A stretch of DNA of 43,450 bases from Peptococcaceae bacterium. Its GTDB lineage: Bacteria > Bacillota > Desulfotomaculia > Desulfotomaculales > JACDOK01. Made by a program: the position numbers and the translations under genes. Of this stretch, positions 1 to 43,450 are shown piece by piece. Position 1 is the stretch's first letter, and every line of letters begins with the position of its first letter. The notes beneath the pieces are model-generated. The model saw only the letters and a program-made list of their open reading frames with translations. It was not told the origin of the DNA and made no database searches. The stretch spans positions 1 through 43,450 of the forward strand of contig JACDOK010000018.1 in the NCBI GenBank assembly GCA_017656185.1. The letters are read 5' to 3'.

Positions 1-54
1 TTGCCGTGAGTCTTTATTTTCCTGCGCTGCGGCAATTAATTTTACAACTTACCG

Positions 55-246
55 TTATTTTAACCGGATATATTTAAGATCACCATCAGGACCGTTTGTT
101 ACAGCGATTTCCCAACCATCAGACCGCCGCAGCACACATTTGCCGGCGGCAGCGTTAACTACCACACTACCCTGCACCATTTGGTTCAGCACTTGATCGA
201 CTAAGTCGTGTTTCACCAGAATACGCTGCAGGCACTGATGCTGCAT
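55..246 (-). CDS. Small hypothetical protein, 63 aa
   Basis: I do not recognise this protein. The start is supported by a strong GGAGGAGGT ribosome binding site about six bases before the ATG. The product is soluble, with no membrane segment or signal peptide. The N-terminal half looks helical, and the C-terminal half (CVLRRSDGWEIAV...) looks like a small beta sheet. It is transcribed away from the zinc-ribbon gene that follows. The good ribosome binding site is the main reason to call it real; function is unknown. Confidence 0.6.
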   Translation of the reverse strand: MQHQCLQRILVKHDLVDQVLNQMVQGSVVVNAAAGKCVLRRSDGWEIAVTNGPDGDLKYIRLK

Positions 247-415
247 AACAAAGTACCTCCTCCAAAAGTTTTCCTAAGGACTGTTTATGATCATTACCGC
301 CGAAAGACATTAATATAACGGTAAACTTTGGCACCGAAAAGAGGCCAAGCTCGTCAAAGGACATGCAATGGTGTATAATCTTAAAAGGAGCTTGTTCTCT
401 GGAGGAGGTATAACT

Positions 416-670
416 ATGCGACAACAATGCCCGCAATGTGGATCATATGAACTGGCCAAAGTAGGCCAAAATGATAAGTTTCTCAAATGGGGAGGGGGCG
501 GAGCTCTGGTCTTGTTCGCCCTAGGTTTTGTCGCTCCCGGTTTCTGGATTATCATTCCCTTGTGGATGTTCGGCTCTCTCGCGGTATATATGTCCCACCC
601 GCTTCTGGAATGTAAGGAATGCGGTCGCCAGTGGGACCCACGTAAGAGACCGGTAGAAACGAAAAGTTAG
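416..670 (+). CDS. Small membrane protein with two CxxC zinc knuckles
   Basis: This 84-residue protein starts with CPQCGSYE and ends with CKECGRQWD, so two CxxC pairs flank a hydrophobic hairpin of about two membrane segments (around residues 30-65). This suggests a zinc ribbon split by a membrane hairpin. The start was placed at the ATG preceded by GGAGGAGGT at 401-409 rather than an earlier in-frame ATG at 368 that lacks a site. A TATAAT box lies at 374-379, with a weak upstream hexamer at about 351. The function is unknown; similar small zinc-ribbon membrane proteins are generally uncharacterised. Confidence 0.75.
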   Translation: MRQQCPQCGSYELAKVGQNDKFLKWGGGGALVLFALGFVAPGFWIIIPLWMFGSLAVYMSHPLLECKECGRQWDPRKRPVETKS

Positions 671-715
671 CAATTTTTACCACCCCCGGCATACAATAAC
701 GCAGGGGGATTTTTT

Positions 716-1258
716 ATGTTGGATATTATCTTGGATTGGCTGCTTTCCCTAGACCACAGCCTTTACCTAACAGTAGTAAATAACTGCCGCACAAAGTACC
801 TGAACCATATTATGGTCTGGTCAAGTTACGCCGGCTCGTTTGGAACTATATGGATAATACTTATAATTGTGCTCGGCCTTACAGGACGCCTGCAAGGCCG
901 GCACAGCATTTGGCGGGCTTTGGGAATTATGGGGGCGACATGGCTCTTAAACGACCTAATATTTAAGAATTTAGTGGCTCGCCCGCGGCCTTTTACGGTC
1001 TACCCCGATGTCGACCTTTTAATCAATGCTCCTTCCGGTTTTTCCTTTCCCTCGGGGCACGCGGCAAGTTCGTGCGCTGCCTGGACCGTCATCCGTTCGT
1101 TAAATAAAGATCCTTTGATACACTGGGGAATACTGCTGCTGGCCCTAACCATAAGCGTTTCCCGGGTTTATGTCGGGGTTCACTACCCTTTGGACGTTGT
1201 AGGAGGTGCTGTCCTCGGCACAATTGCGTCCCTGGCATTCTTAAAGTGGATCCGCTAA
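716..1258 (+). CDS. PAP2-family membrane phosphatase
   Basis: This 180-residue integral membrane protein has all three PAP2 phosphatase motifs: KNLVARPRP, SFPSGHAAS and SRVYVGVHYPLD, the last holding the catalytic His and Asp. The family dephosphorylates lipid pyrophosphates, most often undecaprenyl diphosphate in cell-wall lipid recycling, on the outer face of the membrane. About five hydrophobic segments are visible and the length is typical for BcrC/YodM-like members. The GGGGG site at 702-707 supports the ATG at 716. It lies 46 bases after the zinc-ribbon gene and could be co-transcribed. The exact lipid substrate cannot be told from sequence. Confidence 0.9.
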   Translation: MLDIILDWLLSLDHSLYLTVVNNCRTKYLNHIMVWSSYAGSFGTIWIILIIVLGLTGRLQGRHSIWRALGIMGATWLLNDLIFKNLVARPRPFTVYPDVDLLINAPSGFSFPSGHAASSCAAWTVIRSLNKDPLIHWGILLLALTISVSRVYVGVHYPLDVVGGAVLGTIASLAFLKWIR

Positions 1259-1284
1259 ACGTTATTCGTCCAATGATTAACTCC

Positions 1285-2466
1285 TCAGTCAACGATCTTA
1301 ACCGCGACTCCGTCGCGCAGCCGCTCGCCAGGTTCAATGACCACCCGGTCGCCGGCGGACAGGCCGTCCTCCACCTCTATGTAGCCCCCGGCAGCGCGTC
1401 CGGTTTTAATGGCCCTCAGGCGGGCATGTCCCTGTACCACGATATAAACGTGAGGTTCGTCATCCCTGGTAAACACCGCGCTTTCCGGGATTACCAGTAC
1501 TTGTGGGGTTTGCGTCACAATATCGACATTTACCTCATAACCGGGCTTTAAATGCCCCCTGATTTCATCGAGCACGATTTTTGCAACGGCTTTGGTTTCC
1601 TTTACCCCGAGTGTCGAAACGGAAGTCCTGCCCGTAGGATTCACCTCTGTTACCCGTCCCGTGGCTACCACTGGTCCTCCTGCCAGGTGGTACACCCGGA
1701 CCTCTTGACCCGTTCTGATCCCGCCCGCTTCGCTGGGTGAAAATTCGGCCTCTATTTCAAGTTTTGTGGGGTCGCCCACCGTGAAGAGATGTGCACCCGG
1801 AGAAACAACCATTCCCTTTTCAACCGGGACAGCTAACACGACCCCGTCCCGGCGAGCCTTTACGGTAGCCTGACGTAAGCGGTCTTCGGCTAAGTCCAGG
1901 GCGGCCCTGGCAGCTTCAACTCTGGCTTCCATAGCTTTGACGCCCTGCTGCAAAGCCTCGGCGCGGCGTACTTCCTGCAGCGCCAGGTCCCGCGCCTGCC
2001 GGGCCCGGGCCAATTCTTCCTGTGATACGGCATTCTGTTGATACAGTTTTTCCATTTTGGAGAGGTAATCTTGGGAGCGCTGCAGTTCCAAACGTGCCGC
2101 CGCGACAGCCGCATCACTTTCCTTACGCCTGCTGGCCAGTTCCGCCTCGGCAGCATCCAGTTCGGCACGGCACCGGTCAACTTCAGCGCTAAAAGGTGAC
2201 AAATCATAAACGGCCAGTATGTCATCTTTTTTCACCCTGTCACCGGCTTCAACCGCAACCCGTTCCAGTTTGCCAGCCACAGCGGCATACAGCACGGCGG
2301 CATCACGGGCCCGAACCACACCTTCACCCCGCACTGTCATTACCAGCTCCCGCTTTTGCGCTTCTGCCGTTACCACTTTTTCCTTGTAACCGTACAGGTA
2401 TACCGACACAACCAGGACTACTGCCACCAAAATCCCGACACCCAGGAACAACCGTTTTCTCTGCAA
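1285..2466 (-). CDS. Membrane-fusion/adaptor subunit of ABC exporter (MacA/HlyD-like)
   Basis: This is the periplasmic-adaptor-type partner of the two ABC genes upstream. It has one N-terminal membrane anchor (about residues 6-26), a split biotinyl-lipoyl domain (VRARDAAVLYAAVAGKLERV and the later KARRDGVVLAVPVEKG), a long helical hairpin between them rich in Ala, Glu and Arg, and C-terminal beta-barrel domains. Gram-positive versions of this family work with MacB-like transporters to export peptides, lipids or drugs. The start chosen is a TTG five bases after GGGGGGAG; an upstream in-frame TTG at 2481 is the alternative. It is 29 bases downstream of the permease and is the last gene of the operon. 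Confidence 0.87.
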   Translation of the reverse strand: MQRKRLFLGVGILVAVVLVVSVYLYGYKEKVVTAEAQKRELVMTVRGEGVVRARDAAVLYAAVAGKLERVAVEAGDRVKKDDILAVYDLSPFSAEVDRCRAELDAAEAELASRRKESDAAVAAARLELQRSQDYLSKMEKLYQQNAVSQEELARARQARDLALQEVRRAEALQQGVKAMEARVEAARAALDLAEDRLRQATVKARRDGVVLAVPVEKGMVVSPGAHLFTVGDPTKLEIEAEFSPSEAGGIRTGQEVRVYHLAGGPVVATGRVTEVNPTGRTSVSTLGVKETKAVAKIVLDEIRGHLKPGYEVNVDIVTQTPQVLVIPESAVFTRDDEPHVYIVVQGHARLRAIKTGRAAGGYIEVEDGLSAGDRVVIEPGERLRDGVAVKIVD

Positions 2467-2495
2467 AGAAACTCCCCCCAATATATCTTTGCGCC

Positions 2496-4856
2496 TTACT
2501 CCCGGTACTTGGCAGCCTCGGCTACATTAATCCGGTAAATCCTGCGAATGGATGGAAGCAAGGCGAATACAGCAGCAGCCATAATGGCCAGCGCGGACCA
2601 CAAATAGGTACGCGGCAGCACTACGGCAGATAGTGTCATCACATCACTGCTGTAGGAAGCAGCGAAAACACCGGCCAACAACCTCCCTATTCCTACGCCG
2701 AAAATCAAACCCGGCACCGCCAAAATAAGCGTTTCCCGTCCCAACAGGCCGCCTACCCGTCGCTTATCCATTCCGATTAAACACAACGTGGCAAGTTCAG
2801 GCAGGCGCTCCATAGTGTTGATGCTTGTTATGCTGTATACTATGGCCCCGCCCAAAGCCATACCGAACAGCACCATAATACCGATAAACGCGTAGGCGAG
2901 CCCAAGCCATTTTTCAATGTCTTCTCTGGCGGCAGCCGCCTCCTCAATACCAGCCACGGTAGATAGTTCACTGGTCCGGTTGCGCAAAGCGTCAATTCCG
3001 CCCGCACGGGTACGGACCATAACAGCAGTAACGGCATTGTTCTGCCGGAATAATGTTTGCACGTCCCGCAGAGGCAAGAAACCTGCACTGCCCACCGGCA
3101 AATCCACCAGGCCGGCTACTTTAACCCTGGTTGCAGGTAACCCCGGGAAAAGGGGCTCAATCACAATCGTATCACCCGGGACAGCACCAATCTCACGCTG
3201 CACACTGGTCGAAAGCAGTATTCCCGCCGTGGTAACCTGCACGCGGTTCCCGCCGGGTTCGTACAACCGGTACATTTCGGCATCCCTGGGCAGGCCGGTT
3301 AATATGGTCTCGTATTCCCGCCCTCCCAGGCGGAATCGAACCGGCAGTTCCAATACGGGTTCGGCCCGCGCGACTTCCGGCCATCCTTCCACTTCACCGA
3401 CAACGTTCATACTCAAGGGCGAGGTGAAATTTACCCGGGCGTCATAAGCGATAATTTTGTCAAAGTACCGGCCAATAATCACTTCAAAGGCATCATAAAA
3501 GGAACCGGACACAACCAGCAAGGAAAGGGCTACCGCGATCCCCAGGACGGTAAACACCGACCGCCAGGGGGTACGCATTATGCTCCGCACGGGGATTTTC
3601 CAGAGTAATTTCAGCTGCCGCAGTAGCGCTATGCGCGCCGGGCTTCCCGTTCCGGGAGCTGAGGGCGCCTCAGGTCGCATAGCCTCTGCCGGGGTCAAGC
3701 GTGCCGCTCTACGGGCCGCCTGCAGCACCGCAAGAGTACAAGAACCCACTCCCAAGGCAATCCCGGTTACCTGTACGGCAGGATGAACAGCGCTCGAAAG
3801 ATAAGGAATGCTGAAAAATTCGGCATACACACGCGTCATGGCAACTGAAAGAGCATAACCAACCGGCAATCCGACGGCAGCACCGGTACTACCTATCAGA
3901 AAACCGAAACTCAGGTAGTGGCGCGTAATTTGTGCACGCGGGTAACCAAGGGCCCGCAACAACCCTATTTCCGAACGCTGCCGTTTTACAATACGTGCCA
4001 TCAACACCACGATAATCATTGCTGCAACGCCGAGAAACAACGCGGGAAACATTACACCCAACTCCGACAATCCCTGCAGTTCCATATTCAGGGCGCTGTA
4101 ACTGGGCTGTTGATCACGTTCCATAATGCGCCGGTACCCGTATCCCCGGCACAGCTCTTGCAGCGCTTCTTTGACTGTTTCCTCCCGCGCCCCGGGTTGC
4201 AGGGTAACAGCCAGCTGGTCTATCGTTCCCGCCGTACCAAAGAACTCGTCCGCCGTAGCTCTGGTTACAAAAAAAACACCGAAGTCACGCGGGGAAGTGG
4301 CCATCTGCTGCCGGTCCTGTAAAAGATACAGGTACTCGGGGCTGATTACAACACCCCGTACCGTCAGCTCTCTGCGTATCCCGTCAATAATTGGCTCTAC
4401 GCGATCCCCGGGTTGCAGTTCATGAAACTCGGCAAACTCCTTGAGTATCAACGTTTCCCCAATGGAATTTTGATCCAAGCGGGACCCTCTGACTAAGTGC
4501 AGGTCATTGACCCGGTCATCCTTTGGTCCCGGCAGGGAAACCAAGCGCGCAGTAAGCCGTCGCTCGGAACCGGCTAGGTCCATAGGTACATCCCGGCTGA
4601 TACGCCCCAGGACCTTGTCCACTCCCGGAAGACGCCTGGCCCGCTCGACAAGCGTATCCGGAGCTCCAGCCAAATACACGGTGAGATCCGCGAAATTGAG
4701 CCTCTCATAACTTTCTTCGGCGGAGGTTTTCAGGTTGGCAAATGACAAGTAACTCGCACTGAACAACGCCACACCCAGTACAATCATTACCGTTACCGCA
4801 ATGAACTGCCCTTTGTACCCCAGAATGTCCCGCCATATTTTTCTTGATAGAACCAT
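2496..4856 (-). CDS. FtsX-type ABC transporter permease, two-domain
   Basis: The product has 786 residues. Its architecture is one N-terminal membrane helix, an extracytoplasmic domain, a three-helix FtsX module (near GVMFPALFLGVAAMIIVVLMARIVKRQRSE), a second extracytoplasmic domain and a second FtsX module at the C-terminus. The conserved QRSEIGLLRALGYPRAQI segment is the coupling region typical of this superfamily. Such duplicated permeases form LolCDE/MacB-like mechanotransmission transporters with one ATPase gene and an adaptor, as found here. It starts five bases after the ATPase stop. Substrate is unknown. Confidence 0.9.
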   Translation of the reverse strand: MVLSRKIWRDILGYKGQFIAVTVMIVLGVALFSASYLSFANLKTSAEESYERLNFADLTVYLAGAPDTLVERARRLPGVDKVLGRISRDVPMDLAGSERRLTARLVSLPGPKDDRVNDLHLVRGSRLDQNSIGETLILKEFAEFHELQPGDRVEPIIDGIRRELTVRGVVISPEYLYLLQDRQQMATSPRDFGVFFVTRATADEFFGTAGTIDQLAVTLQPGAREETVKEALQELCRGYGYRRIMERDQQPSYSALNMELQGLSELGVMFPALFLGVAAMIIVVLMARIVKRQRSEIGLLRALGYPRAQITRHYLSFGFLIGSTGAAVGLPVGYALSVAMTRVYAEFFSIPYLSSAVHPAVQVTGIALGVGSCTLAVLQAARRAARLTPAEAMRPEAPSAPGTGSPARIALLRQLKLLWKIPVRSIMRTPWRSVFTVLGIAVALSLLVVSGSFYDAFEVIIGRYFDKIIAYDARVNFTSPLSMNVVGEVEGWPEVARAEPVLELPVRFRLGGREYETILTGLPRDAEMYRLYEPGGNRVQVTTAGILLSTSVQREIGAVPGDTIVIEPLFPGLPATRVKVAGLVDLPVGSAGFLPLRDVQTLFRQNNAVTAVMVRTRAGGIDALRNRTSELSTVAGIEEAAAAREDIEKWLGLAYAFIGIMVLFGMALGGAIVYSITSINTMERLPELATLCLIGMDKRRVGGLLGRETLILAVPGLIFGVGIGRLLAGVFAASYSSDVMTLSAVVLPRTYLWSALAIMAAAVFALLPSIRRIYRINVAEAAKYRE

Positions 4857-4860
4857 CCAT

Positions 4861-5571
4861 TCACCAGCTTATCGATAAGGGATTTACAGGTTCGGCGTTG
4901 GTCTCGATCTTTTCGATTCTGCCGTCGCGGAGGTGGATAACCCGGTCGGCCATCGCAGCAATGGGGACATTGTGAGTTATAATTATCAGCGTCTTGCCCG
5001 TATCACGGTTAATTTCCCAGAGTGCTGCCAAGACCCTGGCGCCGGTGGCAGAATCCAAAGCACCGGTAGGTTCGTCACACAGCAAAAGTTCAGGTTGTTT
5101 GACTAAAGCCCGGGCAATAGCTACTCGCTGCTGTTCCCCACCGCTTAACTGGCTGGGAAACTGGTCTGCCTTATCGCCAATCCCCAGCTTCTCCAGCACC
5201 GTGTCAACAGGCCCCTTTTTCCCCGTAATTTCTAGGGCCAACTCTACGTTTTCGCGTACCGTCAGGTTGGGAATAAGATTGAAGAACTGAAAAACAAACC
5301 CCACCATATCTCTGCGATAAGCCGTCAAGGCGTCATCATCCAGATTCGTAATATCCCGCCCGTTTACCACAATCTTCCCGCTCGAAGGACGGTCCACCCC
5401 GCCAATCAGGTTTAGAAGCGTGCTCTTCCCCGACCCGCTCGGCCCCAACAGCACCAGGATTTCTCCCCGGTTAATTTCCAGGTCGGTGGGCTTAAGGGCC
5501 GCTACCTTAACCTCACCCATAATATAGGTTTTTGAAACTTGATGCAGGCTAACCACTGTTTCGCGCCCCAT
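4861..5571 (-). CDS. ABC transporter ATP-binding protein (MacB/LolD type)
   Basis: The 236-residue ATPase has Walker A (GPSGSGKST), the signature [15 protein letters not shown], Walker B ([12 protein letters not shown]) and the switch His in IITHNV. The LSGGEQQR form and the EPTGALD Walker B are typical of the LolD/MacB/FtsE branch. A GAGGGG site precedes the ATG. It is the first gene of a minus-strand operon (ATPase, permease, adaptor) with almost no intergenic space. It energises the exporter on the cytoplasmic face. Confidence 0.93.
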
Positions 5572-5892
5572 TATTTCCCCTCATTCAATACCGGTCCTTT
5601 GAGCTGTTTATATTATTGCTGTTTATATTATTTTTGATATGTTATTTATGCCAAAGTTGGACCTGCATAATCTCAAGTAAACAGAAAGTTCTGCACGTAT
5701 TATTTTGTGCTATCAGATTCTTCACCCGCGCTGCTATATTTTCCTACCTGCTGAAAGAAAAATACCGCAGCTGTTTGCCCACAACGCACCAAAAGCAGAC
5801 TTCCAAGACAGCCGGCCCGATAATGGTAGATATTTTCGCAGATGTAAATTATCATACTAGTAGATAACGACATCGCGGGGAGGAATAAGCGG
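5572..5892. other. Divergent intergenic region with a short direct repeat
   Basis: This AT-rich spacer separates the ABC exporter operon from the plus-strand hypothetical gene. A 14-base sequence, CTGTTTATATTATT, occurs twice in a row at about 5602-5632 upstream of the exporter. It could be an operator or overlapping promoter elements, but nothing shows which. I see no credible gene here. Confidence 0.4.
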
Positions 5893-6327
5893 GTGGAGGT
5901 CAAGATCCCGGTAGAAACCCTGAAAGAACTGTCTGACCGGCTTTCGATGCTGGAGCAGGAAATAAAGGCAATTAAAATCCAGATCCGCAACCTGTACGCC
6001 GAGGAAGGCAAGGAAATCCTGGTACAGGCCGTACGCTGGCTGGCGCCGTTGGCTGAAGTGGAGCGGGCCGGGGGTGTGGTAACCCCTCTGGAACTAAGCT
6101 GGTTCTGCCGCAAATACGGCAAAAACCCCAAGGGAGCCGCAGGCTATTTCACCGGCGCCAAACCAAGTATGAAGTCCATTGGTGATAACAAGCGCGCGCT
6201 GACCGACTATGGCCTCAAGCGTCTCCGCCAGGCTGAAGCGGAATACGGTCCCCACTGGATTGATAAAATTCCCCTGGACATTGTTGCCAACCCCGAAGTG
6301 GATGGGGACACCGTCCTGTACATTTAA
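5893..6327 (+). CDS. Hypothetical protein, 144 aa, N-terminal coiled coil
   Basis: I do not recognise this protein. It starts at a GTG with GGGGAGGAA about seven bases upstream. Residues 1-40 have heptad-like Leu/Ile spacing and probably form a coiled coil. The remainder is a mixed globular domain with a conserved-looking SWFCRKYGKNPKGAAGYF segment. No signal peptide, membrane segment or metal motif is evident. It stands alone between the ABC exporter and tRNA-Leu. Codon use and the ribosome binding site make it a credible gene. Confidence 0.65.
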   Translation: MEVKIPVETLKELSDRLSMLEQEIKAIKIQIRNLYAEEGKEILVQAVRWLAPLAEVERAGGVVTPLELSWFCRKYGKNPKGAAGYFTGAKPSMKSIGDNKRALTDYGLKRLRQAEAEYGPHWIDKIPLDIVANPEVDGDTVLYI

Positions 6328-6479
6328 CTCATATCCAGCTTAAAGGTAAAAAAATGGCGGGTGGGAAGAAACCCGCTTAAAGTAGGGATATGTGGGGGTC
6401 ATATGGTCCTTTTTAGGTAAATCACTAGCTGTTTGTAGTGTATTACTTTATTGGTCATATGTCAATATAAATGTCAATA

Positions 6480-6518
6480 TAAAAATAAAAACCTCACGCT
6501 ACTTTATATCGTGAGATT
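6480..6518 (-). terminator. Rho-independent terminator of tRNA-Leu
   Basis: Read on the minus strand, CTCACG and CGTGAG pair around an 11-base loop and are followed by GTTTTTATTTTTA. It lies about 30 bases downstream of the tRNA 3' end. Confidence 0.75.
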
Positions 6519-6545
6519 TAATTACTGTGCTTATTATTACGTTTT

Positions 6546-6634
6546 TGGTGCCGGAGGCCGGACTTGAACCGGCACGTCTCCGAAGAGACCCGGGATTTTA
6601 AGTCCCGTGCGTCTGCCAATTCCGCCACTCCGGC
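6546..6634 (-). tRNA. tRNA-Leu (anticodon TAA)
   Basis: The acceptor stem GCCGGAG pairs with CTCCGGC, followed by discriminator A and an encoded CCA. The anticodon stem CGGGA/TCCCG encloses the loop CTTAAAA, giving anticodon TAA. A long variable arm (GGTCTCTTCGGAGACG) and the T-loop GTTCAAGTC are as expected for a class II leucine tRNA of 89 nucleotides. It has its own consensus promoter and a terminator. Confidence 0.97.
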
Positions 6635-6645
6635 ACTGTATTATA

Positions 6646-6674
6646 ATTATACAACAGGCGCCGTGCCGGGTCAA
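6646..6674 (-). promoter_or_regulatory. Sigma-A promoter of tRNA-Leu
   Basis: On the minus strand TTGACC and TATAAT are separated by exactly 17 bases, and the -10 box ends about 12 bases before the mature tRNA 5' end. This is a near-consensus housekeeping promoter. Confidence 0.88.
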
Positions 6675-6698
6675 GGCAGCCGGCCGCCCGCGTAACCG

Positions 6699-6983
6699 CT
6701 ATTTTTCGCCCAGCAGTACCTTTACCACGCTGGCGGCCCTGTGATCTACCACCCGGTAGCATACTTCCGTCCCGCGGCGCTCACCCTCAATGATACCCCG
6801 CGAGCGCAGGATGGCCAACTGCTGGGAAACCGTTGACTGGGGAAGGTTTAGGCAGGACGTCATATGACTGACATTGCACTCGGATTCCTCCAGGAGTCCC
6901 CACACGATGCAAAGACGCACGGGATGAGCGAGGGCTTTCAGCAGCTCCGCTTCCTGCGTGTATTTCTTGTAATCGGCGTCCAC
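6699..6983 (-). CDS. ArsR/SmtB-family transcriptional regulator
   Basis: The 94-residue winged-helix protein has the ArsR pattern: LLKALAHPVRLCIVWGLL, the recognition helix LPQSTVSQQLAILRSRGII and the wing RRGTEVCYRV. Cysteines sit at residues 25, 36, 44 and 75. The classical ELCVCDL metal site is not intact, so thiol or persulfide sensing is as likely as metal sensing. It starts at GTG after GGTGGAGGTGG, 16 bases downstream of the dsrE2-like gene in the same orientation, so the pair is probably one sulfur- or metal-responsive operon and may be autoregulated. Confidence 0.9.
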   Translation of the reverse strand: MDADYKKYTQEAELLKALAHPVRLCIVWGLLEESECNVSHMTSCLNLPQSTVSQQLAILRSRGIIEGERRGTEVCYRVVDHRAASVVKVLLGEK

Positions 6984-6999
6984 AACGCCACCTCCACCG

Positions 7000-7455
7000 T
7001 TACATAAACATGTTTATGTGTGCATTAAAGGCCATGTCGAGATAACCGGGGGCATCCGTCACCTTAACACCTTCAATGAGGTCATCTTCGGTCAATCCCA
7101 TCATGTCCATCGTCATCTTGCAGGCCCACAGTTTGACACCTTCCAGGTAGCACATTTCCAAAAGGTCTTTCGGCACCGGAACTTGGGCCTTCTCTTCGGC
7201 CATTTTCAGCATCATTTTGGTAGCCAAAGTAGGTACTCCAGGGATGGCACCCAAAAAGCCGGGCGGATAATACTTGACCTTTTCAATGCCGCCCTTTTTG
7301 ACAACATCAAGGCCGTTAAAAGTAAAGAAAATGGCCGTATTGGCCCCCTTCCGTACCGACTGCAGTGCCAAAATCATAGGCGGGTAAACACCGTCAAGCG
7401 TGTTCCGCGAACAAATAAAGGTATTACTCCTTACCTGACTATTCTTTTCCACCAT
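7000..7455 (-). CDS. DsrE2/DsrE-F-like sulfur-carrier family protein
   Basis: This 151-residue protein matches the DsrE2-like family (often named peroxiredoxin family protein). It has an N-terminal NTLDGVYPPMILALQS helix, an IFFTFNGLDVV strand and the characteristic Cys in KLWACKMTMDMMG (Cys112). Family members with this Cys bind or relay persulfide sulfur, usually with TusA and rhodanese; no tusA gene is seen here. A strong AAGGAGGAG site supports the ATG. It is the first gene of an operon with the ArsR regulator. Confidence 0.87.
   Translation of the reverse strand: MVEKNSQVRSNTFICSRNTLDGVYPPMILALQSVRKGANTAIFFTFNGLDVVKKGGIEKVKYYPPGFLGAIPGVPTLATKMMLKMAEEKAQVPVPKDLLEMCYLEGVKLWACKMTMDMMGLTEDDLIEGVKVTDAPGYLDMAFNAHINMFM
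7002..7019. promoter_or_regulatory. Perfect 18-bp palindrome at the dsrE2/arsR junction
   Basis: ACATAAACATGTTTATGT is a perfect palindrome covering the last codons of dsrE2, just upstream of the arsR ribosome binding site. Its size fits an ArsR-family operator, but the position inside the operon is unusual, and it encodes AsnMetPheMet, so chance is possible. Confidence 0.35.
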
Positions 7456-7954
7456 TCCAACTCCTCCTTAAATATTGCATGAAACAAAGTACATAGCCAT
7501 TTTGCCGCTTGCATTACTATTTTATTTATATATTAAGATATAACGAAGTAATTGCGATGTCAAATACTGCGATAGAGTATCCAGTGGAGTATCCAATAGA
7601 GGGCTACACAAGTCCCGAAAGCCTGCTGCATTCACAGGTTCATGCACTGCAACTTGCGGTCATACTCTTCACCGGACATCCGGTTCAGACAGGCTGACGT
7701 GCGCCCCATAAATTCCGCCGCTGCTTTTGCTAAATACTGCACATCACCCACCTTACCTGCCTATATTTTCTTCATCTGGCATACGCTTCACCCAACTTCA
7801 GTTTTGTCTCGCGGGTTGGTTTTTATGTACTTTAGGCTTCTTAATCTCCGTCTTAACGGCGGAGAAGCAGCGTTGACGCCGCTTGGACCGCATGCTAAAA
7901 TTAAATTCGGTGTATTGTATCTAAATATTTGCAGGTAAAGAAAGGGAGGTGACT
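7456..7954. other. Long intergenic region upstream of htpX
   Basis: This is the divergent spacer between dsrE2 and htpX. It holds AT-rich promoter-like sequence near 7515-7555, a short direct repeat (GAGTATCCA twice at about 7575-7592) and a small stem CTCCG/CGGAG near 7846-7866. A 62-codon open frame at 7509 has no ribosome binding site and low-complexity content, so I do not call it. No RNA family is recognised. Confidence 0.35.
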
Positions 7955-8818
7955 ATGGGGATGAATACACTCAAAACCGGACTACTGATGGCTGTACTAA
8001 CCGCATTACTGGTCGCTATCGGGCAGGCAGTATTGGGTACGAAGGGAGCCTTATTTTTCCTGATTATTGCTCTTGGAATGAATCTCTTCAGCTACTATTA
8101 CAGCGATAAAATGACCATTGCAATGACGAAGTCACGCCCGCTGTCACAGGAGGAAGCACCAGACATACACGAAATAGTTGAAAGACTGGCGGTAAAAGCC
8201 GGTATTCCCAAGCCCCGCGTGTACCTGACACCGATGGCTCAGCCCAACGCTTTCGCTACCGGTCGCAACCCGCAGCATGCCGCCGTCGCCGTTACCGACG
8301 GCCTTATGAGGCTGCTCAACCGGGAGGAAATCGAAGGCGTATTGGCTCACGAGATCGCACACATTAAGAACCGCGATATCCTCGTCAGCACCATCGCCGC
8401 TGCTTTAGCCGGTGCCATTACTATGATCGCCAATGTACTGCAGTGGGGACTGATCTTCGGAATGGGCCGGGGTGACGATGAAGGCGAGGGCATCGGTGGG
8501 CTGCTGGGCACTTTAGTAATGATTATTGTTGCGCCGCTGGCAGCTATGCTGGTTCAGATGGCCATCTCCCGTTCGCGTGAATACCTTGCCGATGCGGTGG
8601 GTGCCCATCTATCCGGAAACCCGGACGGTTTGGCCAATGCCCTGCTCAAACTGGAGCAGGCCGCCCACCGGATACCTTCCCAGGTTAACCCGGCGGCATC
8701 ACATATGTTCATCGTACACCCGCTGTCGGCGCAAAGCATGGCCAACTTGTTCAGCACCCACCCGCCTATCAAGGACCGTGTGGAACGCCTGCGCAAGATG
8801 CGCATCGGCATAAGTTAA
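7955..8818 (+). CDS. htpX: Membrane zinc metalloprotease HtpX
   Basis: The roughly 287-residue M48 peptidase has two N-terminal membrane helices, the zinc site HEIAH near residue 132 (VLAHEIAHIKNRD), two further membrane segments, and the third zinc ligand in SREYLADAVGAHL. HtpX degrades misfolded membrane proteins on the cytoplasmic side, overlapping with FtsH. The start is the ATG five bases after GGAGG; a GTG at 7949 overlaps the site and an ATG at 7961 is also possible. It stands alone and is followed by a strong terminator. Confidence 0.93.
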   Translation: MGMNTLKTGLLMAVLTALLVAIGQAVLGTKGALFFLIIALGMNLFSYYYSDKMTIAMTKSRPLSQEEAPDIHEIVERLAVKAGIPKPRVYLTPMAQPNAFATGRNPQHAAVAVTDGLMRLLNREEIEGVLAHEIAHIKNRDILVSTIAAALAGAITMIANVLQWGLIFGMGRGDDEGEGIGGLLGTLVMIIVAPLAAMLVQMAISRSREYLADAVGAHLSGNPDGLANALLKLEQAAHRIPSQVNPAASHMFIVHPLSAQSMANLFSTHPPIKDRVERLRKMRIGIS

Positions 8819-8848
8819 GAAAACAACACAGACACAAGTTCAGCATTA

Positions 8849-8877
8849 ATGCCGGGCATCGACCCGGCATTTTTTTA
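8849..8877 (+). terminator. Terminator of htpX
   Basis: ATGCCGGG pairs with CCCGGCAT around a six-base loop and runs into a T7 tract, 30 bases after the htpX stop codon. Confidence 0.9.
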
Positions 8878-9013
8878 TTGTAATAGTAACTAAGGTAATT
8901 AGTAATTAACGATACCTGTGTATGCTTTGGCCCGTGCGTGTTTCGAAGGTATTACTACGCAAATAAAACTGACATTTAAACTTTACGTTATCCACTGAGT
9001 GCTGGGGAGTGTA

Positions 9014-9364
9014 TTAAACATCCCCCTCCTCCGGGACGATGCAGATGAAAGAAAAGTCCTGCTCACCTGTATTTCGGAACTGGTGCTCCACCCCACCGGG
9101 TATGTAGGCCGTAAAACCGGGACTTACTTTATACTCTTTCCCGTCCAAATAAAGGGTGCCCTCGCCGCTCACTATATAGTTGATGTGCGGCCAGGAATGG
9201 GAATGCCGTGGTGTGTGTCCCCCTTCGGCAAGGGTAAAGAGCCTCATCACCCATCCTTCCCAACCCTGTTCGGGTCCCACGAGGGTCTGCTTAATTGCCC
9301 CGGTCACTCCTGGTGCTTCCACCTTTATACCTTTGATATTCTTGGCGTTCTCTACGTAATACAT
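9014..9364 (-). CDS. Cupin-domain protein
   Basis: The 116-residue protein is a single cupin barrel. The first cupin motif is visible as GGHTPRHSHSWPHINYIVSG and the second as PGGVEHQFRN, giving probable metal-binding His residues. Single-domain cupins often act as sensors or small-molecule-binding enzymes; nothing here fixes a substrate. The start was set at the ATG nine bases after GGGAGG, removing 17 residues from a longer frame that would abut the mscS stop. It lies 50 bases downstream of mscS and may be co-transcribed with it. Confidence 0.85.
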   Translation of the reverse strand: MYYVENAKNIKGIKVEAPGVTGAIKQTLVGPEQGWEGWVMRLFTLAEGGHTPRHSHSWPHINYIVSGEGTLYLDGKEYKVSPGFTAYIPGGVEHQFRNTGEQDFSFICIVPEEGDV

Positions 9365-9414
9365 TTTTTCATTCCTCCCAAACCACTGTATCACTATTGT
9401 GTCACTACCGTTCA

Positions 9415-10296
9415 CTACTGTGTTTCCTTTAACTCATACACCCGCCGCGGGTAGGCCAGCCTGATGCCGCGCTCCCGTGACCGCAGCCAAATGGTTTCCC
9501 GCAGTTTACGTTCGGCTTCCCAGTAGGTTGAGGGTTTGGTCTTACCGATAACGGTAAAGGTACCGCCCCGCTCGTTGGTATTAATATCCGTCACACCGTA
9601 AATTTGCGGCGGCTCCACCAGGTTGCCGTGGATGTCCTCCAGCCATAAATACCGGTATTTGTCGACCATCTCATCACATACATCCTGCAGGAGTTTTCTA
9701 ATCTCCCGGGGATCTTCCTCGAAGGGAAAGGTCGCCGATACGATGGCGCGCATGTCGCGCCGGTTATAATTCCGTACCAGGTTAATTTCAGAATTGGACA
9801 GGTAGACCTTTTTCCCCGACCACTCTCTGATCGTGGTGGTACGGAGCCCTACTTCCTCGACCTCACCGGATACCTTGTCATTAATCGTAACCCAGTCACC
9901 CACGTGCAGCTGGTCCTCGAACTGGATGAAGAAACCGGTAATAACGTCCTTGATAAAGCTCTGGGCTCCAAAGCCTACAGCCAGGCCGACCACGCTGGCC
10001 CCGGCCAGTAGAGGGGCGAGGTTCTGCAGCGGTGTGAACAGCGAGATAATCATCAGTACCGCAAAAATCCAGATGATATACTTGGTAAGCGACATTAAAA
10101 GAGTGACCAGCGTTTCTTTTTTGTTGTGGGGCATCCGGGCAACTTTTTCAAAAACGTTGCGGATAAGCTTGCTGCTGAGGCGCAAAGCAGCCCAAGAAAC
10201 GGCAAGGATAACAGCGATATTGAGCACGTACCTGCCGTATGTAATATAGTCCACTTGGGTAATAAGCTGGATTAGAGTTTTCACCTGCTCAAACAC
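9415..10296 (-). CDS. mscS: MscS-family mechanosensitive channel
   Basis: The product has three membrane segments, then the pore-helix region LLAGASVVGLAVGFGAQSFIKDVITGFFIQFEDQ, the beta domain VGDWVTINDKVSGEVEEVGLRTTTIREWSG and the C-terminal mixed domain. This is the small MscS type (about 293 residues), which releases solutes on hypo-osmotic shock. I prefer the GTG start 11 bases after GGGGAGGG; an ATG at 10338 in frame is the alternative but has a poor site. Channels of this class are often linked to c-di-AMP/osmotic physiology, which fits the rest of the window only loosely. Confidence 0.88.
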   Translation of the reverse strand: MFEQVKTLIQLITQVDYITYGRYVLNIAVILAVSWAALRLSSKLIRNVFEKVARMPHNKKETLVTLLMSLTKYIIWIFAVLMIISLFTPLQNLAPLLAGASVVGLAVGFGAQSFIKDVITGFFIQFEDQLHVGDWVTINDKVSGEVEEVGLRTTTIREWSGKKVYLSNSEINLVRNYNRRDMRAIVSATFPFEEDPREIRKLLQDVCDEMVDKYRYLWLEDIHGNLVEPPQIYGVTDINTNERGGTFTVIGKTKPSTYWEAERKLRETIWLRSRERGIRLAYPRRVYELKETQ

Positions 10297-10675
10297 TCCG
10301 TTTGCTTCCCTCCCCGCCGACACTGTAAAACATTCCACGGCAAATTCGCGGTTTCTTCAGGGTTCCGTAAGCCGGCTACCCTTTTATTTAACGTTCATTC
10401 TACCACTTTACAGTCGAAGGTCAAAATCCCAAAGTTCGTTACTTGTTATTAATTATTCCGGAAATTGTTCTTCCCGGCATACCAAGTTTATATATGCCTG
10501 TCGCGGCGGTTTTTTCCACCAACACTTTAACAAAGTTAGAAATATATTAACGACATATTACGTAGATATGTAATAAACGAAAACACATAAGAACCATAAT
10601 CCTCAAGGCAGGGGGTGGAAAATCCCAGGAAAAACATCATAACTTCCCTGTAAACAAGGAGATAATATTCTCCTT
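10297..10675. other. Intergenic region upstream of mscS
   Basis: This AT-rich stretch holds the mscS promoter region on the minus strand. I see no gene with a ribosome binding site in either direction and no RNA family that I can name, although a plus-strand hairpin follows at 10676. Confidence 0.4.
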
Positions 10676-10704
10676 CCCCGTATTCTTATGCGGGGCTTTT
10701 AAGA
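10676..10704 (+). terminator. Terminator-like hairpin on the plus strand
   Basis: CCCCG pairs with CGGGG around TATTCTTATG and is followed by CTTTTAAG. There is no plus-strand gene upstream, so it may end an unrecognised short transcript or be fortuitous. Confidence 0.4.
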
Positions 10705-10708
10705 GCAC

Positions 10709-10742
10709 AAAAGAAAGGCGTTTCTCGGCGCCTTTCTTTTAC
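10709..10742 (-). terminator. Terminator of the glnHPQ operon
   Basis: AAAAGAAAGGCG and CGCCTTTCTTTT form a long stem around CCGAGAAA (minus strand), 25 bases after the glnQ stop. T tracts occur on both sides, so it can work in either direction. Confidence 0.85.
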
Positions 10743-10766
10743 CGCCCTTAAAAGCTCAATATAAAA

Positions 10767-11585
10767 CTACCCGGCGTTTTCCAGATGGCAGTCATCACGA
10801 TTCTTTTCTTGGGGAGCCAGTGGTCCCATCGCTTTGTTTCCCGGGCGGGGCCCCTTGTTAGGATTTAAAACCCGCCACAGGAATTCACGTGTCCGCTCTT
10901 CTTTGGGATGTTCGAAAATCTCCTGTGGCGTAGCGGCCTCGATAATCTTGCCGTCGTCCATGTAGATGACCCGGTCCGCCACTTCCCGTGCAAAGGCCAT
11001 CTCGTGGGTCACCACGATCATAGTCATACCCTCTCTGGCCAGCTGTTTCATTACCTCAAGGACCTCGCCCACCAGTTCCGGGTCCAGGGCCGAAGTCGGT
11101 TCGTCAAAAAGCATCACTTTGGGCTTCATTGCCAGGGCCCTCGCGATGGCCACCCGCTGCTGCTGTCCCCCGGAAAGCTGGGAAGGATAAGCATGGGCCT
11201 TGTCAGCCAGGCCGACCTTCTCCAATAGGGCCATTCCTTCTTTTTTGGCCTCGTCCCGGGGCATTCTCTTAACCATAACCGGGGCCTCAATAACATTGCC
11301 CAAAACGGTCTTGTGCGGAAACAGGTTGAACAATTGGAAGACCATACCAACTTCCGCACGGATTTTGTTAAGATCGTCTTTTTTACGGTCAATCTTTTTC
11401 CCATCGATCCAGATTTCGCCTTCCTGGGCCTTTTCCAGGAAATTGATACACCGCAGAAGAGTGCTTTTACCGGAACCGCTGGCTCCGATCAAGCACACAA
11501 CCTCACTTCTGCCAACATCCAAGTCAATCCCCTTTAATACGTGCAAGGAGCCGAAGTATTTGTGCAGGCCCCTGATTTTAATCAC
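10767..11585 (-). CDS. glnQ: Glutamine-type amino acid ABC transporter, ATPase
   Basis: The ATPase has Walker A (GASGSGKST), the signature [15 protein letters not shown] and Walker B ([14 protein letters not shown]), which is the GlnQ/HisP-type polar amino acid branch. It starts at GTG after TAGGAGGT, 12 bases downstream of glnP. At 272 residues it is about 30 longer than usual; the extra C-terminal tail ([20 protein letters not shown]...) is Pro/Lys-rich and probably unstructured. It powers uptake with GlnP and GlnH and should be controlled by the upstream c-di-AMP riboswitch. Confidence 0.92.
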
Positions 11586-11597
11586 AGGTAATACCTC

Positions 11598-12263
11598 CTA
11601 AGCTTTATCAACGTCCAAACGTTTTTCCAGTTTGGCAACCAGGAAACTGAATACGATTACCATCGCCAGGTACCATAACCCGGTAATGGTATAATACTCC
11701 AGGTCGGCGCAGGTCGCCGCCGCCCGGCGCATAGCCATCTGGAACAATTCCGGCGCCGTAATAAAGGCCGCCAGTGAAGAATCCTTCAGCCCGATAATAA
11801 ACTGGTTGCCCAACGGGGGAACAACCCGTTTGAAGGCCTGGGGCAGAATAATCCGGCGCATGGCCAGCCCGTACGTCATTCCCAGCGAACGCGCCGCCTC
11901 CATCTGCCCCCGGTTAATCGACTGGATTCCGGCCCGGAAAATCTCGGCAATATAGGCCCCGTTGTGTACGGCCAGCGCGATAGCGGCAGACCAAAAGACA
12001 CCAAAGTCAACCATACGGGCCAAGCCGAAATAAATGGCAAATATCTGTACGATCAGCGGTGTACCCCGGATAATAGTGATGTAAAGATGGGCAATACCAT
12101 TGGAGATTCTGTTTTTGGATAATTTCAGCAGGGCGAAAAACAGCCCGATAAAGACTCCAATCGCTAAAGCGGCAGCCGTTAACTTAATAGTTAACCAAGC
12201 TGCCGTGGCAAAAATTGGTATGTCTCTTACAAAATAATTAACTAAATCAGTAATAAAATTCAT
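11598..12263 (-). CDS. glnP: Amino acid ABC transporter permease
   Basis: The 221-residue HisM/GlnP-type permease has about five membrane helices and the coupling EAA loop EAARSLGMTYGLAMRRIILPQA. It forms the membrane channel for polar amino acid uptake. It lies between the binding protein and the ATPase in the operon. The visible sequence is full length with no damage, in contrast to glnH upstream. Confidence 0.92.
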   Translation of the reverse strand: MNFITDLVNYFVRDIPIFATAAWLTIKLTAAALAIGVFIGLFFALLKLSKNRISNGIAHLYITIIRGTPLIVQIFAIYFGLARMVDFGVFWSAAIALAVHNGAYIAEIFRAGIQSINRGQMEAARSLGMTYGLAMRRIILPQAFKRVVPPLGNQFIIGLKDSSLAAFITAPELFQMAMRRAAATCADLEYYTITGLWYLAMVIVFSFLVAKLEKRLDVDKA

Positions 12264-12375
12264 CCTGTTCTTATTACCTCCAGCAGCCGTACAGGCTACC
12301 CATAATTAATAGCTTTTAAAAATTAGAAGGGGGAGGCCTGCCCCGGGACATGCCCCGGGGCAGCGCTATTGAACG

Positions 12376-13185
12376 TTAGTCCCCGCTAATATCCATGCCG
12401 ACGTACTTCATGGAAATCTTCTTGTAAGTACCGTCAGCCTTGATGTCTTGAGAGCCTGGTTTATCTTGGCTACCAGGTCTTCGTTGCCTTTCTTGACGGC
12501 GATACCGATGTTTTCAGTCATAAGCAGGTCGCCGACCGCCTTGATGTCCCAACCGCCTTTCTTGGCACTGGCCATACCGACGTTCTGGTCGGTGATCACC
12601 GCGTCAACACGGCCCAGGTCCAGGTCATGCAGAGCCGTTACGTCACTGTCGTAGAATTTCAGGTTGTCACTGTATTGTTTAGCCAGCTTTTCATAGACGC
12701 TCTGCATGAGGACGCCGATCTTCGTATCTTTCGTAAGATCATCTACACTGCTGATATTAGAGTCATTGCGCACAAACAGTTTGGGACCGGAAACATAGTA
12801 CGGGTCGGTAAAGTCTACGTTCTGCTTACGTTCCTCGGTAATGGTCATGCTTCCGATGATGGCGTCGTACTTATCAGCCTGCAGGCCGGAAATCAAGGAC
12901 TGCCACGGAGCAGTGACCGGTTTGGGTTCCATACCCATCGCTTCGGCCAGGGCCTTACCAATCTCCACATCGAAACCAACTAGTTCGTTGGTTTGCTCAT
13001 CATAATAGCTGAACGGATAATAGGCACCGGAGCAGGCAAAAGAGAAGGTTTCTTTGGCTTCGCCTTCGCCGCTGCCTGCCGTCTCCTGGGTTTGCTGCTC
13101 CTGGCCTTCCTGACTGCTGCACCCGGCAATGATTAATGCCGTACCCAACACAATGACCAATAATAGGTAGTTTTTTAAACAACAT
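12376..13185 (-). CDS. glnH: Amino acid ABC transporter substrate-binding lipoprotein, carrying two frameshifts
   Basis: The central reading frame is a family 3 solute-binding protein: lipobox LIIAGC with the acylated Cys, FSFACSGAYYPFSYYDEQ, LVGFDVEIGKAL, and IGSMTITEERKQNVDFTDPYY. As written, both ends are out of frame. A good GGAGG site with ATG at 13185 reads MLFKK and leaves the signal-peptide frame at an A6 run (13171-13176); one base fewer restores MLFKNYLLLVIV. Near 12443-12447 the frame slips again: the conserved ending KADGTYKKI...VGMDISGD and a TAA at 12376 lie in another frame. The uncorrected open frame is 12408-13205 from a TTG. Sequencing error, recent decay or slippage are all possible. 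Confidence 0.8.
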
Positions 13186-13299
13186 TTTCGCCTCCATATT
13201 TCCAAATTGAATGGTATCTACGCCTCTCAGACTATCAGGTACCAGTGGAAAAGGTGCCTTTCTTAACCCTTTCATATCCCTCCTTTTTGCTATTCTTCT

Positions 13300-13338
13300 C
13301 CCAACAAACAGAAAGTCCCGGAACTATTCCCGGGACTT
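13300..13338 (-). terminator. Riboswitch-controlled terminator upstream of glnH
   Basis: On the minus strand AAGTCCCGG pairs with CCGGGACTT and is followed by TCTGTTTGTT. The sequence just before it, CGCTTA (13339-13344), is complementary to the 3' strand of riboswitch stem P1 (TAAGCG, 13412-13417), so an alternative pairing could reduce terminator formation. This is the layout of a transcriptional OFF switch. Confidence 0.8.
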
Positions 13339-13394
13339 TAAGCGCAAAAAGAATAAGACAAACGGTTTAACGCACCCGCACCGGCGCTGCAGAC

Positions 13395-13540
13395 GCTCGC
13401 CTCTCTTTTCACGCTTACGAGGTTAGCTGACGGGTTCGGATCAAGAGATAACCCTACCTCAGGCTCAATACCCGAGGATTCACCCCAGGAATGTGGTTCC
13501 CCCGTTCCCCGGACATTCCGGAGATTCAGCGTTACGGGAA
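13395..13540 (-). promoter_or_regulatory. Cyclic di-AMP riboswitch (ydaO/yuaA type)
   Basis: Read on the minus strand the conserved ydaO blocks appear in order: GGGGAACGGGGGAACCA, TGGGGTGAATCC, GAGGTAGGG, GATCCGAACCCGTCAGCTAA and CCTCGTAAGCG. These match the c-di-AMP aptamer as I know it from Bacillus ydaO. The family normally turns genes off when c-di-AMP is high, most often K+ or osmolyte transporters and cell-wall enzymes. Here it precedes an amino acid ABC operon, with a terminator 60 bases further on. The diadenylate cyclase gene cdaA is 17 kb away in this window. Confidence 0.93.
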
Positions 13541-13877
13541 TGAATATCATATGCAGTTTGCTGGCATTGTACTATATGTAGACCGAATCATGCAGCTCTC
13601 ATTGCCGCACCCTACCGTTTAATCGGGGTTATAGCGTTGAAGAAGAACTTTCGTTCGCCAACCGCTCCCAACAACTCCCCCATGCATCCGGGAACAAGCA
13701 CAACCAAATGCTCGCAGGCGTGTTTTCGCAATTTTCAAACATCAAATATTTTTCACTAAATTATAGCTGCAGCTATTCAAAAAGAATATATGTCAATGTG
13801 GCACAAATATCATCCCAAAAATGCTACACAATGTATAAATAAACATACCGGTAAAGGCATAACAGCCCAATCCATCG
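13541..13877. other. Intergenic region between the riboswitch and pucR
   Basis: It must contain the minus-strand promoter of the riboswitch transcript; a TACAAT at about 13569-13574 is a possible -10 box, with no convincing -35. A 14-bp perfect palindrome ATAGCTGCAGCTAT lies at 13763-13776 and may be part of the pucR transcript end. A 127-codon plus-strand frame starting at 13790 overlaps the pucR 3' end and is not credible. Confidence 0.4.
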
Positions 13878-15521
13878 CTAAAGGGTGGAAAGAAATTTAT
13901 GGATATATATCGCCAGCTGCAGCTGGATTCTATGATCAGGGTTGTTCAAACACATGCCCGTTATGGCTTCGATTCTGCTCAATCTGTATTTCAGAGTGTG
14001 GCGGTGGACGAACAGCGCGCTGGCCGTTTGCTGTATATTTTGGTTTAAGGCCAGGTAAGTTTCCAATGTCTGCATTAATTTTTTACCGTGTTTACGGTCG
14101 TACTCCAACAAATTACCCAGGGCATTGTCACACATTACCCGCAGGTCAACTTTTTGTTCATATAGCTCAATGAGCCAGTGAAAGATGCCCAGGTCACCAT
14201 AAAAACAAACCTGGTTGCGCAGTTTCAAGAAGTGTCCGAATTTAAGCACCAACTCCGCTTCTTCCGCACATTTGGGCAGCTGTTCAATGGAGCGGCGGTT
14301 ATCGCCGACGCCGATCATTATCCTGATATTGGGTGCAGACGAAGCCCATCTTTCTTTAATCCTTTCGGTGGCAAGCAATATTTCTTCCCGGGACAAAGTT
14401 TCGCCTTCCAGTACCAGTACCAGTGAATCATGCCTCAATTTGGCAAAAACTTTGATATGGTAATCACCAAAAGCTTTTTTGGCAATCTCATAAAGGCAGT
14501 ATAAATGTTCTTTGACCCGGGCTTCATTGGAGATAGTAGGTGTAATGCAGAGCTTTATAATGCAGACGTTATGCAGGTTGGAAAAGTCAAAGCCCATCAA
14601 CCTGCCTCTTTCGGTGATCATAGAAGCTTTAACCCACTTGCCGGCCAGAATTTCATCCAGGAAATCTCCCTGCATCCTCCATTCCGTTTCTTTTATGGCC
14701 TTAAACTTTAAAAATTCCAGTGCACATACCATGGCAGCGTGCCCAATGGATATGCGGTCCAGCTCGCTGAAATATTTATGCGGTTTAATTAAAACGATAT
14801 ACCCGTAATTCTTGTTCTCGGCGGTCACGGGGGCGGCAATATTGGTCATAGGTACCGCATCGTACAGCGATTCAAAACAAACAACTTCACCCCGTTTCAA
14901 CGCAGCTGTCAGCTCCCCGGACTTGAAAGAAACCAGTATTTCTTTTTGGCGTTCACCAGAGATATGGCCCATGCCGTACCGGGCCACCAGTTCCCAATTG
15001 GCGTCGTAAATCAAGATGTCGCCACCGGTCCGCGCCGCCAGCAGCTCGGCAATGGAAGGGAAACTTTTGTTGGAAAGCACCAGTTGAAGGAGTTCCTGGT
15101 GGATATTCTCGGAAAAGTCCAGCAGTTCATACTGGCTGTGAACAATTTTCTGCAGTATTGAACGGGTGATATCGGAAAAGTTCAAAAAACCGGGAAGTTC
15201 TATAAGGGGTAAGTTGTATTTGTCGGCCTGTTCCACAAGCTCCCGGGTAATTTCCGGCAGGTAAAACCCCGTCAAAACAGCTACTCCCGCCAGTTTTCTC
15301 TCCGCCAAGCTCGGTATGAAACGCGCCCTCTTTTCCTCTTCCCTTTCAAGGCCGTAGCCGGTGGCAACCAACAGCTCCCCCTCGGCCAGCCTCTTTGTGT
15401 CTTCCAGGACTTCCACCACGGTGACCCACTTGATAGTGTTGTCAAGACCGCCTTCTCCGGCGAGCAGCTTGCCGTACTTAAGGGCCGTCGTCTCCAGCGC
15501 TTCCCGGACTGAAAGGGTCAT
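13878..15521 (-). CDS. PucR-family transcriptional regulator
   Basis: The 547-residue protein has the N-terminal PucR-like domain (LLAGEGGLDNTIKWVTVVE...LPLIELPGFLNFSDI), a central GAF/GGDEF-like region, and the C-terminal helix-turn-helix LNQNIQQTASALFVHRHTLKYRLSRIEAITG. PucR-type regulators respond to nitrogen compounds such as purines, GABA or amino acids. It starts at ATG after GGGGAGGGG. The gene is divergent from the aminotransferase operon, so it most likely activates that operon in response to an amino compound; this is inference from position. Confidence 0.9.
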   Translation of the reverse strand: MTLSVREALETTALKYGKLLAGEGGLDNTIKWVTVVEVLEDTKRLAEGELLVATGYGLEREEEKRARFIPSLAERKLAGVAVLTGFYLPEITRELVEQADKYNLPLIELPGFLNFSDITRSILQKIVHSQYELLDFSENIHQELLQLVLSNKSFPSIAELLAARTGGDILIYDANWELVARYGMGHISGERQKEILVSFKSGELTAALKRGEVVCFESLYDAVPMTNIAAPVTAENKNYGYIVLIKPHKYFSELDRISIGHAAMVCALEFLKFKAIKETEWRMQGDFLDEILAGKWVKASMITERGRLMGFDFSNLHNVCIIKLCITPTISNEARVKEHLYCLYEIAKKAFGDYHIKVFAKLRHDSLVLVLEGETLSREEILLATERIKERWASSAPNIRIMIGVGDNRRSIEQLPKCAEEAELVLKFGHFLKLRNQVCFYGDLGIFHWLIELYEQKVDLRVMCDNALGNLLEYDRKHGKKLMQTLETYLALNQNIQQTASALFVHRHTLKYRLSRIEAITGMCLNNPDHRIQLQLAIYIHKFLSTL

Positions 15522-15790
15522 TTACCCACCCCTCCCCCATCCTTAGTGAACAGTAAACAGGAAACAGGGAGATTGGTAATATTGCTCCTGCTTACTGCTT
15601 CCTGTAATAGTTCGTTATAAATTCATAAGATTCCCTCATTGAGAAGCGACATGTCCTAAAGATTTATACACAACGTATAAATTTTCGTTAAAAAGATGGG
15701 TGTCTTTGGCGAATAGACTAAAGAACATCAATTCCATATAGTTGTTGGTAACGATAAGGTTAGCCATTTTGCACAAGGAGGTAAGTTGGT
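15522..15790. promoter_or_regulatory. Divergent control region, pucR / amino-compound operon
   Basis: This 269-bp spacer must hold the promoters of both transcripts. Its left part contains a degenerate inverted repeat of the heptad type found elsewhere in the window (ACAGTAAACAGGAAACAGGG against CCTGCTTACTGCTTCCTGT). I could not assign clear -10/-35 or sigma-54 boxes. The strong AAGGAGGTAAG site at 15775-15785 belongs to the aminotransferase gene. Confidence 0.45.
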
Positions 15791-17152
15791 TTGGACGGCA
15801 GGTCACATGTAATCAAACCCGACCTTTTAAAAGAGTATCCCCTGGTTTCCCATGGTAAAGGTATTTATTTATACGATATGCAGGGAAAACGTTATCTTGA
15901 CGGGTGCTCAGGAGCCCTTGTAGCAAACATCGGGCACGGCAATGTCAAAATTGCCAAGGCAATGCGCGATCAGGCGTTAAAAGTAACGTTTACCTACCGA
16001 GCTCAATTTGCCAACCAGCCGTCCGAGGAACTGGCCGGGATATTGGCCCATCTTGCCCCTGGAGATCTGAATTGGGTGTTTTTTGTCAACAGCGGTTCAG
16101 AGGCCACCGAAACGGCAATGAAAATTGCTATCCAATATTGGCAGGAAAGAGGCTGCTTCACCAAAAACAGGATTATCTCACGCTGGATGAGTTATCACGG
16201 TATTACCTTGGGGGCCCTTTCCATGTCCGGCCACAAGGCGCGTCGCAAACCCTTCGCTCAACTTTTGCAGGACTGCCCGGTGACGCTGCCGCCTTACTGT
16301 TACCGCTGCCCTTTAGGGCAGCACTATCCTGGCTGCAACCTCCTGTGCGCTAGTGAGCTGGAAAGGTCCATACAACTTATCGGCCCGGAAAATATTGCCG
16401 CTTTCATTTTCGAGCCGGTTATCGGTGCTTCGGGTGGCGCCATTGTTCCTCCGGACGGGTATCACGAAAAAATCGCCGAGATATGCCGGCGGTATGATGT
16501 ACTGTTGATAGCGGATGAAGTAATGACGGGCTTTGGCAGGACCGGCAAGATGTTTGCCGTCGAGCACTGGGGTATTGAACCCGATATCATGGCCATCGGC
16601 AAGGGGCTAAGCGGGGGATATGCCCCCATCGCCGCCACACTGGTGAGCGATCGCATCCTCGAGACCATTATCAGTGGGTCCGGCACCATAATGAGCGGGC
16701 ATACTTTCAGTGCCAACCCCCTATCCTGTGCCGTGGCTCTTGCCGTTATTAAATATATCCTAGATCACCATTTGATCGAAAAAGCAGGCAAAAGGTCGCA
16801 GTATTTAGAAAAAAAATTATACGGGCTGGTGCAAAAACACCCCCACATAGGAGACATCCGCGGCCTGGGGTTGATGTGGGGCATTGAACTGGTAAAAAAC
16901 TGTTTCACCGGCGAACCTTTTGATAACAAACTGGATGTAACCGGCATGGTCATTAACCAGGCCATGCAAAACGGACTGATAATCTATAACGCCAGCGGAG
17001 GATTCGTTGGCCCGGCGGGGGCCACCTTTATGATTGCCCCGCCCTTGACAATTACCAAGAAGGAAATCAACACGCTGGTCGAACTGCTTGATCTTACACT
17101 AAGCCAGGTGTATGAGCAGCTTGTCCGGAACGATTTTGCCCAGCTCGGGTAA
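15791..17152 (+). CDS. Class III aminotransferase (omega/beta-amino acid type)
   Basis: The 453-residue PLP enzyme has GSEATETAMKIA for phosphate binding, the cofactor Asp242 in LLIADEVMTGFGRTG and the Schiff-base Lys271 in AIGKGLSGGYAP. It starts at TTG, six bases after AAGGAGGTAAG. A Cys-rich insert (PYCYRCPLGQHYPGCNLLC) resembles that of the next gene and could bind metal. Fold-type I class III enzymes transaminate terminal or beta amino groups. As first gene of the operon, it is the best candidate for transaminating N6-acetyl-beta-lysine (or beta-lysine) at C3; that assignment is inference. Confidence 0.92.
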   Translation: MDGRSHVIKPDLLKEYPLVSHGKGIYLYDMQGKRYLDGCSGALVANIGHGNVKIAKAMRDQALKVTFTYRAQFANQPSEELAGILAHLAPGDLNWVFFVNSGSEATETAMKIAIQYWQERGCFTKNRIISRWMSYHGITLGALSMSGHKARRKPFAQLLQDCPVTLPPYCYRCPLGQHYPGCNLLCASELERSIQLIGPENIAAFIFEPVIGASGGAIVPPDGYHEKIAEICRRYDVLLIADEVMTGFGRTGKMFAVEHWGIEPDIMAIGKGLSGGYAPIAATLVSDRILETIISGSGTIMSGHTFSANPLSCAVALAVIKYILDHHLIEKAGKRSQYLEKKLYGLVQKHPHIGDIRGLGLMWGIELVKNCFTGEPFDNKLDVTGMVINQAMQNGLIIYNASGGFVGPAGATFMIAPPLTITKKEINTLVELLDLTLSQVYEQLVRNDFAQLG

Positions 17153-17171
17153 AGGGAAAGGGGAGCTAAAG

Positions 17172-18518
17172 GTGAGCAAACAATGGGAACCACAACTGGT
17201 GACGGAAATCCCGGGGCCAAACTCCCAAAAGCTTCTGGCCAGGAAGGAAAACTATGTAAGCCGCGGTCCCTCCAATTTGCTACCGGTATTTGCCGCGGAA
17301 GCCCGGGGAGCGCTGATTAAAGATGTTGACGGCAACGTCTTTATCGATTTTGCCGGGGGTATCGGCGTTATCAATGCCGGGCATTGTCCTCCGGCGGTAG
17401 TGGAGAGTATTCAGAAACAGGCGGCAAAGTATCTTCATACTTGCTGGCACGTGGTGATGTATGAGCCCTATGTTGAACTGGCTGAAAAACTGGCCGCTAT
17501 TACTCCCGGAAATTTCCCCAAGAAGACAATGTTCGTCAACAGCGGCGCTGAAGCGGTCGAAAACGCGGTAAAAATCGCCCGCAAGTACACAGGAAGAACC
17601 GGCATTATATCCTTGGAAAACGCCTTCCACGGCAGAACACTGATGACCATGACCCTGACCAGCAAAGTCAAGCCCTATAAATTCGGCTTTGGCCCCTTTG
17701 CCCCGGATGTTTACAAGATACCTTCCGCTTATTGTTATCGCTGTCCCTACGGCGCTCAGTACCCGGGTTGCGGGCTCGAATGCGCTGAAAAATTCCGCCG
17801 CTTTTTTATCACCGAATTTCCGGCAGAAAACATAGCAGCCTTCATTGCCGAGGTTGTACAGGGTGAAGGTGGTTTCATCGTCCAGCCCAAAGAATTTTTG
17901 CAAAGAATTAAAGCCATCTGTGAAGAAAACGGTATTCTCTTCATCGCCGACGAGATCCAAACCGGTTTCGGCCGGACGGGCAGCTTGTTTGCCATCGATC
18001 AATACGGAATTGAGCCGGATCTGATCACTATGGCCAAATCTCTCGCAGCCGGTTTGCCCTTGAGTGCCGTAACGGGCCGGGCCGAAATTATGGACGCCCC
18101 CTCTCCCGGAGAAATCGGCGGGACTTACGGGGGCAATCCGTTAGCATGTACCGCCGGCTTGGAAGTCATTAAACTGGTCGAGAAAGAGAACTTGTGTCAG
18201 CGGGCGGAACAGATTGGTGCCCGTATGGAAAACCGCTTGAAGGAAATGCAGGACAAGTACGAATTGATCGGTGATGTCCGCCGTCTCGGCGCTATGGTAG
18301 CTATTGAGCTGGTTAAGGACCGTAAAACCAAGGAACCTGCCCCGGTTGAAACCAAGCAAGCAGCAGCCGGTTGTCATCAAAAAGGTTTAATTGTCCTACC
18401 TGCCGGGGTTTTCAGCAACGTTCTGCGGTTCCTGGTCCCGTTGGTAATCGAAGATGAGGTGCTGGAACGGGGCTTAGACATCCTGGAGCAAAGCCTGGCG
18501 GAGGTTCAAGTTAGATGA
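17172..18518 (+). CDS. gabT: 4-aminobutyrate-type class III aminotransferase
   Basis: This 448-residue enzyme resembles GabT: NSGAEAVENAVKIARKYTGR, Asp260 in LFIADEIQTGFGRTG, Lys289 in TMAKSLAAGLPLSAV and GGTYGGNPLACTAGLE. It begins at a GTG after GGGGAGCTAAAG; a longer frame from 17112 overlaps the previous gene and is rejected. The Cys-rich insert AYCYRCPYGAQYPGCGLEC is shared with the upstream enzyme. It likely moves the amino group of 4-aminobutyrate (or another terminal amine) to 2-oxoglutarate, producing a semialdehyde for the aldehyde oxidoreductase encoded next. Confidence 0.9.
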   Translation: MSKQWEPQLVTEIPGPNSQKLLARKENYVSRGPSNLLPVFAAEARGALIKDVDGNVFIDFAGGIGVINAGHCPPAVVESIQKQAAKYLHTCWHVVMYEPYVELAEKLAAITPGNFPKKTMFVNSGAEAVENAVKIARKYTGRTGIISLENAFHGRTLMTMTLTSKVKPYKFGFGPFAPDVYKIPSAYCYRCPYGAQYPGCGLECAEKFRRFFITEFPAENIAAFIAEVVQGEGGFIVQPKEFLQRIKAICEENGILFIADEIQTGFGRTGSLFAIDQYGIEPDLITMAKSLAAGLPLSAVTGRAEIMDAPSPGEIGGTYGGNPLACTAGLEVIKLVEKENLCQRAEQIGARMENRLKEMQDKYELIGDVRRLGAMVAIELVKDRKTKEPAPVETKQAAAGCHQKGLIVLPAGVFSNVLRFLVPLVIEDEVLERGLDILEQSLAEVQVR

Positions 18519-18614
18519 AACTGATAGCTTTCTTTTGCTGGATCTCTATTGGATCTCCACCGGATACTCCATCGGAAAGGCTCGCTGACTGGGAAAGGCG
18601 GGTGAATACGATTC

Positions 18615-20372
18615 ATGCGCGGCTTTTTCGGTAAAATGTTGAGGGTTAATTTGACCGAACAAAAGTTTAGCGTAGAGAACATTACTGACGAAGTGCTGGC
18701 CGGTTACATGGGCGGCAAAGGGTTGGGCACTTACCTGCTCAACCGGGAAGTCGACCCTCGTACAGATCCTCTCGGGCCGGAAAATAGTTTGATTTTTACC
18801 ACGGGTATCGTTTCAGGGACCAGGCTGCCCGGCTCCAGCAGGTACGGGGTGTTCGCAAAGTCTCCCCTGACGGGATTTTATGCCGAATCTTACGCGGGCG
18901 GCAAAGTCGCCCCTGCCATGAAAAGCACCGGTTTCGATGCCATCGTACTGCAGGGGCAATCCAAGACCCCCGTCTATCTTGTCATTACCCCCCGAGGCGT
19001 GCAGTTCAAAGAGGCCGGGCACCTTTGGGGCAGGGATACTTACCGTGCCGAGGACGGAATGCTGGCCGAAGTTGGTGTCAAGGGAGCCCAGGCTGTCGTG
19101 ATAGGACCCGCCGGCGAAAAACTGGTGCGCTTTGCCTGTTTGGAGAACAATTACTGGCGTTCAGCCGGTAGAACCGGTCTGGGCGCGGTGATGGGTTCCA
19201 AAAAAGTAAAGGGGATCGTTTTTTACGGGGACCGGCGCGTGGAAGCGGCACGGCCCGCAAAGCTTCAGGAATACATTCGCGACTTGATCAAAAGAAGCCG
19301 GGACAATGCGGTCGTCAAATCATATCAAAAGCTGGGTACTCCTATGATGGTCGCCCTGATGAACACTGCCGGTGTCTTCCCCACCCGGTACTGGTCTCAG
19401 AATTATTACGAGCACTGGGAAAAAATCAGTGGCGAATACCTCCTCGAACATTTCAAAGTTAAGCCGCGTGCCTGTCCCAACTGCGTTTTGGCCTGCGGGA
19501 AAATGACCACGGTTACCGGAGGCCCACATGCCGGTTTGACTGTCGAAGGTCCTGAATATGAAACGATTTATGCTTTCGGGGGATTGTGCTGTATCGATAA
19601 ATTGGACGCCATAGTTTATTTCAATGATTTATGTGACCGTTACGGTATCGATACGATCACGACCGGCAATCTCTGCGCCTTCGCCATTGAAGCCGCCAAG
19701 CAGGGAAAACTGGACCTAGACATCGATTACGGGGACGCCGAGGGTGTGGCCCAACTAATAAAAGACATTGCGGAACGCTCCGGCGTGGGGGACCTGCTCG
19801 CCGAAGGGATCAAAACGGCCAGCATCGAGTGGGATATGGAAGATGCGGCGGTACATGTGAAAGGAATGGAGCCTGCCGGTTATGATCCCCGTATTTTTAA
19901 GGGTATGGGCCTGGCTTATGCCACGTCACCCAGAGGGGCCTGCCACCTGCGAGCCACTTTTTATAAGCCGGAGGCCAGCGGAATCATCGACCCGGCGGCG
20001 ACCGAAGGCAAAGCCAAGCTGTTTGTCGAGTATGAAGACCGGTTGACGCTGTACGACACCATGATTGAATGCAAATTTTTCAGGGATCTCGTTCTTTGGG
20101 ACGATTTGGCTGCCATCCACAGCAGTATTACCGGTATTGATTTCACCGCAGATCAATTGCGGCAAATCGCCAGAAGGGTTGTAGACCAAACCCGTCTTTT
20201 CAACATCAAAGCCGGTTTAACCAGGCAGGACGATACTTTACCGGAACGACTCTTTAAGGTCAAAGTGGGAAATCCCGCTCAAAATATTACGCGGGAAGAG
20301 CTGGATAAAATGGTCGCCGAATATTACGCCTTGCGCGGCTGGGATGAAGAAGGCGTTCCCGGAAACCGGTAA
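18615..20372 (+). CDS. aor: Aldehyde:ferredoxin oxidoreductase (tungsten/molybdenum)
   Basis: The 585-residue protein is a full-length AOR. The [4Fe-4S] ligands are Cys287, Cys290 and Cys294 in CPNCVLAC plus a fourth, probably Cys486 in MIECKFFRD. The N-terminal pterin-binding domain has GGKGLGTYLL and GVFAKSPLTGFYAES. AORs oxidise aldehydes to carboxylates and reduce ferredoxin; they are oxygen sensitive and mark an anaerobe. Here it would oxidise the semialdehyde made by the aminotransferase (succinic semialdehyde in the GABA scheme), conserving the electrons as reduced ferredoxin. The site before its ATG is weak (AAAGGCGGGTG). Confidence 0.93.
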   Translation: MRGFFGKMLRVNLTEQKFSVENITDEVLAGYMGGKGLGTYLLNREVDPRTDPLGPENSLIFTTGIVSGTRLPGSSRYGVFAKSPLTGFYAESYAGGKVAPAMKSTGFDAIVLQGQSKTPVYLVITPRGVQFKEAGHLWGRDTYRAEDGMLAEVGVKGAQAVVIGPAGEKLVRFACLENNYWRSAGRTGLGAVMGSKKVKGIVFYGDRRVEAARPAKLQEYIRDLIKRSRDNAVVKSYQKLGTPMMVALMNTAGVFPTRYWSQNYYEHWEKISGEYLLEHFKVKPRACPNCVLACGKMTTVTGGPHAGLTVEGPEYETIYAFGGLCCIDKLDAIVYFNDLCDRYGIDTITTGNLCAFAIEAAKQGKLDLDIDYGDAEGVAQLIKDIAERSGVGDLLAEGIKTASIEWDMEDAAVHVKGMEPAGYDPRIFKGMGLAYATSPRGACHLRATFYKPEASGIIDPAATEGKAKLFVEYEDRLTLYDTMIECKFFRDLVLWDDLAAIHSSITGIDFTADQLRQIARRVVDQTRLFNIKAGLTRQDDTLPERLFKVKVGNPAQNITREELDKMVAEYYALRGWDEEGVPGNR

Positions 20373-20403
20373 ACGGCAGCGGAAAGCCACCTGAAACAAC
20401 GGG

Positions 20404-21129
20404 GTGATAGCGATTAACACGAGAGAAAAGGCTCTTTCCAAAGTTACGACCTTGGAAGAAGCGCTGAAATATATCAACGATGGGACCGTTTTGATGTACG
20501 GCGGATTTGGCGGCATCGGCAACCCCCCAACCTTAATTGAAGGCATCCTGCAAAAAGGGGTTAAGGATCTTGTTTTAATCGGCAATGATACCGCCTTCCC
20601 CGACGTGGGTATCGGTCGTTTGATAACCGCCGGGCGTGTTAGAAAAATCATTACTTCACACGTCGGCTCCAACCCTGTAACCGGGCAGCTGATGCACAGC
20701 GGGAAATTGGAGGTGGAATTCAGTCCCCAGGGTACGCTGGCCGAGCGCATTAGAGCGGGCGGTATGGGCCTGGGCGGTATCCTTACCGACGTGGGGATTG
20801 GGACGGTAGCGGAGAACGGCAAGCAGAAAATAAAAATCAACGGTAAGGAATACCTGGTGGAAACGGCGCTTACCGCTGAAGTGGCCATCGTGCATGCCGA
20901 CAAAGCGGATCCGTTCGGCAACTTGACATATATCCGCAGCGGCAGAAATTTCAGTCCCCTGGTGGCCATGGCAGCCGATATAACCATTGCCGAGGCTGAT
21001 GAAATCGTTTCCTTGGGATCGCTGGATCCTGAATGCATTGTAACGCCGGGAGTTTATGTAAATATGGTAATACCCAGTCAGGGAGTGAACTGGAAATGGC
21101 CGTGGGAAGAGATAAAAGGCAGCTCATAG
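20404..21129 (+). CDS. atoD: 3-oxoacid/acetate CoA-transferase, subunit A
   Basis: The 241-residue alpha subunit of a family I CoA-transferase shows MYGGFGGIGNPPTLIEGI, the SENG-less alpha pattern LIGNDTAFPDVGIGRLI, and FSPQGTLAERIRAGGMGLGG, close to AtoD. It begins at GTG. It overlaps subunit B by 34 bases, so the two are translationally coupled. The enzyme moves CoA from an acyl-CoA to a 3-oxoacid; in this operon the acceptor could be 3-oxo-6-acetamidohexanoate, acetoacetate or 3-oxoadipate. Confidence 0.92.
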   Translation: MIAINTREKALSKVTTLEEALKYINDGTVLMYGGFGGIGNPPTLIEGILQKGVKDLVLIGNDTAFPDVGIGRLITAGRVRKIITSHVGSNPVTGQLMHSGKLEVEFSPQGTLAERIRAGGMGLGGILTDVGIGTVAENGKQKIKINGKEYLVETALTAEVAIVHADKADPFGNLTYIRSGRNFSPLVAMAADITIAEADEIVSLGSLDPECIVTPGVYVNMVIPSQGVNWKWPWEEIKGSS

Positions 21130-21755
21130 CCGGGCGGGCGGCCCAGGAACTGAAAAACGGGATGATTGTAAATCTCGGGATCGGTATACCCACCCTGGTG
21201 GCGGATTACGTGCCCGATGGTGTCCACGTGGTCTTTCAAGCGGAAAACGGCATCCTGGGATACGGGAAAAGCCCGCGGGCCGGTGAGGAAGATCCTTTCC
21301 TGTGCAACGCGGGCGGGCTTCCCGTTACCTTAACGGACGAGGCCTCTTATTTCGACAGCACCATAGCTTTTGGTATGATCCGCCGCGGTTTGCTCGACCT
21401 CACCATACTGGGGGCACTGCAGGTCAGCCAAAAGGGAGACCTGGCAAACTGGATTGTACCGGGCAAGAGGGTACCGGGAATGGGCGGTGCCATCGACCTT
21501 GCACAGAAAGCCAAAAAGGTCGTCGCGGTGACCCGGCATGTTGCCAGGGATGGTTCCCCCAAAATCCTGCCCGAGTGTACCTACCCCCTGACAACCAGGC
21601 AGGCTGTAAATTTAATCATTACCGACATGGCCGTCATTGAAGTAACTGATGCGGGTTTGGTATTAAAGGAAGTCGCCAAGGAACACACGGTTGACGATGT
21701 GGTACGGGCTACCGCCGCACCGTTGATTATTCCCGATCAGGTGGAAGAATTTTAG
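21096..21755 (+). CDS. atoA: 3-oxoacid/acetate CoA-transferase, subunit B
   Basis: The 219-residue beta subunit carries the catalytic Glu in FQAENGILGYG, plus VNLGIGIPTLVADYV and the C-terminal TDMAVIEVTDAGLVLKE. The start is the ATG about nine bases after GGGAG, inside the 3' end of subunit A. Glu forms the gamma-glutamyl-CoA thioester in this family. It pairs with the preceding subunit and is followed 22 bases later by thiolase, the usual order in short-chain oxoacid degradation. Confidence 0.93.
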   Translation: MAVGRDKRQLIAGRAAQELKNGMIVNLGIGIPTLVADYVPDGVHVVFQAENGILGYGKSPRAGEEDPFLCNAGGLPVTLTDEASYFDSTIAFGMIRRGLLDLTILGALQVSQKGDLANWIVPGKRVPGMGGAIDLAQKAKKVVAVTRHVARDGSPKILPECTYPLTTRQAVNLIITDMAVIEVTDAGLVLKEVAKEHTVDDVVRATAAPLIIPDQVEEF

Positions 21756-21777
21756 GTATTTCCGGGAGGTTTTTCAA

Positions 21778-22974
21778 ATGCAGGATGCGGTCATTGTTGA
21801 CGGCAACAGAACGGCTGTGGGGATGTTCGGCAAGACCTTGCGCGACGTGCCGGCTTCGGTTCTTGCGACACACGTTCTAAATGACCTAGTCCAAAGAACA
21901 GGTATCCCCCGTGAGGCTGTGGACGAAGTCATTTTCGGCAACGGCTACATCCACGGCGGCGGTTTGAATATCGCGCGCATAGCCTCTCAAAAGGCCGGCT
22001 TCCCCCGAGAAACGCCGGCCTACGTTATCATTAAGGCCTGTGCTTCTGGGCTTAAGGCCATAACGTCGGCAGCTATGGCCATCAAAGCGGGAGAGGCCGA
22101 AGTTATCATCGCAGGCGGGGCGGAGAATATGAGTCAAGTCCCGCACCTGGTGAGATGCCGCTGGGGGAAAAAGTACGGTGATATGCTGATAGAAGACGCT
22201 CTTATGGTCGATGGCCTCATTTGCGCGCTGCAGAATGAACATATGGGGGTGACCGCCGAGCGGCTGGCCCGCAGGTACGGCATTAGCCGGAACGAGCAGG
22301 ACGAGTTTGCCTACCAAAGCCACTACAAAGCCGTCAAGGCCATCGAGAGGGGAGCGTTTGAAGAGGAAATCGTCCCCTTGGAAGTAAAAAAAAGAAAGGA
22401 AACCGTTGTTTTTGCCGAGGATGAATCCGTACGCAAGGATATTGACCTGGAAAAAATGAGCAAGCTGCCTCCTGTTTTTCAAAAAAACGGCACCGTCATG
22501 GCCGGTAACGCCTGTCCCATGAACGATGCGGCATCATCAGTCCTGGTAATGTCGGCTGAAAAAGCCAAGGAATACAATTTAAACCCTAAAGCCAGGGTGG
22601 TCGCCTCGGCCAGCGTCGGGGTTGACCCGGCAATCATGGGGATCGGGCCGGTTCCGGCAACCAGGAAGGCCCTGCAAAAAGCCGGCCTCAGTCTTGATGA
22701 CATTGCCCTGATAGAACTTAATGAAGCTTTTGCGGCTCAGAGCCTGGCGGTGATTAAGGAACTGGAACTTGACCCGCAGAAGGTTAATGTCAACGGCGGC
22801 GCCATAGCGCTGGGACACCCGGTAGGCGCTACAGGTCCCAAGTTAACGATAACGCTGATTAACGAACTGATCCGCAGAAATGAACGTTACGGGCTGGTTA
22901 CCCTTTGCATGTCCGGCGGCCTGGGTATGGCCGTGATCTTCGAGAACCTTCGCTATCAAGAGGAGCGTGGATAA
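21778..22974 (+). CDS. Thiolase (acetyl-CoA acyltransferase)
   Basis: The 398-residue thiolase has the nucleophile Cys88 in IIKACASGLKA, NEAFAAQS, the His in GGAIALGHPVGATG and the second Cys in CMSGGLG, so it is catalytically intact. GGGAGG precedes the ATG. In a degradative operon with a CoA-transferase it cleaves a 3-oxoacyl-CoA to acetyl-CoA and a shortened acyl-CoA. With 3-oxo-6-acetamidohexanoyl-CoA the products would be acetyl-CoA and 4-acetamidobutyryl-CoA. The chain-length preference cannot be read from the sequence. Confidence 0.94.
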   Translation: MQDAVIVDGNRTAVGMFGKTLRDVPASVLATHVLNDLVQRTGIPREAVDEVIFGNGYIHGGGLNIARIASQKAGFPRETPAYVIIKACASGLKAITSAAMAIKAGEAEVIIAGGAENMSQVPHLVRCRWGKKYGDMLIEDALMVDGLICALQNEHMGVTAERLARRYGISRNEQDEFAYQSHYKAVKAIERGAFEEEIVPLEVKKRKETVVFAEDESVRKDIDLEKMSKLPPVFQKNGTVMAGNACPMNDAASSVLVMSAEKAKEYNLNPKARVVASASVGVDPAIMGIGPVPATRKALQKAGLSLDDIALIELNEAFAAQSLAVIKELELDPQKVNVNGGAIALGHPVGATGPKLTITLINELIRRNERYGLVTLCMSGGLGMAVIFENLRYQEERG

Positions 22975-22976
22975 AC

Positions 22977-24251
22977 GTGCGAGACCGGATAAGGCAGTGG
23001 CTTCAAGATCATGCGGGCGAAGCGGCCAACTTCTTATCGTTCTTGATAAAGGCAGAAAGCACCGCTGGACTTGAGCGGCAGGCCCAGGAACTGGTGGCCA
23101 AGAAGTTTGATGAACTGGGTATGGATGTTGACGTGTGGGAACAAGGGGGCGATGAACTGTTAAAGCACCCCTATTTTTGTTCTCCGCGCACCGATTTTAC
23201 CGGCAGCCCTAACGTCGTCGGTCGCTTAAAGGGAACAGGCGGGGGCCGCTCGCTGATTATCAACGGGCACATCGATGTCGTACCGCCCGGTGAGCTTGAG
23301 CAGTGGAGCAGATCTCCCTGGTCGGGGCACATTGAGGACGGCAGGATATTCGGACGCGGGGCTACCGATATGAAGGGCGGTACCGTTTCTGCCCTTCTCG
23401 CGGTAGAAGCCCTGCAGGCTCTTGGCATTAAACTGAAAGGTGACATCATATTTGAAAGCGTGGTAGAAGAGGAAAGCGGCGGGTCCGGTACCCTGGCCGC
23501 CATCCTGCGGGGCTACCGCGCGGACGCAGCTTTAATCCCGGAACCCTCGGGCATGGCCGTTTACCCGCAGCAGCAGGGGTCCATGTGGTTCAGGATAACG
23601 GTGAAGGGACGTGTTGCCCACGGCGGAACCCGCTATCAGGGAGTCAGCGCCATAGAAAAGGCCGTTTTAGTGATCAAGCGGATTGAGAAACTGGAAAGAA
23701 AGAAAAACAGCCCTTTGCCAAGCGAGCCTTTGTACCAAGGGGTGCCCATACCTGTTCCCATCAACGTCGGGAAGATCAGCGGCGGCAGTTGGCCGTCCTC
23801 GGTGCCTGACCTAGTGACCATAGAAGGCCGTATGGGAATTGCCCCGGGTGAAATACCGGAAGATGCTCAAAAAGAGATGGAAGAAAGCATGCGGTCCCTG
23901 AAAGATATTGATCCCTGGTTCAGCAAGCATCCACCGGTGGTGGAATGGTTCGGGGCGCGCTGGCTCCCCGGCCATATTGACCTCGACCACCCGTTAATGA
24001 GGATTCTTACTGATACCTATCGCAAAGTACTGAATGCCGATCCGGAGATCAAGGCGTCTCCCTGGGGAACTGACGGCGGGCTGCTTACCCAGGTAGCCGG
24101 TATTCCCACGATCGTATTCGGTCCCGGGGTTACCGCGGCAGCCCATCAAGCAGACGAGTATATCGAGCTGCAAAGTATTTTGGAAGCTGCGGAGATTTAC
24201 GCTCTTACCATTATAGAATGGTGCGGATTGACTCCCCCGTTCCGGGCGTAA
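22977..24251 (+). CDS. M20-family deacylase (ArgE/DapE-like)
   Basis: The product is a di-zinc amidohydrolase of about 424 residues with IINGHIDVVPPG, GRGATDMKGG and the catalytic pair in VVEEESGGSG, followed by a dimerisation domain. It starts at GTG two bases after the thiolase stop, with GAGGAG inside that gene's end. Relatives remove acetyl or succinyl groups from amino acids. In this operon a likely substrate is 4-acetamidobutyrate or N6-acetyl-beta-lysine. The last codons (CGLTPPFRA) overlap the ablA remnant, so the C-terminus may have been altered by the deletion. Confidence 0.9.
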   Translation: MRDRIRQWLQDHAGEAANFLSFLIKAESTAGLERQAQELVAKKFDELGMDVDVWEQGGDELLKHPYFCSPRTDFTGSPNVVGRLKGTGGGRSLIINGHIDVVPPGELEQWSRSPWSGHIEDGRIFGRGATDMKGGTVSALLAVEALQALGIKLKGDIIFESVVEEESGGSGTLAAILRGYRADAALIPEPSGMAVYPQQQGSMWFRITVKGRVAHGGTRYQGVSAIEKAVLVIKRIEKLERKKNSPLPSEPLYQGVPIPVPINVGKISGGSWPSSVPDLVTIEGRMGIAPGEIPEDAQKEMEESMRSLKDIDPWFSKHPPVVEWFGARWLPGHIDLDHPLMRILTDTYRKVLNADPEIKASPWGTDGGLLTQVAGIPTIVFGPGVTAAAHQADEYIELQSILEAAEIYALTIIEWCGLTPPFRA

Positions 24252-24472
24252 CACATCGTTATCCCGACCGTGCCCTGTTCCTGGTCACGGACCAATGTTC
24301 CATGTATTGCCGCCACTGTACGCGCCGGCGGTTGGCCGGGACCCACGACCGGCCTCTACCCCGCAAACAGATTGACCGGGCCATCAACTATATTCAAACC
24401 AACTCTCAAATAAAAATCCAGTTAGGAGCGACGTCAAGCGATGCTGTTCACCGAGAACGACCGTATCATTAA
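24218..24472 (+). pseudogene. ablA: Internal fragment of lysine 2,3-aminomutase (ablA/kamA scar)
   Basis: An 84-codon frame contains about 60 residues clearly from lysine 2,3-aminomutase: DSPVPGVTHRYPDRALFLVT, the radical-SAM cluster CSMYCRHC, TRRR and LPRKQIDRAINYIQTN. The protein should be over 400 residues, so the N-terminal region and everything beyond about residue 180 (PLP Lys, LSGGDAL motif) are missing. No other frame continues the homology, so this is a deletion, not a frameshift. The fragment is joined on the left to the deacylase gene end and on the right to the ablB leader, exactly where ablA normally sits. Confidence 0.85.
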
Positions 24473-25295
24473 AGAAGAAAGACCCAAGTTTACACTCCAG
24501 GCGCATCTCGACGATACCAACCGCCGCATTTGGGTCTTCCATTATTCAATCAAAGACCGGAACTATAATCTTTTTGTGGACTACCTGTTTCAAACTGCTC
24601 TGCGTAATGATTTCAGTAAAATCATCATCCCGGCACACGAGAAGGACGTAGATGGACTTGCCGCACGTGACTTTATACCGGAAGCCCGTGCCGAGGTTTT
24701 TTTTGCGGGGCAAACGGCCTATTTTATGTCCCGCTACCTATCCGACAAAAGGCGGTTAAGCTCCCGTTTCCCTGAGGAAGAGAAAATGCTGCGGGAAATA
24801 CTGCAAAAACCCCAGGTGCCCAAGACGAAGCCGGGAGCACAATTTGAACTCCGGCGGGCTACCCGGGATGACATCCGGGACTTGGCACATCTTTTCGATC
24901 GGGTTTTTGAAACCTATCCCACACCGGTCAATGATCCCGGGTATCTAAAAACAGCTATGGATCACGGCGTAATTTTCCGCCTGGCTGCCACCGGTGACAG
25001 TTTGGCCGGTGCGGCCGCCGCCGAAATCGACCGGTACCATAAGAACGCCGAGATGACCGATTTCGCAACCCTGCCGGCCTACCGGGGCCGGGGTTTGGCA
25101 GGAGCACTCCTGGCGGCTCTGGAAGAAGACTGCCGCTCAATGGGGATAAAATGTTTTTACAGCCTCACGCGTGCCACCTCGTATGGTATGAATCTCGTCT
25201 TTCACCGCGCGGGTTACCGCTACCGGGGTACAATGCTGAATAATGCCCACATTGCCGGTAATTGGGAAGACCTGCATTTGTGGGTGAAGGTGTAG
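24441..25295 (+). CDS. ablB: Beta-lysine N6-acetyltransferase
   Basis: The 284-residue protein matches AblB: an N-terminal specific domain (RNYNLFVDYLFQTALRNDF, KIIIPAHEKDVDGL, FFAGQTAYFMSRYL) and a C-terminal GNAT domain with FELRRATRDDIRDLAHLF and acetyl-CoA loop RGRGLAGALL. AblB acetylates beta-lysine to N6-acetyl-beta-lysine, a compatible solute in methanogens and some bacteria. AGGAG precedes the ATG. The usual partner ablA is only a scar here, so a beta-lysine supply must come from elsewhere. It is the last gene of the operon. Confidence 0.9.
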   Translation: MLFTENDRIIKEERPKFTLQAHLDDTNRRIWVFHYSIKDRNYNLFVDYLFQTALRNDFSKIIIPAHEKDVDGLAARDFIPEARAEVFFAGQTAYFMSRYLSDKRRLSSRFPEEEKMLREILQKPQVPKTKPGAQFELRRATRDDIRDLAHLFDRVFETYPTPVNDPGYLKTAMDHGVIFRLAATGDSLAGAAAAEIDRYHKNAEMTDFATLPAYRGRGLAGALLAALEEDCRSMGIKCFYSLTRATSYGMNLVFHRAGYRYRGTMLNNAHIAGNWEDLHLWVKV

Positions 25296-25299
25296 GGCG

Positions 25300-25530
25300 C
25301 TCCCCAGCACTCAGTTTGGCTTGCATTTCGGGCTTATCTGAGTGCTGCAAGTTTCTTAATTACCAATTACCTAAGCTAACTATACATCACAGAACAAACC
25401 TACCGGTCCAAATATGGAAGAACTTAATAACGTAAAAGTTCCTTTATTACCCCTCACTCCTTACCCCTCACCCCTTCCTGCTTCCTGCTTACTCCTTACC
25501 CCTTACTGTTTATCCTTTCATGGTACCGGT
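25300..25530. repeat. Low-complexity intergenic repeat island
   Basis: This gene-free stretch contains TTAATTACCAATTACC, then a run of degenerate short units (CTCACTCCTTACCCC, CTTCCTGCTTCCTGCTTACT). The same units recur at 29770-29955 and 30851-31260, and in part at 15546-15605. It lies between ablB and the dCMP deaminase gene. The function is unknown; it resembles dispersed noncoding repeats rather than an insertion sequence. Confidence 0.7.
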
Positions 25531-25644
25531 AAATCGGTATGAGAAACTGATTACCGAATCATCAAGGATTTTGCGATAAATGCGCGAATAAAAGTAGACA
25601 TTATCGAAACAACGAATTTTAGGGCTATTTATGAGGTGATATAA

Positions 25645-26097
25645 TTGCGACCGGGTTGGGATGAAATATTTATGGCCCAGGCGGAACTGATGGCACGCAG
25701 ATCAACCTGCTTGCGCCGGAAAGTGGGGGCGGTACTGGTGCGCGACAACCGGGCCATCGCCAGCGGGTACAACGGCCCTCCTTCCGGCCTCGCGCACTGT
25801 GATGAGCGCGGGGGCTGCCTGCGCGAGCAGCTGAAAGTGCCGAGCGGACACCGCCAGGAAATTTGCCGGGCCCTGCACGCCGAGCAAAACGTAGTACTCC
25901 AGCTGGCCATTACCGGGCTGAGCGGGCGCGACACGACACTGTATGTAACTCATTTCCCGTGTTTTACGTGTGCCAAAATGCTGGTGCAGCTAGGGGTGCG
26001 GAGAATTGTCTACCGGGAAGGTTATCCGGACGACTTTTCGGCGGAACTGCTTCGTGAAGCAGGGATCGCAACGGAACAGTTCCGTAAGGTGCTGTAA
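25645..26097 (+). CDS. comEB: dCMP/cytidine deaminase family protein (ComEB-like)
   Basis: The 150-residue zinc deaminase has the catalytic HAEQNV and the zinc pair PCFTCAK, with an SGYNGPPSGLAHCDERGGC segment typical of dCMP deaminases. It converts dCMP to dUMP for dTMP synthesis; in Bacillus the homologue is ComEB. It starts at TTG about seven bases after GAGGTGAT. It is a single gene, convergent with the large GGDEF protein, whose stop lies four bases away. Confidence 0.92.
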   Translation: MRPGWDEIFMAQAELMARRSTCLRRKVGAVLVRDNRAIASGYNGPPSGLAHCDERGGCLREQLKVPSGHRQEICRALHAEQNVVLQLAITGLSGRDTTLYVTHFPCFTCAKMLVQLGVRRIVYREGYPDDFSAELLREAGIATEQFRKVL

Positions 26098-26100
26098 GTG

Positions 26101-29100
26101 TTACTCTTTGCGACTTAACATTGCTTCGACTTGAGGCAGCACCTGGGAAGTAAAGATGGTCACGAGGTCGGGATCGAATTGGGTTCCGGCGCTGCGGTGC
26201 AGCTCGGCCACTGCTTGTGATGACGGCATCGCCTTGCGGTACGGCCGGTCATTGATCATGGCATCATAAGCATCGAGGATAGCGAGTACACGGCAGGCCA
26301 GCGGGATATCTTCTCCGGCCAGCCCGGCAGGATAGCCACTGCCGTCCCACCTTTCGTGGTGATGGAGGATAAGATCGGCAATCGGAGCAAGTTCTGGTGA
26401 AGCCAATGCGATGTGGTATCCTGCTTCACAATGGCGCTGCATTTCCTTACGTTCGCTTTCGGTGAGCGGGCCTGCTTTAAAAAGAATATCACCGGGCACG
26501 GCAATTTTACCGATGTCGTGCAGCAGGGTCAGTAGTTCAAGATGTTCGAGGTCATTGGCGCTCAGTCCCACTGCTTGGCCAAAAATAGTGGCTGCCAGCA
26601 CCAAGCGCTCCCCGTGGGCGCCCGTCAGATGGTCTCTTTCGTTCAGGGCTACCTGTAGGGATTTGACGATTGACTGGCGCATTTCCGGTTTACGGGCCAT
26701 TTTATGGCGATACATTGCGGCATCGGCTTCTTTAAGAACGTCCTGAATACTGGATAAGCCACTGGCGGTGGACGAACACCCCACCGACAGGCTGATGTGA
26801 AGATCGGGATGCTCAGCATTGTGGGCCTTTACGGCCTCTAGAATTTCCTCACACTTGCCTTCCGCCACTGCAGTTGACGCCCGTGGCAAAACAACGGCGA
26901 ACTCGTCACCCCCGATGCGGGCAATGATATCATTTTTACGAAAGGGTTTGCGCAGCACCCGGGCTGCAGCCTGGAGCAGTTCATCACCCTTCGCATGGCC
27001 CAAACTATCATTAATGATTTTCAGGTTGTCAAGATCGGCCATGATGATGCTGATGGGACGGCTGTGCGGTGCGGCTTCAAGATTTTGCAGCGTTTCATCG
27101 AAATACAGGCGGTTGTAAAGACCGGTTAATTTATCGCGAATGCTGAGATCCCTAAGTTTACGGTGGAGGGTTTTTAATTCCTCGTGCTGGCGCCGCTGCT
27201 GTTCTTCCGCCTTTTTGCGTTCCGTTATATCCCGGGCTACACCTTCAATCCCTAGAAAATCCTGTCCGGGGCCGTAGCGGGCACGTGCAAAGACTTCAAA
27301 ATCCAGCGCGATCCCGTTTTTATGTTTGAGTTTTAACTCGGTGCGCACAATTTCTTCCCGGCCGGTAAAAAGGTTTTGCCAAATCTTGCGTGCCGCAGGG
27401 AGGTAAGTTTCATCAACAACATGCAAAAAATGCCTTCCTATCACTTCATTCAAAGGATATCCCAGCATTTTGGATCCGGCGGGGTTGGCAAAGGCGATCC
27501 GGCCCTGCTCGTCCAAACGAAATACGATATCGGGAAGATTTTTTACAAATTCACGGTAATCCTCTTCAATTAACTGGTGATCGGTAATGTCCAGGGCAAA
27601 ACCGATATATTCCACCAGTTGATCATTATGTATAACCGGTATCCTGTGGTCCAAAACAGTTCTGATGCTGCCGTCAGCGCGTACCAGGTTGATCTTGCGC
27701 TGTACCGGTTCCATGTCTCCGTACGATGACGGATCTAAAAACGGTTTTATTTCTCCCCGGCCGGTAACGGTTTGAGGTTTTAGGGCCTTATCGGAACCGA
27801 AAAGGGTTCGCGCTTCGTTGTTGAGAGGGAATACGATGTTATGCTCAAACAGCGGTTTGTAAACACCGAAAGGAGCGTTTTCAACCAGGGTACGGTATAT
27901 ATTTTCTGACCGGCTCAAAGCGCTTACCAGCCGGGCGTTTTCGATGGCTACCGCGGCCTGGTCGGCGACATTCACTGCCAGTTCCACGTCGATCCCGGTG
28001 AACTTGCGGGGTTTAAAGTTGGTCAGCGCCAAAGCACCAATGGTACGTTCACCAATCTTGAGCGGCACGCTTAGAACGCTTTTGACCCCGGCTTCTATAA
28101 AATCCGGTATGGCTTGGGGAAACGACGGGTAATCCTCTATCACTACGGGCTTGCCCTCCGTGATCGTGCGACCGGTCACTCCGGTATCGGCATTGAACTC
28201 AACCTCTGATAATGTTTTGGGATAACTACTAGACAAATAAGGGCAGCTTAATCGCCCGGTTTGTTCGTCCAGGATGGCAATTAAACCACTGTCGGTACGG
28301 ACCAAAGATTGGGCCAAAACCACTACTTCGGGAAGCAGCTCGTCCAAGTTCCGCTGCTGGGCAATACGCGAGGCCACTTTATTCAATTGCTGCTGTCTAA
28401 AAAGGTGATCTTGGGTTTCTCCGTGCAGGCGGGCCCGTTCCAAAGCGATGGAAGTATGGTTGGCAGCCAAGGAAAGGAGTCGTATCTCTTCATCACTAAA
28501 GCGGCGAACGTTGTTGTTGTGCACGGCCAACATACCCGTTACCCGGTCACCGGTTATAATGGGTACCGTTACGCCGGAGGCAACTTTATGAAGATCCAGG
28601 AGCGGATTTGGACACTGCGCGCAAGGAGAATTGTTCGGAAACCAAATAACGGGCTTTTTTTGTAAAACGGGACAACTCTTGTTACAAGCAGTGCGGCCAA
28701 TGGTCTCCGCATCCCAGCCGTGGACGGCAAGGACCGTAAACCGGCTGCCGGTGTGATCCAGCATGGCCACGGCTCCCCGGTCAAGGCTGAAATGATCTAC
28801 TATGATCCCAAGGGCCCGGCCGGCCGCCTCAATGATATCCTGCTGCGGTAAAAGGGATTTGGACAGCCTGAATAACAGTGTCTGTTCATTTTGCAGGGTA
28901 GAACGGGTTTGAGCATGTAATTGTGCTCTTTCCCAGGCTATGGCGGTCTGGTTGGCTATGAGGGAAAGAATGCGCAGTTTGCGCTTGCCGGGGATATATT
29001 TGCGATTCCAAGCCGCTATAACGGTGCCGGGAACACGTCCCTCGCCGGACAACATAGGGGTAATAACGGCCGATACCGTTCCTAAAGACTTAAGGTTGGG

Positions 29101-29418
29101 CATAAAGAAACGTTTTTCCTGATCCAAATCCGGTATAATTACTGGCTGGCGCATTTGGGCGGCGTAGCCGCTGCCCGAACCGGATAACGGGTAACGATAC
29201 CCAATCAAACTTTGAATATTGCCAAGACCGGTCGTAAATTCCATACAATCCTCGTCCGGTTTAAACAGGCTGATTACCAGATTGTCAGCCGGTAAAAGCT
29301 GTGCCAGATGTCTCAACCCCAAATTGAGCACCTTTTGGGGATCAAGTGTTGCCAGAAGCTGCTCGGAAAAATGAAGGAGGTATTTTTGCAGCATGCTTTC
29401 GTTCCGGATACTTACCAT
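26101..29418 (-). CDS. Multidomain c-di-GMP protein: three GAF, PAS, GGDEF, HD-GYP
   Basis: The 1105-residue cytoplasmic sensor has three GAF domains (about 15-170, 185-340, 345-500), two PAS regions (about 510-625, 625-760), GGDEF (about 780-925) and HD-GYP (about 935-1100). GGDEF is intact (RIGGDEFAVVL), with the inhibitory I-site RKND five residues before it. HD-GYP has LLHDIGK and HHERWDGSGYPAG. It could thus both make and degrade c-di-GMP. The second GAF holds a four-Cys cluster (CNKSC and CAQC). The start is the ATG seven bases after AAGGAGGTG. It is transcribed alone. Confidence 0.93.
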   Translation of the reverse strand: MVSIRNESMLQKYLLHFSEQLLATLDPQKVLNLGLRHLAQLLPADNLVISLFKPDEDCMEFTTGLGNIQSLIGYRYPLSGSGSGYAAQMRQPVIIPDLDQEKRFFMPNLKSLGTVSAVITPMLSGEGRVPGTVIAAWNRKYIPGKRKLRILSLIANQTAIAWERAQLHAQTRSTLQNEQTLLFRLSKSLLPQQDIIEAAGRALGIIVDHFSLDRGAVAMLDHTGSRFTVLAVHGWDAETIGRTACNKSCPVLQKKPVIWFPNNSPCAQCPNPLLDLHKVASGVTVPIITGDRVTGMLAVHNNNVRRFSDEEIRLLSLAANHTSIALERARLHGETQDHLFRQQQLNKVASRIAQQRNLDELLPEVVVLAQSLVRTDSGLIAILDEQTGRLSCPYLSSSYPKTLSEVEFNADTGVTGRTITEGKPVVIEDYPSFPQAIPDFIEAGVKSVLSVPLKIGERTIGALALTNFKPRKFTGIDVELAVNVADQAAVAIENARLVSALSRSENIYRTLVENAPFGVYKPLFEHNIVFPLNNEARTLFGSDKALKPQTVTGRGEIKPFLDPSSYGDMEPVQRKINLVRADGSIRTVLDHRIPVIHNDQLVEYIGFALDITDHQLIEEDYREFVKNLPDIVFRLDEQGRIAFANPAGSKMLGYPLNEVIGRHFLHVVDETYLPAARKIWQNLFTGREEIVRTELKLKHKNGIALDFEVFARARYGPGQDFLGIEGVARDITERKKAEEQQRRQHEELKTLHRKLRDLSIRDKLTGLYNRLYFDETLQNLEAAPHSRPISIIMADLDNLKIINDSLGHAKGDELLQAAARVLRKPFRKNDIIARIGGDEFAVVLPRASTAVAEGKCEEILEAVKAHNAEHPDLHISLSVGCSSTASGLSSIQDVLKEADAAMYRHKMARKPEMRQSIVKSLQVALNERDHLTGAHGERLVLAATIFGQAVGLSANDLEHLELLTLLHDIGKIAVPGDILFKAGPLTESERKEMQRHCEAGYHIALASPELAPIADLILHHHERWDGSGYPAGLAGEDIPLACRVLAILDAYDAMINDRPYRKAMPSSQAVAELHRSAGTQFDPDLVTIFTSQVLPQVEAMLSRKE

Positions 29419-29545
29419 AGCTGCCCACCTCCTTGTCACCAGCGAGAGAGTTCTGTAGAGTATATTTTTTACACTGTAGTAAAATGTTCCTTCATATAAC
29501 TTGTCGACTCTTATAGATTTACTTATTATTTATATCAACCACCTC

Positions 29546-29574
29546 TTGAAAAATAGCCTGTTTTGAGGTATAAT
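29546..29574 (+). promoter_or_regulatory. Sigma-A promoter of tRNA-Cys
   Basis: TTGAAA and TATAAT are separated by 17 bases, and the -10 box ends 16 bases before the mature tRNA 5' end. Confidence 0.88.
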
Positions 29575-29590
29575 GAGTTTTGCTGAGCGG

Positions 29591-29666
29591 GGCGGCATAG
29601 CCAAGTGGCTAAGGCGCGGGACTGCAAATCCTGTATTCCCCGGTTCAAATCCGGGTGCCGCCTCCA
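29591..29666 (+). tRNA. tRNA-Cys (anticodon GCA)
   Basis: GGCGGCA pairs with TGCCGCC, followed by T and encoded CCA. The anticodon loop CTGCAAA gives GCA, and the T-arm CCCCGGTTCAAATCCGGG is regular. It has its own promoter and terminator. Confidence 0.96.
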
Positions 29667-29687
29667 ATTTTAAACCAGTGAAAATAA

Positions 29688-29721
29688 GGGCGTAGAGCAA
29701 TTAAGCTCTACGCCTTGTTTT
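29688..29721 (+). terminator. Terminator of tRNA-Cys
   Basis: GGCGTAGAGC pairs with GCTCTACGCC around AATTAA and is followed by TTGTTTTAT. Confidence 0.9.
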
Positions 29722-29769
29722 ATAAACCAGCCTTTCATACCTGTTTTTGATACCACGAAGGAAGCCAAA

Positions 29770-29955
29770 CGTAACATAGGTAATTGGTAATTGGTAATTG
29801 AGAAGCTGTTTGTCTACTAGCGTTTTTTACGTTTTAGGCCCTAGATATATCTACCTAAGCCAAAATTATCATTTGGCCAAACCGGTTTGATAATAAGACA
29901 ATCTTACTCAATTACCAGTTACCCCACTCCTCACTCATCCCTCACTCCTTACATC
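29770..29955. repeat. Repeat island with terminal inverted repeats, upstream of cdaA
   Basis: GGTAATTGGTAATTGAG near 29780 and CTCAATTACCAGTTACC near 29908 form 17-bp inverted repeats with one mismatch, enclosing about 110 bases without an open frame. The right end runs into CACTCCTCACTCATCCCTCACTC-type units like those at 25450 and 31080. The structure recalls a small non-autonomous element, but no transposase is present and target-site duplication is not clear. Confidence 0.6.
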
Positions 29956-30032
29956 TCTCACAATGCAGGTTTGGGGTGACCGGTGTCGAATATTAGTATA
30001 TTTATTGAAATAAACCTTCCGAGGTGGCCTCT

Positions 30033-30845
30033 ATGGAAATGACACTTGAAATCTTATTACATATCCTCGATGTTCTCATTGTAGCTTTTATCGCTTATAA
30101 AATCCTGATTATCTTTAGAGGTACTCGGGCCATGCAGCTGCTTAAAGGGCTGCTGGTCCTGGTAGCGCTTACCGGTCTGGCCTACTGGCGCCGGGAGGAT
30201 ATGCCTATCCTGCATTGGACCCTGAATAACGTTTGGACCATGGCCTTCGTGGCCATTCCGCTTATCTTTCAGCCTGAACTGCGTAGTATGCTGGAAAAAC
30301 TGGGCCGGGGCCACCCTTTCGGGGCTTTTTGGCATAACCAGGAACAGGGTCGTGCCGTTATTGCCGAAATTACCGAAGCGGTTAAGGAATTAGCCGCTGC
30401 CAAAACAGGAGCCCTGATTGCCATTGAACGCAGCACGGGTCTTAAAGAATACAGCGAAACCGGCGTAAAAATTGACGGTTTGGTTACCAAGCCCCTTCTG
30501 GTACAAATTTTCCATCCCCGCACACCTTTACACGACGGTGCCGTAATTATCAAGGATCAGCGGATAGTAGCGGCCAGCTGTTACTTTCCCTTGAGCGACA
30601 ACGAACAGTTGGCCCAGAACTTGGGTTCACGCCACCGGGCCGGAGTGGGGCTCACTGAGCAGTCCGATGCCCTCGTAGTGATCGTGTCCGAAGAAACCGG
30701 CACAATATCGGTAGCCGAGGATGGTAAAATAACAAGGTATCTTGATATCGAAGGGCTAACTTATTTATTGGAAGCGAAACTGATACCGGAAAGCAAGCTC
30801 CCCCGGCGTTTGCGGGACAAGAAAAACAAAAACAGACAGGATTGA
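30033..30845 (+). CDS. cdaA: Diadenylate cyclase CdaA
   Basis: The roughly 270-residue protein has three N-terminal membrane helices and a C-terminal DAC domain with the catalytic motifs DGA (about residues 168-170) and RHR (about 200-202). It makes c-di-AMP from two ATP at the membrane. The ATG at 30033 after GAGGTGG is preferred to a GTG at 30024 that overlaps the site. In most Firmicutes cdaA is followed by cdaR and glmM; here it stands alone between repeat islands. Its product is the expected ligand of the riboswitch at 13395-13540. Confidence 0.95.
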   Translation: MEMTLEILLHILDVLIVAFIAYKILIIFRGTRAMQLLKGLLVLVALTGLAYWRREDMPILHWTLNNVWTMAFVAIPLIFQPELRSMLEKLGRGHPFGAFWHNQEQGRAVIAEITEAVKELAAAKTGALIAIERSTGLKEYSETGVKIDGLVTKPLLVQIFHPRTPLHDGAVIIKDQRIVAASCYFPLSDNEQLAQNLGSRHRAGVGLTEQSDALVVIVSEETGTISVAEDGKITRYLDIEGLTYLLEAKLIPESKLPRRLRDKKNKNRQD

Positions 30846-30850
30846 CTGAT

Positions 30851-31260
30851 CAGTAAGTAGTAAGTAGTAAGTAGTAAGTAGTAAGTAGTAAGCAGGAAGC
30901 AGTAATTCTTAGGGCATTCTTTTTAGGTCCGGGAGGGTCACAGACCCTCCCCTACATTCTATATAAGTTACCCAATTACTAATTACCCGTTCTAACATAG
31001 CTCAGCTAGATAAGTTAACCGGAAAAGGCGGCACGAACTAGAGAAAATCCAAACATCCTTAATCACCAGTTACCCCTCACGACTTCTTCTGCTCACTGCT
31101 CCCTGCTTACCGCTTCCTGCTTCCTGCTTACTCCTCACGCCTTACCCTTTACCCCTTACTAATCACCCACTCTGACGCAACTTAGTACTACAAACAATAA
31201 CAGCACAGATAATCCACCTAAAGAAAGCTGGCAGCGCCTTAATTACCAATTGCCAACACT
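30851..31260. repeat. Heptad repeat island downstream of cdaA
   Basis: It opens with at least five tandem copies of TAGTAAG (30852-30892), followed by CAGGAAG and CAGTAAT. From about 31085 the reverse complement of the same units appears (CTGCTTACCGCTTCCTGCTTCC). The two ends could therefore form a large imperfect hairpin around about 180 bases of unique sequence. Shorter TAATTACC-type pieces lie in between. No coding frame with a ribosome binding site is present. Confidence 0.7.
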
Positions 31261-31432
31261 ATCAACAGCACCTTAGTAAGGTTAGCCCAATTCTGGCTGC
31301 AGTAAAACATTAGATAAGAACTAAAGACATACTTCCCCACGCTGCCGTTCGCATTTCTTCCACAAAATTAGCTACAATGGCTTATGGTTTAAGCATAAAC
31401 GGCACAAAATAAGGAAAACACTTTTTGGGAGG

Positions 31433-31957
31433 ATGCATATACGCAGGATGGGAAAACGATGGCTTGTCTTGACAATCGCGGGAGTTTCGCTCGTGGCGGC
31501 GTTTTATGTTGGTTGGATCCGTAATACAGGCGACGGCAACTTTGGCCCTGCCGTATCCGAATATGTACTTTGGGAAACGCCGGAAGCCGAAGCGGCGACG
31601 GGACACAATATTAACATAACATTACTGGCCCGCGTCATCGAGGGCGAAGCGGGAGGAGAACCCTTTATAGGCAAAGTGGCTGTGGGAGCCGTTATTCTCA
31701 ACCGCATTCGTGATGCCCGCTTTCCTAACACGCTCAGCGGGGTAGTATTTCAGCCCCTGGCTTTTGAATCGGTAGCCAATGGCCGCATCTGGGAACCGGT
31801 ATCCCAGGAGTCGTACCGTGCCGCCCGGCTGGCGCTGGCAGGATGGGATCCGACACATAACGCGCTGTATTTCTGGAACCCGGCCAAACGGGTAAGCCGC
31901 TGGATTTGGACGCGTACTATTTTCACCCAAATCGGGAAACACGTGTTCGGAAGGTAA
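31433..31957 (+). CDS. sleB: SleB-type cell wall hydrolase
   Basis: The 174-residue protein has an N-terminal signal anchor (LVLTIAGVSLVAAFYVGW) and a C-terminal hydrolase domain: LLARVIEGEAGGEPFIGKVAVGAVILNR with the catalytic Glu, and YFWNPAKRVSRWIW. SleB is a spore-cortex lytic enzyme used in germination. The peptidoglycan-binding domain usual in Bacillus SleB is absent, as in many clostridial forms. GGGAGG directly abuts the ATG at 31433, so the ATG at 31448 may be the true start. It is 12 bases upstream of ypeB, the classic pair. Confidence 0.9.
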   Translation: MHIRRMGKRWLVLTIAGVSLVAAFYVGWIRNTGDGNFGPAVSEYVLWETPEAEAATGHNINITLLARVIEGEAGGEPFIGKVAVGAVILNRIRDARFPNTLSGVVFQPLAFESVANGRIWEPVSQESYRAARLALAGWDPTHNALYFWNPAKRVSRWIWTRTIFTQIGKHVFGR

Positions 31958-31969
31958 GGGGGTTGGCTG

Positions 31970-33340
31970 ATGAGTAAAAGATTAATATTACCAGCTTTTG
32001 TCGGTTTGCTTGTCGTAGCAGCTGTATGGGCTTGGGGCCTTGAACAGTCCAGGGCACGAGCAAGTCTGCAGAATATGTTAAATGCGCAGTACCAAAACGC
32101 TTTTTACAGTACCTTGACCCGCATCAACAACCTGGATGCATTGTTGGGCAAAGAAACAGTAGCTTCCGGGGAACAGCGGGCCATTCTGTTGGCTGATATT
32201 TGGCAGGAGGCTATCCAGGCACAGGCCAGCTTGACCCAGCTGCCGGTGCGCGATGTGGTCCTGTCTCAGACGGCCAAGTTTCTCGCCCAGGTAGGTGATT
32301 ATGCCCACAGTTTGATGCATGATCTAGCCCGTGGAAAGCAGATTTCGGCCCAAGAGCAGGACAAACTCCGAGAGATGCGCCGGCAGATGGCCACGCTGAA
32401 TAAGGAACTGCAAGAAATGGAGCGGGAAATCAATAAAAACGGTGCCGGGTACTGGGAAATTGCCGACCAGTTCCGTTCACGACCGGCGGCCCGCAAACCG
32501 CACACACCTGCTCCTGGTGAAGAAACCTTCAATGCCATCAACCGGGAAATTGAACAAATGCCCACGTTGATATACGACGGGCCGTTTTCGGATCATTTGG
32601 AGCGGCAAAAGCCTTTGGCATTAAAAGGTAAGAAAATGATCAGTGAAGCTGAGGCCAGGTCTCGCGCCTTAAAATTAATTGACGGGCAGGACGGGGTTAA
32701 CTACCAGGCCCGTGTGACAGGAAGCACCTTGGGACGGCTGCCCTCCTACCGGGTGGTAATTAAGGGACGGGGGCAGGGTCCCGACAAGAGCATCACCGTT
32801 GATATTTCAAAACATGGGGGCGAACCGGTATGGATGCTGCTGGCCCGCTCTGTAGGGAGCCCCAAATTGAATGTTGATGAAGGACGTGCTCGTGCAAAGG
32901 CCTATCTGGCCAAAATCGGTAAGCCCAATATGGTGGCTACTTATTGGGAGCGTAACGATAATACCGTGACCTACAACTTTGCCGGTAAAGAAAACGGGGT
33001 CATAATCTACCCGGACCTGATTAAGGTCACCGTCGCCCTTGATAACGGCCAGGTAGTCGGCATGGAAGCTGCCGGCTACCTTATGCAGCATCACGAACGG
33101 GATATTGCACAGCCCAGGCTCAGCGAAGCCGAAGCCCGCAAGCAGGTTGCTCCGGCATTGAACCCCGGTAATGGCCGCCTGGCGATTATCCCTACTGACG
33201 GCGGTGGGGAGGTACTGACCTATGAATTCCGGGGCCGCTCAGACGGTGCGGAATACTTGGTGTATATCAATGCCAATGACGGAAATACCGAAAAGATTCT
33301 GCAGCTGCAGGACACTAAAAACGGAACCCTGGTAATGTAA
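31970..33340 (+). CDS. ypeB: Germination protein YpeB
   Basis: The 456-residue protein has an N-terminal membrane anchor, a helical domain with YQNAFYSTLTRINNLDALLGK, and three C-terminal PepSY/YPEB repeats (near EAEARSRALKLIDG, GRARAKAYLAKIG and EAEARKQVAPAL). YpeB is needed to stabilise and localise SleB in the spore inner membrane/cortex. It begins 12 bases after sleB with GGGGG upstream. The pair marks the organism as a spore former. Confidence 0.94.
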   Translation: MSKRLILPAFVGLLVVAAVWAWGLEQSRARASLQNMLNAQYQNAFYSTLTRINNLDALLGKETVASGEQRAILLADIWQEAIQAQASLTQLPVRDVVLSQTAKFLAQVGDYAHSLMHDLARGKQISAQEQDKLREMRRQMATLNKELQEMEREINKNGAGYWEIADQFRSRPAARKPHTPAPGEETFNAINREIEQMPTLIYDGPFSDHLERQKPLALKGKKMISEAEARSRALKLIDGQDGVNYQARVTGSTLGRLPSYRVVIKGRGQGPDKSITVDISKHGGEPVWMLLARSVGSPKLNVDEGRARAKAYLAKIGKPNMVATYWERNDNTVTYNFAGKENGVIIYPDLIKVTVALDNGQVVGMEAAGYLMQHHERDIAQPRLSEAEARKQVAPALNPGNGRLAIIPTDGGGEVLTYEFRGRSDGAEYLVYINANDGNTEKILQLQDTKNGTLVM

Positions 33341-33371
33341 TCTTCTTTGTTGAGTCTAGCACCAAGACAGA

Positions 33372-33405
33372 AGAGGATGTGACACGCAAGTCACATCCTC
33401 TCTTT
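33372..33405 (+). terminator. Terminator of sleB-ypeB
   Basis: AGAGGATGTGAC pairs with GTCACATCCTCT around ACGCAA, followed by CTTTCC. The 12-bp stem is strong and could also stop the convergent small-peptide transcript. Confidence 0.85.
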
Positions 33406-33437
33406 CCATTAAGGAAGGTGTCTTTTGGGTCTGCTGA

Positions 33438-33527
33438 TTAGAAATCAAAAAAGATAATAAGCAGGAACAAAATGATTATCAGAGTAAAGAAACGGCGCCT
33501 AAAAAAGAGGTCGCTGCCGAGCGGCAT
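33438..33527 (-). CDS. Hydrophobic mini-protein, 29 aa (array member 1)
   Basis: It starts MPLGSDLFFRRRFF and continues as a hydrophobic helix LIIILFLLIIFF. A perfect AAGGAGGG site lies eight bases before the ATG. The layout of a short polar head followed by one membrane helix matches the other peptides in the array and resembles YjcZ-like sporulation mini-proteins. It follows member 2 by 18 bases, so the two are likely co-transcribed. Confidence 0.65.
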   Translation of the reverse strand: MPLGSDLFFRRRFFTLIIILFLLIIFFDF

Positions 33528-33545
33528 AATATCCCTCCTTGTTTT

Positions 33546-33632
33546 TTAAATATAATATAGGAATCTGCGGCAAATGGTGATAAGGGGGTAACCGTTACGA
33601 CCAAAGATGCCGCCAAGACCACCATGTGCCAT
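33546..33632 (-). CDS. Degenerate array mini-protein, 28 aa (member 2)
   Basis: AAAGGAGGGAT precedes MAHGGLGGIFGRNG, which matches the head of members 3 and 4 (GDLGGIFGRNG). The second half (YPLITICRRFLYYI) has lost the Leu/Ile/Val membrane helix. No single frameshift restores it, so the 3' end was probably replaced. It may be a pseudogene copy or a diverged peptide. Confidence 0.5.
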   Translation of the reverse strand: MAHGGLGGIFGRNGYPLITICRRFLYYI

Positions 33633-33715
33633 CAGTATCCCTCCTTTAAATAGGTGCCAGTATATGGTAACAAATAAGAAGATGCGTTGTTTTTTGCTTG
33701 TAGTTCTTAAAAATC

Positions 33716-33743
33716 GACCCCGTCCCTACGCACGGACGGGGTC
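33716..33743 (-). terminator. Terminator downstream of array member 3
   Basis: GACCCCGTCC pairs with GGACGGGGTC; on the minus strand it is followed by GATTTTTAAG. Confidence 0.85.
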
Positions 33744-33763
33744 ATTGCATTTGTGATCTAAAA

Positions 33764-33850
33764 TTAGCCTTCCGTAGCCAGGATGATAAAGAGGATCAGC
33801 ACAATCACCAGCAAGCCGTTACGGCCAAAGATGCCGCCCAAATCTCCCAT
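33764..33850 (-). CDS. Hydrophobic mini-protein, 28 aa (array member 3)
   Basis: It starts MGDLGGIFGRNG, followed by the membrane helix LLVIVLILFIILA and ends TEG. AAGGAGGGAT lies nine bases before the ATG. It is nearly identical to member 4 and has its own terminator, so each unit looks like a separate transcript. The size, composition and site suggest a small spore-envelope peptide, inferred only from resemblance to YjcZ-like proteins and the sporulation neighbours. Confidence 0.72.
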   Translation of the reverse strand: MGDLGGIFGRNGLLVIVLILFIILATEG

Positions 33851-33937
33851 CAGCGATCCCTCCTTACAACTGTTCTGATGTCATCATACGGTAACAAGTG
33901 GGAAAATGTGACGTGGCTCGTCAGTTTTGGTCAAAAT

Positions 33938-33962
33938 GGCCCCGTCCATAAGAACGGGGCCC
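33938..33962 (-). terminator. Terminator downstream of array member 4
   Basis: GGCCCCGT pairs with ACGGGGCC around TCTTATGG, followed on the minus strand by ATTTTGACC. It is repeated exactly at 34155-34179 behind member 5. Confidence 0.82.
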
Positions 33963-33980
33963 TGTGTGGGTGCATTGCGG

Positions 33981-34067
33981 CTAAATGTCCAATGCCAGGA
34001 TGATAAAGAGGATCAACACAATCACCAGCAAACCGTTACGACCAAAGATGCCGCCCAAATCTCCCAT
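33981..34067 (-). CDS. Hydrophobic mini-protein, 28 aa (array member 4)
   Basis: It has the same head as member 3 (MGDLGGIFGRNG) and helix (LLVIVLILFIILA) and ends LDI. AAGGAGGGAT precedes the ATG. About 65 bases upstream, TCAC is followed after 17 bases by CGTATGATG, a weak match to the sigma-K pattern AC-N17-CATAnnnTA. Synonymous differences from member 3 with conserved protein sequence support coding. Confidence 0.75.
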   Translation of the reverse strand: MGDLGGIFGRNGLLVIVLILFIILALDI

Positions 34068-34154
34068 CAGCGATCCCTCCTTACAACTGTTCTGATGTCA
34101 TCATACGGTAACAAGTGGGAAAATGTGACGTGGCTCGTCAGTTTTGGTCAAAAT

Positions 34155-34179
34155 GGCCCCGTCCATAAGAACGGGGCCC
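34155..34179 (-). terminator. Terminator downstream of array member 5
   Basis: This is the exact 217-bp-shifted copy of the hairpin at 33938-33962, GGCCCCGT/ACGGGGCC followed on the minus strand by ATTTTG. Confidence 0.82.
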
Positions 34180-34197
34180 TGTGTGGGTGCATTGCGG

Positions 34198-34284
34198 CTA
34201 AATGTCCAATGCCAGGATGATAAAGAGGATCAACACGATAATCAGCAGACCGTCACGGTCAAATACACTTTCGACACTGGCCAT
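34198..34284 (-). CDS. Hydrophobic mini-protein, 28 aa (array member 5)
   Basis: It starts MASVESVFDRDG, followed by LLIIVLILFIILALDI. The second half is the same as member 4 while the head has diverged, so the helix seems to be the constrained part. AAGGAGGGAG precedes the ATG. Upstream, TCAC-N17-AATAGCATG again partly fits a sigma-K promoter. It is the outermost, oldest-looking unit of the array. Confidence 0.7.
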   Translation of the reverse strand: MASVESVFDRDGLLIIVLILFIILALDI

Positions 34285-34456
34285 CAACTATCTCCCTCCT
34301 TAACAAATGATTCAATGCCATGCTATTGCGGTAGTGGGAAAGTTGTGACGGTTACGGTTTAATACAAAAATCGAAAAATGCAAGAAAGATTTATTACGCA
34401 TAACAGCATTTCTACGAAATAATGCATAGGGTAATTAGGAAGGGAGGATGATAGCG

Positions 34457-34876
34457 TTGGCTGCAAATGGAACTTTATCGATTCAGGGAGATCTGACACA
34501 GCTAATGGCGGCGCTGCTGGTGGAATTGGTTTTACCGCGGAAGTCAAAAAGGGGCCTTACCATAACCGTGGAAACGGCTCCGCGCCCGGAACCACCGGTG
34601 ATGCTGTCGACTGGAGCGCCCGGTGATTACGGGCAGGTCAAGGCACAGCCGAATACGCCGCAACCCCAAAACAATTACAAAGAAGCCGGAGACCATAACA
34701 GCACTCCCCTACCCGGCCTTGTAGTGCCCGTGGACGGTAATTGCGGCACTAAAATCGATAAGCTGCAGACTTTTCTGGACGGGTTGACGGACGAAGAAAA
34801 GGCACAGCTGCTTGCCATGCTTAAGAAAAACCATAGTAACAAGTCTTACGGAACTGCGACACAGGACTGCTGGTAG
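34457..34876 (+). CDS. Unknown protein with LVELVLP motif, 139 aa
   Basis: I do not recognise this protein. The N-terminus (LMAALLVELVLPRKSKRGLTI and VETAPRPEPP) is clearly related to that of the next gene. A Pro/Asn/Gln-rich linker and a C-terminal helical segment (KLQTFLDGLTDEEKAQLLAM) follow. I place the start at the TTG nine bases after GGGAGG, because the ATG at 34448 abuts that site. It lies divergent from the mini-protein array and begins a plus-strand group of unknown genes in the sporulation island. Confidence 0.68.
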   Translation: MAANGTLSIQGDLTQLMAALLVELVLPRKSKRGLTITVETAPRPEPPVMLSTGAPGDYGQVKAQPNTPQPQNNYKEAGDHNSTPLPGLVVPVDGNCGTKIDKLQTFLDGLTDEEKAQLLAMLKKNHSNKSYGTATQDCW

Positions 34877-34972
34877 AAAAGCGAGCTTATTGGCAAAATA
34901 AGGCACTAACGCATAAGCTAGAACATCACCAATGCCTACAAAATGTTATCAAGACTGAAAAGGAGGTAGAGT

Positions 34973-35167
34973 ATGGGCAAGCTTAAGGCCTTGCTTAACA
35001 GTCCCGAAGTAAAGGACCTGCTGGTCGCAATGCTGGCCGAACTTGTCTTGCCGGAGAGATCAAGGCGCGGTTTCAAAGTTACTATCGAAACAAAGCCCCG
35101 GCCCAGCCCACCCGTTAAGTTACCGGACGGATCCCAAAATGGACCTAATGGTAAGAACAACATATGA
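34973..35167 (+). CDS. Small protein with LAELVLP motif, 64 aa
   Basis: It is a short paralogue of the preceding protein: LLVAMLAELVLPERSRRGFK and VTIETKPRPSPPVKL align with the N-terminus there, and the long C-terminal part is missing. AAAAGGAGGTAGAGT before the ATG is a strong site. The pattern is a short amphipathic helix, a basic stretch, a beta strand and a Pro-rich tail. Function unknown. Confidence 0.68.
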   Translation: MGKLKALLNSPEVKDLLVAMLAELVLPERSRRGFKVTIETKPRPSPPVKLPDGSQNGPNGKNNI

Positions 35168-35187
35168 AATCAACGGCCCGACAATTG

Positions 35188-35222
35188 CATAGAAAGGGGA
35201 GACGGCTGTCAACCGTCTCCCC
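35188..35222 (-). terminator. Terminator of the 142-aa helical protein gene
   Basis: GGGGAGACGG pairs with CCGTCTCCCC around a seven-base loop; on the minus strand it is followed by TTTCTATG. It lies about 40 bases after the stop at 35264. Confidence 0.75.
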
Positions 35223-35263
35223 TGGTCGTGCTGACCTCTACCCCTTTTTACCGGAATGATCTC

Positions 35264-35692
35264 TTACATTCCGGCCAGCTTTTTTAACTGTCCAACAAGA
35301 CGGTCCTTACGTTTTTTCTTGCGCCGCAGGTACTCCTCCCGGGCAAAACGAGCCGCAGCGCCTGTTAATCCTATCTCCCGGAGATCCTGTTCCATGTTGC
35401 GTATCAGCGCTTCCAGTTTTTCATGTTCCTCGGTGTCCAACGCCTTAACCGAACTTTTGTATTTTTGGGCCGCAGCAGCAACGGTAGCCAGGGTGGCAGG
35501 CGTAAGATTCTGTATGTTTATAGAGCGTAGTTCGTTTATCCCCTGGGATAAAAGATGTTGGAATTTCTGCAAGAATTTTCTTTCCAGTGCTGCCAACGCA
35601 GATTCGTACCGGTTTTTGATTACCTCCGGGGCATCAAGTATGATGCCATCCATATTGTCCTGGGCTTGAGGATCTTTCCCTCTTTCCGTCAA
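35264..35692 (-). CDS. Unknown helical protein, 142 aa
   Basis: The protein is predicted almost fully helical and charged, with a very basic C-terminal part (ARFAREEYLRRKKKRKDRLV). It could bind nucleic acid or a membrane surface, but there is no recognised domain. It starts at TTG five bases after GGTGGAG. It is convergent with the LAELVLP genes and lies within the spore island. No function is proposed. Confidence 0.65.
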   Translation of the reverse strand: MTERGKDPQAQDNMDGIILDAPEVIKNRYESALAALERKFLQKFQHLLSQGINELRSINIQNLTPATLATVAAAAQKYKSSVKALDTEEHEKLEALIRNMEQDLREIGLTGAAARFAREEYLRRKKKRKDRLVGQLKKLAGM

Positions 35693-35783
35693 GTTGTCTC
35701 CACCTTTCCTAAGAAAAATAAACTCATTAACTACTGTATGTATTTTTGCGGAACCCCGTTACAGATTTGCCCGGCATTAACGG

Positions 35784-35984
35784 TTAGGAATAAGCACTAT
35801 ATAGAGCTAACAATACCGTAAAAGTACGTGCATGCCCGTACTCATCGCCAATGATGCTGTACACCAGGGCCTGCAGGGTGGGGTAATCATCCAATAAGCG
35901 GGCGATTTCGCTATACTCGTGCACAGCTTTTAATTCATCATCAAGCGCCGCTTCAATCATCGATCTCAGATCCTGATTAGACAC
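35784..35984 (-). CDS. Short ferritin-like/rubrerythrin-like protein, 66 aa
   Basis: Two helices carry ferritin-like iron-site patterns: DDELKAVHEYSEIARLL and IIGDEYGHARTF, the latter an ExxH motif. A complete ferritin-like bundle needs four helices, so this would have to dimerise or is a half-domain. The start chosen is GTG after TAAGGAGGGTTTACTG, removing 18 residues of a longer open frame. Small ferritin-like proteins occur in spore coats of clostridia, but that link is only suggestive here. Confidence 0.7.
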   Translation of the reverse strand: MSNQDLRSMIEAALDDELKAVHEYSEIARLLDDYPTLQALVYSIIGDEYGHARTFTVLLALYSAYS

Positions 35985-36161
35985 CAGTAAACCCTCCTTA
36001 GAAATACTTTTAATGCCTAATATATGCATATATGGCAAGAGGTGACAGGTGTAAGGGTAATTGAAAATGAAAAACGCATCATAAATATGAAATATATGAA
36101 ACCTGAAATATGAATGTGGTGCATATATTTCATTAAGAGACGCTCCAAGGAGGGGGATAGT

Positions 36162-37073
36162 TTGGCTTTTAAGTCAAAACTGGCCAACAGTCTCCTGAAC
36201 TTTCTTTTGTTTGAACTGATTTCATCCCACACAGGAAAGCGCCACCAGAACGGTGGGGATGATCAAGACAGAAAAAGTTCAGGGCGGGAATTGCTCCTCA
36301 GCATGCTGCAGCAGTACTTATTAAACGAGTTGAGCGCCGGTCAGGGTGTACAAACGATTTGTCTGGAGACCTCACCCGAAAAATCCGTAAAAGACGAAAG
36401 CGGTCTGTCACGGGAACTTTTACCCTTACTGTTACAGCAATTAATGTCTCGTCCCGGAACGGAAGCCGACCCCGGTGACGCCGGTGAGGATGAAACCGGA
36501 GCATCAGATAGTGGTTTGGGTAAAGAACTCCTGCCTCTTCTGCTGCAGCAGCTTATGGCCTCTCAGGAGACCGAAAGCAGCCCGGACAACACTGCAGCCG
36601 AAAGTGAAGCGAAACAGGATACTTCTCCGGAACAGTTGATCGAGATGCTGAAGGACGCATTATCGTCCCAGGACGAAAGTGCTGAGGAAACCGGTACTGA
36701 TAATGAACCTTACGGGATGACTGGAACTCATTTCCTGGCAGAGGAAAAATGGAACCAGTTTTTCTTGTACCAGCAGCAAATTATAGACAAATTACAAGCT
36801 ATTGACGAAAAGCTACAGCAGCTGGACGGTAAAGCCGGGGAATTGACGGATACGGTGAAAGAAATCGCAGAGAAACGGCAGGTACAATATTCCCCGGCAG
36901 CAACCGCTTGGCAAGCGAAAAAAAAATCTGGCGTTACGGGGCAGGACGCAACAAATGAAACCACCGCAAGCGCGTCAAAAGGAGAATCAAAAGAAGCGCA
37001 AGAGCCACAAATTAATTCTTCAGGCAAAGGAAAGATCATATACTGGCATTTCCCCGAGTCACAAACCAATTAG
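36162..37073 (+). CDS. Unknown acidic protein with LL-rich repeats and C-terminal YWHFPE motif
   Basis: The 303-residue protein has an amphipathic N-terminus (KLANSLLNFLLFELI), then three related segments (GRELLLSMLQQYLLNEL, SRELLPLLLQQLMSRPG, GKELLPLLLQQLMASQE) separated by acidic linkers, a coiled coil (IIDKLQAIDEKLQQLDGKAG) and a C-terminus GKIIYWHFPESQTN. The start is a TTG after AAGGAGGGGG. The same terminal motif ends the next protein. I do not recognise the family. Repeats and charge suggest a scaffold or coat component, which is inference. Confidence 0.72.
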   Translation: MAFKSKLANSLLNFLLFELISSHTGKRHQNGGDDQDRKSSGRELLLSMLQQYLLNELSAGQGVQTICLETSPEKSVKDESGLSRELLPLLLQQLMSRPGTEADPGDAGEDETGASDSGLGKELLPLLLQQLMASQETESSPDNTAAESEAKQDTSPEQLIEMLKDALSSQDESAEETGTDNEPYGMTGTHFLAEEKWNQFFLYQQQIIDKLQAIDEKLQQLDGKAGELTDTVKEIAEKRQVQYSPAATAWQAKKKSGVTGQDATNETTASASKGESKEAQEPQINSSGKGKIIYWHFPESQTN

Positions 37074-37135
37074 GCAGTCATATGATAACAATATCAGTTT
37101 GGGATAAAAAATAAAGTGAAAGGGGGGACAAAACT

Positions 37136-38137
37136 TTGGCTCGTAAAAGCCTGGAGTTACTACAAGAGGCCTATGTGAGAGAAAAGGCCCTCTTGGGCCT
37201 GAGCCAGCGTCTTCTTGATTTGGCACCGGGTTATGAGGCTGTTTCCCTGGTGGCGGACATGGCACGCGACGGCAAATGGCATTTAAGAATGCTGGAAGAC
37301 GCCGTTCCCGGAATTGATAAAAATCGCCAGCAGCAGTATATCCTGCGGGACTTCAATGATTTTTTTGAAGGTGCGAACCAGGTTCTAAGGATCTTAAAGG
37401 AAGTCCTGGAGTACATAAAGGAGTTCCTGGAGTCCGGCAGGAGCCACAGGTTGCTGGTGCTGGTGCAGGAAATTAAGGACGATTTGGATTTACATATTCT
37501 CAAATTGGAAGCCTTGGTGCAATTTAAAATGAAGGGCCCAAAGGCCAAAATCAAACCGCTACAAGCTACGGTACCACCGGTGGGAAATATTGAAGAACTA
37601 CTTGGTAAATATAGTGAAAAGACCGAAATTCTCAAAAAACTCAAGGAAAAAATAAGCATACCTGAAGGTGCTAAAGAAACGGAGCAACAGGAAGACATGC
37701 CGCAAAAGGTAGAGGATGTTCCCAAAGAAAAGGATACTCCGGAAGATAGTGTTATCGAAGGTCCCGAAGCGGAAGTGGAACAGGTGCCGCCGGAACAGCA
37801 GCAACAACAAAATGAAGCATTAACGGAGGATGTTAAGGACCAGGATTCTCCCGAACAGGCCCAAGACCGGGAATCTTCAGAACGGCTTGAAGACCAGCCG
37901 GATATGGACATTGATTCACCTCAGAGTGGGGATGAACCGGAAAGTATGAGTACAGGCAAGGAGGCCGAAGAAGCTGAACCACCCGCATCCGTACAAAGGG
38001 TGCCCGCGTACCGGATAGGCGCGTCGGGTATCGGGTCCTTTACACGAAGTTCTGTCTCTGAATTAAAAAGGAAGGCCAAAACACGCCGGGAAATTGAGAA
38101 GGGTAACATCTTATACTGGCATTTCCCCGAAAAATAA
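37136..38137 (+). CDS. Unknown protein, helical domain, acidic linker and C-terminal YWHFPE motif
   Basis: The product has 333 residues. Residues 1-150 form a helical domain with H and E residues in helices (DGKWHLRMLEDAVPG, DDLDLHILKLEALVQ), faintly ferritin-like. Residues about 175-290 are a Glu/Gln/Pro-rich low-complexity region, including a Gln run. The C-terminus is EKGNILYWHFPEK, matching the previous protein. It starts at TTG after AAGGGGGGACAAAAC, 62 bases downstream, so the two genes are likely one operon. A strong terminator follows. Function unknown. Confidence 0.72.
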   Translation: MARKSLELLQEAYVREKALLGLSQRLLDLAPGYEAVSLVADMARDGKWHLRMLEDAVPGIDKNRQQQYILRDFNDFFEGANQVLRILKEVLEYIKEFLESGRSHRLLVLVQEIKDDLDLHILKLEALVQFKMKGPKAKIKPLQATVPPVGNIEELLGKYSEKTEILKKLKEKISIPEGAKETEQQEDMPQKVEDVPKEKDTPEDSVIEGPEAEVEQVPPEQQQQQNEALTEDVKDQDSPEQAQDRESSERLEDQPDMDIDSPQSGDEPESMSTGKEAEEAEPPASVQRVPAYRIGASGIGSFTRSSVSELKRKAKTRREIEKGNILYWHFPEK

Positions 38138-38157
38138 CGCGAAATTGACAAGGCAAA

Positions 38158-38185
38158 GGGGCCGCAGGAGAAGCGGCCCTTTTTG
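38158..38185 (+). terminator. Terminator of the YWHFPE gene pair
   Basis: GGGCCGC pairs with GCGGCCC around AGGAGAA, followed by TTTTTG. Confidence 0.88.
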
Positions 38186-38244
38186 TACCATAATTGCGTT
38201 GCCGAGTTTTGAGTCTGTCACCTCCGAGACAGTCAAAAAGGGAA

Positions 38245-38385
38245 TTACTGGAACATTTTTCTAAGTTTTTTAATTAGGGCCGGCTCGCCGGGATCACCGG
38301 GATTATATCTTAGTGACTGGACCAGGGTTATAAAAAGAATCAGGGTAATCACTTTCGTCGAGTTCAACTTCAGCACAATGGCCAT
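38245..38385 (-). CDS. Small protein with one membrane helix, 46 aa
   Basis: The ATG at 38385 follows GGGGGG with 11-12 bases spacing. The peptide has a short head, a membrane-like helix (KVITLILFITLVQSL) and a basic tail (LIKKLRKMF) after a Pro/Gly hinge. A longer open frame reaches 38568 but runs through sequence complementary to other signals. It resembles the other mini-proteins in having one short helix. Function unknown. Confidence 0.5.
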   Translation of the reverse strand: MAIVLKLNSTKVITLILFITLVQSLRYNPGDPGEPALIKKLRKMFQ

Positions 38386-38461
38386 GGTGGTACTATCCCC
38401 CCAGGCAACTGAAATGGTATACCATATTATGTTAGAACCCGGAGGGATGTGACTGGCACCT

Positions 38462-38686
38462 TTATTCTGCACGCAGGTGGAAATGGCCGCTCTTTTTATT
38501 GATCCATTCGTCCAGAGGCTGGTTATAGGTTTCATCTTCCAAGGAGTACAGCGGTACCCCGGCCCCAACCTCTTCGTCTTCTAACGCCGATGCCCGAAAT
38601 GGCGATACCGAACTTCTGCCCACCACCGGCTGAGAAGGGTCCTCGAATTCGGGTTCGGTATAAAGAGGAAAACCCTCGCCTGTCAT
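38462..38686 (-). CDS. Small acidic protein, 74 aa
   Basis: AAGGGGG eight bases before ATG 38686 decides the start; a longer frame to 38752 has no site. The protein is acidic and probably disordered, with two similar short segments (EGFPLYTEPEFE and AGVPLYSLEDE). No known domain is visible. It sits in the sporulation island upstream of the 46-residue gene and may be co-transcribed with it. Confidence 0.58.
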   Translation of the reverse strand: MTGEGFPLYTEPEFEDPSQPVVGRSSVSPFRASALEDEEVGAGVPLYSLEDETYNQPLDEWINKKSGHFHLRAE

Positions 38687-38767
38687 TTTTATAACCCCCT
38701 TGCCACTAGCATGCGTCTTCAAGCCAAATTTAAAACCGTAAACCGGTTCCATATCAACAAATAAATA

Positions 38768-38910
38768 GCCTACCGGGCATAATGTACCCGGTAGGCCGTT
38801 CCGGCATCCTTAACGGCCATTAACATCTCCTTACTGGCATTTTGGGCAATACCAATTTCCTCATGGACTTTGTTTACAGAAGCAGAAACATCCTCCTTCC
38901 CAAATCCATT
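38768..38910 (-). other. Possible remnant of a small gene ending in a hairpin
   Basis: From 38910 to a TAG at 38770 the minus strand is open for 46 codons with coding-like content (VNKVHEEIGIAQNASKEM), but has no start codon in the first two thirds and is preceded by TGA. AAGGAGG lies inside it, in front of a frame that stops after five codons. A 10-bp stem (GCCTACCGGG/CCCGGTAGGC, 38768-38796) follows. It could be a frameshifted small gene. Confidence 0.35.
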
Positions 38911-39000
38911 TCATTATGGGCACCTCGCGCCGAGGTCCTGAGATTACGGTAAAGCGTTTAAATTTGGGCTAAATATAAAGACCTCCGGGAAGGGGGGTAT

Positions 39001-39030
39001 CACGTTTTGGGTAACGTACTGCATAAAGTA
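39001..39030 (+). promoter_or_regulatory. Sigma-K-like promoter, first tandem peptide
   Basis: CAC at 39001-39003 and CATAAAGTA at 39022-39030 match the sigma-K elements AC and CATAnnnTA, with 18 bases between them. The element is 44 bases upstream of the peptide ATG and is conserved in the tandem copy. Confidence 0.55.
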
Positions 39031-39073
39031 TAGTGGTTCCATCATCTTCCAATCAAGGGGGGGTTTTTACGGT

Positions 39074-39169
39074 ATGGATCAACAATTGATTTTACCTGTC
39101 GTTTTGCCTTTGGGGTTCCTGGTCCTCTTCATTATCATCGTGGCAGTAATCCTCATTGTCATCATTTAA
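39074..39169 (+). CDS. Hydrophobic mini-protein, 31 aa
   Basis: It begins MDQQLILPVVLPLG and continues as a membrane helix rich in Ile, Val and Leu. AAGGGGGGG lies 11 bases upstream of the ATG. It is a diverged tandem partner of the gene at 39342, with a related leader and promoter. Almost the whole protein is hydrophobic, so it is probably membrane- or coat-embedded. Its function is unknown. Confidence 0.62.
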   Translation: MDQQLILPVVLPLGFLVLFIIIVAVILIVII

Positions 39170-39271
39170 CGTGCAGCCCATAACAAAAAGCGCCGCTTTT
39201 TGCGGTACCTAAAAATTAAAAGAGTTTAGTCTGGAGATTAGAGCTAAATAAAAAGGTCCCCTGAGGGATAT

Positions 39272-39300
39272 CACGTTCAGGTACTGTGCTGCATAACGTA
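39272..39300 (+). promoter_or_regulatory. Sigma-K-like promoter, second tandem peptide
   Basis: CAC at 39272-39274 is followed after 17 bases by CATAACGTA at 39292-39300, the canonical sigma-K spacing and boxes. The TATCACGTT context is shared with the first copy. Confidence 0.6.
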
Positions 39301-39341
39301 TATTAGTTCCATTATCTTCCAGCAAAGGAGGTCTTTACAGT

Positions 39342-39434
39342 ATGGATACACAACAAATCTTTTGGCCCCTTTGGCTGCTGCCTTTACTGCTTTTAATCCC
39401 TATCATCATCATTATCATCGTAATAATTATCTAG
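39342..39434 (+). CDS. Hydrophobic mini-protein, 30 aa
   Basis: It begins MDTQQIFWPLWLLPLLLLIP and ends in an all Ile/Val stretch. AAAGGAGG lies ten bases before the ATG and a GC-rich terminator follows. The upstream 100 bases resemble those of the gene at 39074, with a 268-bp period between the two starts. The near-pure aliphatic C-terminus is unusual. The sigma-K-like promoter suggests late mother-cell expression. Confidence 0.65.
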   Translation: MDTQQIFWPLWLLPLLLLIPIIIIIIVIII

Positions 39435-39457
39435 CAACTATTCTGCCTATAACAAAA

Positions 39458-39486
39458 GGCGCCGCTTCTTGCGGCGCCTAAATTTT
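39458..39486 (+). terminator. Terminator after the tandem mini-proteins
   Basis: GGCGCCGC pairs with GCGGCGCC around TTCTT and is followed by TAAATTTT. It lies between the peptide gene and the convergent pstS, and may serve both. Confidence 0.8.
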
Positions 39487-39521
39487 CCCGACATTTATCA
39501 ACATAAAACGCTGCTTAACAG

Positions 39522-40343
39522 CTAATTTACAGGCACATAATCCTTGGCTACAATCTCCTGTCCCTCGGGACTGAGTACAAAATCAATGTACTTTTTAACC
39601 AGCCCTTGTGGTTCTCCTTTTGTCAGGTAGTTGAAAGGACGGACGAGGGCGTAGTTTCCGCTCTTTACATTTTCCGGAGTAGGTTCAACACCGTTAATGT
39701 TGACAGCCTTAACGTCATCGGTTATATAACCAAAAGAAACATAACCGATCGCCAACTCATCCTCCGCTACCGTCTTGCTCACACCCCCGTTGGAGGCTTG
39801 TACAATCGCATTGTCCGTAATTTTCCCGCCTTCACCCAAAACCATCTCTTCAAAAGCACCGCGCGTTCCGGACCCGGCCTCGCGCGTCACTACCGTAATT
39901 GGCCCGCTGCCGGTACCAACTTCATCCCAGGTGGTAATCTTCCCCGTAAAAATGCCCTCAACCTGTTCCAGCGTCAAGTTATTCACAGGATTGTCGGGAT
40001 GTACTATCAAGGCAATGCCGTCCAGTGCGATTTGTGTTACAGTGAGACCCATTCCCTTCTCCGACTCCTCCAAGTGGCGCGACGCGGCTCCAATGTCTGC
40101 AATGCCCTGACTTGCCGCCTTGATCCCCTGGCTCGAACCGCCGCCTTGTACGTTGATGCTGATACCAGGGTTCTTTTCCATAAAGGCCTTAGCTAATTCT
40201 TCCGAAAGCGGTTGTACCGACGTTGAACCGGCAATGGTAAGAACATTATCGCTTTTGGCGCCACCACCACAGCCGGCCGCAAACACGCCCACAAACATGA
40301 CGGCCAGTATTACGAGCAACCCAACAAAGACCTTCTTCCGCAC
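39522..40343 (-). CDS. pstS: Phosphate ABC transporter, substrate-binding lipoprotein
   Basis: The 273-residue lipoprotein has a signal peptide with lipobox AAGC (Cys25), TIAGSTSVQPLSEELAKAF and the phosphate-site motif TVVTREAGSGTRGAFEEMV, which identify PstS. It starts at GTG after GAGGGGG. Unusually it is last in the operon, 31 bases behind pstA, rather than first. It captures phosphate outside the membrane for PstCA. Confidence 0.93.
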   Translation of the reverse strand: MRKKVFVGLLVILAVMFVGVFAAGCGGGAKSDNVLTIAGSTSVQPLSEELAKAFMEKNPGISINVQGGGSSQGIKAASQGIADIGAASRHLEESEKGMGLTVTQIALDGIALIVHPDNPVNNLTLEQVEGIFTGKITTWDEVGTGSGPITVVTREAGSGTRGAFEEMVLGEGGKITDNAIVQASNGGVSKTVAEDELAIGYVSFGYITDDVKAVNINGVEPTPENVKSGNYALVRPFNYLTKGEPQGLVKKYIDFVLSPEGQEIVAKDYVPVN

Positions 40344-40374
40344 AGACCCATCCCCCTCATAAACAAGATAAGAA

Positions 40375-41226
40375 TTAAGCGTTTCCCGAACCCAAACGCT
40401 TCGCGGTCAAACGCCGCATCAGGTAATTAGCCGTGATATTAATGATCAATATCATTATAATTAACACGCTGGCGGTAGCATAACCCATTTCAAAAGAAAT
40501 ACCTTCGGAGACAAGTTTGTATAAATGCAGGGACAGCATGTTGGCCGGTTCAAAGATAGAATGGGGTATAAACAGAGAGCCTCCCACCGTGAACAAAACC
40601 GCTGCCGTTTCGCCTACCGAGCGGCCGATACTCAAAACAATACCGGTCACAATGCCGGGCATGGCACTCGGTAAAACAACCTTATAGACCGTCTGCCATT
40701 TGGTAGCCCCCAGCGCCATACTTCCTTCACGATAGGCTCGCGGAACACTCTTTATAGCTTCCTCGGTGGTACGGACAATGGTCGGTAAAACCATTATGGC
40801 CAGGGTAAGGCCACCTGAAAGCACCGACCAGCCCAGCCCGCAGAATATGACAAAAAATGCTAAACCAAACAGGCCAAAGATAATGGAGGGCACACCCGCC
40901 AGGGTATCAGTAGCAAAACGAATCGCCCGTACTACAGCGTTATCCCGGCTGTATTCCGTAAGGTAGGTGGCACTCAGGATGCCGATCGGCGCCGCTACAA
41001 TAATAGATACCGCCACTACATAAATGGTGCCTACAATGGCCGGGAAAATCCCCCCCTCGCGGCCCATATCTTCCGGATAGGCGGTAAGGAACTCCCAGGT
41101 CACGTAGGGCAGACCCTGTTTCAAAATATCAAACAGGATAGCGAAGAGACAGGCAAAAACCAAAATGACCGAGGCCCATAAAAAGATTTTGACAATGGTT
41201 TCTTCTATCTTAAGGGCCCTTCTCAT
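40375..41226 (-). CDS. pstA: Phosphate ABC transporter permease PstA
   Basis: The 283-residue permease has six membrane helices with the PstA-type loop AYREGSMALGATKWQTVYKVVLPSAMPGI and GRSVGETAAVLFTVG. Its ATG overlaps the pstC stop by four bases, giving translational coupling. It forms the channel with PstC. No pstB ATPase gene lies in the window, so the ATPase must be encoded elsewhere. Confidence 0.94.
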   Translation of the reverse strand: MRRALKIEETIVKIFLWASVILVFACLFAILFDILKQGLPYVTWEFLTAYPEDMGREGGIFPAIVGTIYVVAVSIIVAAPIGILSATYLTEYSRDNAVVRAIRFATDTLAGVPSIIFGLFGLAFFVIFCGLGWSVLSGGLTLAIMVLPTIVRTTEEAIKSVPRAYREGSMALGATKWQTVYKVVLPSAMPGIVTGIVLSIGRSVGETAAVLFTVGGSLFIPHSIFEPANMLSLHLYKLVSEGISFEMGYATASVLIIMILIINITANYLMRRLTAKRLGSGNA

Positions 41227-42077
41227 CGTTCATCACCGGCCTTTTTAGGCAGTATGCCGATTAACGAGTTGAGCAGCATAATAATAATGAAAAGTACGAT
41301 ACCGGTGGCAAACAAAGCACGATAGTGATCCCCGGCGGCATAACCCATTTCCAAGGCCACATTGGCGGTAAGGGTACGTACCGGTTCCCATATGGAAAGG
41401 GCCAGCTTGGGCGAGTTACCGGCCACCATAATCACAGCCATCGTCTCCCCGATGGCCCGTCCCATTCCCAATACTATCGCCGCCAGGATACCGGAACGTG
41501 CCGCCGGCAATATTACACTGCGGATGGTCTGCCAGTGGGTGGCTCCCAAAGCCAGGGAACCTTCCTTAAACGAGCGTGGTACGGCACGGATGGCATCCTC
41601 TGAGATATTAATCACCGTGGGCAGAATCATCACAGCCAAAACAATGGAGGCGGCCACTATACTCAAGCCCCTTCCCGGAGCGTGATCACGGATCAGATCC
41701 ACGACCACTACCAAACCCCAGAAACCAAATATTACGGAGGGGATCCCTGCCAGCAGTTCAATGGCCGGTCGTAAAATCCTGGTCATCCAGGCGGGAGCGT
41801 ATTCCGCCAAAAAGACGGCACAAGCCACTGCCACCGGAACACCTAAGATCAGAGCTCCCAGGGTAACATAAAAAGATCCGATGATCATCGGGAAAATACC
41901 AAAAACGTAACCGTTCGGATCCCATTCCAACCCGGAAAGGAATTTCCAAAGACTATAATTTTGGAAAAGCGGCATACCCTCGGCAACGACAAAGACAGTA
42001 ATTAAGGCAATTACTAGAATCGCCATTGCCGCGCTTATAAACAGTACCTTTTCAATAAGCCATTCGTGCCTGCGCAC
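41223..42077 (-). CDS. pstC: Phosphate ABC transporter permease PstC
   Basis: The protein has six membrane helices and the loop SFKEGSLALGATHWQTIRSVILPAARSGI, with GRAIGETMAVIMVAGN, as in PstC. I prefer the GTG start seven bases after GGAGG; an in-frame ATG at 42107 has no ribosome site. It is the first gene of pstC-pstA-pstS. TTAACA repeats 50-75 bases upstream suggest induction under phosphate limitation by the PhoB/PhoP-type regulator encoded next door. Confidence 0.93.
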   Translation of the reverse strand: MRRHEWLIEKVLFISAAMAILVIALITVFVVAEGMPLFQNYSLWKFLSGLEWDPNGYVFGIFPMIIGSFYVTLGALILGVPVAVACAVFLAEYAPAWMTRILRPAIELLAGIPSVIFGFWGLVVVVDLIRDHAPGRGLSIVAASIVLAVMILPTVINISEDAIRAVPRSFKEGSLALGATHWQTIRSVILPAARSGILAAIVLGMGRAIGETMAVIMVAGNSPKLALSIWEPVRTLTANVALEMGYAAGDHYRALFATGIVLFIIIMLLNSLIGILPKKAGDER

Positions 42078-42126
42078 AATATATTCCTCCGTAGTAGCAG
42101 TTACCATGGCTATAGTACAGGCACAA

Positions 42127-42154
42127 TGTTAAACGAATATTTTATTTTTGTTAA
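42127..42154 (-). promoter_or_regulatory. Candidate Pho box upstream of pstC
   Basis: On the minus strand two TTAACA hexamers begin 22 bases apart (two helical turns). Gram-positive PhoP binds TTAACA-like repeats with 11-base periodicity. The position, upstream of a pst operon, supports the call. Confidence 0.5.
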
Positions 42155-42203
42155 ATTAATGTCAAAAGATGTCGGGTCCGAGAATTTCCAGTGAGGAAAT
42201 AGA

Positions 42204-42228
42204 TAAAAAAGTAGCTTCAAAAAGCTAC
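42204..42228 (-). terminator. Terminator between the 66-aa gene and pstC
   Basis: On the minus strand GTAGCTT pairs with AAGCTAC around TTTG and is followed by TTTTTTAT. It separates the small gene from the pst operon. Confidence 0.85.
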
Positions 42229-42250
42229 CCTTGGGGGGATGGGGCGCGTA

Positions 42251-42451
42251 CTAGGGGTTTACCTGCGCCCGGTGTAAAATATGGTCCAGGTAAGTGCGCG
42301 GTCCGCGGTTTTCCTCCTGAAGTATCCTGTTTTCTAAATCTTCGAGCCGGCGGTACAAATCATCACGGTGTTCCCGGGTACGCTGCAGCTGTTCCAAAAG
42401 GTACTGCCTTTCGCGAAGCATCTCGGCCAAAGAACTCCGGTAAGGTTTCAA
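42251..42451 (-). CDS. Small coiled-coil protein, 66 aa
   Basis: A TTG start follows AAGGAGGTGATG. The protein is a charged coiled coil (LAEMLRERQYLLEQLQRTRE and LYRRLEDLENRILQEE) with a short tail. It resembles no family I know. It lies between phoB and pstC with its own terminator, so it may be co-transcribed with phoB but not with pst. Function unknown. Confidence 0.62.
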   Translation of the reverse strand: MKPYRSSLAEMLRERQYLLEQLQRTREHRDDLYRRLEDLENRILQEENRGPRTYLDHILHRAQVNP

Positions 42452-42544
42452 AACACATCACCTCCTTAAAATGTGCCATACTAAGAATATATGAGGTATA
42501 TACCATCCTTATAACTGCTTTTTTTTGTTAAATCAATCGTCATA

Positions 42545-43261
42545 TCAAGCACCGGCTCTCCTCATATCTTTGAACCGGTAACCCAGGCCCCGTACCGTTT
42601 CAATATAACGCGGCTTGGAAGGATCCGGTTCAATCTTGCGGCGCAGGTAGCGCACGTGTACATCAACGGTCCTGGTCGCATCCGAGTAATCATAACCCCA
42701 AATCAGATCCATTAACTGGTCACGCGTGAATACCCGCCCGGGATTTGAAGCCATCAAGTGCAGCATCAAAAACTCCTTGCGTGAGAGCTTGACCGGTTCT
42801 CCGCGCACATAAACCTCAAAACGCGCCGGATTAATCACCAAATCCCCGACCTTAATCCGTCTCTCGCCCTCGTCATTACCCTTATTGGCGGCCATACCTG
42901 CCCGCCGGATTTGCGCCTTGACCCGGGCCACCAGTTCCCGGGGGCTGAAAGGTTTGGTGACATAGTCATCGGCTCCGAGCTCAAAACCCAGAACCTTATC
43001 GATCTCCTGATCCCGCGCCGTAAGCATAATAATAGGAATGGATGCGGTGTCCGCGTCGGCCCGTAATTCGCGGCACACCTCAAAACCATCTTTTTCAGGC
43101 AGCATAAGGTCCAGGATGATTAATTCCGGACGGATTTCCCGAGCCAGCTGTAAAGCCTTGACCCCGTCTTCTGCCGTGATAACTTCGTAATGGTTCTTCT
43201 CCAGGTTGAACCTAACCAGTTTCAAAATGTGCGGGTCATCGTCAACTACCAAAACCCGCAT
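42545..43261 (-). CDS. phoB: PhoB/PhoP-type response regulator
   Basis: The 238-residue OmpR/PhoB-family regulator has a receiver domain (VLVVDDDPHILKLV, phospho-acceptor Asp in LIILDLMLPEKDGFE, LTARD, Lys in YVTKPFSPRELVARV) and a winged-helix domain ending in RYIETVRGLGYRF. I use the ATG after GGGAAGTGG; an ATG 18 bases upstream is in frame. Its neighbourhood with pst genes argues for phosphate control. The partner kinase PhoR is not downstream in this window, which is unusual. Confidence 0.92.
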   Translation of the reverse strand: MRVLVVDDDPHILKLVRFNLEKNHYEVITAEDGVKALQLAREIRPELIILDLMLPEKDGFEVCRELRADADTASIPIIMLTARDQEIDKVLGFELGADDYVTKPFSPRELVARVKAQIRRAGMAANKGNDEGERRIKVGDLVINPARFEVYVRGEPVKLSRKEFLMLHLMASNPGRVFTRDQLMDLIWGYDYSDATRTVDVHVRYLRRKIEPDPSKPRYIETVRGLGYRFKDMRRAGA

Positions 43262-43307
43262 GTTACCACTTCCCAGCATATTGACTGATTATATTATAAA
43301 TAGACAT

Positions 43308-43324
43308 TGTTAATATAATGTTAG
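43308..43324 (-). promoter_or_regulatory. Candidate Pho box upstream of phoB
   Basis: On the minus strand CTAACA and TTAACA begin 11 bases apart, the spacing expected for PhoP dimers, about 50 bases upstream of the phoB start. It suggests autoregulation. Confidence 0.5.
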
Positions 43325-43362
43325 CACAGCTTTAAGTTTTAATTAAACCTCTCTTATATGCA

Positions 43363-43385
43363 AAGACCACCGGTTTGCCCGGTGG
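43363..43385 (-). terminator. Terminator of the tRNA-Gly transcript
   Basis: CCACCGGG pairs with CCGGTGG around CAAA and is followed by TCTTTGC on the minus strand, 15 bases after the tRNA 3' end. Confidence 0.65.
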
Positions 43386-43399
43386 CCATCATTTCTTTA

Positions 43400-43450
43400 T
43401 GGAGCGGAAGACGGGATTCGAACCCGCGACCCTCGCCTTGGCAAGGCGAT
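43400..43450 (-). tRNA. tRNA-Gly (anticodon GCC), cut by the window end
   Basis: The visible 3' 51 bases hold the anticodon loop TTGCCAA (GCC), the T-arm CGCGGGTTCGAATCCCGTC, the acceptor strand and an encoded CCA. The 5' part lies beyond the window. Confidence 0.93.

Follow-up and report, generated by a model that had tools for sequence, protein, structure and literature searches.

Two neighbouring genes in the genome of a Peptococcaceae bacterium, here termed P1 and P2, encode proteins that carry the same 11-residue tail, KG[KN]I[IL]YWHFPE, at or near their C-termini (9 of 11 positions identical), on bodies that are otherwise dissimilar. We propose, with a confidence that falls just short of even, that both are late-sporulation structural proteins and that this lineage-specific peptide anchors them to a common partner. 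All coordinates refer to the window, i.e., the whole stretch of 43,450 nucleotides that was analysed, and are collected in Table 1.

Two adjacent genes and their common tail

The P1 and P2 ORFs both start with TTG, are preceded by strong ribosome sites (AAGGAGG and GGGGGG, respectively), and have a coding-like GC content by codon position. Both products are acidic, with a D+E content of 16.5% and a pI of 4.6 for P1, and 20.4% and 4.8 for P2. Pfam and NCBIfam scans of the two proteins gave no match above cut-off, and no full-length orthologue of either was found; the source family is represented by the present genome only. The sequence-only reading had described two adjacent products of 303 and 333 residues with acidic regions, ending in GKIIYWHFPE and GNILYWHFPE and otherwise failing to align. 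Coordinates, lengths, and acidic character were confirmed, and the shared ending was found to reach one residue further.

Alignment of the last 20 residues of P1 and P2 yielded a score of 61, compared to a maximum of 38 over 2000 shuffles. Searched with at most one mismatch, TAYTGGCAYTTYCCNGAR occurs twice in the window (0.03 expected), and the 2.3-Mb genome holds exactly two occurrences. After removal of the tails, the bodies aligned with a score of 70, which was reached by 23 of 2000 composition-preserving shuffles, and similarity of the N-terminal regions was at chance level (513 of 2000 shuffles). The E-value of 7e-10 obtained by blastp for the untrimmed proteins with low-complexity filtering switched off can be attributed to the composition of the acidic linkers together with the tail. 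Judged by these comparisons, P1 and P2 are not demonstrably related outside their tails beyond composition, so that the earlier statement that nothing else aligns holds.

Table 1. Features of the P1/P2 locus, with positions in the window.
Feature	Position	Strand	Remarks
sleB-type cell wall hydrolase and ypeB	31433..33340	+	Spore germination genes, upstream of P1/P2
Paralogue of the 64-aa ORF	34457..34876	+	N-terminal 54 residues 44% identical, score 125; no tail
64-aa ORF	34973..35167	+	Module LLxxMLAELVLPxxSxRGxxVTIETxPRP; no tail; alignment with P1
142-aa helical orphan ORF	35264..35692	-	Preceded by a sigma-K-like site (35732-35759, minus)
Short two-helix ferritin-like ORF	35784..36038	-	Actual start probably near 35988; preceded by a sigma-K-like site (36018-36043, minus)
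P1 ORF, 303 aa	36162..37073	+	Helical repeats rich in LL, then a coiled coil (~190-239), a disordered acidic/Q-rich linker, and the C-terminal tail
P1 tail KGKIIYWHFPE	37026..37058	+	Residues 289-299, followed by SQTN
Sigma-K-like promoter ACAAACCAATTAGGCAGTCATATGATA (candidate)	37061..37087	+	Between P1 and P2; consensus match only
P2 ORF, 333 aa	37136..38137	+	Degenerate ferritin-like domain, then an acidic linker and the C-terminal tail
P2 ferritin-like four-helix domain	37139..37558	+	Helices B, C, and D without their Glu; both His retained
P2 tail KGNILYWHFPE	38099..38131	+	Residues 322-332, followed by K and stop
Intrinsic terminator-like element	38159..38185	+	GGGCCGC-loop-GCGGCCC-TTTTTGT after P2; read from sequence

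On the DNA level, a 19-bp stretch (TATACTGGCATTTCCCCGA) is identical in both tails, and five codons (ATC TAC CAT TTC CCC) agree including their silent positions, for which codon usage gives a probability of about 1.5%. This identity allows a recent copy instead of long selection. The main rival to our proposal is accordingly copying of the tail between neighbours, in which the 3' end was either locally duplicated or transferred by gene conversion, with no shared docking role implied. Adjacency of the two genes and absence of the tail from every other genome searched fit such an event. However, the similarity of P1 and P2 ends sharply at the tail, and both reading frame and near-terminal position are preserved. 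Furthermore, three of eight silent third positions in the 11 tail codons differ, and the replacements are restricted to two mild ones (K/N and I/L), although these numbers are too small to decide. Altogether, we consider tail copying unlikely, if less so than the other alternatives discussed below.

The expectation that the tail is a tag used across spore-forming clostridia was not borne out. None of the order's 112 other genomes contained an exact YWHFPE codon pattern. A profile built from both tails detected its own copies with an E-value of 1e-19, and its matches elsewhere in the order were internal or non-coding, none being in tail position; the best of them (VEKGKIFYFHLP in proteins of approximately 360 aa from G061, G062, and G082) were rejected as internal. 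A 24-base tail pattern gave 31 matches over 84,980 species genomes, with about 20 expected from base composition. Most of the 31 fall in frames that are very short or improbable, none provides a comparable protein with a tail, and we judged them to be chance matches. These searches rule out a widespread clostridial tag for exact and profile tails. A viral origin was likewise dismissed, the two pattern matches in IMG/VR falling in short ORFs and being judged chance. Within the own genome, allowing up to three mismatches revealed one further match, which is not tail-like. YWHFPE was not found in the literature searched, in line with the earlier remark that no family with such a tag is known. As the tail is known from one species, only two copies, both from the same genome, speak for its conservation. 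We regard it as real, unusual, and limited to one known species, with a docking role that is plausible but unproven.

Heads of P1 and P2 and their tail-less relatives

P1 is built of helical LLxxLLQQLM repeats of the type SGLxxELLPLLLQQLM; alignment of repeats 3 and 4 scored 85, with a shuffle maximum of 44. Residues 42-75 are related to the 64-aa ORF at 34973 (score 41, reached by 0 of 2000 shuffles), which itself has a paralogue in the window. No credible relatives of these modules were found, neither in the order nor among 398 genomes of the phylum, where the small LL-module ORFs gave chance-level matches only. Single-sequence structure models of P1 and P2 were poor (mean pLDDT 45). In P1, the long helix at residues 190-239 is the only part above a pLDDT of 70, and in P2 helices are predicted at residues 2-27, 30-56, 62-99, and 104-133, where expected, with a pLDDT of only about 45.

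For P2, a first scan of genome contigs revealed no relatives, and none were found on plasmids. A search of the order with P2 alone identified short ferritin-like proteins in G073 (E 1.7e-7) and G109 (E 1.9e-4), both of which score above the cut-off of PF02915 (rubrerythrin), whereas P2 itself has no Pfam match. With a profile of these three proteins, such domains were detected in 34 of 113 genomes (E ≤ 1e-6). At 29 other loci the protein ends 0-23 residues past the domain, with neither linker nor tail, whereas P2 runs on for 196 residues, comprising roughly 190 residues of acidic linker and then the tail.

Residues 1-141 of P2 are homologous to these order members, i.e., to ferritin-like proteins of the rubrerythrin superfamily, from which P2 differs by the loss of three carboxylate ligands and by its unique linker and tail. 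The homologues largely keep the Glu of helix A, DExxH in helix B, the Glu of helix C, and DExxH in helix D, with partly degenerate ligand motifs in one of them (L103). P2 has retained the first Glu and both His; helix B reads DGKWH, the Glu of helix C is missing, and helix D reads DLDLH, which amounts to a loss of three of the four carboxylate metal-ligand positions. The P2 head is thus a homologue of ferritin-like proteins that very probably lacks a di-metal site, and the loss of Glu from helices B, C, and D points to a structural rather than an enzymatic role. Since neither the homologues of the P2 head nor the relatives of the P1 module bear the tail, we conclude that it was added to two scaffolds, which supports its interpretation as a separable module on unrelated proteins.

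A terminal peptide on a ferritin-like protein also resembles the cargo of encapsulin-like nanocompartments, which bears specific recognition sequences (PMC11202242). Moreover, the short ferritin-like ORF at 35784-36038 weakly matches encapsulin-cargo models, below cut-off. However, the P2 head differs from such cargo and appears to be inactive, its metal-ligand residues being lost, and no shell gene was detected in the genome by a search for encapsulin family 1 (PF04454), to which control genomes responded. As no family 1 shell gene was found, we rejected family 1 cargo and disfavour a cargo-loading function, which we consider extremely improbable.

Sporulation setting of the locus

The sleB and ypeB germination genes precede P1 and P2 on the same strand. 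We searched the window for the sigma-K-like promoter pattern AC-N15-17-CATANNNTA. It was modelled on the sigma-K promoter of B. subtilis, whose consensus consists of two blocks 14-16 nt apart (PMC517825), and its spacing agrees with that consensus. Within the 6.2-kb interval that separates ypeB from a phosphate-binding gene (33.34-39.52 kb), the pattern occurs six times, compared to 0.37 expected, and none of 500 resamplings reached this number. The remaining 37 kb contain two occurrences (1.9 expected). Two of the six sites are copies within one duplication, which leaves five independent ones. The site ACAAACCAATTAGGCAGTCATATGATA begins 75 bp before the P2 start, and no perfect site was found for P1. 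Based on the adjacent sleB-ypeB pair and the clustered sigma-K-like sites, the P1/P2 locus looks sporulation-linked.

Several further small ORFs were noted in this region. Tandem hydrophobic ORFs of 28-29 aa (e.g., MGDLGGIFGRNGLLVIVLILFIILALDI) occupy positions 33764-34287 of the minus strand, two of them inside a 217-bp direct duplication; by eye they look like YjcZ-type sporulation proteins, and no family model matched. Two more tiny membrane ORFs, starting with MDQQLILPVVLPLGFLVLF and MDTQQIFWPLWLLPLLLL, are located on the plus strand at 39072-39430, both preceded by similar sigma-K-like stretches, of which that at 39273-39300 is perfect. An orphan ORF on the minus strand (38465-38752) contains internal PLYxxxxE repeats (GFPLYTEPEFEDP, GVPLYSLEDETY) and has no family match. 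A gene for a sleB-type cell wall hydrolase is also found less than 2 kb away from the closest ferritin-like relative of P2 in G073 (L018, 2087-2566 and 4339-5019, both minus).

A possible docking role of the tail

In our proposal, P1 and P2 would be made late in sporulation under the mother-cell factor sigma-K. Each would contribute a separate helical assembly head, formed by the LL-rich repeats and coiled coil in P1 and by a presumably catalytically dead ferritin-like bundle in P2, from which a flexible acidic linker would lead to the shared linear motif. The tail may then act as a docking element for one partner common to both proteins. Binding of both tails by one partner would bring P1 and P2 to the same layer, most likely the spore coat. 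The sequence-only reading had suggested a sorting, docking, or modification tag, possibly for assembly on the spore; the occurrence of the tail as a module separable from its two unrelated scaffolds and the sporulation-linked look of the locus speak for this interpretation. A spread of the tag over spore-forming clostridia was not supported.

The best functional precedent is BclA of the Bacillus cereus group, whose amino-terminal domain, an exosporium anchoring peptide, binds BxpB and is sufficient by this means to attach a protein to the exosporium (PMC10470788). As for such anchors, the tail is a short terminal peptide, here common to two unrelated proteins; the comparison concerns the way of working and not membership. 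The BclA peptide is N-terminal, has another sequence and a known partner, and carries collagen-like cargo, whereas the P1/P2 tail is C-terminal, has a putative partner, and is attached to two helical cargos in one species.

The partner of each tail could also be the other tail, so that the two would pair mutually, in a beta or zipper-like manner, for co-assembly. The stretches IIYWHFP and ILYWHFP are very hydrophobic and aromatic and sit behind long linkers, and the two proteins stem from adjacent genes, which are the only two in the genome to carry the tail. However, an ordered tail is absent from the single-sequence models, and we rate such homotypic contacts as rather improbable. Exposure of the tail behind a disordered linker would also suit a signal for a protease or for an enzyme that modifies the protein. 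In the ORF list, though, neither a maturase nor a protease gene was noticed alongside, and we know of no degron that resembles the tail. Mycofactocin-type precursors are short peptides, in contrast to P1 and P2 with about 300 aa. A processing or degradation signal is therefore very unlikely in our estimation.

Returning to docking to a common partner, its broadest form would be a C-terminal docking code, not described before, by which a spore layer is built. It would have been invented in one lineage by placing the same 11-residue tail on two self-assembling heads that are unrelated to each other, with an inactivated ferritin-like protein recruited as one of these scaffolds. We put this forward tentatively and hold it to be clearly less probable than anchoring as such.

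The evolution of spore coats is rapid, and little is understood of how newly arising coat proteins acquire their position. If the tail were a mere local copy without function, it would be a curiosity. If our proposal is true, P1 and P2 would offer a simple, testable case of recruitment by tagging, with a short terminal peptide on two lineage-specific proteins that are unrelated to each other and of which one is based on a disabled ferritin-like fold.
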